DNA of 64,000 bases from Chitinophagaceae bacterium. Lineage in GTDB: Bacteria > Bacteroidota > Bacteroidia > Chitinophagales > Chitinophagaceae. A program made the position numbers and the translations under genes. Under the pieces are notes generated by a model. The model did no database searches. It was given only the letters and a program-made list of their open reading frames with translations, and was not told where the DNA came from. The stretch covers positions 62,001-126,000 of the forward strand of contig JANPZZ010000005.1 in the NCBI GenBank assembly GCA_024707305.1. The letters are read 5' to 3'. Shown piece after piece: positions 1-64,000 of the stretch (positions within the stretch are counted from its first letter, which is position 1; every line of letters starts with the position of its first letter).

Positions 1-2
1 TT

Positions 3-1514
3 TTTGCATTTATATTCCTGGTAGGCATTGGTTTTTTTCTTGAATCTCCATTCTTCCAGATACCTGCCGCAGCCAGCATTACCATCCTTTTCAGCATCCT
101 GATTGGTGTAGCCGGCGCATTCTCTTATTTCCTGCAAAGCTGGAGTGTTCCTTATTTGCTGCTGTTGTTTTTATTGTTGAATTTTTTGTACCAGATGGAC
201 TGGATCGATCCACGTAACAAAGGTTATGGGCTTAATTATACCAATAAAACGGAACGCCCCGAATACAGTCGCGATGGATTGATGGCACTTTGTACGCCTG
301 AAAAAGTGGAAGCCGACCGGCAGAATATGATGCGCATCCTGGATAACTGGAAAGCAAAACAAAAAAGACAAAAACCACTGCTTGTTGTTCTCAACACCAG
401 TGGCGGTGGACACCGGAGTGCTACATTTACCATGAGTGTTTTGCAGGAGCTCGACAGCCTCACCAATGGACGCATCATGGATAATGTATTCCTGATCAAT
501 GGTGCATCGGGTGGGATGATTGGTGCTACTTATTTCAGGGAACTGTATCGACAAAGGGCTGCAGGCGCAGTGATCAACCTGCGTGATCCAAAGTATGTGG
601 ATGATATCGCGAGTGATTTGCTCAACCCATTGTTCTCAAGTTTTGTAGCCCGCGACCTGCTGGCGCCGGCACAAAAGTTTTCTATCAATGGCTTTAAATA
701 TGTAAAAGACCGCGGGTATGCATTTGAAGAAAAATTAAACCGCAATACGCGCGGCTTTTTAGATAAACAAATACGCGATTACAAAGAAGATGAAAAAGCG
801 GCACGCATTCCGCTGATGTTTTATAATTCAGTGGTAACCCGCGATAGCCGCAAACTCGTCATCAGTACACAACCGGTGAGTTTTATGATGCGGGGTTGGC
901 AGGATAGTACACGTATTCCTTCCATGGATCCGGATGTAATAGACTTTGGTGCTTTTTTTGAAAAACAAAATCCTGAAGGGTTGCGATTGCTCAGCGCGCT
1001 GCGTATGAATGCAACATTCCCAATCGTGCTGCCCAATGTATGGTTGCCCAGCGACCCGGTTATTGATGTAATGGATGCAGGGTTACGTGATAACTATGGA
1101 CAGGAAACCAGCCTGCGTTTTCTTAATTCATTCGACGATTGGATAAAAGAAAATACCAGCGGGGTGTTACTGATTCAAATCCGTGATCGCAGCCCCGGCG
1201 CCTGGGAGTTTCCTTATCTTTCGGATGATATTACCGACCATGCAACAAAACCATTCCTGCTATTGCAGCACAACTGGTTTAAAATGATGGAATATTTTCA
1301 GAATGATATGTTGAGTTATTATACTGAAACATCGCAGAGCAACGTGTACAAAGTTTTGTTTCAATACGCATCTGAAAAGGAAGAAAATAAAGCTGCACTC
1401 AATTTTCATTTAAGTAAACGCGAAAAATTGCACATTATATCAAGTGTCAATTCATCGGCGAACCGCCAGAGTTTTGAAATGATTAAACGTTTGCTGGTTG
1501 AAAACAAGCAATAG
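3..1514 (+). CDS. Patatin-like phospholipase, 5' end outside window
   Basis: The frame is open from base 3, so the start lies upstream of the window. The visible N-terminal part is hydrophobic (about 60 residues, at least two membrane segments up to about base 190), followed by a cytosolic-type patatin domain. The oxyanion glycine motif SGGG is near base 400, the nucleophile elbow GASGG at about 501-515, and the DAG motif expected to supply the catalytic Asp near base 1075. Patatin enzymes use a Ser-Asp dyad to release fatty acids from lipids. The membrane-anchored form suggests action on membrane phospholipids, but the substrate cannot be read from sequence. A lipid kinase follows 52 bases downstream in the same direction. 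Confidence 0.8.
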   Translation, partial: FAFIFLVGIGFFLESPFFQIPAAASITILFSILIGVAGAFSYFLQSWSVPYLLLLFLLLNFLYQMDWIDPRNKGYGLNYTNKTERPEYSRDGLMALCTPEKVEADRQNMMRILDNWKAKQKRQKPLLVVLNTSGGGHRSATFTMSVLQELDSLTNGRIMDNVFLINGASGGMIGATYFRELYRQRAAGAVINLRDPKYVDDIASDLLNPLFSSFVARDLLAPAQKFSINGFKYVKDRGYAFEEKLNRNTRGFLDKQIRDYKEDEKAARIPLMFYNSVVTRDSRKLVISTQPVSFMMRGWQDSTRIPSMDPDVIDFGAFFEKQNPEGLRLLSALRMNATFPIVLPNVWLPSDPVIDVMDAGLRDNYGQETSLRFLNSFDDWIKENTSGVLLIQIRDRSPGAWEFPYLSDDITDHATKPFLLLQHNWFKMMEYFQNDMLSYYTETSQSNVYKVLFQYASEKEENKAALNFHLSKREKLHIISSVNSSANRQSFEMIKRLLVENKQ

Positions 1515-1554
1515 TTCCTGCATTTTGATTTGCAAAGAAGAAACGATGTTCCCC

Positions 1555-1562
1555 TAATTTTG
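1555..1562 (+). promoter_or_regulatory. Bacteroidota -7 promoter element (TAATTTTG)
   Basis: TAATTTTG matches the Bacteroidota -7 consensus TAnnTTTG. A TTTG lies 22 bases upstream at 1529-1532, close to the usual -33 spacing. It ends only 4 bases before the ATG of the lipid kinase, so the transcript would have almost no leader if this element is used. Confidence 0.55.
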
Positions 1563-1566
1563 CCGG

Positions 1567-2472
1567 ATGTCACGCCGAATTTTATATGTAGTCAACCCTG
1601 TTTCCGGAGCGCGTACCCGGAAAAACCTGAAGCTGTTGATAGCCGATGAAACCCGCAAAGCGGGATTGGAATACGCGATTGAAGATTCGGTGGCTAGTGC
1701 TGATTATTCTCTCCTTGAAAAGAAAATAAAGGAAGAAGGTTTCACCGATGTTGTAATTGCTGGTGGCGATGGTACGGTGAGCCAGGTGGTGGCAGGATTG
1801 ATGCACCTGCCCGTGCAATTTGGAATCATACCCTGTGGTTCCGGCAATGGGCTTGCGCTGGCTGCCGGTATTTCAAAGACAAGCGAAAAAGCATTGCATA
1901 CAGTTTTTACAGGCATTGCAAAACTAACCGATGGTTTTCGTATCAATAATCATTTCGCCTGCATGTTGTCGGGGTTGGGCTTTGATGCAAAAGTTGCGCA
2001 TGAGTTTGCAAAAAATGGATCACGTGGGTTAAAGACTTACGCGAAAGAAGTGGTGAAGAATTATCTGAAAACGAAATTCTATCAGTTCAGGATTCATTTA
2101 CAGGGAACCGAGATACATACCGACGCATTTTTCATTAGCATTGCGAACAGCAATCAGTTTGGCAACCAGGTTACCATTGCGCCGCGAGCAAGTCTTTGCG
2201 ATGGCATGCTGGATATCGTGATTGTAAATCGCCAGAATAAACTAAAGTTATTATATCAAACTTTAAAACAGGTGATGGGTGGCAACCGTGTACAGGAAGA
2301 TGATGCAATTGACTCACGCAAGCCGGTGATTTACTTTCAAACCAGCGAACTTATAATTGAAAATCTTTCATACGCTCCGTTGCATATTGATGGCGATCCC
2401 GCAGAAACTGCCGACCGCATTGAAGTGCGGGTTGAAAAGCAATGTTTCAAATTGATTTATCCCAAAGAATAA
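1567..2472 (+). CDS. Diacylglycerol/lipid kinase family protein (YegS/DagK type)
   Basis: 301 residues, the usual length of this soluble family. The diagnostic GGDGT nucleotide-binding motif sits at about residues 60-64, within VVIAGGDGTVSQVV, and is followed by the glycine-rich stretch IPCGSGNGLA. Family members phosphorylate diacylglycerol, sphingoid bases or related lipids using ATP. The exact substrate here is unknown. The ATG is preceded by a close -7 element. The gene ends 14 bases before the convergent fabH gene with no obvious terminator between them. The upstream patatin-like gene points to lipid turnover. Confidence 0.88.
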   Translation: MSRRILYVVNPVSGARTRKNLKLLIADETRKAGLEYAIEDSVASADYSLLEKKIKEEGFTDVVIAGGDGTVSQVVAGLMHLPVQFGIIPCGSGNGLALAAGISKTSEKALHTVFTGIAKLTDGFRINNHFACMLSGLGFDAKVAHEFAKNGSRGLKTYAKEVVKNYLKTKFYQFRIHLQGTEIHTDAFFISIANSNQFGNQVTIAPRASLCDGMLDIVIVNRQNKLKLLYQTLKQVMGGNRVQEDDAIDSRKPVIYFQTSELIIENLSYAPLHIDGDPAETADRIEVRVEKQCFKLIYPKE

Positions 2473-2486
2473 TGTAATATTTCTGC

Positions 2487-3539
2487 TTACCAGCGAAGTA
2501 ATGCACTGGCCCAGGTAAAACCGCTTCCGAAGGCAGCAAGACATACCAGATCTCCCTCTTTTATCTTTCCTTTTTCCCATGCTTCACAGAGCGCAATCGG
2601 AACTGATGCGGCCGTGGTATTTCCGTAGTGCTGAATATTGTTGTACACCTGATCGTCGCGCAGTTTCAGCGATTGTTGTACAAACTGTGCAATGCGCAGG
2701 TTTGCCTGGTGTGGAATCAGCATGTTGATGTCGCTGGCAGCAAGTCCGTTTGCCTGCAATGCTTCATTGATTACTTCCGGAAACTTAACGATGGCTTTTT
2801 TGAAAACAGCGGGCCCATCCATGTAAGGGAATACCTGCGCGTTGTCAATCATTTTATGGCTAAAAAACATTTCGCCTATTTCGGCCTCATCAAAATTTGC
2901 GAGTTTCTGATTGGGCGACCAGTAATTAGCGTGTGTACCGGGGTTATACATCGCCAGCAGTTCAGCACTTTCGCCATCGCTGTGTAAATGCGTACTTAAG
3001 ATGCCCTGCTTATCATTTGCTGAAGGTTGCAGCACCACAGCGCCGGCCCCATCGCCAAAGATGACGGATACATTGCGGCCGCGGGTGCTAAAGTCGAGAC
3101 CGAAGGAATGTTTCTCGGCACCAACCACCAGTATGTTTTTATACATGCCCGTGCGAATGAACTGATCTGCCACGCTGATGGCATATACAAAACCGCTACA
3201 CTGGTTTCTGATATCCAATGCGCCAATTTCTTTCATCTTCATGGCCCGTTGTAAAAGCACGCCGCAGCCGGGAAAATAATAATCGGGCGAAAGGGTGGCA
3301 AAAACGATGAAATCGATGTCTTGTGGGGTAATACCGGCTCTTTGAATTGCAATTTCGGCGGCTTTAATAGCCATGGTGGTGGTAGTTTCCTGGTCGCGGT
3401 GGGCATAGCGACGTTCACGAATGCCGGTACGTTCCTGTATCCATTCATCTGAAGTATCCATATATTTCGTCAGATCCTGGTTCGTCACCACATTTTCCGG
3501 TACGTACATACCAATACCGGCAATTCGCGCTTGAGGCAT
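2487..3539 (-). CDS. fabH: 3-oxoacyl-ACP synthase III
   Basis: Thiolase-fold condensing enzyme that joins acetyl-CoA or a branched starter to malonyl-ACP to begin fatty acid synthesis. The Cys-His-Asn triad is visible in RNQCSGFVYAI, LIPHQANLRI and HYGNTTAAS. I place the start at 3539 (MPQARIAGIGMY), which gives about 350 residues. An in-frame start 10 codons upstream would add residues unlike the family. The gene is divergent from tamB. Typical FabH is about 320-340 residues, so this copy is slightly long. A related KAS-III-like synthase of another pathway is the alternative. Confidence 0.85.
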   Translation of the reverse strand: MPQARIAGIGMYVPENVVTNQDLTKYMDTSDEWIQERTGIRERRYAHRDQETTTTMAIKAAEIAIQRAGITPQDIDFIVFATLSPDYYFPGCGVLLQRAMKMKEIGALDIRNQCSGFVYAISVADQFIRTGMYKNILVVGAEKHSFGLDFSTRGRNVSVIFGDGAGAVVLQPSANDKQGILSTHLHSDGESAELLAMYNPGTHANYWSPNQKLANFDEAEIGEMFFSHKMIDNAQVFPYMDGPAVFKKAIVKFPEVINEALQANGLAASDINMLIPHQANLRIAQFVQQSLKLRDDQVYNNIQHYGNTTAASVPIALCEAWEKGKIKEGDLVCLAAFGSGFTWASALLRW

Positions 3540-3679
3540 AACAATCGATTTAGCTGGCAATTTAAGCAATACACTGAAATTGAAACTATTTCACTTTCAA
3601 CTGTTGCAAATCGTTAATTGTAGCATGATATTTTCATGATATGATCAATAGAGACTCTGGATCGAAAGCTGCCACCCTG

Positions 3680-3687
3680 TAATTTTG
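3680..3687 (+). promoter_or_regulatory. -7 promoter element for tamB (TAATTTTG)
   Basis: TAATTTTG matches TAnnTTTG, 34 bases before the tamB ATG, inside the divergent fabH-tamB intergenic region. No clear -33 TTTG was found at the ideal distance. Confidence 0.5.
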
Positions 3688-3721
3688 ATCCGGAAACCGA
3701 AACTGCGAAGAAAAATAGTTC

Positions 3722-6700
3722 ATGGAAGAGCAACAAGCACCATCTGACCCACGCCGCCCGCGGTATAAAAAAGTCCTCAAAGTACTGCGGAAGGTTTTCG
3801 TGTGGCTGATATTACTCATAATTGCGATTTTTTTACTCATTTTAACCCCTCCGGTTCAAAACTTCATTACGGGTAAAGCCACACGTTTCCTGGAAAATAA
3901 ACTGGGTACCAAAGTAGAGATCGACCGCCTGTTCATTACACTCAACGGTCGTGTGGCCCTGGACGGAATTTACCTCGAAGACCAGAAAGGTGACACCCTG
4001 CTTTTTGCCAAAAATGTTCGCGTTAGCACCAATCTATACGAAATCATTTTCGATGGCGATATCAACCTCCGTACTGTAGAGCTGGATGGACTGGTTGCAA
4101 ATGTGGTGCGACCTTCCGCTGACGCTGCTTTCAACTATCAATACATCATTGATGCTTTTGATAGCGGTCCGTCTGAAAACACCGAATCATCTTCCGGCGG
4201 TTCCTCCGGTTTCCGGATTGGTGAGGTAAAGATCAACGATGTAATCCTGCGCTATGCCGATGCGCTGAATGGCGATGAATACCGCGCCGCCTGGCAAAAT
4301 TTTGCTACCGATCTCAGCAAAATGGATATTGATAATGACAATTACGCCATTGGTGGTACACTTCTCCGCGGACTACGTGCGCGTATTGACCGCAGAACAC
4401 CGGTGGCACCAAAAGTTGTTCAGGCTCTAACGGATTCTGTAGTGGCGGTAGACACCATTAAAAACGTACCGATGTTACTCGCCCTGCAACAATTAAGGCT
4501 TGAAGATGCAGATATCGTGTATGATGACAGCGCCACGATGACGCTTATGCAGGTGACTGCAAATTCATTGTTGTTAGATAAACTGGAAGTGGCCCCCGAC
4601 GAAATGCGTTACCAGGCCGCTTCGCTCGTGATCGATAAAACACGGTTTCGTTTCGATAATAACACGGAACCAAAGCAAAAGCAGGGAATTGATTATGCAC
4701 ACCTGGATGCGAATATTGCCAAACTGGACCTGCAACAATTTGTGATGAAAGGCGACAGCCTCGGTGGCTCGCTTCAGTCGCTTGCGCTTACAGAGCAATC
4801 GGGATTGGATATCAGAAAACTTTCAACAGACTTTGTGTACGGCCCGAAAGAAGCATCGTTGAAAGATCTTGATTTGCGTACCGCCAATTCAAACATCTCA
4901 CGTAGCCTGCAAATTCGTTATGATTCCATTGGACAGCTTTCGGAAAATATTGATGCTGTTTACGCCAACATCGATTTAAAGGGATACACGTGTTCAGAAT
5001 AGTGATATTCTCTTCTTTGCACCTGACTTACGCTCGCAACCTTTGTTTGCCAACGCATCCGCATACTGGGTAATGGATGCGCAATTGAGCGGAACGATGA
5101 AAGAATTACAGATATCTGATCTGCAAATGACGGGTCCCGACAATTTGCGTGCATCACTCGCAGGATCGCTGCGAGGTGTTACTGAGCCGGATAATCTTTA
5201 TGCTGATTTATCAATCCGTGAAATATATGTAACCAAAAACGCCATACATTCTTTTGTACCTGCCAGTCAAATGCCGGAAAACATACAAATTCCCGCGTGG
5301 ATGCGTACAACCGGTTCTTTGATAGGTAACGCAAAAGAAGCGCGTGTTTCCCTGCGCATCGATACAGACCAGGGCATGTTGGATATGAATGGTGATGTGC
5401 GTAATGCGAACACACCGGAATCGATGCAATATGCGATGCAGGTTGATTCCCGTGCGCTGAATCTTGGTTATATTCTCGCAGACACCAGTATGTATGGTCC
5501 ATTAACTGCATCATTTAAAGCAAACGGAAAAGGAACGGATATTAAGACGATGTACGCGAACCTGGATGGAAACCTGGAATCGATGCGGTTGAATGGTTAT
5601 ACTTATTCCAACATGCCCATTACGGCCAGCATGCAAAACCAGGTGGCTGAAATTAATACAGGTCTACAGGATCCAAACCTACATTTTGCATTGACAGGAA
5701 AAATGGATTTGAGGAATGAGTATCCTTCTCTTGTAATTGATGCAAAAATCGATAGTGCTAAACTGCAGGCGACCAACTGGACGTCGGATCCCTGGATTAT
5801 CCGTACCGATATACATGCCGATTTTGTTAATGTGGATCCCGACAATTTGGATGGACAACTTTTGTTGACACAACTACTGGCAGTAAAGGAAGAAGATCGA
5901 TTGCAATTGGATACAGTGAGAATGGTTGCGGGCACAACAGACAGCAGCAGGTTTTTACGACTTGAGAGTGAAATTGCAAATGTAGATATGAAGGGCAGGT
6001 ATAAGCTTACGCAAATGGCTGCAGTCATTCAACAATTAGTGGAGCCGCATTATGCAATGGGCGGAACTGCCGCAAAGCCTGACCCCTACGATTTTACATT
6101 GAACGCTACCATCAACGACCGGCCATTGCTGCGTTCGCTGGTGCCCGGACTTGAAACTGCGCGTGGTGTGGAACTGACATCGCATTTTTCGGATCAGGAA
6201 GGTGTGGACCTGCAGTTGAAAGCCGACCAGTTAAAACTGCAGGGCAATGAAATAACAGGACTGGTGATGTCGGCGGAAACAACAGACAGTGCCCTGCTTG
6301 CCAATGTGCGTCTTTCTGCGTTAAGAGCAGGGTCGATGGAATTGGATAGTACCATAGTAACAGCGGAGCTGGCCAATAATACAATTGATTTTGATGCGGT
6401 GTTGAAAGACCGTACATCGAAAGACAGATACCGGTTGGGAGGTTTGCTGCGACAGGATGCGGGAGATATGGTGTTGCAACTGGATCCTGAACAATTGTTG
6501 TTGAACTATGAACCCTGGCAGATGTCGGATAGCAACCGCATCCGCATTGGCGATGATGGAATTTGGGCGCGCAATTTTGAATTGCGAAATGGACAACAGT
6601 TACTCAGTCTTAACAGCAAAGGTCAAACAGGAAGTTCACCGCTACATGTAAGTTTAAAAGATTTTCAGGTTGCAACATTAACAGCCATCGCGTTATCAGA

Positions 6701-8750
6701 TTCCACAATGATTGATGGCACGATGACGGGTGAGATTGATCTTGAAAACCTAAACACCAATCCTGCGTTCACTGGTGAAATATTGTTAAATGACCTGAGT
6801 TTTAAACGAGATACAATAGGAAATCTTTCGGCACGATTTACAAATGCAGGAAGAACGAATGCTATTCGTGCAGAAGTGGAGTTGAGTGGCCGTGGAAATG
6901 ATGTGAGTGTAGAAGGGATGTACAACGCAGCAAACGCAACGCTTGATCTTGCTGTAGACCTGAAAAAACTCCCGATGCAAACGGTGGAAGCATTTTCGGG
7001 TGGCGCTGTCCGCTATACCAGCGGCTATCTTGATGGTCCGTTTAAGATTACCGGGCCCGTTTCGGCGCCGGTGGTGAAAGGTGAATTGCGTTTTAATAAT
7101 ACGCGGATGAATGTGGCGATGCTCAACAGTTTTTTCAGTGTTGATAAAGAAAAACTCGAATTTACCGGCGATGCGTTGCGCTTTAATCAATTCCAGGTAA
7201 AAGATTCTTCGGGTAATGAGCTCACGCTCGACGGGCAGATAAAAACGAAGAATTATACGAATTACAATTTTGACCTCGACCTGCGAGCGCGCAATTTCCA
7301 GGCACTGAACAGTACAAAAAAGGATAACAAACTCTTCTGGGGACGATTGTTCTTCAACACTAATCTCAAATTGAAAGGTACAGAAGCAAAACCTGTACTG
7401 GATGGGCGACTGGCCATCAACGACAAAACCATGATGACAATCGTATTACCGCAATCTGAGCCAGGCGTGGTAGAACGGGAAGGGGTAATTGAGTTTGTGG
7501 ACATGGATGCGCCTGTGAATGATTCACTCTTTTTAGCTGCATACGATTCCATGAACGTGACAGGCATCACCGGTATGGATATTTCGCTCAATGTAACGAT
7601 AGATAAAGGTGCAGACTTTACTCTCATCATTGATGAAGGTAATGGCGACTTTTTGAATGTGCAGGGCGAAGCGCAATTGAGTGCAGGTGTGGATCCCAGC
7701 GGAAAAATAACCATGGTGGGAACCTATGAGCTGGAGCAGGGCGCCTATGAACTTTCTTTCAATATGCTGCGCAAAAAATTTGATATACAGAAAGGAAGTA
7801 AGATTGTGTGGGAAGGGGAGCCAACATCTGCCAACGTTGACATCACTGCAAAATATACAGCCACTACAGCACCGCTTGATCTGGTAAAAGGCCAGCTTGA
7901 TGAAAACACATCGCGCGAAGAGAGAAACATGTACCTGCAACGTCTTCCGTTTGATGTAAACCTGAGGATGCAGGGCGAGCTGATGCGGCCGCAGATTACA
8001 TTCGATATAGTATTGCCAACAAACAGAAATTACGGTGTAGCAAGCGAGATCGTTACCAATGTAAGAACCAAACTGGAACAGTTGCGCCAGTCGCCAGGCG
8101 ATATGAACAAACAGGTTTTCTCATTGCTGTTGTTGAACCGTTTTGTTGCAGAGAATCCATTTAGCTCTGCCGGAGCGCCTTCGGCTTCTACTATGGTGCG
8201 GCAAAGTGTAAGCAAATTGCTGACAGAACAACTGAACCGGTTGGCAGAGGGCTTGATCAATGGCGTTGATATTAACCTGGGTATAGAAGCCAGCGATGAT
8301 TATACAACCGGCACACGCCAGGATCGGACGGACCTGAATGTTGGTTTATCAAAACGATTGATGAATGACCGCCTGACGGTAACTGTTGGTAGCAATTTTA
8401 ATCTGGATGGACCGCAGGATAATACCGCACAAGCGAATAATATCGCCGGCAACGTGGCGATTGATTATGCATTAAGCAGCGATGGTCGCTACAAAGTGCG
8501 GGCTTATCGCAAAAATGATTACCAGGGGGTGATAGATGGTTTTGTAGTAGAAACAGGTGTGAGTTTTATCATCACGCTCGACTTTAACGAGTTTAACCAG
8601 ATATTCAGGAAACGCAGACGACCTGCAGCGGATTCAACACGCAGGGAACAAAGAACAGAAACTGCTCCTGCGAAGGAGAAAGAAAACAATCAATCTACAC
8701 CGGCGCCAGAAAAGCCGCAATCGGAATTGAGAAACAGAGAAGAAGATTGA
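3722..8750 (+). CDS. tamB: Translocation and assembly module protein TamB (AsmA/DUF490 family), one frameshift
   Basis: Very large protein (about 1,670 residues) with a single N-terminal membrane anchor (about residues 20-42) and a long beta-rich body. The C-terminal part holds the conserved TamB/DUF490 domain (for example GTYELEQGAYELSFNMLRKKF near base 7720). TamB spans the periplasm and works with an Omp85 partner in outer-membrane homeostasis and lipid or protein transfer. The reading frame shifts by +1 between about 4980 and 4990. The first frame ends at 5002, while the next is open from about 4983 and reads into a normal continuation (RVQNSDILFFAPDLR). One extra base, in GGG or nearby, explains it. 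tamL follows 14 bases later. The tail beyond residue 1,600 is charged and low-complexity. Confidence 0.85.
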
Positions 8751-8763
8751 AATCGTATTGAAC

Positions 8764-11112
8764 ATGACTGAGAAAAAAAATAATAAGAAGTTTGATTTTG
8801 TGCGCAGCACTGAAACAACACACGTGCTGTTTCAGTGCTGTGTGATCATTTTTTCAATATTCATATTTACGGCCTGTAACAACATCAAAAAACTGCCGGC
8901 TGGCGAAGCATTGTACACTGGAGCCAAACTGAAACTGGATAGTATTGATGTAAAACGCAAAGAAAGAAAAAGCGTTAAAAGAAGAACTCAACAGTTTGAT
9001 TCGCCCAAAACCCAATAAAAAATTTCTGGGAATGCGGTTAAAGCTGAGTGCATATAATCTTGCCGGTAATCCGAAAAAAAAGAAAGCTCTATCGGGGGCT
9101 GGTTAAAATACAAGTTTGGTGAACCACCGGTTTTGATGAGCGATGTGAATCTGCAACGCAATATCCAGGTTTTGCAAAACCGAATGGAGAATGATGGTTT
9201 TTTTAAAGTGTTGGTGACGGGTGACTCGCAAATAGTGCGGAGAAAAGGTTCAGCAACCTATGTGGTGCAGGCTGGCCCGAGATATACCGTCGCTAATATT
9301 TATTTCGATAGTGCACAGTCTGATTTGCACCACGCGATTCGGGATGTAGCATCGGCCACGCTGTTGAAACCGGGCGTTCCATTCAGTCTTGAAACGATCA
9401 AGGAAGAACGCAATCGTATTGATGATAGTTTGAAGCAACGCGGGTTCTATTATTTTGATCCTGATTTTCTCATTGTGCAGGTGGATAGTACAATTGGCGA
9501 TTTAAAAGTAAATCTCTATGTGAAAGTGAAACCGCCAACACCGGTTGAGGCGCGCGAGATTTACCATATCCGCAATGTTTACATTTTCCCCGGATTTCGG
9601 TTGAATGCACCAGATACATCAAAAGCCGGCATGACGCAGTATAAAGGATATTATTTGCGTGACCCACGCAATCAATATAAACCGCGACTTTTTGAACATG
9701 CCATGCACTTTGGACCGGGTGATATTTATAACCGTACAGATCATAATACAACACTCAGCCGGTTGGTGAATCTCGGACTTTTCAGGTTTGTGAAAAACAG
9801 GCTGGAGCCGGTGCCTGACGCCGATAGTGCGTTACTGGATGTTTATTATTTTCTTACACCATCGCCACGGCAGGCTTTGCGTGCTGAGATAAATGCGAGT
9901 ACAAAATCAAATAACCTCACGGGTTCATCACTTACGGTTGGCTGGCGCAAGCGGAATACATTTCGCGGGGGTGAGTTGTTGTCGATTGATGGAACCGGTG
10001 GTTTTGAATGGCAATACAGTGGAAGGTTGAAAGGATACAACACGTATCGATATGGATTGGAAGCCAACCTTTCGTTTCCGCGTTTCCTTGTGCCTTTTAT
10101 CCGCGTAAATAACAAAGGCGGCTATATGCCTAAGACGAATGTGTTGTTGGGTTTTGATGTGCTGGTAAAACAAAAGCTCTATCGGATGAATTCATTCAGG
10201 GCGGGTTTTGGTTATGTTTGGAAAACAAGTTTGTTGAATGAGCAGCAGCTCAACCCGGTTGCGATCAACTATGTGCAACCTGCTTATATTTCGCAACAAT
10301 ACCAGGATAGTATTAATGTAAATCCGTCGTTGAGTAAAGCGGTGGAACGTCAGTTTATTCTGGGTTCTGTATATAATTATAATTACAGCCAGATAACAGA
10401 CAACATTTTCAAAACCGGTATTTATTTCAATGGCAATGTCGACATCTCCGGTAATATTGCGGGTTTGTTAACCGGTGCTAATATTAAAGATGGCAGACCA
10501 AAGAAGATTTTCGACGCTTATTTTTCACAATACCTGAGACTGGAAACGGATTTCAGGTATTATCTCAAACTTGGAAAAACAAGTGTGCTGGCCAATCGTA
10601 TTATTATTGGTGCAGGTTTGCCTTATGGAAATTCGCGTGAGTTGCCGTTTGTAAAACAGTTTTTTGCTGGTGGTAATAACAGCGTTCGTGCTTTCCGAAG
10701 CAGGGCGCTTGGTCCCGGCTCTTTTGCACAACCGGATGCGACTGATTTCCTTCCTGATCAATCTGGTGATTTAAAGTTGGAATTGAATAGTGAGTGGCGA
10801 ATGAAATTATTCAGCGTGGTGCATGGTGCCATTTTTGTGGATGCAGGTAATATATGGTTATATAATAATGATCCGCTGCGGCCGGGTGCACAGTTCAGTG
10901 ATAAGTTTCTGAATGAACTCGCGGTAGGCACGGGTGTCGGAATTCGCTTTGATATATCGTTTCTTGTGTTGCGTGGAGATTTAGCATTTCCGATTCGCAA
11001 GCCCTGGCTTCCTGATGGCCAACGATGGGTGATGGATGAAATTAAATTCAATAGCCGCGAATGGAGACGGGAGAATCTGGTATTTAACATTGGAATCGGT
11101 TACCCATTCTAG
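8764..11112 (+). CDS. tamL: TamL: lipoprotein-type TamA/BamA-family outer membrane protein, two frameshifts
   Basis: Omp85-family barrel with a lipoprotein-like signal (hydrophobic stretch ending FIFTAC), the arrangement called TamL in Bacteroidota. POTRA-like repeats occupy the first half, and the surface-antigen barrel runs to the C-terminus (ending VFNIGIGYPF). It lies 14 bases after tamB, its expected partner. Two shifts interrupt it: an extra A in the A5 run at 8967-8971, then a missing A near the A8 run at 9074-9081. Correcting both gives a continuous reading through SLIRPKPNKKFLGMRL and SIGGWLKYKFGEPPVLM. ATG at 8764 is preferred to the TTG two codons earlier. A 13-bp inverted repeat lies in its early coding region (8805-8840). 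Confidence 0.82.
8805..8840 (+). repeat. Perfect 13-bp inverted repeat inside the tamL 5' coding region
   Basis: CAGCACTGAAACA (8805-8817) is matched exactly by TGTTTCAGTGCTG (8828-8840) around a 10-base loop. It falls between the basic N-terminus and the hydrophobic signal segment of TamL. No T run follows directly, so it is not an ordinary terminator. Confidence 0.8.
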
Positions 11113-11536
11113 TTCCTTCCAGATGAACTGTAACTGTAATTACAAACTCTGGGTTATCTGTGTATCAATCCGTGTAAATCTGTGGGACATTTTTTCCGAT
11201 TATCAGGTTGATAGAAGCCGTGAGATGTTTCACACAGATTCACACGGATGAACCCACAGATTTACGCAGATATATGAACGAGGTTTGTTTCACCCACCCA
11301 CATTCCCACATTGTCACATTTACATATTTACACATTTCCACATTTTTCTCCCCTATCGTAGTTTCCACTACCCCCGATAAGTATTTGTTCGTAATCTGCT
11401 AAAAAACAGATATTTATTTCTTGCACAGGCAGGTTCCGCGTACTATTTTGGTCCCTGTAACCGTTTAACAAACGATTATCCTATAAACCACTATTTCTGG
11501 GTGAAAGCGCAGAAATAACATTTTAAAATCCGTACC
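11113..11536. other. 424-bp intergenic region between tamL and the L,D-transpeptidase-like gene
   Basis: No gene is credible here. The region holds an inverted-arm repeat (11156-11261) and, at about 11287-11346, a stretch made of repeated CACATT-like words. It then has AT-rich sequence that probably carries the promoter of the downstream gene. Confidence 0.7.
11156..11261. repeat. Inverted-arm element with AATCTGTG words, about 44-bp core
   Basis: Left arm 11156-11186 and the reverse complement of right arm 11231-11261 agree at 25 of 31 positions. Both contain the words ATCTGTG, ATCCGTGT and AATCTGTG. A further partial word (CAGATTTACGCAGAT) follows to 11270. The core is 11187-11230. Similar CACAGATT/CACGGAT strings are common in Bacteroidota intergenic DNA (general knowledge). 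Confidence 0.7.
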
Positions 11537-12262
11537 GTGAAACGCCTTGTACCACTCTCCGTATATGGCCTGGCCTATGCATGGCTTAGCCTGTCCTGGG
11601 TGCCTGTTGATAAAACAGGGACACCGGCTCTTCACAACAAAGAAATCTCTGTTGAAACTTCGATCGATGAGAATGCGGCTTTTATTGAATCCGTAACTGT
11701 TGCCTATAATAGTATGCAGTTGCAGGCAAAAGGATTGTCGATTGAAGCATTTACCTATGCAATGCAGGGGTATGAACAATTGAAATCAACCGGTAAAGTA
11801 TCAAACGAATACCTGACGATTTGCGATTTCAGCCAGTCGGCACGCAAAAAACGCATGTATATAATAGATGTGGAGAATGAGGAACTGGTGATACAAACAC
11901 ATGTTGCGCATGGCCGCAATTCAGGAGGCGAATATGCACGTAAATTCTCGAACCAACCTGAGTCACATCAGAGCAGCCTGGGATTTTATGTAACAAAGAA
12001 TACCTATTTCGGTGAGCATGGACTTTCACTGCGTGTAGAAGGTGTAGAGAAAGGGATTAATGATAAAGCATATCGCCGCGCGATTGTAATACACGGGGCT
12101 ACATATATAGGAGAAGGACATATGGGCCGTAGTTATGGTTGCCCTGCTGTACCCCAGCATGAAAGTAAAAAGATTATTCAAACGATAAAGAATGGAAGTT
12201 GCATGTTTATCTACCATCCGGATAAACGTTACCTCACAACCTCAAAAATATTGAACGACTGA
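11537..12262 (+). CDS. Murein L,D-transpeptidase catalytic-domain family protein
   Basis: 241 residues with an N-terminal hydrophobic signal (about residues 1-22) and a C-terminal catalytic domain of the YkuD-like family found in Bacteroidota. The catalytic signature GRSYGCPAVP is near residue 200, with a conserved upstream His in VIHGATYIG. Such enzymes form or edit 3-3 peptide crosslinks in peptidoglycan, or attach proteins to it, in the periplasm. The protein is complete, and an intrinsic terminator follows at 12296-12330. No partner gene is adjacent. Confidence 0.82.
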   Translation: MKRLVPLSVYGLAYAWLSLSWVPVDKTGTPALHNKEISVETSIDENAAFIESVTVAYNSMQLQAKGLSIEAFTYAMQGYEQLKSTGKVSNEYLTICDFSQSARKKRMYIIDVENEELVIQTHVAHGRNSGGEYARKFSNQPESHQSSLGFYVTKNTYFGEHGLSLRVEGVEKGINDKAYRRAIVIHGATYIGEGHMGRSYGCPAVPQHESKKIIQTIKNGSCMFIYHPDKRYLTTSKILND

Positions 12263-12295
12263 TTGGACACAACAACAAGGATGGATGAATCAAAA

Positions 12296-12330
12296 CAGCC
12301 CGACTCGTAGCAGTTGGGCTTGTTTTTTTT
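12296..12330 (+). terminator. Intrinsic terminator after the L,D-transpeptidase-like gene
   Basis: AGCCCGACT pairs with AGTTGGGCT around a 6-base loop (one G-T pair), followed by a T-rich run to 12330. Confidence 0.8.
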
Positions 12331-12343
12331 ATACACCTCCTGA

Positions 12344-13285
12344 CCGTTTTTTGTAACAATCGGAGATCGTTATGCTGTGCAGGCTACTGTGGATGGAAAA
12401 TTCTCCATTCAAACAAAAGCCAATGCTATACTGCTGGTAACTGCTACAGGTTTTCAACCTGCAGAAGTTGCTGCCGGCAACAATGTTAGTGTAACGCTCG
12501 AAATCGGTACACAGGGCGATCTCCAACACCAGCGAAGTAAAGAAAATCTATGAAGGACTCGATAATGTGTTTATCGGTGGTTATGCTACTATTGGTGGTA
12601 ACTATGCGGTTGTAAGTCAGCCTGCTTTCGTTTTCAGAAGCACCGATTATCTCCGCGATGATCAGGGTCGTGTAGTCATCAACAGACAAACAGGTTTTCC
12701 TCTTACAGACCCAAATCCAAGGCAATTTAAAAGAAGCCAGCCGAAATGGATTCTGGGTATCAACCCAAGTGTAAACTGGAATGGTTTCCAACTTACGGCT
12801 GTAGGTGAATACAAAGGTGGTCACCAGGCATTTCATGGTGCTGGTCCCGACATGACATGGACAGGTATCTTGGCCGCTACTGCGCGCAATGGTCGTGAAC
12901 CATTCGTATATCCTAATTCAGTGTATGATGATGGTACAGGAAAATATGTTCCTAATACCAACATAGCTATTACGGATGTGAATACATTCGATGTTACAAC
13001 ATACCGTGCTACGGGTTCAAACTTCCTTACAAGCGCGGCATCATGGCGTATCCGTGAAGTGTCGCTCAGCTATGAGCTGCCTTCAAACTGGCTGCGAGGA
13101 CAGCCTACTGTGAAAGGAGCCGTGATTACATTGAACGCACGTAACCTGGCACTCTTCCTGCCAAAAACGAATGAGTTTGCGGATCCTGATTTCAATTTCT
13201 CAACAGGAAATACGAGCGGTGTTAACAACTTGCAGATCAACCCGCCAACCCGCATCTACGGTGCAAATGTTTCAATTACATTCTA
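12344..13285 (+). pseudogene. SusC/RagA-family TonB-dependent receptor remnant, start and central part missing
   Basis: SusC proteins are about 1,000-residue outer-membrane gates for SusD-bound glycans. Here only about 310 residues remain. Bases 12344-12513 encode part of the N-terminal carboxypeptidase-regulatory-like domain (DGKFSIQT, LLVTATGFQPAEV) with no start codon or signal peptide; a stop lies just upstream at 12341-12343. At about 12513-12516 the reading jumps, in another frame, to the last quarter of the barrel (ISNTSEVKKIYEGLDNVF, then SQPKWILGINPSV and IREVSLSYELP). That part runs to the C-terminus ending YGANVSITF. The plug and most of the barrel are absent. A true deletion or a misassembly between SusC paralogues would both explain this. 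Confidence 0.8.
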
Positions 13286-13306
13286 GTGGTTCAACCATTT
13301 AATAAT

Positions 13307-14827
13307 ATGAATATGAAAAAATTAATGCTTGGGCTTTCAATTGCATGTTTGCTTTTTGCAACATCATGCAAAAAAGTGCTTGATATCAACGATAACCCGA
13401 ATGCCCCTACTGAGGCATCCATTACGCCCAACCTGATTCTGCCGGCAGTGCTGCACAATACCGCCACACAGGTTGCGACGGGATACGAATTTACAGCCCG
13501 ATGGATGGGATACTGGGCTCGCTCCGGCTCCTTTGGTCCGGTAGTAGAAGAAGAAACCTACAATATTACCGCAACATTTAACTGGGGCGTAGCGCAATGG
13601 AGAACATGGTACGGCATTTTGTACGATGTGCACATTGTGGAACAAAAAGCTATTGCATCCGGTGAAGATTTCTACCGCGGCATCGCCAAAATTTTGAAAG
13701 CAATAGGTTTTATGTATCTGGTAGACAGCTACAACAACGTTCCTTATTCAAAAGCGTTTGACCTGGCGTCCAATGTGTTGCCGGGCTACGATAATGGCAG
13801 AGATATTTATGCCGATCTGTTAAACCAACTGGATGAGGCCGTTACGTTAATTGAAAATACCGTTGTTGGAAACAACTACGGTATTAGCGAAGCGGATGTA
13901 ATGTTTGGTGGCAACAAATTGCGCTGGCAGCAGTTGGCAAATACGCAGAAGCTGAAGATGATTATTCGTCAGTCTGAACTTGACGGCTTTAGCCCCCCTG
14001 CAGAAATTGCAGAGATCACTGCAAATGGAAAAGGTTTTATACCTGCCGGTATGAGCGCAAATGTGCAACCTGGTTATATGAAGGATAACAATAAGCAGAA
14101 TCCTTACTGGAACTCCCATAAACTGACATTTACCGATGACGAAACGGATCCATATAACCGCGCGAATAACTATTTATTGAACCTTTATCGCAATAACGAC
14201 GATATCCGTTATATGTACGTGTTTGAGCCAGCGGTTTCGCCCATCGGCGGTAATATCTATTATGGATACGACTACGGTACAACCGCTACAAATAACCCGC
14301 TTGCAGCTAATTCATCGGCGGTAGCGGGCATTGGACTTGCGAAGTCACCCACACAGCCACAATGGTTATTTACATCAGTAGAAAGTATGTTTCTACAGGC
14401 GGAAGCCATTCAGCGTGGCTGGTTGTCGGGCGACCCCCAGAGCGCTTACCAGAATGCGGTTCGTGAATCGTTTGTTTGGTTAAATGTTGGTGGCAACGAA
14501 GCACAAGCAATTCTCGAAGCAAATTTGTATCTCACATCCAGACATGCTATCGCCAACTGGATGTTTGCGCAAAACGATTTGCAGCGTCTTGAATTGATCG
14601 TTACGCAACGTTATCTGGCGCTGGTTGGTATCAACAACTTTGAAGCCTGGGCCGATTACCGTCGACTGTGTGTGCCAAATGTACCATTGTCGATTGCACC
14701 AAACAAGGCAGCAAATATTCCTGTGCGTTTGCGTTATCCGCAAGATGAATACAATTTCAATTCAGCCAACGTTGCTGCGCAAGGCAATCCAAACCCTCTT
14801 ACATCAAGGGTGTTTTGGGATAATTAA
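13307..14827 (+). CDS. SusD/RagB-family nutrient-binding outer membrane lipoprotein
   Basis: About 506 residues, intact. The signal peptide ends in a lipobox (LLFATSC), giving an exported surface lipoprotein. The sequence resembles the SusD-like group with the motif KKVLDINDNPNAPTEA after the lipid Cys and conserved TPR-like helices. SusD proteins bind glycans or other nutrients and cap the SusC channel, so the broken SusC copy directly upstream is its expected partner. ATG 13307 is chosen over GTG 13286 because it starts nearer the basic MNMKK segment; ATG 13313 is also possible. A second lipoprotein gene follows 27 bases downstream. Confidence 0.88.
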   Translation: MNMKKLMLGLSIACLLFATSCKKVLDINDNPNAPTEASITPNLILPAVLHNTATQVATGYEFTARWMGYWARSGSFGPVVEEETYNITATFNWGVAQWRTWYGILYDVHIVEQKAIASGEDFYRGIAKILKAIGFMYLVDSYNNVPYSKAFDLASNVLPGYDNGRDIYADLLNQLDEAVTLIENTVVGNNYGISEADVMFGGNKLRWQQLANTQKLKMIIRQSELDGFSPPAEIAEITANGKGFIPAGMSANVQPGYMKDNNKQNPYWNSHKLTFTDDETDPYNRANNYLLNLYRNNDDIRYMYVFEPAVSPIGGNIYYGYDYGTTATNNPLAANSSAVAGIGLAKSPTQPQWLFTSVESMFLQAEAIQRGWLSGDPQSAYQNAVRESFVWLNVGGNEAQAILEANLYLTSRHAIANWMFAQNDLQRLELIVTQRYLALVGINNFEAWADYRRLCVPNVPLSIAPNKAANIPVRLRYPQDEYNFNSANVAAQGNPNPLTSRVFWDN

Positions 14828-14854
14828 GGCAATTAACAAATTAAACTTCTTAGT

Positions 14855-15473
14855 ATGACAAAAAGAATACTGGCACTGACTGCTGGGGTTGCCCTGCTAT
14901 TCAGCTTGCCTAAAAGACAAAGACATAGAAGATCGCTACTCAATTGCGTCGTATGCCGTTACCATTCCTAAAGGACAACAGGAAGTAACGATGACAATGC
15001 GACTTGCTCCCAACGACATCCTTGATGGATATTACGGATTGGGATTCAGCATCGACACCGTGTACACAAAAGGATATGTGATTCGTGAGTGGTTTAGAGA
15101 TGTAATGGTTGAGCTGATTGTATTGAATGAATACGATGGCGTATACCGTGCAACAGGTGTAATTGGTGGACACCCAACTGTTGGCGGTCCATTCGATCGC
15201 GAGATTGAACTGGAAACCTTTGGTGAAAATTCAGTTCTTTTCTATCAGCCAAATGTGAATGGTCTTTTCACCGGTGTACCCGTGCTTGCGACTATCAACG
15301 ACGATAACACCGTAACCGTGGAAGGGTTTCCAGGTTATCCTGAAATACTTGTTCCTGCTGGCGGCGTAAACACATATGACCCGGCTACGCGCACATTCAA
15401 CCTGCGTTTTAACTGGCCAGGTAGCCCTACCCGCGAAGCAACAAACACTTTCGTGTTTGTGAGACGTAGATAG
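14855..15473 (+). CDS. SusD-associated lipoprotein (DUF1735/DUF4361-like), one frameshift, short
   Basis: ATG 14855 starts a signal peptide (MTKRILALTAGVALL). Removing one T of the TT at 14900-14901 continues it into the lipobox LLSAC and then LKDKDIEDRYSI. The middle (TIPKGQQEVTMTMRLAPNDIL) and the end (EYDGVYRATGVIGG, NTFVFVRRR) resemble the DUF1735-plus-DUF4361 type of surface lipoprotein often found after SusD. It is only about 206 residues, whereas such proteins are commonly 300 or more, so part of the N-terminal domain may be missing. Family assignment is tentative. A role in glycan binding is inferred from position. Confidence 0.6.
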
Positions 15474-15703
15474 TAGCATGATGAGCGGTAATTGAATGGA
15501 GGCGTGGAAGAACAAATTGAGTACACAGCGTTCTAAATTTATTGAGCATCATATTGCATATCTGCGATGTTGATTCTCAAAGAATAGGAGAACTTTTGTA
15601 CACCAATTGTTCTTTCGCGCCTCTTTTTATCATGGTAATACATGTTATATGGCATAATCAAAAACTCAAAATCCCTTACATTTAGGCCTAAACTCAATCA
15701 GGC

Positions 15704-16674
15704 ATGAGAAATATTGCCATACTGGTTGCAGAAACAGCCGTGGTTGAAGCAGTAGCAGATCCGCGATATATGTTTTTGGCCGTGAATGAATTTCTTCGCA
15801 ATAAGGGTGCACAGCCAGCTTTTGATGTACAGTTAGTGGGTCTGGATAAAGAAGTAAAACTGGCTGATGGACTTTTTCTCCATTCATGTTGATGCTACGC
15901 CCGACACCGCCCGCAAACCTGACCTCATCATTATTCCTGCATTAAGCGGGAATCTGGAGGAAGCAGTGAAGCAAAATGAAGCGTTTGTTCCCTGGATTGT
16001 ATTTCATCATAAAATGGGTGCTGAAGTTGCAAGCCTTTGCCTCGGCGCATTTTTACTGGCATCAACCGGTTTGCTCGATGGCAAAAGTTGCTCAACACAC
16101 TGGATGTTTGCCAACCAGTTTCGTTCCCGGTTTCCTCAAATTAATCTCGTAGACTATAAAATCATCACCGATCAATCAGGCATCTACACAAGCGGTGGTG
16201 CCAACTCTTACTGGAACCTGTTGCTGCATCTTGTGGAAAAGTACACAAACCGCGACCTGGCAATTATGGCCGCAAAATTCTTTGTGCTCGACATCGACAA
16301 AAAAAGCCAGTCGCCTTTTACCATCTTCCGTGGACAAAAACTACATGAAGATGAAGCGATCAAACAGGCGCAGGATTTCATTGAATCAAACTACACAGAA
16401 CGAATCGGCATTGATGAACTCTGTAACATGGTTGGCGTAGGCCGACGTACGTTTGAGCGCCGCTTTAGAAAAAGCTACCAACAACTCTGTAGTGGAATAT
16501 ATACAACGTGTAAAAATAGAAGCGGCAAAAAGGGAACTGGAAAATGGCCGTAAAACTGTGAATGAAGTGATGTATGAAGTTGGTTATTCCGACAACAAAG
16601 CCTTTCGCGATGTATTCAGAAAAGTAACTTCTGTGTCGCCGGTTGAGTACCGTAACATGTATGCTTCCGCTTAG
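15704..16674 (+). CDS. GlxA-family transcriptional regulator (DJ-1/PfpI plus AraC-type HTH), two frameshifts
   Basis: An N-terminal DJ-1/PfpI-like domain (AILVAETAVVE; ASLCLGAFLLASTGLLDG with the nucleophile-position Cys; STHW) is followed by a C-terminal AraC HTH (IGIDELCNMVGVGRRTFERRF, then VMYEVGYSDNKAFRDVF). Total length is about 322 residues. Two extra bases break it: one T in the T5 run at 15873-15877 and one A in the A5 run at 16469-16473. Corrected joins read ADGLFSIHVDATPD and FRKATNNSVVEYIQRVK. Proteins of this class activate nearby or distant catabolic genes, but no obvious target is adjacent. Confidence 0.83.
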
Positions 16675-16776
16675 CGGACAAACGCTTTTTATCCGCGAAG
16701 AAGCTAACTTTTTGCGTGGACATAGTTGTCTAATAATGTACACTTTTTTACACATTCTGCTTTGTTGTTTTACACC

Positions 16777-17155
16777 ATGGCAACAAAGCGTACAAAGCTT
16801 GATCGTGGGCAGATACTTGCTGCTGTGGTGGAGGCATCAGGTCTGAAGAAAGAAAGACGTGGCTTTGAAAGCCGGCTACAGCCGTTCTGCCTATTATAAA
16901 CACGTTGAAAATCCCAACCTCGATTATCATATCGTGATGGCTTATGGCAAAGCCATGAATCACGATTTTACAGAAGAATTCCCCGAGATGCCCCGGTATG
17001 AACTGGAAGAACCGGAAACAATTTATCTACGCAATCCCAAAACCGTAGAAGAGGCGTTGCAGCAACGCGATTACTGGCGTAACAAATATTTTGAGATACT
17101 GGAGAAATACACGGCGGTGATTGAGGAGAAGTTGTTGAAGAGGGAGGATCGTTGA
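16777..17155 (+). CDS. Small helix-turn-helix protein, one frameshift
   Basis: About 125 residues. ATG 16777 begins MATKRTKLDRGQILAAVVEA. One extra A in the AAA at 16853-16855 must be removed to join SGLKKEDVALKAGYSRSAYYKH, which looks like an XRE-type HTH. The C-terminal half is a charged helical segment (EEALQQRDYWRNKYFEILEKY) that may be a coiled coil for dimerisation. It resembles small Bacteroidota HTH proteins of unknown target. The stop codon TGA (17153-17155) lies inside a 13-bp perfect inverted repeat. Convergent with typA. Confidence 0.65.
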
Positions 17156-17181
17156 TCGATGGTCGATGATCGATCAACGAT
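17148..17181. repeat. Minimal CGATGATC-word inverted repeat
   Basis: ATCGTTGATCGAT (17148-17160) and ATCGATCAACGAT (17169-17181) are perfect inverted copies around GGTCGATG. The words match the larger elements at 31.4 and 53.8 kb. The left arm overlaps the end of the HTH gene. Confidence 0.75.
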
Positions 17182-17206
17182 GGTCTATGGCCGGGGAGAA
17201 TTTGCC

Positions 17207-17267
17207 TATAAAAAAACTGTGTTCTGATTTGCGTTTATTAACGCGTTTCAGAACACAGTTTTTATAT
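17207..17267. terminator. Bidirectional terminator between the HTH gene and typA
   Basis: AAAAACTGTGTTCTGA is matched exactly by TCAGAACACAGTTTTT around a loop that can itself pair (GCGTT/AACGC). A/T runs on both sides suit termination of both convergent genes. Confidence 0.85.
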
Positions 17268-17288
17268 TTTAACCCGAAGGTTTATTTT

Positions 17289-19101
17289 TTATAACGCTTC
17301 AGCGTTCATCTTCTTGGTGAGTTTTGAACGTTCCTGCTCATCAAGAATCACTTTACGCATGCGGATGAAGTTAGGAGTAACTTCAATGCACTCGTCGTGC
17401 TGAATGTATTCCATACACTCTTCCAGTGTCATCAGCGTTTTAGGCGCAATGCGTGTGGCATCGTCGCTACCGCTGGCACGGTGGTTGGTGAGTTTTTTTG
17501 CTTCAGTTGCGTTTACCACCAGGTCGCCGGGTTTAATGTTTTCGGCAATGATTTGTCCGGTGTAAACTTCTTCACCTGGATCCACGAAGAAGGTACCACG
17601 ATCCTGCAATTTATCAATTGAGTAACCGGTAGTTTTCTCGGTATTTTTTGAAATCAACACACCGTTGTTACGTCCGGGGATCGGTCCTTTCCAGGGTTTG
17701 TATTCGCTAAAGCGGTGCGCCATAACGGCTTCGCCGGTTGTTGCAGTCAACATCTGCGTACGCAAACCAATCAAACCACGTGAAGGAATTTCAAACTCCA
17801 GGTGTTGCATATCACCCTTTGTTTCCATCACCAGCATCTCACCTTTACGACGCGATACAAGGTCGATTACTTTTGAAGCAAATTCCTGTGGCACATCTAC
17901 TACCAGCACTTCATAAGGCTCGCAGCGTTTGCCATCAATTTCTTTTGTAATTACCTGCGGCTGACCTACAGTTAGTTCATATCCCTCACGGCGCATGGTT
18001 TCAATGAGGATACCCAGGTGAAGGATACCGCGACCATAAACCACAAAGCTATCACCCTCTTCACTGTCGGCTACTTTCAGCGCCAGGTTCTTTTCTGTTT
18101 CTTTCATCAGGCGGTCACGCAGGTGACGGCTTGTTACAAACTTTCCATCTTTACCAAAGAAAGGAGAGTTGTTTACAGAAAACAACATATTCATTGTTGG
18201 CTCATCCACGCTGATGATTGGTAATGCTTCAGGATTTTCAGCATCAGCAATGGTATCACCAATGTTGAAATCTTCAATTCCTACAACTGCGCAAAGGTCA
18301 CCAGCAACTACTTCAGTTACTTTTTTTCTTACCCATTCCTTCGAAAACATAAAGTTCACGCACTTTCGTTTTACGAACGGTGCCATCAGCCTGCATCAAA
18401 GCAACCTGTTGGTTTTCGCGGATCACACCACGGCTTACTTTACCAATGGCAATTCGACCGAGGAATGAAGAATAGTCGAGGGAAGTGATCTGCAATTGCA
18501 GCGGACCTTCCGCTACTTTGGGTGGTGGTACATGTTTCAGGATACCATCCAATAGCGGGTTAATATTATCAATCTGCGTCAATGAATCATTGAACCAGCC
18601 ATTTTTACCACTACCATAGAAAGTAGGGAAGTCAAGCTGCTCTTCAGAAGCATCGAGGTTGAAGAAAAGTTCAAAAACTGCATCATGCACTTCATCAGGG
18701 CGGCAGTTGGGTTTATCCACCTTGTTGATAACAACAATTGGTTTCAGGTTCAACTGAAGCGCCTTTTGCAACACAAAACGGGTTTGTGGCATGGGTCCTT
18801 CAAAAGCATCCACCAAAAGAATTACACCGTCGGCCATTTTCAACACACGTTCTACTTCACCACCAAAGTCGGCGTGACCGGGAGTATCAATTACGTTGAT
18901 TTTTACATCCTGGTAAGTAACGGCAGCGTTCTTACTGAAGATGGTAATGCCACGTTCCCTTTCCAGGTCGTTGCTGTCCATAATAAGCTCACCTGTGTCC
19001 TGGTTGTCGCGGAAAACCTTGGTGGCGTGGAGAATTTTGTCCACCAGGGTAGTCTTACCGTGGTCAACGTGCGCGATAATGGCGATATTTCTAATTTGCA
19101 T
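17289..19101 (-). CDS. typA: Translational GTPase TypA/BipA, one frameshift
   Basis: Ribosome-associated GTPase used in stress adaptation and 50S assembly, normally about 600 residues, as here. The G domain shows HVDHGKTT (G1), DTPGHADF (G3) and NKVDK (G4), followed by EF-G-like domains and the TypA C-terminal domain. I start at 19101 ([16 protein letters not shown]); the upstream in-frame ATG adds residues not seen in the family. The frame breaks at the T7 run 18321-18327 (A7 on the coding strand). Removing one base restores [20 protein letters not shown] -7 element lies upstream at 19219-19226. Confidence 0.92.
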
Positions 19102-19218
19102 AATGTACTTGGGTATTTCTCTAAAGCAGCTGTAAATCAATGAGTAAGGGTATAAGCTAAAACTTTCTATCCGATCTTATCTGCCGCGATGCGGGCATTA
19201 CTCTGCTTTTTGAGGCGG

Positions 19219-19226
19219 CAAAGGTA
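19219..19226 (-). promoter_or_regulatory. -7 promoter element for typA (TACCTTTG)
   Basis: The coding-strand sequence TACCTTTG matches TAnnTTTG, 118 bases before the typA start, implying a leader of about 110 bases. Confidence 0.5.
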
Positions 19227-19324
19227 CGTCAATTCGGCGGGGGTAGCAAGGGATTATCGAGAATTAATATGCCCTTAACGCATAGTAAACCCGGATTTGA
19301 ATTAGTTTTAGGCAAACGCCACTT

Positions 19325-20344
19325 ATGAGGATTCTTAAATGGCTCGCAATCATCATTCTGTTGCTGAGCATTACTTACCTGCTGGGTCCCCGGCCGAAGA
19401 AGCCCAAATTTGATACCAGCTTTCCCGCCGCACCTGCCGGATCGGCTGAACTGGTTGCATATATACATCAACAGGAATCTTTACATAAGCTAAAACCAGA
19501 TAATGAAGCACGTATCATCTGGGCCGATGATTCAACAAAAAGCCGCACTCCATACGCCCTTGTCTATCTCCACGGATTCAGTGCCAGCCAGGAAGAAGGC
19601 GACCCGGTACATACCCGCTTCGCCAAAACTTTTGGATGTAATCTTTACCTGCCACGCCTGGCCGAACACGGCATCGACACCACGGAGCCACTGGCCGCTT
19701 TAACGGCGGATAAGTTGTGGGAATCGGCTAAACAGGCTTTGGCCGTAGCGGAACAACTGGGAGATAAAGTAATTGTGATGGGAACTTCTACCGGCGGAAC
19801 GCTTGCTTTGCAACTTGCCGCCACTTATCCTGAGAAAGTGCACAGCCTCCTTCTGCTCTCACCCAATATCGCCATCAATGATCCCAATGCATGGTTGCTC
19901 AATAATCCATGGGGTTTACAAATTGCGCACCTGGTAAAAGGAAAGTACAATGTTGCGAGCGACACCACCGCCATTTATAAACAATACTGGAATCATCGAT
20001 ATCGCATGGAAGCAGCAGTAGAACTGGAAGAGCTTTTGGAGAATACGATGCGGGCGAGTCTATTTGAAAAAATAACACAACCTGTTTTACTGCTTTACTA
20101 TTACAAAGATGAAGACAACCAGGATGAGGTAGTGAAAGTGTCGGCTATGCAAAGGATGTTCCGGCAACTGGCCACTCCGGAGAATAGGAAACGCGAAAAA
20201 GCTTTACCCACCACCGGCAATCACGTAATAGGTTCGTATATCAAATCGAAAGATCTGGATGTGGTGATAGCAGCCTGTGAACGATTTGCCCGGGAAATAC
20301 TTGCGCTGCCGGCACGGACAGTAAACGACGAACGTGAGATGTGA
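19325..20344 (+). CDS. Membrane-anchored alpha/beta hydrolase
   Basis: 339 residues. The N-terminal membrane segment (residues 5-21) is followed by an alpha/beta-hydrolase fold. The HG motif of the oxyanion hole is YLHGFSAS, the nucleophile elbow is GTSTGG (about residue 157), and a late His occurs in TTGNHVIGSY. This fits esterase or lipase-like activity, probably facing the periplasm or at the membrane. Substrate is unknown. It lies alone between typA (divergent) and an oxidoreductase gene. Confidence 0.78.
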   Translation: MRILKWLAIIILLLSITYLLGPRPKKPKFDTSFPAAPAGSAELVAYIHQQESLHKLKPDNEARIIWADDSTKSRTPYALVYLHGFSASQEEGDPVHTRFAKTFGCNLYLPRLAEHGIDTTEPLAALTADKLWESAKQALAVAEQLGDKVIVMGTSTGGTLALQLAATYPEKVHSLLLLSPNIAINDPNAWLLNNPWGLQIAHLVKGKYNVASDTTAIYKQYWNHRYRMEAAVELEELLENTMRASLFEKITQPVLLLYYYKDEDNQDEVVKVSAMQRMFRQLATPENRKREKALPTTGNHVIGSYIKSKDLDVVIAACERFAREILALPARTVNDEREM

Positions 20345-20518
20345 GGCAGTGAGGATCGGCAAACGGCAAACGTGAATGTTGCGTTGTTGTAAGGACTCAG
20401 GCGCTTCTCTTTGTTTTTATGAATTGAAATGGCAATGTTGAAAGTTTATGTCTAACTTTAAAAGAAGGAATTTCGACAGATGAATTTTTGTTTTAAAGCT
20501 TATTAAACCTGGAAAACC

Positions 20519-21919
20519 ATGACCAATTCGAAATGGTCGCATAAGAATATTCTGAAGAAGATTGGTATTACAGTGGGAGGAACGTTTTTTCCGTTCTCGT
20601 TGTGGGGTAAGAATGAAACCGGCGAACCTCTCATCCTTCCCGATAATCCGTTACACAAGAAACTGGATAAACCTGTTAGCGCTGTTGTGATTGGCGCGGG
20701 TGCTCGTGGCAATGTTTATGGCGATTACGCAGTAGAATACCCTGATCAGCTGGATATTGTCGGTGTAGCCGAACCGGTTACGATCCGCAATGAACGTTTT
20801 TCAAAAAAACATAATATCCCCGAAGAGCATCGCTTTACCGACTGGCGCGAAATCTTTAAACGGCCGCGTTTCGCCGATGCGGTAATCATTGCCACATCTG
20901 ACCATCTCCATTATGAACCCTGTATGCAGGCGCTACGTTTGGGTTATGATATTTTACTGGAAAAACCCATTGCACCTACTGAACAGGAATGTCGTGATAT
21001 TCTCCAATTCACCAAAGAAACAGGCCGCATTGTGGCCGTTTGCCATGTGTTGCGATATGCACCGTATTTTGTAAAACTGCGCGAACTGATTAGAAGTGGT
21101 GCTATCGGCGAAATCATCAGCGTGCAACACATGGAGCCGATAGAGCATACGCATATGGCTCATTCCTATGTGCGTGGCAACTGGCATAGCAGTGAAAAAA
21201 CAACGCCGATATTACTTGCAAAATCCTGCCACGATCTTGACATCATTAAATGGTTGATCGGAAAACAATCGAAACAAATACAAGCTTTTGGTGGACTGCG
21301 TTGGTTCAGGAAGGAAAATGCACCCAAAGGAAGTAAGGCGAGATGCACCGATGGTTGTGCAGTGGAAAGTTCCTGTCCTTATTCGGCACTGAAGCTTTAT
21401 CATCGTAAACGCGAGCGGCTGTATGTATTCGATTTGCCGGAGCAAAAGAAACACCAGGGCGATGCGATTCTTGAATACCTTGCCACTACAGATTATGGTC
21501 GATGTGTCTACCGCATGGAAAACGACCAGGCGGATCATTATACCAGCAATATTTTATTTGAAAATGATGTAACGGCCAGCTTTAGCATGGATGCGTTTAC
21601 CCCGTTCGGTGGACGCCGCACCCGGTTGATGGGCAGCATGGGTTTTATTGAAGGTGATATGGCTAAACTGGTGGTACATGATTTTCGCACCGATAAAGTG
21701 AAGAAATACGAAACCACGGTAGAAGAAGTAGAGAACTACAAAAACGAAGGCCATGGCGGTGGAGACTGGCGGCTGGTTGCCGACTGGGTACAGGCTGTGG
21801 CACAAAAAGACGACAGCCTGTTGTCGTCAACAATAGAGGCTTCTATAGAAAGTCATATCATGTGTTTTAAAGCCGAAGAAAGCAGGCGCGAATTGAAAGT
21901 TGTTCCCGTTTCTATGTAA
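20519..21919 (+). CDS. Gfo/Idh/MocA-family oxidoreductase
   Basis: 466 residues with a Rossmann NAD(P)-binding start (VVIGAGARGNVYGDY), the conserved EKP motif (DILLEKPIAPTEQE) and the C-terminal alpha/beta substrate domain. An N-terminal stretch of about 50 residues before the Rossmann fold (WSHKNILKKIGITVGGTFFPFS) may be a twin-arginine-like or membrane-associated leader, but no RR pair is visible. The family oxidises or reduces sugars and their derivatives. The specific substrate is not evident and no sugar operon flanks it. Confidence 0.85.
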   Translation: MTNSKWSHKNILKKIGITVGGTFFPFSLWGKNETGEPLILPDNPLHKKLDKPVSAVVIGAGARGNVYGDYAVEYPDQLDIVGVAEPVTIRNERFSKKHNIPEEHRFTDWREIFKRPRFADAVIIATSDHLHYEPCMQALRLGYDILLEKPIAPTEQECRDILQFTKETGRIVAVCHVLRYAPYFVKLRELIRSGAIGEIISVQHMEPIEHTHMAHSYVRGNWHSSEKTTPILLAKSCHDLDIIKWLIGKQSKQIQAFGGLRWFRKENAPKGSKARCTDGCAVESSCPYSALKLYHRKRERLYVFDLPEQKKHQGDAILEYLATTDYGRCVYRMENDQADHYTSNILFENDVTASFSMDAFTPFGGRRTRLMGSMGFIEGDMAKLVVHDFRTDKVKKYETTVEEVENYKNEGHGGGDWRLVADWVQAVAQKDDSLLSSTIEASIESHIMCFKAEESRRELKVVPVSM

Positions 21920-21924
21920 AACGA

Positions 21925-23055
21925 TTACAAGGTTTCCAGTTTTTTAGCAAGCGTTGGCGCTTCGGGTGCGTTCATGGCCGTCAGTTTTTCCTGAACCTCT
22001 TTTGCCTTCTTTTTATCTTTTTGGGCAATGTACACAAGGCCTTTGTAGTATATCGCGTACGACATCTCTCTCAACTGTAATGATCTGTCGATTGCTGCAT
22101 GTGCCTGGTCATATTTTTGCAGCCCATAATAAGCGTAACCCAATTCAGCATGATAAGCGGCTTCTTTTTCATTCAGTTTAAGGGCTGCCTGTAAAGAAGA
22201 GATCGCTTTTTCAAATTGTTTTTGATCGTTGTAGCACCAGGCCAGTCCATAGTGGTTATTAGGGTGGTCGGGATTTAATTCCACCGCCTTGCTATAATTT
22301 ACAAATGCTTTGTCCGACTCATCCTTTAATAAACGATAAACATCGCCAAGGCCTTTATAGGCGCCGCTGTTTTCAGCCTCAATTTCAATCGATCTCGTAT
22401 ATGCGACAATTGCCTCGTCGGCATTTCCAGTTTCAAAAAGAATATAGCCTTTTTCATTCCACGCTTCTACACTGGTGCTGTCGGCGACAATACTTTGGTT
22501 AATGCTGTTGAGTGCTGCGTCAAAATCACCAATCTCCACTTCGCAATATGCTTTGCGGTACCAGCTGCGAGCGCTTACGTATTCGGGTTCTTCGTATTTA
22601 ATATGCAACTGGTAATACTTCAATGCTGTGTTGTAATCCTTTTCCCATTCGAAGTAGCAGGTTGCCATTTGACGGTATGCCAGGGAATATTCCTCCTCCA
22701 GCGCAATGCATCGCTCATAAGCAGCAATGGCTTCTTTGCGACGGTCGGTGCGTTGATAGGCATAGCCATATTCAAATAAAAGTCCCGCTGATTCGCCGAG
22801 AATAGCCTTCGCTTTTGGCAAAACTTTCAGGGCTTCTTCATACTCACCAATCTCGTTGTACACCCAGGCCAGCGCATACCACGCGTTTCCATTTTGCGCA
22901 TTGAGTGCAGTAGCCTTTTTGTAGTGGCCGATAGCGTCCTCAAAACGGCCGTCACGCGAGGCTGCATTTCCCTGTTCATAATATTCTTTATCGGTGGGCT
23001 GGGCCAATGCTGGCATAGAAAAACTAACGGCGAGGAGAATTAAAAAGAAACGCAT
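21925..23055 (-). CDS. Exported tetratricopeptide-repeat protein
   Basis: 376 residues: signal peptide (FFLILLAVSFSMPALAQ) then about nine consecutive TPR units covering residues 20-370, for example NAWYALAWVYNEIGEYEEAL and AEAYHAELGYAYYG-like helices. TPR arrays mediate protein-protein contacts, and no catalytic domain is present. It converges on the oxidoreductase gene with a gap of only 5 bases and is divergent from the LytTR regulator 240 bases away. Function unknown. Confidence 0.8.
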   Translation of the reverse strand: MRFFLILLAVSFSMPALAQPTDKEYYEQGNAASRDGRFEDAIGHYKKATALNAQNGNAWYALAWVYNEIGEYEEALKVLPKAKAILGESAGLLFEYGYAYQRTDRRKEAIAAYERCIALEEEYSLAYRQMATCYFEWEKDYNTALKYYQLHIKYEEPEYVSARSWYRKAYCEVEIGDFDAALNSINQSIVADSTSVEAWNEKGYILFETGNADEAIVAYTRSIEIEAENSGAYKGLGDVYRLLKDESDKAFVNYSKAVELNPDHPNNHYGLAWCYNDQKQFEKAISSLQAALKLNEKEAAYHAELGYAYYGLQKYDQAHAAIDRSLQLREMSYAIYYKGLVYIAQKDKKKAKEVQEKLTAMNAPEAPTLAKKLETL

Positions 23056-23294
23056 GGAGGTTAATTATGGAACTAAAATACAATTGCGTACACGCCATGC
23101 AATACCCTCTCTTGGGTAGGAAAGTGTACAAAAAACACCGTTTCGCGCGGTTATTCACTCATAAATCCGGCCATTTGCTAAATAATCCGGAAAACGCTCA
23201 GGCATTTCTCCTAATTTACTGTTGAAATTGAAATACCGCCGGGTAAATAGCTATTGCGGTTTTCAAGAAAAATTATTCACCATTTTACTGAATT

Positions 23295-24044
23295 ATGATC
23301 CGGGCAATTTTAGTTGACGACGAGAAGAATGCACTTGAAATGATGGAGTGGCTGCTGAAAACCTACTGTCCGCAGGTTGAAATTGTAGCGATGTGCAATT
23401 CCGGAGAAATGGGGCTCGAAGCCATCCAGCGCCACCAGCCAGATGTCGTTTTCCTCGATATTGAAATGCCAAAGATGAACGGGTTTGATATGCTGGAGAA
23501 ATTTGACAGGCTGAACTTTGAAGTTGTTTTCTGTACCGCCTACGATCAATTTGCGATCAGGGCTTTTAAATACAGCGCGCTCAATTACCTGTTAAAGCCT
23601 GTAGATCCGGAAGATTTGAAATCGACCATACAACGTATTGAGGAGAAAAAGCAAATCCCCACACGTCAGCAGTTTGAGATGCTGATGCAGCAGATAAGAC
23701 AACCTTCCAAAGCAACACCGCAACGCATTGCGCTTACGGCTGCCGATGGACTTGTATTTGTGCCCACCGCCGACATTATTTATTGCGAAGCAGAAAGTAA
23801 TTACACCAATGTGATACTAACCGCCGGACGAAAAATCCTGATCTCGAAAGTGTTGAAAGAAATTGATGAAGCACTAAGTGGTCCCGACTTTTACCGCGTG
23901 CACAGTTCATTCCTGATTAACATCAGTCATATTAAAAAATTTGTGCGCGGCGATGGAGGATATATCATCATGGACAATGATGCCACGGTGAGTATTTCGC
24001 GCAACCGCAAGCAGGAGTTTATGGAGCTGTTTTCGAAGTTTTAA
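23295..24044 (+). CDS. LytTR-family response regulator
   Basis: 249 residues. The receiver domain (residues 1-120) has the acidic pair DDE, the phosphoacceptor Asp in VVFLDIEMP (about residue 55), the T in FCTAYD and K in LLKPVDP. The LytTR DNA-binding domain follows (residues 140-245: ADIIYCEAESNYTNV; FYRVHSSFLINISHIKKF). No histidine kinase is adjacent, so its partner is elsewhere. Such regulators in Bacteroidota pair with LytS/YehU-type kinases. Confidence 0.9.
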   Translation: MIRAILVDDEKNALEMMEWLLKTYCPQVEIVAMCNSGEMGLEAIQRHQPDVVFLDIEMPKMNGFDMLEKFDRLNFEVVFCTAYDQFAIRAFKYSALNYLLKPVDPEDLKSTIQRIEEKKQIPTRQQFEMLMQQIRQPSKATPQRIALTAADGLVFVPTADIIYCEAESNYTNVILTAGRKILISKVLKEIDEALSGPDFYRVHSSFLINISHIKKFVRGDGGYIIMDNDATVSISRNRKQEFMELFSKF

Positions 24045-24059
24045 TAACCATGTTATGGC

Positions 24060-24067
24060 TATCTTTG
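24060..24067 (+). promoter_or_regulatory. -7 promoter element (TATCTTTG)
   Basis: TATCTTTG matches TAnnTTTG, 16 bases before ATG 24084 of the small CxxC membrane protein and 10 before the alternative GTG. Confidence 0.55.
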
Positions 24068-24083
24068 CGGAAAATCAGTGAAA

Positions 24084-24299
24084 ATGAAAAAGCGGCTGGT
24101 TCTTCTCTTTTCTGCTCTGGTAATTGGGTTCTCTCTTTCTGCCCAATGTTCTATCTGTACAAAAACGGCTCAGCAGCTGGGTGAAAAACCGGCCAAAGCC
24201 CTGAATACAGGTATCATCTACATGGCGGCGGCACCGTTGGCAATTATCGGTTTCCTGGGTTATCGCTGGTATAAAAGTAATCGTGACGAGGCTGTATAA
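24084..24299 (+). CDS. Small exported membrane protein with a CxxC motif
   Basis: About 71 residues. A signal-like hydrophobic segment ends near SAQCSICTK, so the mature N-terminus would carry CSIC. A second hydrophobic segment (IIYMAAAPLAIIGFLGYRW) anchors it, with a short charged tail. The CxxC could bind a metal or take part in thiol chemistry, though only these two cysteines are seen. Start is ATG 24084 or GTG 24078. The stop codon is immediately adjacent to the stop of meaB on the other strand. I do not recognise a named family. Confidence 0.65.
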   Translation: MKKRLVLLFSALVIGFSLSAQCSICTKTAQQLGEKPAKALNTGIIYMAAAPLAIIGFLGYRWYKSNRDEAV

Positions 24300-25199
24300 T
24301 CAGAATTGGCTGGCGATTCTAAACAGGTTAAACTGACCCGTGGCCAGTTCTTCCCTTATTTTTTCACTAATAACTGCGGGTTGCACATCTTTCATCCGCA
24401 AACGCTGGATAATCTGCATTACACGATTGGTGAGCAGCCACACTTTCCGATCATTGTTTAATTCTTCGTGGGCTGCATCTTTTCGTATCGCGTCTTTCAG
24501 TTCCTGAATCCCTTCTTTTTTGTCGGCAATGGTTTTAATAACCGGAATGGTTCGTTCCTGTTGGCTAAATGCCGGCGCCATCATCAGGCGAAGGTTGTTT
24601 ACAAATCGATCTGCATCGGGCCGGTCGCTTTTGTTGACCACAAAAATGTCGGCAATCTCCATCACACCGGCTTTCATTGTTTGTATTTCATCTCCGGCTT
24701 CAGGAACCAAAACCAGCACTGTTGTGTCGGCGAGGCCGGCAATTTCTACTTCACTTTGCCCGATTCCAATTGTTTCAACCAGGATGTAATCAAAACCTGC
24801 AGCCTGCATTACAGCGGTAATTTCAATTATCATTTGGTTTAAGCCGCCGAGACTTCCGCGGCTGGCCAGCGAGCGAATGTATACATTGGGATGGTTGTAC
24901 CATTGATTCATGCGGATACGGTCGCCCAAAACGGCACCCAGGTTAAAAGGCGAAGAAGGGTCCACGCATAATACCCCCACTTTTTTTCCATCGGCCACCC
25001 ATTCACCGATCAAAGCATCAACCAGTGTACTCTTTCCAGCGCCGGGAGGGCCGGTAATGCCCACCAGTCGCGCCGAGCCCGCAGGCAACTGACTCAAAAA
25101 CGGAAGCCAGCCATCCTGCTCGTTTTCCACGAGACTAATAGCCCGCGCGAGCGATTTATGATTGTCTTTTCCTAAGTTGTTTAAGAGGGCCTGCCACAT
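24300..25199 (-). CDS. meaB: Methylmalonyl-CoA mutase-associated GTPase
   Basis: G3E-family P-loop GTPase with ITGPPGAGKSTLVDAL (P-loop), CVDPSSPF, ETIGIGQSE (switch) and VNKSDRPDA (base recognition). MeaB guards methylmalonyl-CoA mutase by gating delivery of adenosylcobalamin. The mutase genes are not in this window. At 299 residues it is slightly shorter than many homologues (about 320-330), mainly at the C-terminus. A -7 element (TACATTTG on the coding strand) lies at 25220-25227, very near the start. Confidence 0.9.
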   Translation of the reverse strand: MWQALLNNLGKDNHKSLARAISLVENEQDGWLPFLSQLPAGSARLVGITGPPGAGKSTLVDALIGEWVADGKKVGVLCVDPSSPFNLGAVLGDRIRMNQWYNHPNVYIRSLASRGSLGGLNQMIIEITAVMQAAGFDYILVETIGIGQSEVEIAGLADTTVLVLVPEAGDEIQTMKAGVMEIADIFVVNKSDRPDADRFVNNLRLMMAPAFSQQERTIPVIKTIADKKEGIQELKDAIRKDAAHEELNNDRKVWLLTNRVMQIIQRLRMKDVQPAVISEKIREELATGQFNLFRIASQF

Positions 25200-25219
25200 A
25201 ATTTTGAATCCGGTAGGTA

Positions 25220-25227
25220 CAAATGTA
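25220..25227 (-). promoter_or_regulatory. -7 promoter element for meaB (TACATTTG)
   Basis: Coding-strand TACATTTG matches TAnnTTTG 20 bases before the meaB start. Confidence 0.45.
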
Positions 25228-25364
25228 ACTTTTGGTAAGCGGTTTGCCGTTTACCCTTTATGGTTTTTTATCAGCCGTATTGTGAATTCACATGCATTTC
25301 AACGACATGCTGAAAAAAACAGCAAACCTCATTCTGCAAAATCTAAATCAGATACCTTTACCAT

Positions 25365-26000
25365 ATGACCAACTTCATCCCTATTTTTCCATTGGGTATC
25401 GTGGTTTATCCGGGCGAGCAATTGAATCTTCACATTTTTGAACCCCGATATAAGCAACTGGTAAAGGAGTGCTTTGAAAAACAAAAAGCGTTTGGCGTTC
25501 CCACCGTAATAGAAAACCGTTTGCAGGAAATGGGTTCGCTGGTGACTGTTCAGGAAATTGTAAAGGAATATGAGGGCGGCGAGATGGACATTGTCACACG
25601 TGGTAGTACCGTGTTTCGCGTGCTGGAAGTGATCAAAGACATTCCTGACAAATTGTATAGCGGTGCTATTGTGAGTTATCCCGATAATAGGGAAGAGGGC
25701 AATGCGGAAAAAATGCGCGCAGTGCTTGCAGGTATTCGTGAACTGCATCGGTTATTGAACCTGGCAAAAGATTTTAAAAAACCGGAAGAAGAACTGAAAA
25801 CTTATGACGTTGCGCATCATGTGGGTTTGTCGCTGGAAGAAGAATATGAATTACTTGGGCTAATGGATGAACGCCAGCGACAGGAATATCTTAAACGACA
25901 TCTTGCGAAAGTACTTCCTGTGGCCGAAGGAATCGAAGAAATGAAAGAAAAATTAAAACTAAACGGACACTTTAAAAACCTGGAAGGGTTTGATATCTAG
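25365..26000 (+). CDS. Lon N-terminal-like substrate-binding domain protein
   Basis: 211 residues matching the N-terminal LAN domain of Lon protease without ATPase or protease parts (PIFPLGIVVYPGEQLNLHIFEPRYKQLV). Stand-alone forms of this domain are widespread. They are presumed to bind proteins, but no reaction is established. The C-terminal half is helical (EEEYELLGLMDERQRQEYLKRHL). coaX follows 46 bases downstream, likely co-transcribed. Confidence 0.85.
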   Translation: MTNFIPIFPLGIVVYPGEQLNLHIFEPRYKQLVKECFEKQKAFGVPTVIENRLQEMGSLVTVQEIVKEYEGGEMDIVTRGSTVFRVLEVIKDIPDKLYSGAIVSYPDNREEGNAEKMRAVLAGIRELHRLLNLAKDFKKPEEELKTYDVAHHVGLSLEEEYELLGLMDERQRQEYLKRHLAKVLPVAEGIEEMKEKLKLNGHFKNLEGFDI

Positions 26001-26046
26001 CATGCGTTTAGAAGAAACATAACCAAAAAGCAACTGCAAATAAAAC

Positions 26047-26772
26047 ATGTCTGTAACACTTTGTTTTGATTTTGGAAATACGCGCCGGAAGATGGCTGTG
26101 TTTAACGACGGAGAACTGGATCGTGTGGAAGTGGTGGCTGATGACAGCGATTCAATCCGGTCTATTCTGGACAAATACAAACCGCGCAAAAGCATTCTTA
26201 GCTCTGTCGTCGATCATAATCCCGAGCTGGAATCCCTACTGGAAGATAATACGCGTTTCCATAAATTAAATCACGAAACAAAGTTGTCGTTTAGTACACC
26301 TGTGGGAAAGCCGGAAACCATTGGTGCCGACAGGCTGGCGTTGATTTCAGGGGCGGTACACCAGTTTCCCAAACAGCATAATCTGGTAATTGCGCTGGGC
26401 AGTGCCGTTACCTATAACTTCTGTAATAAATTTCATGAGTTTCTGGGTGGCGGCATTTCTCCGGGCCTGGAGATGCGTCTGAAGTCCCTTAACTATTATA
26501 CCGCCAAGTTGCCGCTGGTAAAGGCGAGTAGCAATGCGCCGTTGATTGGTTACGACACGGCCACCAACATCCTGAGCGGGGTGGTTTTAGGGATGGCCTA
26601 CGAAATCGATGGATTTATCGACGAATACGCCCGAAAATTCGACAACTTTAACGTGCTGTTAACCGGGGGTGATATAGTGTTTTTGGCTTCACACCTGAAA
26701 AACAGGATATTTGCAGACCCTGATTTAATATTTAAAGGTCTTTATGCCATTAGTGAAGTCAATAACCCCTAA
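26047..26772 (+). CDS. coaX: Type III pantothenate kinase
   Basis: ASKHA-fold kinase performing the first step of coenzyme A synthesis. Conserved blocks are visible: LCFDFGNTRRK (phosphate-binding start), GADRLALISGA and ALGSAVTYN, with the glycine-rich FLGGGISPGLEMR. 241 residues, normal length. The next gene, an outer-membrane protein, begins within the tail of the CDS region (ATG 26783, 10 bases after the stop). In Bacteroidota this order is common. Confidence 0.9.
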   Translation: MSVTLCFDFGNTRRKMAVFNDGELDRVEVVADDSDSIRSILDKYKPRKSILSSVVDHNPELESLLEDNTRFHKLNHETKLSFSTPVGKPETIGADRLALISGAVHQFPKQHNLVIALGSAVTYNFCNKFHEFLGGGISPGLEMRLKSLNYYTAKLPLVKASSNAPLIGYDTATNILSGVVLGMAYEIDGFIDEYARKFDNFNVLLTGGDIVFLASHLKNRIFADPDLIFKGLYAISEVNNP

Positions 26773-26782
26773 GATTATCAAC

Positions 26783-28166
26783 ATGTTAGGAGGTAAGTGG
26801 TTTGCGATAAGTTTGATTCTGACTGCTTATAGTTTACCCGCATCTGCGCAGGATAACTCACCTTACAGCCGTTTCGGCTTAGGCGATCTTGTGCCCAATA
26901 CGAATATCAACACCCGCGCAATGGGTGGAATATCCGCCGGATATACCGATTTCAAATCGATCAATTATAACAACCCGGCGAGCTTTGGATCTTTTTCTGG
27001 CCATCAGGGAAAACACAACCAAAAAGCTTCAATCTGGTCGCGCGATTTTTGATGCCGGTCTCAACCTCGAGAGCCGCACCCTCCGCGAACCAAATAATAT
27101 AGAAAAATTCACCGCAAGCAATCTCCTGTTTTCGCATATTCAGGTGGGTTTGCCGCTGCAACGCAACTGGGGATTGGTGTTCGGTCTCCGTCCCGTAAGC
27201 CGCATCAGCTATAAGATGGCACGTTTCAGCCGTTTGACGGATCCTAACTCGGGCCTGCCAATCGACAGTGCACTTACAACGAATGAAGGCGATGGCGGAA
27301 CTTACCTCGTGAGCCTTGGTACCGGTTATAAGTTTGAACTGAACGATAAAAACGAAATCAGCCTCGGCATCAATGGCGGTTATTTGTTTGGCAAAAAAGA
27401 TATCTCTAACAGGATCTCTCTCATCAACGACTCGTTGACATACAATTCAGGGAACTTCCAAACGCTTACAACCTACGGAAATATTCACCTCGAAGGTGGA
27501 CTGCAATACACATCGTATTTCGTGAAAAAGAATGATGAGATCATGAGCCTCACGCTGGGTGCATTCGGTAGTATGAAAGAAGACCTGCGTGCACGCCAGG
27601 ATGTGATCCGCGAAACTTATATGTGGGATGAGTCTGTAGGATACTCACGTCTCGACAGTGTAACTGAAACGCGCGATGTGAAAGGAACCGTTGTATATCC
27701 ATCACAGTTTACTGCAGGATTTGTATTACGCCGTGAAGCATTTAAGAAAGTGTCATGGTTAATTGGCGTTGATATCGTGAAACAAAACTGGAATGAGTTT
27801 GTGTTTTTCGGAGAAAAAGATCCATCCATCCAAAGCAGGACTGAAGTTCGCGTAGGTGGTCAGATTCGCCCGATTGCCAGAGCAAATTACTTCAGCAATG
27901 TGGCTTATCGTTTTGGCTTTTTCATGGGCAACGATTACCTGAAAGTTCAACAACAAAAGCTGCCGATATTTGGAGCAACTATGGGATTTGAATTACCCAT
28001 CCGTCGTTTCACCCGCCAGGCAGGCAACCAGGAAACAGCTATTAACGTGGCACTTGAATATGTGCGCCGCGGTAATAACGACAACCTGTTGAAGGAAAAC
28101 CTTTTCCGCGTATCATTCGGATTTTCGCTCAGCGATGCGTGGTTCATGAAGCGTAAGTTTGATTAA
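26783..28166 (+). CDS. Outer-membrane beta-barrel protein, one frameshift
   Basis: About 460 residues: signal peptide (GGKWFAISLILTAYSLPASAQ), then NSPYSRFGLGDLVPNTN and a predicted barrel with alternating beta strands ending in FSLSDAWFMKRKFD. The start of the mature protein (YSRFGLGDL, MGGISAGY) resembles a Bacteroidota family of FadL/porin-like proteins. One extra T in the T5 run at 26992-26996 breaks the frame. Removing it joins NPASFGSFLAIRENTTKK. coaX upstream and lptC downstream suggest an envelope operon. Exact role unknown. Confidence 0.75.
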
Positions 28167-28206
28167 TATCGACAGATATTTTCAAACCCGTTTACATAAT
28201 TACATC

Positions 28207-28772
28207 ATGATCGTGGTTCGTTCCTTTTTTCTCTCGTGATTTTTTTCTCCAGCTTGCTGGTGATGACCGGTTGCGAAAACACGCAGGAAGAAATTGATGT
28301 GTGGACGAAAGAAAGCCGCAATTATGAAACAGCGCGCGGCGTGGAAAGTTATTTGAGTGAGCAGGGAAAACTAAAAGCCAAACTCACAGCGCCACTCATG
28401 TTGCGCAGCATTCGCGACACACAATACCTCGAATTTCCTGAATCACTGCACGTTGATTTTTACAACGACAGCACCCAGATAGAAACCTGGCTCGATAGCA
28501 AATACGGAAAGTATTACGAAGTGTTTGCAAAAGTGTACCTGCGCGATAGCGTGGTTATCATCACCCTGAACCAGGACACATTGCGTTGCCACGATCTTTG
28601 GTGGGACCAGAACAAAGGCATCTTCTACACAGATAGTGTTGCTACTTATCATTCACCCGGCAATAATGTATATGGAGGCCGAGGGATGGAAGCAACGCAG
28701 GATTTAAAAACCGTTACTTTCAAACAACCATTGGCTACAATGGAAGTAAAAGAAACCGCCACCACACCGTAG
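28207..28772 (+). CDS. lptC: LPS export lipoprotein LptC, one frameshift
   Basis: Periplasmic bridge protein of the Lpt system carrying lipopolysaccharide from the inner membrane to LptA. Here it has a lipobox (LLVMTGC) at about residue 22, as in other Bacteroidota. The beta-jellyroll begins ARGVESYLSEQGKLKAKLTAPLM. ATG 28207 begins MIVVRSFF; a missing T in the T6 run 28225-28230 separates it from the rest. The alternative GTG 28236 would give a signal with no basic N-terminus. About 188 residues, standard. Confidence 0.82.
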
Positions 28773-28802
28773 CGGCGGAATACAATTTTCTTTTTAAAAA
28801 GA

Positions 28803-29625
28803 CTAGTCTACAAACAAATCGTTGAACAGGTTGCCGCCGGGAACAACAGCGTAATGGTCGAGATCGGTAATGCCTTCGTTTGCAAACACTTCTTCATCAA
28901 TAAAAGTATTACCTGTACACGCCGATGATGGTTTACTAAAAATATGCCAGGCCGCATCTGCGAGTATTTCAGGTTTGCGGCTCATGCGAGCGAGTGCTTC
29001 GCCTCCCAGCAGGTTGCGTACTGCAGCGGTATCAATTGTAGTACGTGGCCACAGTGCATTACTCGCAATGCGGTATTGCTTCAATTCTTCTGCCCACCCC
29101 AATGCCATCATCGACATATTGTATTTGCTGAGCGTATAGGCAATATGTCCACCCAACCATTTTGGCTTTAATGATATTGGCGGCGACAATGTGAGTATGT
29201 GTGGATTCTCAGCTTTTTTTTAGATGCGGTATACATGCTTTTGTAACGAAGAAAGTTCCCCGCACATTGATATCATGCATCAGGTCGAAACGTTTGGGCT
29301 CGGTGATTTCTGTTGTTGTTAAAGAAATCGCCGATGCATTGTTTACGAGAATATCGATGCCTCCAAACTTCTCCACTGCCAGTTGTACAGTTTGAGCCAC
29401 CTGGTCTTCAAACCGGATATCGCAACGAAGCGCGAGTGCCTGCCCGCCCGCTTCTTCCATTTCTTTTGCAGCAGAAAAGATTGTACCGCCGAGTTTTGAA
29501 TTCTCCTCAGTAGATTTTGCAGCGATGACAATATTGGCTCCTTCTTTCGCCAGCTTTAAGCCAATGGCTTTACCAATTCCACGACTGGCTCCGGTAATGA
29601 GTACCGTTTTATTTTTAAAACTCAT
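28803..29625 (-). CDS. SDR-family oxidoreductase (HSDL2-like), one frameshift
   Basis: Short-chain dehydrogenase of about 274 residues. The coenzyme motif is TGASRGIGKAIG, NNASAI follows strand 4, and the catalytic region is now split: SPPISLKPKWLGGHIAYTLSKYNMSM holds the YxxxK pair. The pattern NALWPRTTIDTAAVRNLLGG resembles the hydroxysteroid dehydrogenase-like 2 group. An extra base in the T8 run at 29214-29221 (A8 on the coding strand) breaks it. Correction reads HLKKAENPHILTLSPP. The substrate is not known. Convergent with lptC. Confidence 0.83.
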
Positions 29626-29695
29626 AAAATGCTTTGAATTGAAGATATGATTTTTATAGAAAGCAAAATCCGAAAATCATACAGGCAGTCGCAAC

Positions 29696-29735
29696 AAAAA
29701 AAACCTGTAAGATCATGCGACCTTACAGGTTTTAT
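29696..29735 (-). terminator. Intrinsic terminator after lysS
   Basis: AAAACCTGTAAG pairs perfectly with CTTACAGGTTTT around a 9-10 base loop, and the run of eight A on the plus strand gives the U tract for leftward transcription from lysS. Confidence 0.85.
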
Positions 29736-29760
29736 ATTTAGAGAATTACTTCTGTTGTGA

Positions 29761-31311
29761 TTATTCTTTTTCTTCTTTCTCTTCTTTCTCGCCAGCCACT
29801 TTTTCAGGTCGCATTTGGGGGAACAGGAGTACATCCTGGATAGAAACATGTCCGGTAAGAAGCATACAGAGTCGATCGATACCAATACCGATACCAGCTG
29901 TTGGCGGCATACCATATTCCAGTGCGCGCAGGAAATCGTGATCGATAAACATGGCTTCATCGTCGCCACGCTCCATCAACTTTACCTGATCTTCAAAGCG
30001 CTCGCGCTGGTCGATTGGGTCATTCAGTTCGGTGTAAGCGTTTGCTATTTCTTTACCATTGATCATGAGTTCAAATCGTTCCACCAGTCCGGGCTTATCA
30101 CGATGCTTTTTGGTAAGCGGACTCATTTCTACCGGGTAGTCGGTAATAAATGTTGGCTGGATATAATGATGCTCACATTTTTCGCCGAAGATGAGATCAA
30201 TCAACTTGCCTTTACCCATAGAAGGTTCTACGGGCAGATTCAATTGTTTACAAACCGAACGCAATTGCTCTTCGTTCATGCGGCTTACATCAAAACCGGT
30301 ATGTTCTTCAATTGCTTCAAAAATAGTTACCCTGCGGTAAGGAGCTTTGAATGAAATGGTGTTGTTTCCAACAACAACTTCAGTGTTGCCATTTACATCA
30401 ATGGCAGCTTTTTCAAGCAATGCCTCTGTGGTATCCATCATCCACTGGTAATCTTTATACGCCACGTAGAATTCGAGAATGGTAAACTCGGGATTGTGTG
30501 TACGATCCATTCCTTCGTTGCGGAAGTTGCGGCTGAATTCGTATACCCAGTCAAACCCGCCTACAATCAGGCGTTTGAGGTAAAGTTCGTTCGCAATACG
30601 CAAGTAGAACGGAACATCCAGCGCATTGTGGTGTGTAATAAATGGACGGGCAGCCGCGCCACCAGGAATGCTTTGCAAAACAGGAGTATCTACTTCCAGC
30701 GCTCCTGCATTATTGAGGAATTCACGGATGGAGTTGATCATTTTTGAGCGTTTCACAAAGGTCTCTTTCACGCCGGGATTCACAATCAGGTCGGCATAGC
30801 GCTGACGATAGCGGAATTCGGGATCTGTTACTTCGTCGAAAGTCTGGTCACCTGCAGTTTTGACCACGGGCAACGGACGGAGTGATTTGCCAAGTAATGT
30901 AAGTTCTGTAACGTGCACAGACGTTTCGCCGGTTTTAGTTTTAAATACAAAACCTTTGATACCGATAAAATCCCCGAGGTCAATCAGCTTTTTCCAAACA
31001 ATATCATAGAGGCTTTTATCTTCACCGGGGCAGATATCGTCGCGGCGGATATATACCTGAATCTTTCCTTTTCCATCCTGGATCACAGCAAAGTTTGCCT
31101 TCCCCATATCGCGGATGCTCATCAGGCGGCCGGCGAGGCAAACATTGGTCCACTGATCTTTATTCTCCTCGGTAAATTGTTCCCTGATTTCTGTAGAATA
31201 ATGGGTAACCGGGAATAATGCAGCCGGATAAGGCTCAATTCCCATCATTATCAACTCAGCCAGCTTTTCACGCCGCAATTGCTCCTGCTCAGAAAGATGT
31301 ACAGTACTCAT
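29761..31311 (-). CDS. lysS: Lysyl-tRNA synthetase (class II)
   Basis: 516 residues, normal for LysS. The anticodon-binding OB fold (VCLAGRLMSIRDMGKANFAV) precedes the class II core with motif 2 (FRNEGMDRTHNPEFTILEFY) and motif 3 (GIGIGIDRLCML). It attaches lysine to tRNA-Lys in the cytoplasm. The C-terminus ends in a low-complexity acidic/basic tail (EKEEKEEKE). A -7 element lies at 31338-31345. Terminator follows at 29696-29735. Confidence 0.95.
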   Translation of the reverse strand: MSTVHLSEQEQLRREKLAELIMMGIEPYPAALFPVTHYSTEIREQFTEENKDQWTNVCLAGRLMSIRDMGKANFAVIQDGKGKIQVYIRRDDICPGEDKSLYDIVWKKLIDLGDFIGIKGFVFKTKTGETSVHVTELTLLGKSLRPLPVVKTAGDQTFDEVTDPEFRYRQRYADLIVNPGVKETFVKRSKMINSIREFLNNAGALEVDTPVLQSIPGGAAARPFITHHNALDVPFYLRIANELYLKRLIVGGFDWVYEFSRNFRNEGMDRTHNPEFTILEFYVAYKDYQWMMDTTEALLEKAAIDVNGNTEVVVGNNTISFKAPYRRVTIFEAIEEHTGFDVSRMNEEQLRSVCKQLNLPVEPSMGKGKLIDLIFGEKCEHHYIQPTFITDYPVEMSPLTKKHRDKPGLVERFELMINGKEIANAYTELNDPIDQRERFEDQVKLMERGDDEAMFIDHDFLRALEYGMPPTAGIGIGIDRLCMLLTGHVSIQDVLLFPQMRPEKVAGEKEEKEEKE

Positions 31312-31337
31312 TAAAATTATGTGTTAAAAAAGTGGGG

Positions 31338-31345
31338 CAAAGGTA
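31338..31345 (-). promoter_or_regulatory. -7 promoter element for lysS (TACCTTTG)
   Basis: Coding-strand TACCTTTG lies 26 bases before the lysS start, the same element as at typA. Confidence 0.55.
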
Positions 31346-31351
31346 AGTAAA

Positions 31352-31538
31352 GATGATCGATGTCCGGTGACCGATGATCGATGATCGATGGTCGATGATC
31401 GATGATCGATGACCGATGACCGATGGTGGATGGTCGAAGTAAGTTTAATGCGGAGGTATACCGGTTCTGCACTGGGCAGGGGCAACTCTCATTTACAGCA
31501 TACCTCGATCATCCACCATCGATCATCGACCATCGATT
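31352..31538. repeat. CGATGATC-word inverted-arm element
   Basis: The stretch 31352-31437 is built of CGATGATC / CGATGACC / CGATGGTC words. Its last 34 bases (31404-31437) match the reverse complement of 31505-31538 at 29 positions. The core 31438-31504 contains its own GGTAT/ATACC ends. It lies between lysS and the DUF4197 gene. Confidence 0.75.
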
Positions 31539-31625
31539 TCTGTTATTCTTTCCCCAATTCTCCCCAATCCCTTGCAAAACCCGGCGATGTACGCTAATTT
31601 CAGTGTTTTAAAATCAATTACGCGT

Positions 31626-32339
31626 ATGAAAACTACACTAATAGCCTTATTGTTAACTGTTTGCATGATTCCTGTGGCGGCCGATGCGCAGATAAATGTG
31701 GGAAAATTGCTCAATAAGAAATCGGGTGATGATGTTACCGAAGCCGAAGCCGGCCAGGGCATCAAAGAAGCCCTTACACAAGGTGTGACCAATGCGGTCC
31801 TCAATCTCAACAAAACAGATGGTTTCTTCGGAAGTAGTTTATATAAAGTGCTGCTCCCTCCTGATGCACAAAAAATCGAAACAACATTGCGCAAAGCAGG
31901 TATGGGCGATCAGGTAGATAAAGCAATCCTCAGCATCAACCGTGGCGCGGAAGAAGCGGTGGCTTTTGCAAAGCCCATTTTTGTGGACGCAATTAAAGAA
32001 CTCACCATTCAGGATGCGCTGAAACTGGTTTCAGGTGGCAAGGATGCCGCGACTCAATATTTCAAACAAAAGACAACGGCCAAACTGGTGGAGGCTTTCA
32101 CGCCTTCCGTTCAGTCAAGTCTTGATAATGTAGGCGCAACAAAACATTATGGCGATATTGTTACTACCTACAACAAGTTTCCTACAACATTCAAAAAAGT
32201 AGATCCTGATCTTACTTCTTTTGTTGTCGGCAAAGCAGTCGAAGCATTGTTTGATCAGGTAGCAAAAGAAGAAGCAAACATCCGCGCGAATCCCCTCGCC
32301 CGCGGATCAGATATTTTGAAGAAGGTGTTTGGGAAGTAA
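31626..32339 (+). CDS. DUF4197 domain-containing exported protein
   Basis: 237 residues. Signal peptide MKTTLIALLLTVCMIPVAADAQ, then a helical DUF4197 domain covering nearly the whole mature protein (GIKEALTQGVTNAVLNLNKTDGFF; VSGGKDAATQYFKQKT). The family is conserved in Bacteroidota and proteobacteria without a known biochemical role. I start at 31626, where the signal peptide begins; the longer reading frame adds residues lying in repeat-flanked DNA. Stands alone between two repeat elements. Confidence 0.82.
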   Translation: MKTTLIALLLTVCMIPVAADAQINVGKLLNKKSGDDVTEAEAGQGIKEALTQGVTNAVLNLNKTDGFFGSSLYKVLLPPDAQKIETTLRKAGMGDQVDKAILSINRGAEEAVAFAKPIFVDAIKELTIQDALKLVSGGKDAATQYFKQKTTAKLVEAFTPSVQSSLDNVGATKHYGDIVTTYNKFPTTFKKVDPDLTSFVVGKAVEALFDQVAKEEANIRANPLARGSDILKKVFGK

Positions 32340-32344
32340 GAGAA

Positions 32345-32463
32345 GAAGAGATGGTGGTGGTGGATGGTGGATTTGGTTAGAAAACTTTTTTTACCTTCAA
32401 CTAACAAATTAACATCGGCATCTAAATTACCACCATCCCCCATCCAACAACCAACATCTCTTC
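32345..32463. repeat. GATGGTGG-word inverted-arm element
   Basis: Left arm 32345-32372 (GAAGAGATGGTGG...) and right arm 32429-32463 (...CATCTCTTC) are inverted copies with small gaps. Inside, TTTGGTTAG and CTAACAAA can pair as a second stem. The right arm runs up to the start of the next gene. Confidence 0.65.
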
Positions 32464-32466
32464 CCC

Positions 32467-32990
32467 ATGCTCTTCTCCAACCCATCCATTCCCATTGAAC
32501 AATTGCCGAAGGCGGCGGAGCTGGAATTGAAACCGGTGGATCCGCGGTATTTGCGGGTGTTGTTGATTTACCGGGTATTAACGTGGATAGGATTACTGGC
32601 TGCAGGAATCGTAGCTGTTTATTTCTTTCCGAAGTGGAGGCAAAACTGGATCATTATCACCGGGGTATAGCATGGTTGTTGTTCGCGATATCCAGCTTTT
32701 TTCTTACAATTCTTTCCTTTCGATATAAGGCTTATGCCCTGCGTGAGCACGATGTGATTTATCGCAGCGGCTGGCTGGTGCAATCGGTGCGCGTTTGTCC
32801 ATTCAATCGCATACAACACTGCAGTGTAGATTCAGGTGTGATTGACCGACGTTATGGACTTTCTTCCCTTTCTGTTTACACCGCCGGCGGCGCGGAGGCT
32901 GATATGAAATTGGCCGGACTTCCAAAGGATGTTGCCGACGACATGCGCGATTTTATTCTTTCCAAAACAAATAAAGAACATAGTGCCTGA
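32467..32990 (+). CDS. Bacterial PH-domain membrane protein (YdbS-like), one frameshift
   Basis: About 174 residues with two membrane segments (VLLIYRVLTWIGLLAAGIVAVYFF and AWLLFAISSFFLTILSF) followed by a bPH_2 domain (HDVIYRSGWLVQSVRVCPFNRIQHCSVDSG). A missing base in or near the G4 run 32662-32665 splits it; restoring it gives IITGGIAWLLFAI. YdbS/YdbT-type pairs are membrane proteins of unclear role, with one link to antimicrobial-peptide tolerance in Gram-positives. It overlaps the following gene by 8 bases. Confidence 0.78.
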
Positions 32991-34449
32991 ACAATGGCAA
33001 ATATTGCGCAGGCAACCCGGCTCGGCGTTATTTATCGTTTTGTATAAAACGATCATCCAGTTGCTACGTATGTTGTGGCCGTTGTTATTACTATGGTTCA
33101 TGCGTAAACCGGGAAATGAAGCGAAGATCGATCCCTGGGAAATTGGCGTTGGCGCCATCTCGATCGGCGTGTTCCTGCTTTCAATTCTGACATTTTACAC
33201 GTTCCGTTTTTGTATACAGGGCGAAGATCTTGTTGTAAAAAAAGGCGTGCTCGTGCGCCGCCAAATCATCATGCCACTACATCGGATTCAGGCGGTACAT
33301 GTGGAAGAAAACTGGTTACACCAGTTGCTGGATCTTGCGCAAATTTCACTTGATTCTCCCGGAACCGAAGAAACAGAAGTTCGTATCACGCTGCGCAAAC
33401 GCGATGCAGAATCGTTTCGGCAGTACATTGTGGGGCATGCACGCGTGAAGCAGGCGAGTGAAGCATCTGAATCAAATATAAAACCCAAAGAAGAAATTCT
33501 TTTCCAGCTTTCCACACCTGATTTGTTTAAACTGGGATTATCGGCCAACCATCTCGAGGCATTTTTTATCATGCTCGCTTTTGGTTTTTCAACACTTGAT
33601 AACCTGGAAAGGGCAATCAATGTTGAATTTAGCGGTGTGATGCGATGGCTCAGTGATAATGCAGCAAGTAGCACCGCTGCAGCATTATTGTTTGTTGCAA
33701 TTGCGATATTGATGTTGTCGATGGTTATTTCGATTATCAGGATCGTATTACAGTATGGTCGTTTTGTATTCAGTGAAGTGGATAAGGGTTACCGCATCCA
33801 GAGCGGGTTGATCAACTTAAAAGAGAAACTGATTCCGTTTAGAAAAGTACAGTATATATCGTGGAAGGCAAACTGGCTTCGTTCAAAACTGCCAATCTTC
33901 ATGTTGCATTTTCATGTGATCGGCGATGAGAACATGCGGAGGAAATGGACGATTAAAATACCGATTACACAACCGGAGTTTGTTGATAAACTGCTCACCT
34001 ATTATCATCCCCAACTGGATGCGGCTGCTGGTTACCTGCGTGTGCATCCCAAATACATCGTGCGGCGTGTGTTGCTGGCAGGGTTGCTGCCTGCGGCCTT
34101 ATTTTTTACGATTGGATATTTAAACTTTGGATGGATGGCATTATGGCTGTTGTTGTTGCCGATATATACGCTGATCGCAGCGTGGTTGTTTCAGCGTAAG
34201 TTTCGGCTTTATACTGATGCTGATGCGTTGCAGGTGCATCGTGGTGTTTTTGGGAAAGAGTATATTGTATTGCGTTGGGAGAATATTCAGTCTGTTGCGA
34301 TACGCCAGGGAATTTACCAGCGCCGGCATGGCCTGGCTACTTTACGTTTATATACCGCTGATAAATTTATCTCTATTCCTTTCATTCTCGTCGCCGATGC
34401 GGAGCAACTTCGCGATTATGCAATTGCGAAAATTGAATCGGGAAAATGA
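32983..34449 (+). CDS. Multi-PH-domain membrane protein (YdbT-like)
   Basis: About 488 residues, GTG start at 32983 overlapping the YdbS-like stop by 8 bases, which indicates translational coupling. It contains alternating membrane segment pairs and three bPH_2 domains (for example GEDLVVKKGVLVRRQIIMPLHRIQAV, then KGYRIQSGLINLKEKLIPFRKVQYI and ALQVHRGVFGKEYIVLRWENIQSV). The repeated pattern is a hydrophobic pair then a small beta domain ending in an R-Q motif. Function of the family is not settled. A partner of the previous protein is implied by the overlap. Confidence 0.8.
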   Translation: MPEQWQILRRQPGSALFIVLYKTIIQLLRMLWPLLLLWFMRKPGNEAKIDPWEIGVGAISIGVFLLSILTFYTFRFCIQGEDLVVKKGVLVRRQIIMPLHRIQAVHVEENWLHQLLDLAQISLDSPGTEETEVRITLRKRDAESFRQYIVGHARVKQASEASESNIKPKEEILFQLSTPDLFKLGLSANHLEAFFIMLAFGFSTLDNLERAINVEFSGVMRWLSDNAASSTAAALLFVAIAILMLSMVISIIRIVLQYGRFVFSEVDKGYRIQSGLINLKEKLIPFRKVQYISWKANWLRSKLPIFMLHFHVIGDENMRRKWTIKIPITQPEFVDKLLTYYHPQLDAAAGYLRVHPKYIVRRVLLAGLLPAALFFTIGYLNFGWMALWLLLLPIYTLIAAWLFQRKFRLYTDADALQVHRGVFGKEYIVLRWENIQSVAIRQGIYQRRHGLATLRLYTADKFISIPFILVADAEQLRDYAIAKIESGK

Positions 34450-34508
34450 CGGAATTTTCTGGTGAAAACAACGCGGATGCGTTTTGCGCTGTTCATAGTT
34501 TTGTTTCT

Positions 34509-34886
34509 ATGGAGCTCAATGATATTTCTCAAACAGTAATCGGTGCGGCAATTGAAATTCATAAACAGCTGGGTCCAGGTTTGTTGGAGTCTGTGTATGT
34601 TGCTACACTTACGTATGACCTGCAACTGTTGGGATTAAAAGCTGAAATGCAGGTGCCTTTGCCGGTTGTATATAAAGAGGTGCTAATGGAAGTGGGGTTT
34701 CGGGTTGATATTTTGGTGAATGATAAAGTGATTGTGGAAGTGAAGTCGGTTGAGGCGCTTGCGCCGGTACATTATTCGCAATTACTTACTTATCTGCGAT
34801 TAGCGGATAAAAGGTTGGGGTTATTGATAAATTTTAATAGCGATGTTTTGAAGAATGGAATTCATCGGGTGGTAAATAAGTTCTGA
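34509..34886 (+). CDS. GxxExxY-family protein (PD-(D/E)XK-like)
   Basis: About 125 residues from MELNDISQ. The name-giving motif is GPGLLESVY, and the nuclease-like core pattern is VDILVNDKVIVEVKSVE (D...ExK). The family is a predicted PD-(D/E)XK fold with no confirmed activity. An earlier ATG at 34446 overlaps the ydbT-like stop but adds 21 residues not typical of the family. A large repeat block with inverted arms starts 18 bases after its stop; in my experience such genes often sit beside this sort of repeat. Confidence 0.8.
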   Translation: MELNDISQTVIGAAIEIHKQLGPGLLESVYVATLTYDLQLLGLKAEMQVPLPVVYKEVLMEVGFRVDILVNDKVIVEVKSVEALAPVHYSQLLTYLRLADKRLGLLINFNSDVLKNGIHRVVNKF

Positions 34887-34904
34887 CGTATTGGATTCCC
34901 TTTA

Positions 34905-35732
34905 TTTTTTTCACGCAGCGTTTGCCGAGGGCTTACTAGAGTTGTCAAAGCTAGAGGGTGTCGTTATAGTTGAGGAGTGAGTGCAGGGTTTCCTTACTGG
35001 TCTTTTCACGCAGAGTTCGCCGAGGACCCGCGGAGTTCGCGGAGATTTTCATTAGCGTTATTGAACCGGAGAAATGTCGCTTGCAGAGAAATTCATCTCT
35101 TTTCTTAATATTTTTCATCATCTCAAAATATACCTGCAACAATATTTGCATAAAGGAAATCAGTTCGCTTTCACAACTCTGATAAGACCTCCGCGCACTC
35201 CGCGGGTCCTCAGCGCACTCTGCGTGAAAAAAAGCCAGTAGGGCAATTTACATTGTTCCTTTCAAAAAATATACTACAAAGGGTTCGTGGAGATTTTCAT
35301 TAGCGTTATTGAACCGGAGAAATGTCGCTTGCAGAGAAATTCATCTCTTTTCTTAATATTTTTTCATCATCTCAAAATATACCTGCAACAATATTTGCAT
35401 AAAGGAAATCAGTTCGCTTTCACAACTCTGATAAGACCTCCGCGCACTCCGCGGGTCCTCAGCGCACTCTGCGTGAAAAAAAGCCAGTAGGGCAATTTAC
35501 ATTGTTCCTTTCAAAAAATATACTACAAAGGGTTCGTGGAGATTTTCATTAGCGTTATTGAACCGGAGAAATGTCGATTGCAGAGGAATTCATCTCTTTC
35601 TTAATATTTTTTCATTATGTCAAAATATACCTGCAACAATATTTGCATAAAGGAAATCAGTTCACTTTCACAACTCTGATAAGACCTCCGCGCACTCCGC
35701 GGGTCCTCGGCGAACGCTGCGTGAAAAAAAAG
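34905..35732. repeat. Nested inverted-arm block with three 249-bp tandem copies
   Basis: Units begin at 35042, 35290 and 35539 (spacing 248 and 249). The first unit is preceded by the arm 35007-35044, which matches the reverse complement of 35189-35226 at 35 of 38 positions (words CGCAGAG, CGAGGACCCGCGGAG, CGCGGAG). The outermost strings, TTTTTTTCACGCAGCGTTTGCCGAGG at 34905-34930 split here as CACGCAGCG and TTTGCCGAGG, recur inverted at 35705-35732. Short open frames inside are products of the repeat and not genes. Confidence 0.85.
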
Positions 35733-35767
35733 TAGGGTAATTTACATTGTTCCTTTCAAAAAAGAAA

Positions 35768-36649
35768 CTACACAAACGAAAGCAACACCTGCCACGCATC
35801 TGCAACTTTTCCTTCATCTAAAAGTCGGGCAGCATGCAAATGCACCTCCCTTTCCATTTCCTCGGGATTGAGACTATAATATTGAACAATCTGCCGCAGG
35901 TGCGCATCATCATAAGAAGGATTTACTTCTGGAAGTGCATGCACATTAGCCAGCTGCCCCAGGTGATTGCCAGTTAATACGCTGCTGTTGCGGATTGAAG
36001 CCGGCAGCATATCCATCCCAATCCCCAATTGTGTATTGGGCTTCTCAACGCGGAACAAATTCCCGGGACTTACTTTACAATACCAGTCAGCACCCAAACG
36101 CGCCACATGTTGAATCTTCAGCTGGTCAGGCCGCCCTTTGTCATCAAGCAGCGAATCGTCGATATGCATGCGCAGTACTTCACAAATCACCAGATTTCCT
36201 GCGCCACCGTCCGTACCAAGAGGTTTCACCTCCAACACCCGGCATTCCAGCTTAGCCTTACTTTCCTTCACCATCGGCGGCTTTACGAGCGTAGCCGGCT
36301 CCTGCGTAAATCCTGCTTTGATAAACTCATTTACATCTTTAGGATACTCACAACTGGCAAGAGAAGTTTGCTGCACCATGTCGTACGTGACAATATTAAT
36401 CACCACTTCCGGCACTTCCAGCACATTCTCCAATGTGTGTTTATTGGTATTATTCCGCACCCTTCGCGAGGGAGAGAAAATAACAATCGGGGGATTGGAA
36501 GAAAACAGATTAAAAAAACTAAACGGACTTAGGTTTACATTCCCTTCCTTATCAATCGTAGAAGCAAAACATACCGGCCGCGGCGCCACCAGGTGCTGCA
36601 GAAAATATTGCCGGTCGGGAACGGATAGAAGACTACAGTCGATTGTCAT
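35768..36649 (-). CDS. Flavin reductase family protein
   Basis: 293 residues. The flavin-reductase-like split barrel covers residues 1-200 (APRPVCFASTIDKEGNVNLSPFSFFN; NPPIVIFSPS; VINIVTYDM), with a Bacteroidota-type C-terminal extension of about 90 helical residues. Such proteins bind FMN and reduce it with NAD(P)H, or act in aromatic-compound metabolism. In many relatives they lie with fumarylacetoacetate hydrolase genes, as here (next gene upstream on the same strand, 170 bases away). The substrate is not proven. Confidence 0.82.
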   Translation of the reverse strand: MTIDCSLLSVPDRQYFLQHLVAPRPVCFASTIDKEGNVNLSPFSFFNLFSSNPPIVIFSPSRRVRNNTNKHTLENVLEVPEVVINIVTYDMVQQTSLASCEYPKDVNEFIKAGFTQEPATLVKPPMVKESKAKLECRVLEVKPLGTDGGAGNLVICEVLRMHIDDSLLDDKGRPDQLKIQHVARLGADWYCKVSPGNLFRVEKPNTQLGIGMDMLPASIRNSSVLTGNHLGQLANVHALPEVNPSYDDAHLRQIVQYYSLNPEEMEREVHLHAARLLDEGKVADAWQVLLSFV

Positions 36650-36681
36650 AGTCGTTATTATTTAGGGATCATGTGGCAATT

Positions 36682-36720
36682 CGGCAAACGTTAAACGGCA
36701 AACGTTAAACGGAAAACGTG
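36682..36720. repeat. GGCAAACGTTAAAC tandem words
   Basis: Two exact 14-base units GGCAAACGTTAAAC followed by a partial GGAAAACGTG. The related word GGCAAACGGCAAACG occurs at 20358 and, inverted, near 25240. Confidence 0.7.
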
Positions 36721-36817
36721 AAAGAAAATGTGTAATAAGAAAATGCAGGAAACTAAAACAACAGAATTATCAATCATCTTTCGATTTTCACATTCACTTG
36801 CACATTTTCCCTCAACT

Positions 36818-37828
36818 CTAAAGCATTTTCTTTCTCCCCAATATGCTCCAATCCGTTTCTTCTTTCACAATCTTATTCTCCAAACGGCCGAGGGCATCAA
36901 TTTCCATTACAACATCATCACCATGTTGCAGCCACTGTTCCTGGTAATCGGGATTATTCAGTTTGCCAGTACCGTTTAATTCCAGAAAGCAACCCGTGCC
37001 AACAGTACCACTGCCAATCACATCGCCGGGATAGATATCAACCCCATAAGAAACACGTTCAATGATTTCTGCAAAGGTCCAGTCCATATCTTTCAGGTTG
37101 CCTTCGCTTACCTGAACACCATTTACAAAGCAGGTCATGCGAAGGTTCCAGTTTTTACCAACATGATTTTCTTTTGCAGGCACTTCAAATTGTGCCAGCT
37201 CATCGAGGGTAACCAGCCAGGGACCGAGAACAGTGCTGAAGTCTTTGCCTTTTGCAGGTCCAAGGTTCAGCAACATTTCTTCCATTTGCAGTCTGCGTGC
37301 ACTCAGGTCGTTCATGATCATTAATCCACCAATATATTCATCAGCTTCTTCAGCGCGGATGTTGCGTCCGTGTTTTGAAACCACAATCGCCGCTTCCAGT
37401 TCGAAGTCGAGTTTCTCAAAATGATCAGGCATGCATTGTACAGGACCAGGCCCATTGATTGCATGATGATTTGTAAAATAAAAAATCGGATATTGATCAA
37501 ATTCAGGGATCATTTCCACCTTGCGGTTGCGGCGTGCGGCAGCCACATGCTGACGAAACGCATAACCATCGCGGCAGCTGCTGGGATATGGCACGGGCGC
37601 CAGCAATTGCAGCTCCTCAACAGGAATACCGCGGCTGCTGCTGCGCGAACCCTCACGCAACATCAGTTCGCCTGCCTGCGCTATCGGAAAAGAATCTTCC
37701 CAATAGTTCAAAAACATATTCATGTTATTCGGCAAGTCCGGATGCAATACTTCCATTCCGTACACCAAACCATTGACCAGTACCCCTAAATTTTCATGGG
37801 AATCTTTGATATAACTTACCAGTTTCAT
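36818..37828 (-). CDS. Fumarylacetoacetate hydrolase family protein
   Basis: 336 residues with an N-terminal FAH_N-like domain and a C-terminal FAH catalytic domain. Metal-binding acidic residues appear in LDFELEAAIVVSKHG, and the D of MIMNDLSARRLQ is also in place. True fumarylacetoacetases of tyrosine breakdown have a similar layout, and 336 residues fits the bacterial form. The downstream flavin-reductase gene suggests a shared aromatic catabolic unit, although hmgA and hppD are not in view. Divergent from the GH9 gene. Confidence 0.83.
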   Translation of the reverse strand: MKLVSYIKDSHENLGVLVNGLVYGMEVLHPDLPNNMNMFLNYWEDSFPIAQAGELMLREGSRSSSRGIPVEELQLLAPVPYPSSCRDGYAFRQHVAAARRNRKVEMIPEFDQYPIFYFTNHHAINGPGPVQCMPDHFEKLDFELEAAIVVSKHGRNIRAEEADEYIGGLMIMNDLSARRLQMEEMLLNLGPAKGKDFSTVLGPWLVTLDELAQFEVPAKENHVGKNWNLRMTCFVNGVQVSEGNLKDMDWTFAEIIERVSYGVDIYPGDVIGSGTVGTGCFLELNGTGKLNNPDYQEQWLQHGDDVVMEIDALGRLENKIVKEETDWSILGRKKML

Positions 37829-37881
37829 AATTCTGCATTAATGAGCCGCTAAGATAGGCAGCTTGTTTGTAACTTAACCTC

Positions 37882-40410
37882 ATGAGAAAAGAATATAAAC
37901 TCATCCTGCTTGCCTTCCTGATGCTGTCGACGGTGGCCAACGCCCAGCAGAAATGGATCCGGATCAACCAGTTGGGATACCTGCCCGATGGTGTTAAAGT
38001 AGCAGTGTGGTGTAGCAAATCGAACGACAGCCTGCGCAACTGGCAATTGATAGATGCATCTACAAAACGCATCGTCACTTCGGGTAAACCGGGCAGGGCG
38101 TTCGGGAAATATGGACCTTTTCAACAAACCTATCGTATCAATTTTTCTTCATTTAATAAACCCGGCACTTATTATCTGCAGGCTGGCGGCGCTAAATCTC
38201 CCGTTTTTTCTATTAATAAAAGTGTGTATGATGGCACGGCAGACTTTGCGCTGCGTTATATGCGCCAGCAACGTACGGGATTCAATCCCTTTCTGCGGGA
38301 TAGTTGCCATACACAGGATGGATATGTTCTTTACGGCAACAAAGCGGGTATAGCCGATAGTACCTATATCGATGTGGTAGGCGGCTGGCATGATGCAAGC
38401 GATTACCTGCAATATGTGTCCACATCGGCCAATGCTACGTATCACCTTTTAATGGCTTACCGCGACTTTCCCGGATCGTTTAAAGATGCGCACCGTGCGA
38501 ATGGACTGGAAGGAGCAAATGGCCGCGCCGATGTACTGGATGAAGCAAAATGGGGACTCGACTGGTTAAGCAAAATGCATCCGCGCGCCGACTGGATGTT
38601 TAACCAGATTGGTGATGACCGTGATCACACACAAATGCGTATACCAACGATGGATTCTCAATATGGAAGAGGATTTCAACGACCTGTATATTTTATAGAT
38701 GGTGAACCGCAGCAGCGCGGGAAGTTTATGAATGCAACTACCGGCACTTCTTCCACCGCTGGAAAATTTGCCAGCGCGTTTGCATTGGGATCGATGTTGT
38801 TTGAGTCGGATAAAAACTACAATGAAATGTTGCAGCAAAAAGCAGCATCCGCACTGGCTTATGCATACCGCAAACAGGGAGTAACGCAAACGGTTTCAGT
38901 AAAGTCGCCTTATATCTACGCAGAAGAAAACTGGGTTGATGACATGGAGTTGGCGCACGCAGCGCTGAATAATATGCGCCGTTATTATTCGGGCAATGAT
39001 GATGAAACGATGTTGCCGGCAGCAATTTCATTTGCACGCAGGGAAAAAATAACGCCCTGGCTGGGTGGGGATACTGCCCACCATTATCAATGGTATCCTT
39101 TTATTAATGTGGGCCACTATGAACTTGCTTCGCAATTGAAAGGAGAGGAACAGAAAGAAATACTGAACTATTATAAAGAAGGAATTGAAAAAGTTTGGAA
39201 GAAAGCTTCCGCAAATGCGTTTTATCGTGGTATTCCATTTATCTGGTGCAGCAATAACCTTACAACGGCTTTTGCCATACAATGCAAATGGTACCGGAAA
39301 CTAAGCGGCGACACACAATTTACAGAACTGGAACAGGCCAACCTCGACTGGTTGATGGGTTGCAATCCCTGGGGTACAAGTATGGTGTATGGATTACCCG
39401 CAAGTGGCGATACACCGGAAGATCCACATTCTGCATTTACACATTTGAAAAACTATCCGATAGATGGTGGTTTGGTGGATGGACCCGTTTACACAGCTAT
39501 CTACAAAAGCCTGATTGGTATTCAGCTGAATGATCCAGACGAATATGCCGAATTTCAAAGTGACCTTGCTGTGTATCATGATGACTATGGCGACTATTCA
39601 ACCAATGAACCTACAATGGATGGAACAGCTTCGCTGATTTACCTCCTCGCAGCGATGCAGGATGAAGCTGAGGAAAAGAAAAAGGACGAAACGAAATTTA
39701 AACAGTACCAGGGCGCCTATATCCGGGGAGATGAACAAACAAAAAAACTCGCCATCGTTTTTACCGGCGATCAATATGGAGATGGCGCAGATTTCATTCA
39801 ACAAACATTAAAAAGTGAAAATGTAAAAGCGTCATTTTTCCTGACGGGAAATTATTATCGAAACAAAACATTTCTATCGGCAATAAAAAAGCTGAAAGCC
39901 GATGGACATTATTTAGGCGCGCATAGTGATCAACATTTGCTTTATTGCGACTGGAATGATCGCAATAAACTGCTGGTTACACGTAGTCAGTTTGAAAAAG
40001 ATCTTAACAACAACTATAAAGCGATGCAAAATCTGGGCATCAATAAAGAGCAGGCCCTGTATTTTTTGCCGCCTTATGAATGGTATAACGATAGCATTGC
40101 TGCCTGGACGCGTGGTATGGGGCTGCAGTTGTTGAATTATACATCCGGCACCCTTAGCCATGCGGATTATACCGTGCCTCAGGATAAAAATTACCGCAGC
40201 AGCCAGCAGATTTGGGATTCCATATTCGAAAATGAAAAAAAGGAAAAATGGGGGTTAAATGGATTTGTGTTGTTAATGCATATAGGCACCGACGCCGCAC
40301 GAACCGATAAATTTTACCGGCTGCTCCCCGATCTGATTCAGGAATTGAGGGAAAAAGGCTATGACTTTTTACGGGTCGATGATTTGTTTAAAACACATGT
40401 TAAATCATAA
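37882..40410 (+). CDS. GH9 glycoside hydrolase fused to a CE4 polysaccharide deacetylase
   Basis: 842 residues. Signal peptide (to about 21), Ig-like CelD-type N domain (residues 22-115), GH9 (alpha/alpha)6 barrel (about 120-610), then a NodB/CE4 domain (about 620-840). GH9 catalytic landmarks: the base in VVGGWHDASDYLQY and the acid in DYSTNEPTMDGTAS. The CE4 zinc motif appears as HSDQH, while the first motif, normally TFDDG, is FTGDQYGDG, so it keeps Asp residues but is divergent. GH9 enzymes cut beta-1,4 glucans or glucosamine polymers; CE4 removes N-acetyl groups. The pairing suggests acetylated amino-sugar polymers. Exported, probably periplasmic or surface. Confidence 0.82.
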   Translation: MRKEYKLILLAFLMLSTVANAQQKWIRINQLGYLPDGVKVAVWCSKSNDSLRNWQLIDASTKRIVTSGKPGRAFGKYGPFQQTYRINFSSFNKPGTYYLQAGGAKSPVFSINKSVYDGTADFALRYMRQQRTGFNPFLRDSCHTQDGYVLYGNKAGIADSTYIDVVGGWHDASDYLQYVSTSANATYHLLMAYRDFPGSFKDAHRANGLEGANGRADVLDEAKWGLDWLSKMHPRADWMFNQIGDDRDHTQMRIPTMDSQYGRGFQRPVYFIDGEPQQRGKFMNATTGTSSTAGKFASAFALGSMLFESDKNYNEMLQQKAASALAYAYRKQGVTQTVSVKSPYIYAEENWVDDMELAHAALNNMRRYYSGNDDETMLPAAISFARREKITPWLGGDTAHHYQWYPFINVGHYELASQLKGEEQKEILNYYKEGIEKVWKKASANAFYRGIPFIWCSNNLTTAFAIQCKWYRKLSGDTQFTELEQANLDWLMGCNPWGTSMVYGLPASGDTPEDPHSAFTHLKNYPIDGGLVDGPVYTAIYKSLIGIQLNDPDEYAEFQSDLAVYHDDYGDYSTNEPTMDGTASLIYLLAAMQDEAEEKKKDETKFKQYQGAYIRGDEQTKKLAIVFTGDQYGDGADFIQQTLKSENVKASFFLTGNYYRNKTFLSAIKKLKADGHYLGAHSDQHLLYCDWNDRNKLLVTRSQFEKDLNNNYKAMQNLGINKEQALYFLPPYEWYNDSIAAWTRGMGLQLLNYTSGTLSHADYTVPQDKNYRSSQQIWDSIFENEKKEKWGLNGFVLLMHIGTDAARTDKFYRLLPDLIQELREKGYDFLRVDDLFKTHVKS

Positions 40411-40463
40411 ATATTTGAGTGATTTCGCCTGACGCAAGTCATTTCATTTATTCAATCACTTTG

Positions 40464-40471
40464 TATCTTTG
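40464..40471 (+). promoter_or_regulatory. -7 promoter element (TATCTTTG)
   Basis: TATCTTTG matches TAnnTTTG and ends 4 bases before the ATG of the fatty acid hydroxylase gene, implying a nearly leaderless transcript. Confidence 0.55.
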
Positions 40472-40475
40472 CGCC

Positions 40476-41114
40476 ATGCAGTTTGAAAAGATCCACAACA
40501 AAGGCCAGGCTCGCCTATTTAAGAGCGATTACCTGGAGATGCTGACTAAAACCCATCCGCTTGTCATTTGGGGTATGTATCTGCCTGTGATTATTTACAT
40601 GCTGTACTACAGCAATACCACACTTGAGTACTCGCTGAGCCGCGTGCTAATCCTGTTTTTTGTGGGCATGTTTGCCTGGACTTTTTTTGAATACCTGGCG
40701 CACCGCTTCCTGTTTCACTGGGTAGCAGAATCAAACCGCGCTAAAAAGTTTGTGTACACGTTGCACGGCAATCACCATCATTATCCCCGTGATAAACAAC
40801 GCCTGTTTATGCCACCCGTGCCCAGCATTATCATCGCATCGGCATTGTTTGGTATTCAATACCTGCTGATGGGTAAGAATACATTTATGTTTTTCCCCGG
40901 CTTTATACTGGGTTACCTGATGTATGGCTCCATGCACTATGCAATCCACGCCTGGAATCCTCCCTTTAAATGGATGAAACCACTTTGGAGAAATCACCAC
41001 CTGCATCATTACAAAGATGAACACAATGGATTTGGTGTAAGCTCCACTTTGTGGGATCATGTATTCGGTACCATGTTCGATTTGAAAAAGGAAAAAAAGA
41101 CAAAGAGAAAGTGA
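40476..41114 (+). CDS. Fatty acid hydroxylase (sterol desaturase superfamily)
   Basis: 212 residues with four membrane helices and the histidine clusters of di-iron membrane hydroxylases: HRFLFH, HGNHHHYPRD, HYAIHAW and HHLHHY. The pattern is that of fatty acid 2-hydroxylase without the cytochrome b5 domain. In Bacteroidota such enzymes are thought to 2-hydroxylate sphingolipid or LPS acyl chains. I start at 40476; the longer frame begins in promoter DNA. It ends with a basic tail (KKEKKTKRK). Confidence 0.85.
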   Translation: MQFEKIHNKGQARLFKSDYLEMLTKTHPLVIWGMYLPVIIYMLYYSNTTLEYSLSRVLILFFVGMFAWTFFEYLAHRFLFHWVAESNRAKKFVYTLHGNHHHYPRDKQRLFMPPVPSIIIASALFGIQYLLMGKNTFMFFPGFILGYLMYGSMHYAIHAWNPPFKWMKPLWRNHHLHHYKDEHNGFGVSSTLWDHVFGTMFDLKKEKKTKRK

Positions 41115-41171
41115 AAGAACTGATGTTTGGTTCTTCTAAAAAATCGGCATCGGGTAATTCAAAAATCTGAA

Positions 41172-41486
41172 TCAAAATCCTGAATTCTTTCCTTTAGGCG
41201 GCTTTTGCGCCGTTCTTTCTATTATCATATCCAGGATGATTTCTCCTGCGTCTACCTGTGGAAATTCGCGGAGACGTTTCTTTAGTTTTTCTTCGTCAAC
41301 GTCTACACGATAAAGAATGGAGACGAGCCGGTTAAAATCATTTGTTACCAGTTCATTAATCCTGCGTACAAGATGAACGCGCTCATCGTCAGCAGGCTTG
41401 AGTTCCAGTTCGAGGAGCTGTGAGAGCGTAGCCGGAAAGGGCTGCTTTTCACTATCGGAAGACCAGCTTTCGTCGTCGGCAAACAT
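41172..41486 (-). CDS. Small conserved-looking protein of unknown function next to gmk
   Basis: 104 residues, acidic N-terminus (MFADDESWSSDSEKQ) and helical middle (LSQLLELELKPADDERVHLVRRINELV, then KLKKRLREFPQ). No signal peptide, cysteine or known motif. It lies 15 bases downstream of gmk on the same strand, so it is likely co-transcribed with it. I do not recognise the family. Confidence 0.6.
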   Translation of the reverse strand: MFADDESWSSDSEKQPFPATLSQLLELELKPADDERVHLVRRINELVTNDFNRLVSILYRVDVDEEKLKKRLREFPQVDAGEIILDMIIERTAQKPPKGKNSGF

Positions 41487-41501
41487 AGTCTCATTTTTTA
41501 T

Positions 41502-42077
41502 TTATTCTGCGACAAACTGATTGATAATCGTTTCGGTTTTTTCACAGGCTTCCTGCAGGTTGTCGTTCACTATACTATGGTTAAAATGATGTTTGAAGGA
41601 GATTTCGTAGGAAGCTTTATTTACGCGTGCCTGTAATGATTCGGGAGTTTCAGTACCACGCGATTCCAGTCTTTTCTTAAGTTCCTCTACAGAAGGAGGC
41701 TCAATAAAAATGCTGAGTGATGTTTTGGGGTATTGTTGTTGCACGTGAATTGCACCTTTTACATCAATATCAAGAAGAGGGAGTTGATCATTATCCCAGA
41801 TGCGTTGCAATTCAGCTTTAAGTGTACCATAATACTTGCCTTCGTACACCATTTCCCATTCAGCAAATGCATTCTCACGAATCTTTTCCTGAAAATCAGT
41901 AAGCGTCAGAAAATAATAATCTACACCATTTTTTTCGTATGAACGCGGGCTGCGTGTAGCGGCTGAGATTGAAAAAGCGAGTTCCGGATGCTTATTTAAA
42001 AGATAACGGGTAATAGAAGTTTTACCCGCGCCTGAGGGTGCGGTAATAATAATGATCTTGTCCTGAAAACGAGGCAT
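41502..42077 (-). CDS. gmk: Guanylate kinase
   Basis: Converts GMP to GDP with ATP. 191 residues, with P-loop APSGAGKTSI, the GMP-binding region ATRSPRSYEKNGVDYYFLT and LDIDVKGAIHVQQQ. Standard length and arrangement. A -7 element (TAGTTTTG on the coding strand) is at 42123-42130. murA lies upstream on the same strand, 139 bases away. Confidence 0.95.
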   Translation of the reverse strand: MPRFQDKIIIITAPSGAGKTSITRYLLNKHPELAFSISAATRSPRSYEKNGVDYYFLTLTDFQEKIRENAFAEWEMVYEGKYYGTLKAELQRIWDNDQLPLLDIDVKGAIHVQQQYPKTSLSIFIEPPSVEELKKRLESRGTETPESLQARVNKASYEISFKHHFNHSIVNDNLQEACEKTETIINQFVAE

Positions 42078-42122
42078 GCGGGTTTGTTTTTAGGTGAGAT
42101 GGCAGGTGTTCGGGGACAGCTG

Positions 42123-42130
42123 CAAAACTA
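42123..42130 (-). promoter_or_regulatory. -7 promoter element for gmk (TAGTTTTG)
   Basis: Coding-strand TAGTTTTG fits TAnnTTTG, 45 bases before the gmk start. Confidence 0.45.
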
Positions 42131-42216
42131 ACGCATGTATCCTTCATATTAAAGAACAATATGTGCAGTGATCAATTAGATGGATCCCTGGCAGCGATTA
42201 TTTTACCAACGGTAAA

Positions 42217-43521
42217 TTAAATACGGCGAATATCTGCACCCAATGCCTGCAGGCGCTGATCAATATACTGATAGCCGCGGTCGATTTGTTCTATATTTTG
42301 AATCACACTCTTGCCTTCGGCACTGAGAGCTGCAATCAGCAATGAAACACCGGCGCGTATATCGGGGCTGCTCATTGTGATGCCACGCAGCTGTTGCTCA
42401 CGCTCAAGCCCGATCACCACTGCACGGTGCGGATCACACAAAATAATTTGCGCACCCATATCAATCAGTTTATCAACAAAGAAAAGGCGGCTCTCAAACA
42501 TTTTCTGATGAATGAGTACACTTCCTTTTGCCTGTATGGCTGTAACCAGTACGATGCTGAGCAAATCCGGTGTAAAGCCCGGCCAGGGATGGTCATAAAT
42601 GGTGAGTACGCCACCGTCAAGATAGCGTTGCACTTCATATATCTCTTGTGCCGGAATATGTATGTTGTCGTTTGAGATATCAAGTTGTATGCCCAGTTGC
42701 CTGAACTTATCGGGAATAACGCCAAGATGGTCAACGCCGGCACCCTGAATGGTAATATCGCTTTGCGTCATAGCGGCGAGGCCGATAAAAGAGCCTACTT
42801 CAATCATGTCGGGAAGCATGCGATGTTCGGTGCCACCGAGATATTTCACACCTTCAATGCGTAAAAGATTGCTTCCGATACCGGAGATCTTTGCGCCCAT
42901 ACGATTGAGCATGCGGCAGAGTTGTTGCAAATAAGGTTCGCAGGCAGCGTGATAGATCTCTGTAATGCCGTCGGCCATTACCGCAGCCATTACAATATTT
43001 GCTGTACCAGTTACAGAAGGTTCATCAAGTAGCAGGCTTGCGCCATGCAGGTTGGGGGCTTTCAGGTGAAAGAATCCATCCTCAGACTGATAGTGAAAAG
43101 ATGCACCCAGTTTTTCAAAACCGATAATATGTGTATCGAGCCTGCGGCGGCCAATTTTATCGCCACCAGGTTTCGGGATAAACGCTTTTCGATAACGCGA
43201 TAGCATGGGACCGGCAAGCATTACGGAACCACGGAGTCGGCCACTTTTTCTTCGGTAATCTTCGCTGTGGAGATAATCGATATCAACATCGTCGGCCTGG
43301 AAAATGCAGGTATCGCGCTGTGGGCGCTGCACTTTCACTTTCATTTCCTGGAGTAATTCAATCAGGAGGTTTACATCCAGAATATCAGGGATGTTGGTAA
43401 CAACAACAGGTTCGGGCGTGAGTAATACAGCACTGATGATTTGCAACGCTTCATTTTTGGCACCCTGGGGAATGATGGTTCCCGAAAGCGCCTTGCCGCC
43501 ACGCACTTCGAAACTGTTCAT
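42217..43521 (-). CDS. murA: UDP-N-acetylglucosamine 1-carboxyvinyltransferase with Asp at the catalytic Cys position
   Basis: First committed step of peptidoglycan precursor synthesis: transfer of enolpyruvate from PEP to UDP-GlcNAc. 434 residues of the two-domain EPSP-synthase fold. The loop that reads PGGCxIG in Cys-type enzymes is PGGDKIG here, so the residue equivalent to E. coli Cys115 is Asp. Asp-type MurA enzymes are known to escape covalent fosfomycin inhibition. It lies 3 bases downstream of the DUF4290 gene, a neighbour also seen in other Bacteroidota. Confidence 0.93.
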   Translation of the reverse strand: MNSFEVRGGKALSGTIIPQGAKNEALQIISAVLLTPEPVVVTNIPDILDVNLLIELLQEMKVKVQRPQRDTCIFQADDVDIDYLHSEDYRRKSGRLRGSVMLAGPMLSRYRKAFIPKPGGDKIGRRRLDTHIIGFEKLGASFHYQSEDGFFHLKAPNLHGASLLLDEPSVTGTANIVMAAVMADGITEIYHAACEPYLQQLCRMLNRMGAKISGIGSNLLRIEGVKYLGGTEHRMLPDMIEVGSFIGLAAMTQSDITIQGAGVDHLGVIPDKFRQLGIQLDISNDNIHIPAQEIYEVQRYLDGGVLTIYDHPWPGFTPDLLSIVLVTAIQAKGSVLIHQKMFESRLFFVDKLIDMGAQIILCDPHRAVVIGLEREQQLRGITMSSPDIRAGVSLLIAALSAEGKSVIQNIEQIDRGYQYIDQRLQALGADIRRI

Positions 43522-43524
43522 ACC

Positions 43525-44205
43525 TCAATATCTCTTTTTCTTGAAGTTGCCACCACCGCCGCCGCGGTTTTCGTTTCGGCGACCGCCACCGCCATTGTTG
43601 CGATGTTGGAATTTGCCGCGTTGTTTGCCATAACCACCACGGTCGCGATCGCGATTGTCCTGCTGGCGGAATGCTTTTACGAAAGGAGTATTAGTGAAAG
43701 TAAGCTGACCGTTGGTGATGCCTGTGAGTTCGCTTTGAATGGCATCATCATGTACGGTTTCTTTATGCCAGTTATTATAAGCCAGCTTCATGTAGTAAGC
43801 AATGGCGTTGGCAAAACCAGCTTTTTTATCGGGGTCTTCTTCTTTGAGTGCTTTATTGATGACTACTTCCAGGTTTTTACCCAAATGGGAATAGCGCGGG
43901 TAGCGTTTGGGGTAAGGAAGTGGTTTGGGTTTTTCACTAAGCGATTCACGGGTGGGAATTGGGTAGGGAGATTCCACATCCAGCTTAAAATCGGAAATGA
44001 GGAAAAGATGATCCCACAATTTGTGGCGAAAATCTTCCACATTTTTCAAATGTGGGTTTAAAAACCCCATTAATTCAATTACCGCGTAGGCATTGCGCTG
44101 TCTTCTTTCCTTGTCTTCGATAGTTAAAAGATGCTCGATCATGCGTTGCACATGACGGCCGTATTCGCGCATCGTGAGATGGTTTCGCGTAGTGTTATAT
44201 TGCAT
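43525..44205 (-). CDS. DUF4290 domain protein with an RGG-like tail
   Basis: About 226 residues from MQYNTTRNHLTMREYGRHVQ. The helical DUF4290 domain fills residues 1-175. The tail is low-complexity and basic (GGGGRRNENRGGGGGNFKKKRY), like RNA-binding RGG boxes. The family is confined to Bacteroidota and its role is unknown. The start at 44205 follows a -7 element at 44224-44231; a longer frame would begin in hydrophobic residues unlike the family. murA follows 3 bases after the stop, so the two are coupled. Confidence 0.8.
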   Translation of the reverse strand: MQYNTTRNHLTMREYGRHVQRMIEHLLTIEDKERRQRNAYAVIELMGFLNPHLKNVEDFRHKLWDHLFLISDFKLDVESPYPIPTRESLSEKPKPLPYPKRYPRYSHLGKNLEVVINKALKEEDPDKKAGFANAIAYYMKLAYNNWHKETVHDDAIQSELTGITNGQLTFTNTPFVKAFRQQDNRDRDRGGYGKQRGKFQHRNNGGGGRRNENRGGGGGNFKKKRY

Positions 44206-44223
44206 AAATAGAATGAGAAAGGA

Positions 44224-44231
44224 CAAATGTA
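44224..44231 (-). promoter_or_regulatory. -7 promoter element for the DUF4290-murA unit (TACATTTG)
   Basis: Coding-strand TACATTTG fits TAnnTTTG 18 bases before ATG 44205 and supports that start. Confidence 0.5.
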
Positions 44232-44384
44232 GTAAATAACTGAATAGAGTGTTATCTGCCGGGTTCTTCACCTCTCAAAGTTTTGCCGGGAAAGTTTTGA
44301 TGTTAAATGGTGATTAGTAGGGAATTGTGTGCAGTATTCAACGGTTTTGGAAGGCTGGCAGGCCGTTCACATACGGGCATAAAG

Positions 44385-44412
44385 AAAGGGGCCCCGAACC
44401 AAGGCCCCTTTT
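44385..44412 (-). terminator. Intrinsic terminator after the T9SS cargo gene
   Basis: AAAGGGGCC pairs with GGCCCCTTTT around a short loop; T residues follow on the minus strand. It lies 30 bases past the stop of the leftward gene. Confidence 0.75.
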
Positions 44413-44442
44413 ACAAGCCACCATCCTCTTCCACCTAAGAGG

Positions 44443-45639
44443 TCATTTAATTAATATTTGAGCGACGCTAACACTTTGCGTCTTTTTATCGGTCAGCCTC
44501 AACCAGTACACACCATTCGACAAATTGCCAACCTGAACAGGCGCTTCACCCGAAGCCACAATATCTTTCTGCATCACTACCTGTCCCTGCGTGTTAAAGA
44601 TCTGAACATTGAACTTTCCTTCTACACCAGTATCAAATTTGATACCAACAATACCTGATGATGGATTTGGATAGACAGAAAATTTCGTGGTTGCGGAACT
44701 TTGCAATGATAGCTGCTTAATATTACTATAGCGAACATACCCATTGCTGTAAACCTGCTTGATACGGAAGTAATAAACACCCTGTTCACCATTTGGAACA
44801 TCATATAACAGTCTGTAAGGCTCAGTGCTATTAGTATTCTTTTCAACAGCGGCGATAGTTGTAAAGTTTCTGCTATTTCTACTTACTTCAGCTTCATAAT
44901 GATAGTTGGCAAATGGATCATCATAACCGGTCCATTTCAACTCAGCGCGGGTATCCATAACTTTTGAAACATTGAACGATTTAACGTTCAACGGCAACGC
45001 TGCCGGAGGACAGGTACAATATTCAAAGCGGAAATTAACAAAGGCGGATGTACCAATACGGAAGTTGAAATCACCTCCGGTTATGCTGGGGCTAACCAAT
45101 GCGGAGATATTATAGTTATAAGTCACACTGTCCAGGCCATAAAACTGCGCTATGGTAGTAGAGTCACTGATTGTACGGCAAACTGTAACCGCATTCATCA
45201 CAGTATCTTTTGAGATTGCGACAAAATCGGGCCCACTACCTACCACGCCGTTTGTCGCCTGCAGGTTGTAGGTCCCATAGGCGTACATAAAACTGTTAGT
45301 GAGCGGTGTAGACAAACCGGGGCCGGTGATATTATCATTTCGGTTGTAATAGACGTCGGCGGTTTGCGCAGATGCGGAGTTATTTTCTATATCCATTGTA
45401 TCCACCACGGCAGTAATAGAAATACAGAGGCGCACGCAGGTTAACATAGCCATTGACGGATCGAACTGCGGGAATTTTACCTGCCGATTTGTGACGCCGG
45501 CTGGAGTAGCAATGGTAGTATCAAAAGCGGTAGTGCCACCAGGGTGTCCATCGGGACACTGCGCCACTGATTTCATATTGAAAATCAGTGTGATACAAAC
45601 GGGTAACAAATATTTCAGGGCGGTGTATATAGGTTTCAT
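44443..45639 (-). CDS. Secreted protein with a type IX secretion sorting domain
   Basis: 398 residues: signal peptide (KYLLPVCITLIFNMKSVAQ), a beta-rich N domain of about 200 residues with paired cysteines (LTCVRLCIS, YCTCPP), an FN3-like middle (LKWTGYDDPFANYHYEAEVSR), and a C-terminal T9SS type A sorting tail (FSVYPNPSSGIVGIKF ... GVYWLRLTDKK ... VAQILIK). The tail directs export through the type IX system to the cell surface or outside. The N domain may be of the choice-of-anchor E type, a guess from its layout. Function unknown. Confidence 0.85.
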   Translation of the reverse strand: MKPIYTALKYLLPVCITLIFNMKSVAQCPDGHPGGTTAFDTTIATPAGVTNRQVKFPQFDPSMAMLTCVRLCISITAVVDTMDIENNSASAQTADVYYNRNDNITGPGLSTPLTNSFMYAYGTYNLQATNGVVGSGPDFVAISKDTVMNAVTVCRTISDSTTIAQFYGLDSVTYNYNISALVSPSITGGDFNFRIGTSAFVNFRFEYCTCPPAALPLNVKSFNVSKVMDTRAELKWTGYDDPFANYHYEAEVSRNSRNFTTIAAVEKNTNSTEPYRLLYDVPNGEQGVYYFRIKQVYSNGYVRYSNIKQLSLQSSATTKFSVYPNPSSGIVGIKFDTGVEGKFNVQIFNTQGQVVMQKDIVASGEAPVQVGNLSNGVYWLRLTDKKTQSVSVAQILIK

Positions 45640-45916
45640 AGGCCACCGGATTGGGGGTAAACGGATTATTGGATTACTCTTAGAAAACTATATAAAGGTA
45701 GCCCCGCGCAGATGCCTATACAATTGTATTTACGCGTGTTTTTCTGTGCCGTATTCTCTGTAGGCTGATTCGTAAAACCACTGGAAAGATTACTGGTTAC
45801 ACATCGAAATTTTGAATATTATTATTGATAAACTTCCGGTTGATTTAAGTGTTTCTACGCAATAAAGTTGGGTAACATTCCCTGCGAATGTTCCTTCACA
45901 GCTATTGTTCATGCAC

Positions 45917-45924
45917 TACCTTTG
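45917..45924 (+). promoter_or_regulatory. -7 promoter element (TACCTTTG)
   Basis: TACCTTTG lies 6 bases before ATG 45931. The 291-bp region 45640-45930 otherwise shows only AT-rich divergent-promoter sequence. Confidence 0.55.
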
Positions 45925-45930
45925 CCTCAC

Positions 45931-47043
45931 ATGGAAATTTTAATTGATGCACGAGGGGCATCGGATATACCATTGCCACAGGAAAGTAACCTCTATTCCG
46001 TTTATCTGCGCTGGGCTTTACAACACCCTGATGTAAACTTTAAATGGATGCTGCAGCCCGGCGAAATACCACCTGAATTTGCGAACATAAATTCGCTTCA
46101 TATACCTCGTTTGCCCGATACTTTTGCGGCGTTACAACAATGGTATAAAAAGGAATTACCCCGCATTTGGGACGTACGTATACCGGATCTTTTTGTGCCA
46201 GTGCATGGGCTTGTTGCCACGCATCTCAACGTGCCTCAAATGACCTGGATGATTCAATCACCCGGTCGCCATTTTTTAGAAAAAAGATTTATTTCACGCT
46301 GGCAGTACAGGCGGAAATTACCCGCAATGCTGAAGAAAGCAAAAGGCGGCTGGATTACAGATAACGGCTGGATGTGGATGGAGCAACCATCTTCTGAACT
46401 CGATCTCAGTTGCTGGCAAATGGTTACACCTGTTGCTGTTAGCGACATCTTTTCAAAAGCAAATGAATCGGCATTGTATGATATCGATTACCAAACAGGA
46501 GGTAAGCCGTTTTTTGCCAGCTTTGTTTCAGGCGTGTATCCTACGGATACCATGCAGCTGATGAAATCATTTTCATTTTTTAAAAAACGGCAACAAACTG
46601 ATTGGAAATTATTATTGATTGGCGATAAAGGTGCCGACTATGCAGAGTTGAAACGCGCGATAGAAAGTTATAAATACAAAGATGACGTGGTGCTGTTGGA
46701 AGCAACAAAGCGCGACAAGCTGATCGCACTGGATCTTGCTTATGCCCTGGTGCAGGCGAAAGGCCAGCAATTACCTTCATCGTTGTTGCTGATGGCGCTC
46801 GAGCAATCCGCTGCTATTATTCTGGCGGAGAAAACACCCACGGCCGACTGGATGGGTGATGCGCCCATAATTGCAAAAGGAACGGAGCCCGCTGATGTCG
46901 CCGAAAGCATGATGCTTTTGTACAAAGATGAAGAACTGGCAAAAGAGCGTAGAACAGGTTCGCGCCAGCTTTTTAATCAGCTTACATTGGAGAATCAGGC
47001 AGAAAAAGCTTTTGCAAATATTACCACAACCCTGCAGGTGTAA
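45931..47043 (+). CDS. Glycosyltransferase-like protein (GT4 type, tentative)
   Basis: 370 residues from MEILIDARGASDIPLPQ. The pattern of a GT-B fold is visible: an N-terminal half with GLVATHLNVPQMTWMIQSPGRH and a C-terminal half with WKLLLIGDKGADYAEL and the later acidic region LLMALEQSAAIILAEK, which resembles the EAxxxG-type donor-binding helix of family 4 enzymes without being canonical. It would transfer a sugar in the cytoplasm. Substrates unknown. The longer open frame starts upstream of the promoter and is rejected. Confidence 0.6.
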   Translation: MEILIDARGASDIPLPQESNLYSVYLRWALQHPDVNFKWMLQPGEIPPEFANINSLHIPRLPDTFAALQQWYKKELPRIWDVRIPDLFVPVHGLVATHLNVPQMTWMIQSPGRHFLEKRFISRWQYRRKLPAMLKKAKGGWITDNGWMWMEQPSSELDLSCWQMVTPVAVSDIFSKANESALYDIDYQTGGKPFFASFVSGVYPTDTMQLMKSFSFFKKRQQTDWKLLLIGDKGADYAELKRAIESYKYKDDVVLLEATKRDKLIALDLAYALVQAKGQQLPSSLLLMALEQSAAIILAEKTPTADWMGDAPIIAKGTEPADVAESMMLLYKDEELAKERRTGSRQLFNQLTLENQAEKAFANITTTLQV

Positions 47044-47076
47044 AAGTCCCGACAGGTTTATCTCGTTGAAACCATT

Positions 47077-47084
47077 TATTTTTG
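47077..47084 (+). promoter_or_regulatory. -7 promoter element for gldC (TATTTTTG)
   Basis: TATTTTTG fits TAnnTTTG, 17 bases before the gldC ATG. Confidence 0.5.
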
Positions 47085-47101
47085 CGCTTTAATTCATACA
47101 C

Positions 47102-47440
47102 ATGGCAGAATCAAGTATCATCATAGACGTAAGAACGGATGAAAAGCATATACCAGAAGGCATTGGCTGGAGGGCAACAAGCACCGGTAAAGACGAAGTG
47201 CAGGACGCCCGCGCCATGATGCTGTCCTTTTGGGATGGAGCAGAAAAAACCGCGCTGCGTATCGACCTTTGGACAAAAGAGATGAAAGTAGATGAAATGG
47301 CCGATTTCTTTTATCAAACCATGATGACGATGGCCGATACTTATGGCCGCGCCACGCAGCAACAGGATATGGTAGAGGATATGAAAACATTTGCCAAAGG
47401 GTTTATCGAGAAATTCCGCGAAAAGCAACAAAAAGCTTAA
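47102..47440 (+). CDS. gldC: Gliding-motility-associated protein GldC
   Basis: 112 residues. The pattern SIIIDVRTDEKHIPEGIGWRAT and ARAMMLSFWDGAEKTALRIDLWTKEM is typical of GldC, a small cytoplasmic protein first tied to gliding in Flavobacterium but present in many non-gliding Bacteroidota, where its role is unclear. It heads a run of rightward genes (yqeY-like, cvpA-like). Confidence 0.88.
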   Translation: MAESSIIIDVRTDEKHIPEGIGWRATSTGKDEVQDARAMMLSFWDGAEKTALRIDLWTKEMKVDEMADFFYQTMMTMADTYGRATQQQDMVEDMKTFAKGFIEKFREKQQKA

Positions 47441-47490
47441 GCGAAAGCGTCGTTGAAATAATCAAATTCTCCACAACTCAATTACAAATT

Positions 47491-47943
47491 ATGTCTCTCG
47501 AAACACAAATAATGTCGGAACTGAAAGCAGCCATGCTTGCGAAAGATGAAGCTGCATTGCGTAGTCTTCGTGCAATTAAAGCGGCCATTCTCCTGGCAAA
47601 AACGGCAGAAGGTGGATCTGGTGAACTGAAACCTGAAGAGGAGCAAAAGATTTTGCAGAAGCTGGTAAAACAACGTCGCGACTCACTCGAGATCTTCACG
47701 CAACAAAACCGCGCGGATCTTGCAGCGAAAGAGCAGGAAGAGTTAAATGTGATTGAGAAATTCCTTCCCAAACAATTGACACCCGAGGAACTGCGTGCGG
47801 AGCTGCAGCAAATTGTTGCTCAAACTGGCGCAAGCGCTCCTACTGACCTGGGTAAAGTAATGGGCGTTGCGAGCAAGCAACTGGCCGGCAAAGCCGACGG
47901 AAAAGCAATTGCTGCAATGGTAAAGGAGTTGTTAAATCCCTGA
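47491..47943 (+). CDS. GatB/YqeY domain-containing protein
   Basis: 150 residues, the normal size of YqeY. Helical domain with KAAMLAKDEAALRSLRAIKAAIL and a C-terminal segment like the tRNA-binding tail of GatB (LGKVMGVASKQLAGKADGKAIAAMVKELL). The family is linked by homology to tRNA-dependent amidation, but stand-alone copies have no proven role. Follows gldC by 50 bases. Confidence 0.9.
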   Translation: MSLETQIMSELKAAMLAKDEAALRSLRAIKAAILLAKTAEGGSGELKPEEEQKILQKLVKQRRDSLEIFTQQNRADLAAKEQEELNVIEKFLPKQLTPEELRAELQQIVAQTGASAPTDLGKVMGVASKQLAGKADGKAIAAMVKELLNP

Positions 47944-48000
47944 TCCCATACACCAGCGAAAGATTTGCTGCGTTATCGCAATACACCAACCCCTTAAGCC

Positions 48001-48558
48001 ATGTTGCTCGACATCCTCCTATTGCTCTTCCTGGTATTCGCATTTATTAAAGGCTACCAACGTGGGTTGATTGTAGGCGTGTTTTCGTTCGTGGCTATTC
48101 TGGTGGCACTGGCTGCAGCCATCAAGTTATCGGCACTGGTGGCCGACTACCTTGGCGAGAATGTAAAAATCTCTGCGCAATGGTTGCCGGTGATTTCCTT
48201 TATTATCGTTTTTCTTGCTGCCGTATTACTTGTACGTCTGGGTGCGAATATTTTGCAACGTACCATTGAATTGGGCATGTTGGGCTGGGTTAACAAACTC
48301 GGCGGGATGATTTTTTATGCAGCATTGGTACTGGTGGTTTATAGTGTACTATTATTTTATGCAACGCAGCTGGAACTCATCACGCCTGAAACACAGGAGA
48401 AATCGCTCACTTATGCCTTTGTAGAGCCTTGGGCGCCCCGCGTGGTGGGCAGCTTTGGCAGCGTAATTCCATTTTTCAGCGACATGTTTACTGATCTCAA
48501 AGAATTCTTTGGCGGCGTGGCCGAAAACCTTTCTACACCAGCCCCGGCGCAGCTATAG
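48001..48558 (+). CDS. CvpA-family membrane protein
   Basis: 185 residues with four predicted membrane helices (LDILLLLFLVFAFIKGY; GVFSFVAILVALAAAIKL; WLPVISFIIVFLAAVLLV; GGMIFYAALVLVVYSVLLFY). CvpA proteins are needed for colicin V production in E. coli and have been tied to envelope stress; the molecular function is open. Follows the YqeY-like gene by 57 bases. Confidence 0.85.
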   Translation: MLLDILLLLFLVFAFIKGYQRGLIVGVFSFVAILVALAAAIKLSALVADYLGENVKISAQWLPVISFIIVFLAAVLLVRLGANILQRTIELGMLGWVNKLGGMIFYAALVLVVYSVLLFYATQLELITPETQEKSLTYAFVEPWAPRVVGSFGSVIPFFSDMFTDLKEFFGGVAENLSTPAPAQL

Positions 48559-48817
48559 TACTTATTTGATGGGGATCCAAATCTACAAACTGCCGCAGTA
48601 AGTGGCTTACATGCATCATTAATTCTCCCTCTTTTATCCTCCACAATTTTTTGTAAATTGTCATGGTCCTTGTATAACAATACTGGCCGGCCTTTTGTCT
48701 TTTACAAAATGGCGGTCAGCCTGTTATCTTTATATCAAATGCTGTCGTAATAATGGGTGAAAAACATAATTTGCGGCAAAACGACTATTTTAGCAAAAAT
48801 TAATAGCAGAGCGGAAG

Positions 48818-49597
48818 ATGACCTACGAGATAAAACAGGATAACAAGTTCAAATTCATTGAAGAAGGAGAGGGCGAACCTCTCGTGCTGTTGCATGGACT
48901 GTTTGGAGCTCTCAGCAATTTTCAACCACTGATTGACTATTTCAGGCATCATAATAAGGTGGTTGTTCCCATGTTGCCGTTGCTTGAGATGGATTTGCTG
49001 CATACCTCTGTGGGTGGGCTGGCCAAATTTGTCAATAAGTTTATTGAAACAAGAGGTTATCAGAATGTACACCTGCTGGGCAACTCGCTGGGCGGCCACG
49101 TAGGTTTGGTGTACCTTTTGAAGAATCAACCTACGGTTATAAAATCGATTACCCTTACGGGAAGTTCAGGTCTTTTTGAAAATGGAATGGGCGATTCATA
49201 TCCCAAACGTGGCGATTATGAATACATCCGTAAAAAAACCGAACTGACATTTTATGATCCGAAAATGGCTACCAAGGAACTGGTGGATGAGGTCTTTTCA
49301 ATAACCAACAACAGGTTGAAAGTTATCAAGATCATTGCGCTTGCAAAAAGTGCTATCCGGAATAATCTCGGTGAAGAATTGAATCAAATCAAACAACCGA
49401 CATTATTAATCTGGGGGAAAAACGATAGCATTACACCTCCGTTTGTGGCGGAAGAATTTCATAAACTGATACCGCAAAGCGAACTCCATTTCATCGACAA
49501 ATGTGGACATGCGCCGATGATGGAAGTTCCAGATGAATTCAATGCCATCCTTCACAAATTTTTGAAAAAACTGAGCGAGCCTGCAACAGTTGCCTGA
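48818..49597 (+). CDS. Alpha/beta hydrolase
   Basis: 259 residues. Oxyanion HG motif in VLLHGLFGALSNF, nucleophile elbow GNSLGG (about residue 88), catalytic Asp in WGKNDSITPP and His in CGHAPMMEVP, so the triad is complete. No signal peptide, hence cytoplasmic. The conserved position next to the CBS protein gene is often seen in Bacteroidota. Substrate unknown. Confidence 0.87.
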   Translation: MTYEIKQDNKFKFIEEGEGEPLVLLHGLFGALSNFQPLIDYFRHHNKVVVPMLPLLEMDLLHTSVGGLAKFVNKFIETRGYQNVHLLGNSLGGHVGLVYLLKNQPTVIKSITLTGSSGLFENGMGDSYPKRGDYEYIRKKTELTFYDPKMATKELVDEVFSITNNRLKVIKIIALAKSAIRNNLGEELNQIKQPTLLIWGKNDSITPPFVAEEFHKLIPQSELHFIDKCGHAPMMEVPDEFNAILHKFLKKLSEPATVA

Positions 49598-49640
49598 TCG
49601 CTGAAGTCTTAGACCTGTATCAAAGGAACCGAAATATTAA

Positions 49641-50303
49641 ATGTTAACGGGAGAACTGCCATCTCAAACCCTGCCCAGTTTGCGCCCGGAAGATAAAATC
49701 TACCAGGCCTTGCAAATGATGAACGACAACCAGGTTACACACCTGCCCGTTGCTGATGGGGAAGACTATGTGGGTTTGGTAAGTGAAGATGATTTGATGC
49801 AGGCAGAAAACGAAAACGATTCCCTCGCAGATCTCACGCAAGCCTTTGGAAATGTTTCTGTAAAAAACAGCGACCACTTTTTGAAAGCGCTGCAAAAAGC
49901 GGCAGAAAACGGGTTAAGTGTGGTACCTATTATTGATGAAGAAAATAAACTCGTTGGCTCACTTGCATATAACGATTTACTCAAACATGCATCCGATTTC
50001 CTAAGCCTCCAGGCTCCCGGCGCGCTTATTGTATTAGAGATGGATAACAACCAGTATTCATTTAACGAAATAAGCAAACTGGTGGAAACAAACGACGCCC
50101 AGATTACACAGCTCAATACATCCAGTGACCCGGAAACCGGCTTGATGCAGGTTACCATCCGCGTCAATAAACCTGAAGTTTCCGATATTGTAGCTACCTT
50201 CCAACGCTATGAGTATAACGTGAAGTATTATTTTGGGGAAGAGATTTATACAAATGAATTGAGAAGCAACTACGAAAACCTGATGAATTACCTGAAAATT
50301 TAA
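49641..50303 (+). CDS. CBS-domain-pair protein
   Basis: 220 residues: two CBS motifs (residues 12-65, DKIYQALQMMNDNQVTHLPVADGEDYVGLVSEDDLM, and 75-125, LKALQKAAENGLSVVPIIDEENKLVGSLAYNDLLKH) then an ACT-like C-terminal part (ALIVLEMDNNQYSFNEISKLVE). CBS pairs bind adenosine nucleotides and the ACT-like part binds small ligands, so a regulatory role is likely. Neighbour of nadK as in many Bacteroidota. Confidence 0.88.
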   Translation: MLTGELPSQTLPSLRPEDKIYQALQMMNDNQVTHLPVADGEDYVGLVSEDDLMQAENENDSLADLTQAFGNVSVKNSDHFLKALQKAAENGLSVVPIIDEENKLVGSLAYNDLLKHASDFLSLQAPGALIVLEMDNNQYSFNEISKLVETNDAQITQLNTSSDPETGLMQVTIRVNKPEVSDIVATFQRYEYNVKYYFGEEIYTNELRSNYENLMNYLKI

Positions 50304-50336
50304 CCAGGCGAATCACATGGAACTTGCCGACAGGGG

Positions 50337-51794
50337 ATGCAGAGAGTACACAAATATGGTTTATGGCTACTGATAGCGTTTGCCTGCTGCCAACGATTGT
50401 GCGGCCAGGAAGGCACACCTGCCAACGATAATTCCTCCCTTACTGATTATTCAAAACCTATACAACCGGCACCTGATGACCGGCTTTTTGTTGTTCGCAA
50501 CATCGTTGTTGAAGGCAATAAAAGAACGAAAGAAAGTATCATCCTTCGCGAATTATTTTTCAAAAGCGGTGATGCCATGTTGCTGCAAGACCTCGTGCGC
50601 AGGTTCGAAGGCTCCCGGCAACAATTGATGAACACCGCACTCTTTCACGAAGTTGTAGTAGCATTAAAAAGCTTCAGCGGCTACGATGTGGATGTAATCA
50701 TCATTGTAAAAGAACGATGGTATATATGGCCCGTTCCTTATTTCAAACCGGTAGACCGCAACCTGAACCAGTGGCTGGTAGAACAAAACGCAAGCCTCAA
50801 ACGTGTGAACTATGGCCTCAAGATGATTCACAACAATACAACGGGACACAATGATAAACTGCGCATCTGGCTGATATATGGTTATACACGGCAACTTACC
50901 ATGAGTTACGACAGACCATATATCGATAAAAAAATGCGATGGGGTTTGAACATGTTTGTTACCGCGGGTAAAAACAGGGAGATTAATTACAATACCATTG
51001 ATGATAAACAGGCTTTCTTAAAGCAGGATGATCGTTACCTGCGAAAGTTTATGGGCGCCACCACCGAGTTGTATTACCGACCAAAGATCCGCACCAAACA
51101 CCGATTCGGATTTGGCTATAGCCGGGAAGATATTGCTGATACGGTTGTTGCGTTGAACCCACATTATTTTACCGACCAACGCAAACGCGTGGAGTACCCG
51201 GAGTTTTATTACGGCATGACGTATTATAACCTCGACTATATTCCTTATCCCACACGTGGACATGCGGCAGAAATAATGCTTACCAAAAAAGGATTCAGCA
51301 AGGCCATGAACCTCTGGCAGCTTTCTGTGAAAGCATCGGGCAACTGGCCAATGGGACGCAAATCATTTGTAAGCCTGAATGGATTTGGAACGGTGAAACT
51401 ACCTTTCTCCCAACCTTTTTACAACCGCAAATTGCTCGGCTATTCAGATGTTTTCATGCAGGGATATGAATACTATGTGATTGACGGAATGGCAGGTGGA
51501 TATATCAAAGCAGCACTCGGCCGCAAAATATTCGACTTCAATGTGGGAATCCCGGGCACACGCAAACTGGCGCCGCGCCGCATTCCCTTTAATATTTATA
51601 CACGACTATACGGCAACGCGGGTTATATTTATAATAAATACCCGGGCGAAAATTTCCTGTCAAACCGCATGTTGTATTCTGCAGGTATTGGACTCGACAT
51701 TGTAACGATTTATGACTTTACATTCAAGTTTGAGTGGTCGTTCAACCAACTTGGGCAAAATGGAATTTTCCTGCACAGGAAGTCGATTTTTTAA
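50337..51794 (+). CDS. Omp85/BamA-family outer membrane protein
   Basis: 485 residues. Signal peptide (YGLWLLIAFACCQRLCGQ), one visible POTRA-like domain (VVRNIVVEGNKRTKESIILRELFFKSGD) and a barrel reaching the C-terminus (KFEWSFNQLGQNGIFLHRKSIF). It is much shorter than BamA (908 residues), closer to the short surface-antigen group. The C-terminal residue is Phe, as required for barrel insertion. Third Omp85-like gene in the window. Client unknown. Confidence 0.78.
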   Translation: MQRVHKYGLWLLIAFACCQRLCGQEGTPANDNSSLTDYSKPIQPAPDDRLFVVRNIVVEGNKRTKESIILRELFFKSGDAMLLQDLVRRFEGSRQQLMNTALFHEVVVALKSFSGYDVDVIIIVKERWYIWPVPYFKPVDRNLNQWLVEQNASLKRVNYGLKMIHNNTTGHNDKLRIWLIYGYTRQLTMSYDRPYIDKKMRWGLNMFVTAGKNREINYNTIDDKQAFLKQDDRYLRKFMGATTELYYRPKIRTKHRFGFGYSREDIADTVVALNPHYFTDQRKRVEYPEFYYGMTYYNLDYIPYPTRGHAAEIMLTKKGFSKAMNLWQLSVKASGNWPMGRKSFVSLNGFGTVKLPFSQPFYNRKLLGYSDVFMQGYEYYVIDGMAGGYIKAALGRKIFDFNVGIPGTRKLAPRRIPFNIYTRLYGNAGYIYNKYPGENFLSNRMLYSAGIGLDIVTIYDFTFKFEWSFNQLGQNGIFLHRKSIF

Positions 51795-51928
51795 TGATCG
51801 CTCAGGGATATAGGTTTTAGGTTCTACATTTGACGTTTGAAAACCTGTTGGATCCATCCGTTGAAAACTCCATCATCAGTTTTTTTCACGAATCATCGCT
51901 GAACATTCAGGAAAAACGTATAACGTAA

Positions 51929-52806
51929 ATGAAAACTGCTATCTACGGCCGTGTTATGGAAGAGGGACATCTGGAAGACCTGCAGGTCTTCTTTGATGAG
52001 CTCGCGCGTTTGGGCATTGAACCAGTTATTTATAAAGATTATTTCGAACAGATCAGACATAAGATCCGCCTGCCTGAGAACTCCACATTATTTGAAAAAT
52101 CAGCTGATCTCATTTGGGATGTTGAATTCATTATCAGCCTGGGGGGCGATGGTACATTGCTCGACACCATTACACTCGCGCGTGATAAGGATATTCATAT
52201 CATGGGTATCAACTTTGGTCGTCTCGGATTCCTGGCGAGTATTGGCAAACATCAGATTAAAGAAGCGCTGCAGTCTATTGCAAAGCGGAGTTATGTTGTC
52301 GACAAAAGAACATTGATCCACCTCGAAGCCGACTTTCCCTTATTTGGCGACGTTCCATATGGATTAAATGAATTCGCCATCCATAAGCGGGATACCGCTT
52401 CTATGATAAAGATTCACACGTATATCAATGGTGAATTTTTGAATACTTACTGGGCAGATGGTTTGATTGTTGCTACACCCACAGGGTCAACAGGATATTC
52501 AATGAGTTGCGGGGGCCCATTATGTTTCCGGAAGCAGGAAGTTTTGTGATTACGCCCGTGGCACCCCACCACCTGAATGTGCGGCCCATTGTTGTTCCCG
52601 ACGACAACGTTATTTCGTTTGAAGTAGAAAGTCGTTCCGATGATATCATTTGTGCACTGGATTCACGACGTGAGATTGTGGGTAAGAATGTATCGCTGGC
52701 AGTGCGAAAGGAAAATTTTGGCGTAAGCCTGCTGCGATTGAGTGAGAATAATTTTCTACAGACTCTTCATTCCAAACTTACATGGGGTGTTGATAAGCGA
52801 AATTAA
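51929..52806 (+). CDS. nadK: NAD kinase, one frameshift
   Basis: Makes NADP from NAD and ATP. About 292 residues. The signature GGDGT lies in SLGGDGTLLDTITLARD, and the second motif TPTGSTGYSMSCGGP is split by the shift. One base is missing in the G5/C3 run at 52511-52518; adding it joins SCGGPIMFPEAGSFVITP. NAD kinase is essential in nearly all bacteria, so this is very likely a sequence error. Confidence 0.9.
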
Positions 52807-52873
52807 CGTAGGCGATAAAAGAAAATCGGTATTTTTCCGTTGTATTTGTTTGGACTTTAGATTTTCCCCGGTT

Positions 52874-53732
52874 ATGATGAATAAGATTTATGCCCTGGCG
52901 GCTACGCTGGCCTTCTGCCTTATTGGAAATCAAGCTCTTAAGGCTCAGGATGCCATCGTACAGGAGGGTGAGTTTGGAATAGGACTTGGAGCGGGTCACT
53001 ACTTTGGTGATCTCAATACCACCGCCCAGTTGAACCGTCCCAAGATGGCGGCAACGGTGTTTTCGGAAAAACTTTAATAACTATGTATCTGGTCGTATCG
53101 GCGCCAGTTATGCCCGCCTGGGATATTCTGATGTTTACAACGATCACAACGAGTATATGCGTCGCCGCAACCTGAGCTTCAACAGCAATGTGTGGGAGCT
53201 AAGCCTTCAGGGCGATTTCAACTTTTTCCGTTTTATGCCGGGTGAGCCTGGTTACAATTTTACTCCATACGTGACGCTGGGTGCGGGCATTTTCAGTTAT
53301 GATCCGTTTGCATATCTCGCAAGCGAGAAAGTGCATTTAAGGCAGTTGAATACCGAAGGGCAGGGCAGCAGCCTTTATCCCGATCGTAAGCAATACAGCA
53401 GCATGGGCATTAGTTTTCCCTTTGGTGTAGGTATTAAATATTCATTGAACGAACGCTTTAATATAGGTTTTGAAATCCTGCATCGCTTTACCAATACCGA
53501 TTACCTCGATGATGTAAGTAAAACCTATGTAGATCCTTCCGTTTTCCCCAACAATCCTGATGGATCTCCTTCACCCGCCATGCTGCTCCACGACCGCAGT
53601 TATGAAGTAGGTGAACCCATTGGTTTGCCTGGCCGCCAGCGTGGCAACAGCAAGCAAAAAGACCAGTTCGTAACCGCAATGATCCACCTTACTTTCAATT
53701 TGCAATCTTATCGTTGTCCGACGGCGAACTAA
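52874..53732 (+). CDS. DUF6089-family outer-membrane protein, one frameshift
   Basis: About 286 residues. Signal peptide (IYALAATLAFCLIGNQALKAQ), then EGEFGIGLGAGHYFGDLNTTAQLNRPK and a beta barrel with PYVTLGAGIFSYDPFAY. One extra A in the A5 run at 53067-53071 breaks it; correction joins TVFSENFNNYVSGRIGASYARLGYSD. The family lies with nadK and uppS in many Bacteroidota. Role unknown, probably structural in the outer membrane. Confidence 0.82.
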
Positions 53733-54063
53733 ATCGATGATCGATGTCCGATGACCGATGATCGATGGATGTTATAACTATAGAGATGTCGATCCCGTAA
53801 ACGGAAGTGGTAACTCGCATTCGCAGCAATTATCGATGATCGATGTCCGATGACCGATGATCGATGGATGTTATAACTATATAGATGTCGATCCCGCAAA
53901 CGGAAGTGGTAACTCGCAGTCGCAGCAATTATCGATGATCGATGTCCGATGACCGATGATCGATGGATGTTATAACTATATAGATGTCGATCCCGTAAAC
54001 GGAAGTGGTAACTCGCATTCGCAGCAATTATCGATGATCGGTCATCGGACATCGATCATCGGT
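53733..54063. repeat. CGATGATC-word inverted-arm element with three 99-bp tandem units
   Basis: Units begin at 53733, 53832 and 53931 (spacing exactly 99), each a 36-base arm plus a 63-base core starting ATGTTATAACTATA. The final arm 54030-54063 is inverted and matches the reverse complement of 53733-53766 at 33 of 34 positions. Because 99 is a multiple of 3, the minus strand has an open frame of 107 codons that is a product of the repeat. Confidence 0.88.
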
Positions 54064-54101
54064 CCCCGAACATCAGCCATCGATTCTCGCACTTCTTTCA
54101 T

Positions 54102-54109
54102 TACCTTTG
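54102..54109 (+). promoter_or_regulatory. -7 promoter element for uppS (TACCTTTG)
   Basis: TACCTTTG fits TAnnTTTG, 33 bases before ATG 54143 and just after the repeat element. Confidence 0.5.
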
Positions 54110-54142
54110 CTGCCCTGTAAAACACTGCAGGATAAAGAGCTT

Positions 54143-54886
54143 ATGTCTTCATTGCTCCAAAACATTGATAAAGAACGTTTGCCGCGGCATATTGCGATCA
54201 TCATGGATGGCAATGGCCGATGGGCGAAAGAGCAGGGTCAGGACCGCCTGTATGGCCATTATCATGGGGTGGAGAGCGTACGCGATATCGTAGAAGGCTG
54301 TGCGGAACTCAATATTGGGTATCTGACCCTCTATGCATTTTCAACTGAAAACTGGGACCGGCCCGAGTATGAGGTGGTTGGTTTGATGGAATTGCTGGTG
54401 AGCACCATTCGCAAAGAGGTGGAAAGCCTGCATAAGAACAATATCAAACTGCATGTGATTGGCGATTTGAATATGTTGCCCGAATACGCCCGCCAGGAGT
54501 TGAAAGAAGCACTTGATATCACCAAAGACAACACCGGGCTAAACCTGGTGATGGCTTTAAGCTACAGCGGACGCTGGGAACTGCTGAATGCCGTGAAAAG
54601 CATAGCCAACGAGGTAAAAGCCAATAGGTTGGCGGTGGAAGAGATTGACCAGACTGTACTGCAGCGCTACCTCGCAACCAGTGATTTTCCGGATCCCGAA
54701 CTGATGATTCGCACGAGCGGGGAATACCGGATCAGCAATTTCCTGCTTTATCAACTGGCGTATGCAGAATTGTACTTCACACAGGTGCGTTGGCCCGATT
54801 TCCGCAAAGAGAACCTGTACGAAGCAATTTTAGACTATCAGAACCGTGAGCGTCGATTTGGCAAAACCAGCGACCAGCTTGCCTAA
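54143..54886 (+). CDS. uppS: Isoprenyl transferase (undecaprenyl diphosphate synthase)
   Basis: 247 residues of the cis-prenyltransferase fold: IAIIMDGNGRWAK (DGNGRW core), the HYHGVESVRDIVEGC region, FSTENWDRP and RTSGEYRISNFLLYQLAYAEL. It builds the undecaprenyl carrier for peptidoglycan and O-antigen. I start at 54143 (MSSLLQNIDKERLP), 12 codons inside the longest frame, because the upstream residues fall over the promoter. Terminator at 54905-54944. Confidence 0.94.
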   Translation: MSSLLQNIDKERLPRHIAIIMDGNGRWAKEQGQDRLYGHYHGVESVRDIVEGCAELNIGYLTLYAFSTENWDRPEYEVVGLMELLVSTIRKEVESLHKNNIKLHVIGDLNMLPEYARQELKEALDITKDNTGLNLVMALSYSGRWELLNAVKSIANEVKANRLAVEEIDQTVLQRYLATSDFPDPELMIRTSGEYRISNFLLYQLAYAELYFTQVRWPDFRKENLYEAILDYQNRERRFGKTSDQLA

Positions 54887-54904
54887 TAAACGAATTACAT
54901 AAGC

Positions 54905-54944
54905 AAACCCTGCTTTACAACCGAAGGTTGGAAAGCAGGGTTTT
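54905..54944 (+). terminator. Intrinsic terminator after uppS
   Basis: AACCCTGCTTT and AAAGCAGGGTT pair fully, with an inner CAACC/GGTTG stem and a short T run. It separates uppS from bamA. Confidence 0.8.
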
Positions 54945-55074
54945 AACAAAGGATTTCGATATTTACAGTTAATTTGCCGCCGCGACTTTTGTGTCGGTTA
55001 AACCAATGTAAGAGAATAAAAAACTAATTGTGAGCCGCTTTGGCGGTTTATGACTGACTAGAACAAATAACCTC

Positions 55075-57811
55075 ATGCAACGATTTATATTCCGGGCTGC
55101 TCTTGTGACCCTGCTGATGACAGTGATGCTGAACGCGCAAGCGCAGGATCCGGATACAACCCGGCCAACTTCCATTGACCCTGAACTGCTGGCATGGGAA
55201 AATTCCACAACCCCACGCGAATACACCATAGGCCAGGTTCAGATTGCTGGCATCAAACACCTTGATACCGCCATCGTACTTTCTATCTCAGGATTACAAC
55301 CAGGCCAGAAATTTGTTTACCCCGGTACCGACATCTTTTCAAGAGCCATCAGCAACATGTGGCGCCAGAAGCTGTTTGCAAACGTGCAGATCTATGCAAC
55401 AGCCCTGAAAGATAATGTGATCGATCTTGAGATTTATGTTGAAGAACGTGCACGACTGGCCAGCTATGAATTTTTTGGTATTAAAAAGTCTGATAAAGAT
55501 GAACTGGCCGGAAAAATTGGTTTGACAAAAGGCGTTATCATCACTGAACACCTTCGCAGGAATGCAAAAGAAGTTACTGCTAAATTTTACCGCGAAAAAG
55601 GTTTCCAGAATACATCGGTTAACATCATTGAAAGAGCCGATCCCGCTATGCCGAACTCAAACCGCATGAGCATTTATGTGGACAAAGGCAGGAAAGTAAA
55701 AATAGATGAGATCAACTTCGCCGGCAACGAAACAGTGAATGCACTGAAGTTGAAAAAACAAATGAAGGGTACAAAGGAAATGAGCAAACTCACGCTCTTC
55801 CCAACTAAATACCAAAGCCCATACGGAAATACACGCAACCTTAGCTTCAAAGAATATGTGAATGACTGGGGATTCCTGTCGCTGACAAAAACAAAACAGG
55901 TACTGGATCCTTATGTTCGTTTCAAATTATTCAGCTCAGCTAAATTCAATGCAACTAAATACGACGAAGATAAACAGAAGCTGCTTCAGTATTACAACTC
56001 GCTTGGCTATCGAGATGCAACAATTGTGGAAGATACAATTGTAATGGACACTGCCAACGCGCGTCTCTATGTAGACGTAAAAGTGAACGAAGGCCGCAAA
56101 TACTATTTCGGAAATATTACCTGGAAAGGAAACGCGAAATATTCTGACTCGTTGTTGAACGTAGTGTTGGGAATTGAAAAAGGTGATGTATATAATATCG
56201 ATATCTTAAATAAACGCCTTGGTAAAGAAATGTCGCAGGATGGTGGTGACATCACCGGCTTCTACCAGGACGATGGATATCTTTTCTTCAGAGTAGAACC
56301 GGTAGAAACTGCCGTGTATAATGATACCATCGATCACGAGATCCGTATTACAGAAGGTGCGCAGGCGCGTATCAAAAAAGTAACGGTGTCAGGAAACGAG
56401 CGTACTAAAGACCACGTAATCTTAAGGGAATTGAGAACTGTTCCTGGCGACCTCTTTAACCGTTCGCAACTGATCCGTTCAATTCGCGAGCTGGGCAACC
56501 TGCAATACTTCAACCAGGAAACCATTAACCCTGGTGTGGTTCCCAACCCTGAAGACGGAACCGTGGATATTAACTGGACGGTAGAAGAACGTTCATCCGA
56601 CCAGTTGGAACTTTCAGCCGGTTGGGGTGGTGGTATCGGTTTGACCGGTACACTGGGTGTTACTTTCAACAACTTCTCCATTAAAAATATCTGGAAGAAA
56701 CAAGCCTGGGATCCATTGCCAACAGGTGATGGCCAAAAGCTGAGCCTGCGTCTGCAGTCGAATGGTCGCGCATTCCGTTCTTATAACTTCTCATTTACCG
56801 AACCCTGGCTGGGAGGTAAAAAACGTAACTCGTTTACGGTTGCTTACAACAACAGTAAGTATTCAAATGCTTACGATTACATGACGGGTCGTTGGGACAA
56901 TGCGCGTTCGGACACAAACTACCTGAAAGTAAATGGTATTTCAGTTTCGTTGGGTAAACAATTGAAATGGCCTGATGACTACTTCAGCCTGGTGTATGCA
57001 GTAAACTTTACGCAATACAAGCGTCGTAACTATGGTATCTTCCAGGGTGTGAGTGATGATGGTGTTTCCAACAACTTCAGCATTAAGCTTGCGTTGCAGC
57101 GTTCATCTGTATTCGACCCCATCTTCCCACGTAGTGGTAGTAATATGGTGGCAAGTGTACAGTTTACGCCTCCGTATACTTTGTTTAATCCCGATCTGGT
57201 TAATTCAGATGATCCGTATAAAAATCCGGAATATCATAAATGGCGTTTCAATGCTGAATGGTATGTTCCAATTGGTCGCCCAATGGGTGCCGAGAAGAAC
57301 CGTCAGTTTGTATTGAAACTGGCCGCGAAATATGGCTTTATGGGTCGCTACAACCGCAAACTGGATTACTCTCCTTTTGAGCGCTTCCAGGTGGGTGATG
57401 CGGGTCTTACCAACAACTTTGGTCTGTTGGGTTACGATATCGTAGCGCATCGTGGTTATCCGGTATATCAAACATCTGATCCTACTATTAACCCCGATCA
57501 GCAACAGGCAAGCCGCTTCTTTACTATTTTCAATAAATACCAGTTGGAGCTCCGCTATCCATTGGTTACGAACCCGGGAAGTACGATCTATGGCCTGGCT
57601 TTCTTTGAAGCTGCCAATGGATGGTACGACTTTAAAAACTACAACCCCTTCCGTTTGCGCCGAAGCGCAGGTGTGGGTATGCGTTTCTTCCTGCCGATGT
57701 TTGGTCTGCTTGGCTTCGACTATGGTATTGGTATCGACCGTATCCAGCCTGGGCAGGGTCTGAAAAAATGCAAGCCGCTTTACGTTCATGCTCGGATTTG
57801 AACCGGAATAA
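55075..57811 (+). CDS. bamA: Outer membrane protein assembly factor BamA, frameshift near the C-terminus
   Basis: About 911 residues. Signal peptide (FIFRAALVTLLMTVMLNAQAQ), five POTRA domains (for example QVQIAGIKHLDTAIVLSISGL; IKKVTVSGNERTKDHVILRELRTVPGD), then the Omp85 barrel (ELSAGWGGGIGLTGTLGV). Inserts beta-barrel proteins into the outer membrane and is essential. One extra A in the A6 run at 57763-57768 shifts the end. The corrected tail reads QGLKNASRFTFMLGFEPE and stops at 57811, a usual Bacteroidota BamA end. Two Skp-like chaperones follow. Confidence 0.94.
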
Positions 57812-57844
57812 GCATAGTATCTTTAAACCTGAAAATTCAGAAAT

Positions 57845-58357
57845 ATGAAAAAGATTGTTTGGCTGGCTATTATCGGAATACTGTTTTCTGCCTCCATAAA
57901 TGCGCAGAAATATGCAATTATCGATACCCGCTTCATCCTCGACAGGATGCCTGAATACAAAACAGCCCAGAAACAGCTTGATGATATTGCTGCAGGATGG
58001 CAGAAAGAGATCGACGAAAAACAAGCTGCACTCGATAAAATGTACCGCGATTTTGACGCCGAGGAAGTGATGCTGAGTGAAGAACTGAAGCGCAAACGCC
58101 AGGACCAACTTTTCCTGAAAGAAAAAGAAGTCCGCGATTTACAACGCCAACGCTTTGGTTTTGAAGGTGATCTGTTTAAGAAAAGACAGGAACTGATTAA
58201 ACCCGTGCAGGACCGCGTGTACAACGCCGTTCAGAAGATTTCAACCCAGCGCGGATACGATTTTGTACTCGATAAAAGTGAAGGAATTACCATTATATTT
58301 GCCGACCCTAAACTCGACAAAAGCGAGGATATCCTGAAGGAGCTGGGGGTACGCTGA
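57845..58357 (+). CDS. OmpH/Skp-family periplasmic chaperone (first copy)
   Basis: 170 residues: signal peptide (KKIVWLAIIGILFSASINAQ), core strand KYAIIDTRFILDRMPEY, long charged coiled-coil arms (about 45-120) and a C-terminal return to FVLDKSEGITIIFADP. Skp trimers hold unfolded outer-membrane proteins for BamA, which is directly upstream (33 bases). No cysteine in the mature part. Confidence 0.9.
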   Translation: MKKIVWLAIIGILFSASINAQKYAIIDTRFILDRMPEYKTAQKQLDDIAAGWQKEIDEKQAALDKMYRDFDAEEVMLSEELKRKRQDQLFLKEKEVRDLQRQRFGFEGDLFKKRQELIKPVQDRVYNAVQKISTQRGYDFVLDKSEGITIIFADPKLDKSEDILKELGVR

Positions 58358-58467
58358 TAAAAAAGAACGCTGTTAAAACAATCTTAACACGCAACTAAAC
58401 AATCGCCAAACGACTCTTATAAACTAAAATTGACAGCCTGGAAAAAGGCACCAAAAGAAAAACACTC

Positions 58468-59007
58468 ATGAAAAAATTGAAAGTATTAGCATTAGCGGTT
58501 TGCCTTATAGTAGCAGCGAACCAGGCGAACGCACAAGCTACCAAAATCGCTTACCTGAATATTGAAGAAGTGATTGGTCTTATTCCTGCAACTGCAAAAA
58601 TCGATTCACTGGTTGAAAGATTTGTAGTGGATACAATCGACGTTGAATACAAAGTGTTACTGGAAAACTATCAGTTTAAGGATAGTGCTTACCGCGACAG
58701 CGTGCGTACTCCTAAATCAGTACGTGATGAAATCGCTAAAGAATTGCCAAGCTATATCTACCAGATTACAAACTGGAACCAGATCCGCGACCAGGCGATT
58801 CAAAACAAACAGCAGGAACTGCTGGCCCCTATCTACCGCCAGGTAATGGATGCCGTGAAAGTAGTTTCAAAAGAAAAAGGCTATACACACGTACTGGCTC
58901 GTGAAGCCCTTATCGTAATGCCAGATGCTGATAACATTACCGACGCAGTGATCAAGAAACTCGAACTTACCCGTCCCACCCGGCCAGCTACCGGTGCAAG
59001 ACCCTAA
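58468..59007 (+). CDS. OmpH/Skp-family periplasmic chaperone (second copy)
   Basis: 179 residues: signal peptide (KVLALAVCLIVAANQANAQ), KIAYLNIEEVIGLIPATAKIDSL, a helical arm region with more aromatic residues than the first copy (ELPSYIYQITNWNQIRDQ), and a C-terminal strand set with a proline-rich tail (RPTRPATGARP). Two OmpH genes after bamA is the usual Bacteroidota order. Terminator at 59013-59048. Confidence 0.88.
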   Translation: MKKLKVLALAVCLIVAANQANAQATKIAYLNIEEVIGLIPATAKIDSLVERFVVDTIDVEYKVLLENYQFKDSAYRDSVRTPKSVRDEIAKELPSYIYQITNWNQIRDQAIQNKQQELLAPIYRQVMDAVKVVSKEKGYTHVLAREALIVMPDADNITDAVIKKLELTRPTRPATGARP

Positions 59008-59012
59008 CGAAT

Positions 59013-59048
59013 AAAAAAAGCCCTCCACCAACCGCGGGGGGCTTTTTT
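59013..59048 (+). terminator. Intrinsic terminator after the second ompH
   Basis: AAAAAAGCCC pairs with GGGCTTTTTT across a C/G-rich loop, ending in a T6 run. It closes the bamA-ompH-ompH unit. Confidence 0.85.
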
Positions 59049-59085
59049 GTTTTATGGCTTCACGCGATTTTCGCGTTTCGCGCAT

Positions 59086-59182
59086 GGACGCGCTGCAGCG
59101 CGTCCCTACAAAGGAATATTATTTCGCGGTTTCACGTTTACCGATACGCACGCCGCATGATAGGACGCGCTGCAGCGCGTCC
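59086..59182. repeat. Two copies of a 20-bp palindrome
   Basis: GGACGCGCTGCAGCGCGTCC occurs at 59086-59105 and 59163-59182, each followed by CTACAAA. Each copy is a perfect palindrome. The region 59008-59302 otherwise has only CCCATT/CCACATT words (about 59195-59237). Confidence 0.85.
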
Positions 59183-59302
59183 CTACAAAAAATTCCCCCA
59201 TTTCCCATTTCCCCATTGCCACATTGCCACATTAATTTCTACCCTCTCCACGGTATTTCCCGCATATAGTCATTGTTGTATTTTGTCTGCAAACAGACAG
59301 GC

Positions 59303-61249
59303 ATGAAACCGACCATTCCATCTATTCTACTTTTCGTTTTTTCGTTGATTATTTCTATTAATGCATCTGCACAGCTGATTACGGAAGCCAATCGTTGCTA
59401 CTCCGACAAAAATTATGGTTGCGCTGTTCCGAAGTACATCGAAGTGTTGAAAACCAAAGTGTACCAGGAAAAGGATCTGGCTACGATCCAGTATCGCGTG
59501 GGCTATGGGTACGCAAAAATGGATATGGATAAAGAAGCAATTCCGTATTTAAAGGCTGCTTTGAAGACAAAACCTGATTTTGGCGCAGCCACATGGGAAC
59601 TGGCCTCTGCGTACTTCAATGTTGACAGCTTTTCACGTTCAGAAGAATACTATGGAAAAAGCATCCCGTTTTATAAAGATGACACTTCATCACTTAAACG
59701 CATTTATTACTGGAAAGGTTATGCTCTATACCGCGACCGCCTTTATTCCGATGCAATAAAAGATTTTTTACAGGCTTATCAAATCGACAGCACAACAGAC
59801 TATATAATCACCGCGCTGGGCGATGTATCCTACGAGCTGAAGAATTATATCGATGCCAAAAAGTATTACGCAAAATCTATTGCCAGTGCAGAGAAAGGGA
59901 AAATGAATAATGATGCACTTGGCACCCGATATTTTTGGTATGGCCAGGCACTTTTCAACCTGAAAGAATACACAGAATCGAAGCAGGCATTTGATAAAGC
60001 CCGTGGGTTTGGATATGAACAACGTCGTATCGACTGGGCACTCGGTGGTTCCACCTTCAATATGAAACTGTACAGGAATCGATCGACTACTACTCAAAAG
60101 CAATCCGGGATTATGGAGGGGACTCTTCTTCATTGAAATCACTTCATTACTGGAGAGGTCGCGGTTACGAAGAACTAAAAGACTATTCTAAAGCGCAGGC
60201 AGATTATGCAACCAGTATTCGTTTTGGTCCCAACTATCAACCCCCTTATCTGAGGAATGCTGACTTACTGCGAAATTTAAAAAAATACAATGAAGCGATT
60301 GCTGCGTACGACAACACGATAAAAAAATTCTGGAGCGCCGCATATGCCGACCTGGCTAAAATGCATTACGGCCGCGGCAGGTGTTACCTCGCATTAAAAG
60401 ATACGGTGCGGGCAAAATCAGATTTCCTCTTTGCAACGGAATATGAATACAGCCATACAGGCGCCAATATGGAACTCGGACGTATTGCCTATGCGAAAAA
60501 GAATTATTCAAATGCACGTATTCACTTTGCCTACCTTAATAAAACATTAGATCTGGACTCCGCAACTTATTCAGATGTTTATTTTCTGAAAGGAATGGCC
60601 AACAGGGAGGGTGGATCAACGTCGTATTATACCACTGCGAAAACAGCATTTCAGGAAAGCCTGAATTTTAATCCACGACATGCAGCAGCACGTCGCTACC
60701 TGGCTGATGTTTATTTTATTGAAAGCAGGTTTGATCTTGCAGAAACTGAAATCACAAAGTGCATTGATCTTTATTCAAAAAATAAAGACAGTCTGATAAA
60801 CATGTATCGCTATCGAATGCAGGCACGTAATCAGCAGAAGAAATACAAAGAAGCGCTGGAAGACTATGATGAGTTGAATAAGTTGAAACCGCTGACAGAA
60901 CCAGGCGATGTAAAACATATGGGACAACTGGCATACGAGATTCAAAACTTCGAAAAAGGCGGTTGGCATTTTTACTAAACTGGCTTCGATGTATAAAGAA
61001 ACGCAGAAGGACGACCTGCTTTTCGCTTACTACGCGCGTGGATTGAGCAACTATCAATTAAAGAAAAAAGCAAATGCTGTTGCCGACCTGGAAAAAGCAT
61101 TGGAATATGGTCCCAACAGCAACGATGTAAAAACCTGGCTTGAAAAAGCCAAAGCCCTTCCTGATGTAAGCTTCGCGCGAATCGGTACATTTGTAACATG
61201 CCAGCAAAGCAACCCATCGGCGTGTTTGATTCAGGATATGGCGGATTGA
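59303..61249 (+). CDS. Exported tetratricopeptide-repeat protein, two frameshifts
   Basis: About 648 residues. Signal peptide (SILLFVFSLIISINASAQ) then repeated TPR helices throughout (ATIQYRVGYGYAKMDMDKEAIPYLKAAL; YFWYGQALFNLKEYTESKQAFDKA; YARGLSNYQLKKKANAVADLEKAL). A missing C near 60073 and an extra G at 60958-60959 break it; corrected joins read KLYQESIDYYSKAIRDYGG and FEKAVGIFTKLASMYKE. As read, its end overlaps murI by 52 bases, so the stop may also be affected by error. Role unknown; probably a periplasmic scaffold. Confidence 0.72.
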
Positions 61250-62025
61250 CCGTGCTCCGATCAATCGTCAACAAATTGCCACAGTACGATTATCTCTACC
61301 TGGGAGATAATGCCCGTGCGCCTTATGGCAACCGGTCTTTTGATACGGTTTACCAGTACACACTGCAATGTGTAAAGTGGTTTTTTGACCAGGGCTGCCA
61401 CCTGGTGATACTTGCCTGCAATACAGCGTCGGCAAAAGCATTACGTACCATTCAACAGCAGGACCTGCCCACACTGGCGCCACACAAGCGTGTGCTGGGT
61501 GTAATCAGGCCCACCACCGAAATCATCGGCCACTACTCTGAAACGCGTAATGTGGGCGTATTGGCCACCAATGGTACTGTTGTTTCACAGTCATACCCCG
61601 TTGAGATCAGCAAATTCTTTCCCGACCTGAAAGTGTTCCAGGAAGCATGTCCCATGTGGGTACCCCTGGTTGAAAATAACGAACACGAAGGTCATGGTGC
61701 TGATTTTTTTATCAAGAAAAATTTGCATGAGTTGCTCAATAAAGGCCCTATGATTGACGTGGTGCTGCTGGCCTGCACGCACTATCCGCTTTTGTACGAT
61801 AAAATCAGGGATCACCTGCCAATAGCGGTGAAATTGTTATCACAGGGCGAAATCGTGGCAACCAGCCTGGCCGATTACCTGGGTCGTCACCCGGAAATTG
61901 CAGCGCAATGCAGCGAAGGCGGTGAGCGGCAATTTTATACAACCGACTCTACCACCGAATTCGATAGCCAGGCTACCCGCTTTTTTGGGGAACCTGTGCG
62001 CTCACTATCGGTCAATTTAGGCTAA
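61198..62025 (+). CDS. murI: Glutamate racemase
   Basis: Cofactor-free racemase that makes D-glutamate for peptidoglycan. 275 residues. Conserved IGVFDSGYGGLTVL, first catalytic Cys in ILACNTASAKAL, second in LLACTHYPLLYD. Standard start MPAKQPIGVFDSGYGG. It overlaps the end of the TPR frame by 52 bases. Confidence 0.94.
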   Translation: MPAKQPIGVFDSGYGGLTVLRSIVNKLPQYDYLYLGDNARAPYGNRSFDTVYQYTLQCVKWFFDQGCHLVILACNTASAKALRTIQQQDLPTLAPHKRVLGVIRPTTEIIGHYSETRNVGVLATNGTVVSQSYPVEISKFFPDLKVFQEACPMWVPLVENNEHEGHGADFFIKKNLHELLNKGPMIDVVLLACTHYPLLYDKIRDHLPIAVKLLSQGEIVATSLADYLGRHPEIAAQCSEGGERQFYTTDSTTEFDSQATRFFGEPVRSLSVNLG

Positions 62026-62106
62026 AAAATTGGTTCAAAATCAACGTGTTAGACGACTGTCTTAAAAATACTTTTCACTTACATTCCTTTTATCCACCAG
62101 AGGCCT

Positions 62107-62114
62107 TACCTTTG
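62107..62114 (+). promoter_or_regulatory. -7 promoter element upstream of rpmH (TACCTTTG)
   Basis: TACCTTTG fits TAnnTTTG, giving a leader of about 115 bases before rpmH. The leader holds a 9-bp inverted repeat at 62195-62213. Confidence 0.5.
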
Positions 62115-62194
62115 CCGTCCTTTCACAAACTGGTGGGTGTGGTGACCTGCTGGTAAAAGAAACCAGGTCCGTTCTCCCGGATCACATTTCAATT

Positions 62195-62213
62195 CGTCAA
62201 CAATTTGTTGACG
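62195..62213. promoter_or_regulatory. 9-bp inverted repeat in the rpmH leader
   Basis: CGTCAACAA and TTGTTGACG are perfect inverted copies with one central base, lying 26 bases before the rpmH ATG. It could be an operator or a leader hairpin. Confidence 0.55.
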
Positions 62214-62238
62214 GTAAACGTGAAAAAGTAAAAAGATT

Positions 62239-62394
62239 ATGAAACGTACATTCCAACCGCATCGTCGTCGTCGTAAAACCGTTCACGGATTTCGCAAGCG
62301 TATGGCTACAGCTAATGGCCGTAAAGTGCTGGCAAGCCGCCGCGCTAAAGGACGTAAGAAACTCACTATTTCTGACGAGCGTAAATTAAAATAA
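62239..62394 (+). CDS. rpmH: 50S ribosomal protein L34
   Basis: 51 residues, strongly basic, with the L34 signature [21 protein letters not shown] and [18 protein letters not shown]. Too short for default gene finding at many settings but unmistakable. It heads the rpmH-rnpA-yidD group. Confidence 0.97.
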
Positions 62395-62408
62395 GACGCT
62401 GATTCGTT

Positions 62409-62470
62409 AACCGGCGGGTGGGATGATGAAAGATAAGCCTCGCTTATCGCATCCATACCATTCACCAGTT
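62409..62470 (+). ncRNA. Candidate structured RNA between rpmH and rnpA
   Basis: Three nested helices can form: GATAAGC/GCTTATC (62432-62438 with 62442-62448), GGATG/CATCC (62421-62425 with 62450-62454), and GGTG/CACC with AAC/GTT outside (62409-62420 with 62463-62470). This may be a leader, attenuator or processing site. No known family was recognised. Confidence 0.45.
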
Positions 62471-62495
62471 AAACGGATTCTATTCAATATTTTTG

Positions 62496-62527
62496 AGCTC
62501 TGGCCGAAACGCCAGAGCTTTTTTTTT
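62496..62527 (+). terminator. Strong intrinsic terminator between rpmH and rnpA
   Basis: AGCTCTGGC pairs perfectly with GCCAGAGCT around CGAAAC and is followed by nine T. It ends 5 bases before the rnpA start. Confidence 0.9.
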
Positions 62528-62532
62528 CGCAT

Positions 62533-62968
62533 ATGACTGTATATACACTTGGAAAAACGGAAAGGCTGAAAAAGTCGTAAGCAAATTCAATTGCTGTTTA
62601 CGCAGGGAAAAAGCTTTTCCCTGCCGCCATTTCGTGTCTACTATCATTTCGAGTCGGGCGACTCGAAACTGGCTGCGGTTGACAGGCTGAGTATTGACAG
62701 GAAGTTGGGGGTTGGGGTGGTTTTTGCGGTTGGCGTTTCAACGCGCAATTTCAAGCGCTCAACAGATCGTAATCGCATGAAGCGCCTCATCAGGGAAAGC
62801 TGGCGGTTACAGAAAAATGAATTGCAGGAAAAACTCAGACAGGAAGGGAAACTGTTGAGTGTGTTTTTTATTTATACAGGAAAAGAACTCGCCGATTTCG
62901 AATCCATAATAAAAGCAACAGCGGCTGTTATTCAAAAATTGTTGCGTATGCAGGAGAAGCAATCATGA
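62533..62968 (+). CDS. rnpA: Ribonuclease P protein component, one frameshift
   Basis: About 144 residues. The start [13 protein letters not shown] is joined to [22 protein letters not shown] by removing one A of the A5 run 62569-62573. The conserved RNR-type motif [16 protein letters not shown] follows. Protein partner of RNase P RNA in tRNA 5' processing. Essential, so the break is almost surely an error. A terminator sits 5 bases before its ATG. Confidence 0.88.
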
Positions 62969-63228
62969 GAATGATTCTTCGCATACTCGCGCTTCCTTTT
63001 ATCTTTTTGATAAAAATTTACCAGTGGGTCATTTCTCCGTGGATGGGTCCTAAGTGCCGTTATACACCCACCTGCTCACACTACGCCATTGAAGCATTTC
63101 AAAAGCATGGTGTATTCAAAGGTTTTTGGCTTTCATTAAAACGTATCAGCACCTGCCATCCCTGGGGAGGAAGTGGATACGATCCGGTGCCACCTGTTAA
63201 AACAAATGAGAAAAAGCACTCCCATTAA
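62965..63228 (+). CDS. yidD: Membrane protein insertion efficiency factor YidD
   Basis: 87 residues, ATG overlapping the rnpA stop by 4 bases (ATGA). Hydrophobic/amphipathic start ([21 protein letters not shown]), then the conserved [19 protein letters not shown] and [12 protein letters not shown]. It aids YidC-dependent insertion. The usual rpmH-rnpA-yidD order is kept, but yidC does not follow here. Confidence 0.93.
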
Positions 63229-64000
63229 AGCGCTGGCGGATCCACTTCACGGTAGGCTTTAATCAGGCGCTCTTCGCCTTCTTTGCCTTTACCTGAAATG
63301 CCGTGCTCCATTCCCATAATACCTTTGTATCCCTTTTGCTGAATGTGTTTGAATACATTCAGGTAATGAATTTCACCCGTAGTAGGTTCATTTCTTCCGG
63401 GATTATCACCAATCTGGAAATAAGCAATCTCCTCCCAGCATTTGTTGATGTTGTTGATGATATCACCTTCGTTGCGCTGCATGTGATAGATATCGTACAA
63501 TATTTTGCAGGATGGACTATTCACGGCCTTGCAAATCATATAAGTCTGCTGCGAATGGCGAAGGAAAAGATCCGGGTTATCACTCAGCGGCTCCAGTACC
63601 ATTACCAGCCCTGTTGTTTCAAGTATTGACGAAGCACGACGCAGCGCGTTGATTACATTGGCTGTTTGCACATCGTGTGAAAGACTGCGCTCGTAGTTGC
63701 CGGGAACAACAGTGGCCCATTTGGCACCGCAACGCTTTGCTACTTCCAGTGCTTCGCGGCAATCTTTTTCCATTTTATCTATCCATTCCTGTTTGCCGGT
63801 AGTAAGCGAAGTTTTCCAGTGCCAGCTATCAGAGGTAATTACGAATACACCCATGCGCATACCCAGTTTGGCCAGCAGGTCGCCGATTTTCTTTTGCTGT
63901 TCGGGCGTGCGGCTCATCATGCCATTGTCTTCAATTGATCGAAATCCGCGATCGTATGCATAGCGTATCTGGTCGAGGAAATCATTTCCCGCAAGGTTGC
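63225..64000 (-). CDS. TIM-barrel sugar-phosphate isomerase/epimerase (hydroxypyruvate isomerase-like), 5' end outside window
   Basis: The frame is open to the right edge (upstream residues read [34 protein letters not shown]), so the start lies beyond 64000. The AP-endonuclease-2-like fold shows the metal-ligand pattern: E in [10 protein letters not shown] and H in [10 protein letters not shown] in EIHYLN and E in MGMEHGIS. Family members isomerise sugars or hydroxypyruvate in the cytoplasm. It overlaps yidD by 4 bases on the opposite strand. Confidence 0.82.

Follow-up and report, generated by a model that had tools for sequence, protein, structure and literature searches.

Mirror-image, genome-scattered word strings around GxxExxY genes suggest an undescribed kind of spreading DNA element

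By likeness, the nearest analogue of the elements described here appears to be the REPIN-RAYT system. REPINs are hairpin doublets that occur as several families per genome, each clustered beside its own enzyme gene, and REP sequences and REPINs also form tandem clusters that include flanking sequence (PMC3116915). GxxExxY genes and their arms resemble the REP/REPIN-RAYT (TnpA-REP) arrangement in their dispersed extragenic palindromes, hairpin-forming inverted doublets, enzyme-adjacent families and tandem clusters, and here too dispersed inverted doublets lie beside an enzyme gene of matching family. However, membership fails on the enzyme, which is predicted to be a PD-(D/E)XK nuclease and not a HUH/Y1 transposase; moreover, the GxxExxY arms are rows of a 7-nt word repeated at about one helical turn, the gene sits inside the arms, and the system is found in bacteria and in Methanosarcinales. 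Other known systems offer partial parallels. MITEs and insertion sequences likewise combine a gene between terminal inverted arms with gene-free relatives that carry the same ends, but a GxxExxY cassette consists of one gene, and no transposase of a known class was found. Free-standing homing endonuclease genes are also small nuclease genes with a patchy presence at a conserved site, whereas the target words of GxxExxY are numerous and dispersed and flank the gene on both sides. The intervening sequences of 23S rRNA (S23 / four-helix-bundle ORF) place a small ORF within inverted arms as well, but the protein is another one and so are the words (CTTAG or CTCAG type). The GxxExxY family itself is mentioned in passing in PMC8934634 and PMC12085832, the latter listing a GxxExxY protein (gene BQ1_072) in the genome of the algal virus CpV-BQ1, and PF13366 is mentioned in PMC9756366. 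In one open library, no description of a GxxExxY-arm system was found in the dispersed-palindrome literature, and six long arm strings did not occur in the library's papers.

The locus compared here with these systems belongs to a Chitinophagaceae bacterium (GCA_024707305.1, contig JANPZZ010000005.1, 62,001-126,000 of the forward strand); this whole stretch of 64,000 nucleotides, numbered 1-64,000, is referred to as the window. A GxxExxY gene for a protein of 146 aa, a member of the PD-(D/E)XK nuclease family by TIGR04256, PF13366 and an AlphaFold2 model, occupies 34446-34886 on the plus strand, and it is followed on its 3' side by two L arms, the first worn (34898-34930) and the second full (35003-35049), and then by three R arms (35184-35230, 35433-35479 and 35681-35727). 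The full arm consists of TTTTCAC followed by four words (the reverse complement of CTCNGCG) spaced 9, 11 and 9 bp from start to start, and it is complementary to the three R arms over 47 nt, at 89%, 89% and 91%, respectively. Tandem Repeats Finder reports an array at 35035-35772 (period 249, 3.0 copies, 96% matches, score 1357), in which each unit is a spacer plus one R arm. The initial annotation had seen much of this correctly from the letters alone, namely the three 249-bp tandem units, inner arms at 35007-35044 and 35189-35226 that match at 35 of 38 positions, inverted outer strings at 34905-34930 and 35705-35732 (25 of 26 for 34905-34930 and 35705-35730, extending to 33 nt at 88% as 34898-34930 and 35705-35737), and the end of the gene 18 bases before 34905. 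Its picture of two nested layers of inverted arms, with tandem growth inside the outer pair, did not hold: the outer left string is the worn L arm, a direct copy of the full one (22 of 26 identical to 35000-35025; 91% for 35003-35025 against 34898-34930), and the outer right string belongs to the R arm of unit 3. The arms at this locus are therefore one family in five copies, not two layers, and because each 249-bp unit carries one R arm, the arms were multiplied along with the unit and do not enclose the array. Folded as single-stranded DNA, 35000-35235 reaches -59.8 kcal/mol (z -10), a value that 0 of 200 shuffles match, and an Rfam search of 34400-36000 gave two matches, both far below the gathering score. 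Against our preferred reading, the window gene has arms on one side only: its 5' end overlaps the end of a bPH_2 gene and no arm lies on that side, and in the 120-bp flank test described below it has 0 R words 3' and 2 L-type words 5', inside the bPH_2 coding sequence. The window also contains two further arrays found by Tandem Repeats Finder, one at 53733-54040 (99-bp unit with ATCGATGATCG words, 3.1 copies) and one at 31352-31437 (7-bp unit GATGATC, 12.3 copies).

The arms are not confined to this locus. BLASTN with one 249-bp unit as query finds 164 matches at E up to 10 in the unit's own genome, an assembly of 3.86 Mb in 26 contigs, and the dispersed arm copies have spacers and array periods that vary between places. 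Among 20 other stretches of the genome, 19 taken for BLASTN matches and 1 for a second GxxExxY gene, 12 contain at least two arms in the same orientation, mostly spaced regularly, 140 to 460 bp from one to the next; with no more than two GxxExxY genes in the genome, such tandem growth is not peculiar to the one in the window. The stop codon of the second gene (locus L034, 2879-2881) stands at the start of a two-unit tandem of period 193, and its inverted arms are built of the words ATCTGTG, ATCTGCG and ATCCGTG. This second, ATC family is dispersed as well (96 BLASTN matches at E up to 10), and one of its copies lies in the window as a gene-free element at 11156-11271 (C7:73153-73271), with three R words at 11156-11184 followed by four L words at 11233-11271, which is the rarer polarity. 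The genome thus has two GxxExxY genes, two words and one architecture. An empty counterpart of the window's own site was not obtained among 20 loci of relatives compared around the flavin reductase, 3 of which contain a GxxExxY gene, the window's own and two at another place. In those two relatives (L280 and L285), no more than about 1.5 kb separates the gene from that flavin reductase, and its position differs from the one in the window.

The window protein scores 140.7 bits against TIGR04256 GxxExxY (cut-off 35) and 134.6 bits against PF13366 PDDEXK_3 (cut-off 22), in line with the family and the PD-(D/E)XK fold first proposed for it. Its AlphaFold2 model (pLDDT 91.9) is closest to the solved structure 4ic1 of SSO0001, which we take to be a Cas4 protein (Foldseek E 1.3e-3; VIA Z 8.9, rmsd 4.3 over 101), followed by 3ijm (Z 8.1), with Holliday-junction resolvases near Z 6 and other PD-(D/E)XK branches at Z 5 to 8; matches below Z 8 reflect common arrangements and leave room for unlisted families. 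The residues E48, D88, E98 and K100 are the same in every protein of two sets, one of 20 and one of 62, and Q112 and Y116 are invariant in the 20 and at least 90% conserved in the 62. A QxxxY motif after ExK is a mark of the RecB/Cas4 branch. By fold and by its D...ExK residues the protein is predicted to be a PD-(D/E)XK nuclease, apparently resembling the RecB/Cas4 branch; the family profile itself has no match among PDB sequences at E up to 10.

To place the locus among its relatives, the flanks of GxxExxY genes were compared across genomes. A profile search finds TIGR04256 in 152 of 296 Bacteroidota genomes, and one gene was taken from each of 80 of these 152, with up to 4 kb on each side. 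The typical architecture is a gene between inward-facing rows of a 7-nt word that varies by locus, captured by the pattern [AC]T[CT]NG[CT]G; a flank counts when at least two inward-facing words lie in its 120 bp, and other ORFs of the same loci, mechanical ATG frames, serve as controls. At least two R words are found 3' of the gene in 67 of 80 Bacteroidota loci (18/305 control ORFs), at least two L words 5' in 53/80 (12/305), and words on both sides in 48/80 (1/305), counts that are not blind, as the pattern was written after inspecting these flanks, and that come from the top of the list by score, where weak members are under-represented. With an inverted-alignment score that is independent of the pattern, 44 of the 80 genes and 4 of the 305 control ORFs lie above the 99th percentile of the controls. 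Because the pattern derived from these first loci, it was applied unchanged to a second set, obtained by scanning named genomes with one peptide pattern (80 loci, of which 3 with short flanks were dropped) and spanning Bacteroidota, Cyanobacteria, Acidobacteria, Planctomycetota, Chloroflexi, Nitrospiria, Proteobacteria, Methanosarcinales and others. There, R words follow the gene in 57/77 loci versus 15/338 controls, L words precede it in 43/77 versus 15/338, both sides carry words in 37/77 versus 1/338, and the pattern-free score passes the 99th percentile in 34/77 versus 4/338. No signal by any measure is seen at 6 of the 80 Bacteroidota genes and 12 of the 77 in the second set. GxxExxY genes in general therefore lie between such arms, and the enrichment near these genes that the initial annotation had made its test is found, measured against the flanks of other ORFs in those loci. 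One could still regard the window's array as an ordinary local minisatellite of no wider meaning, which by itself resembles a common tandem repeat; the dispersal of the arms and the flank, class and co-occurrence tests speak against that view, the 77-locus set contradicts it, and we give it practically no credence.

The words also sort with the proteins. Among 810 flank words of 162 genes, word positions 1, 3 and 6 agree within loci at 0.92, 0.80 and 0.82, compared with 0.77, 0.51 and 0.50 overall, and even the free fourth position agrees slightly (0.57 versus 0.50), with 0 of 500 shuffles as high in each case; of 540 steps from one word start to the next, 393 measure 8-11 nt. The L and R arms of a cassette are of the same class in 65 of the 80 cassettes, out of 160 loci, that have at least two words in both arms (shuffled mean 17.4). 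Arms more than 300 bp from a gene match the class of the gene in 64 of 96 cases, these being the arms, out of 107, whose gene has a class (shuffled mean 21.4; 0 of 5000 shuffles as high), so that gene and arm classes correspond even at a distance. Placed on a tree of the 162 proteins, a quick tree with many unresolved forks, the six word classes require 32 changes against a shuffled mean of 55 (0 of 200 as low), counted over the 100 proteins with a clear class and not over the other 62, which include the window's. Four of the classes cluster on the tree, but CTCNGCG, the class of the window arms (8 changes, shuffled 7.8), and ATCNGTG (5 changes, shuffled 4.9) do not, and the expectation that arm sequence would track the protein clade is thus upheld overall and fails for these two classes. 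One clade of 16 proteins (11 CTTNGCG, 2 CTCNGCG, 3 unlabelled) unites Flavobacterium, Nostoc, Pirellula, Acidobacteria, Nitrospiria and SAR324, and one of 11 (8 ATC, 3 unlabelled) includes the second gene of the window's genome. Overall, word class follows the protein tree. In addition, word position 3 correlates with residue 28 (r 0.67), position 1 with residue 32 (r 0.86) and position 6 with residue 143 (r 0.65), contrasts that are suggestive only, with many columns tried and at most 6 supported independent contrasts: C or T at position 6 goes with V or I at residue 143, and proteins whose word has A at position 1 tend to have R at residue 32. In the window protein, V143 fits its GCG words and S28 opposes the position-3 trend. 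A readable protein-DNA code may exist between these three residues and the word positions.

The relation extends to whole genomes. When a three-word arm pattern is counted in the 296 Bacteroidota genomes, the 152 with GxxExxY have a median of 14 arm hits and 96 of them reach at least 8, while the 144 without the gene have a median of 1 and only 5 reach at least 8 (Mann-Whitney p 1e-24); the reversed pattern gives means of 1.2 and 0.4. The difference persists within the 21 families that have both kinds of genome (Wilcoxon p 1.5e-4), and arm hits rise with the number of GxxExxY genes (rank correlation 0.67). Arm numbers thus depend on the GxxExxY gene, with exceptions on both sides: 32 of the 152 gene-bearing genomes have at most one hit, and among the five arm-rich genomes without the gene, one retains a 27-residue gene remnant followed by an arm, and the other four (G158, G045, G183 and G172; 11-47 hits) show neither gene nor remnant at E up to 1. 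G158 (loci L327-L330) has regular ATCTGCG arrays despite the lack of a detected GxxExxY gene. Outside Bacteroidota, all 18 genomes, picked for holding the gene, have 18 to 714 arm hits, and in the genome with 714 the reversed pattern also gives 90. One alternative is that the arms owe their spread to a Y1 transposase of the RAYT/TnpA-REP type, with GxxExxY as a passenger, for a Y1 gene is present in 210 of the 296 genomes, the window's included. Yet only 2 of the 79 genomes with Y1 and without GxxExxY reach 8 hits, and in partial rank correlations with arm hits, taken together with the TIGR02436 family (in 223/296 genomes), GxxExxY retains 0.51 while Y1 falls to 0.03 and TIGR02436 to 0.09. Once GxxExxY is counted, Y1 transposases add nothing to the prediction of arm numbers; Y1 is rejected as the main driver, and the passenger alternative is improbable. 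At least 8 hits are reached by 89/131 genomes with both genes against 7/21 with GxxExxY alone, so Y1 may have a helper effect, or a confounder such as genome size may be at work. TIGR02436 was considered as a partner of the same words and rejected, as 0 of 30 of its genes have at least two inward-facing GxxExxY words on either side, and 2 of 30 have at least two in some flank and orientation. These four-helix-bundle genes (L342-L371) have inverted flanks scoring above 27 in 13 of 30 cases, with different word rows (CTTAG or CTCAG type, TAGTACTTAGTATT type), and the family may have arms of its own. Finally, relatives of one query protein turn up in 8 of 72,556 plasmid records; with the sensitivity that a single query affords, plasmids do not seem to be the main route of spread.

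A site seen both with and without the cassette comes from Flavobacterium, where a search of 81 genomes for the gap beside one methyltransferase gene returned 30 loci. The gap contains a cassette A in 9 loci, a cassette B in 7 and only 2-30 bp in 10; of the rest, one has a truncated A gene with arm remains and one an unrelated longer gap. Another two (L305 and L308) hold an apparent L-arm remnant together with another repeat, palindromic, of CAAGGTTTTGAAAACCTTG type. The cassette B protein is 37-41% identical to that of cassette A, and the R arm before the methyltransferase starts with C words in 9 of 9 A loci and with ATTNGTG words in 7 of 7 B loci. Gene and arms are therefore gained and lost together at this site, and the word goes with the protein. 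No target-site duplication of the kind expected for insertion sequences or MITEs was recognised among the 30 loci, whose junctions are too diverged to show one clearly. One may argue that the arms owe their spread or upkeep to something else and that GxxExxY, like a homing endonuclease gene, inserts between an arm pair it recognises, since two distant cassettes occupy the same site in different Flavobacterium species and the gene sits between arms that also occur gene-free. However, the empty state, found in 10 of the 30 loci, offers no arm pair in which to land, the B cassettes bring their own word and not that of A, and genomes without the gene are poor in arms, which seem to need it. We consider such homing unlikely, if the strongest of the alternatives.

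The arms away from genes have a structure of their own. Among the 107 such arms, neighbours within 150 bp form 17 L-R pairs, 3 R-L pairs and 11 same-orientation pairs, and the loop is 3-27 nt long in 10 of the 17 L-R pairs; judging from these gene-free pairs, the cassette resembles a hairpin element whose loop contains a gene. Arm midpoints fall inside ORFs in 21 of 107 cases, in DNA of which ORFs cover 76%, and at cassettes the 3' arm is often close to the stop codon, with the first R word at a median of 10 nt. The extragenic location, the position shortly after the stop codon and the strong folding of L-R pairs would also suit arms that act as transcript hairpins, terminators or protein-bound operators, copied by ordinary recombination and kept for control of the gene or restraint of its nuclease. 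Such a regulatory or protective role would leave unexplained the hundreds of copies, the cross-phylum matching of class by lineage and the gain and loss of whole cassettes, and we rate it as unlikely, somewhat less probable than homing.

We favour the reading, at a probability of about 0.6, that GxxExxY genes and iterated-word arms form one genetic system, in which a nuclease is accompanied by word-built arms and gene-free hairpins, similar in plan to REPIN-RAYT and served by an unrelated enzyme. In this system, each protein lineage would be paired with a DNA word that fits [AC]T[CT]NG[CT]G, its class being given by positions 1, 3 and 6; an arm would be built from two to four such words in steps of about 8-12 bp, near one helical turn; and facing L and R arms would bound the gene, while gene-free inverted pairs of the same kind are scattered between genes. 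The initial annotation had suggested that the protein might act on such repeats. The relation between protein and arms is borne out by the enrichment at gene ends, the clustering of classes on the tree and the co-occurrence in genomes, and the action itself is what we infer: the protein probably binds its own words and may cut or process the hairpin or cruciform formed by an L-R pair. Such processing, followed by repair or copying, would spread cassettes and gene-free hairpins within a genome, and tandem units such as those in the window could be by-products of breaks or slippage at the arms. A gene between mirror-image, genome-scattered word strings suggests an undescribed kind of spreading DNA element. 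Whether GxxExxY nucleases drive a distinct class of mobile element in bacteria and archaea, made of cassettes and gene-free hairpins, with ends of one word per helical turn, a RecB/Cas4-like nuclease in place of any known transposase and a word proper to each lineage, is a bolder proposition, on which we stand evenly divided.

In summary, the proposed system offers a testable function for a widespread protein family, of which the literature searched makes only passing mention, and it may account for the CTCTGTG, CTTTGCG and ATCTGCG strings scattered between genes in several phyla. If true, dispersed palindromes would have become paired with enzymes at least twice independently, once with HUH and once with PD-(D/E)XK enzymes, and the many protein-word pairs would provide a natural series for the study of DNA specificity and of how populations of repeats persist in genomes.
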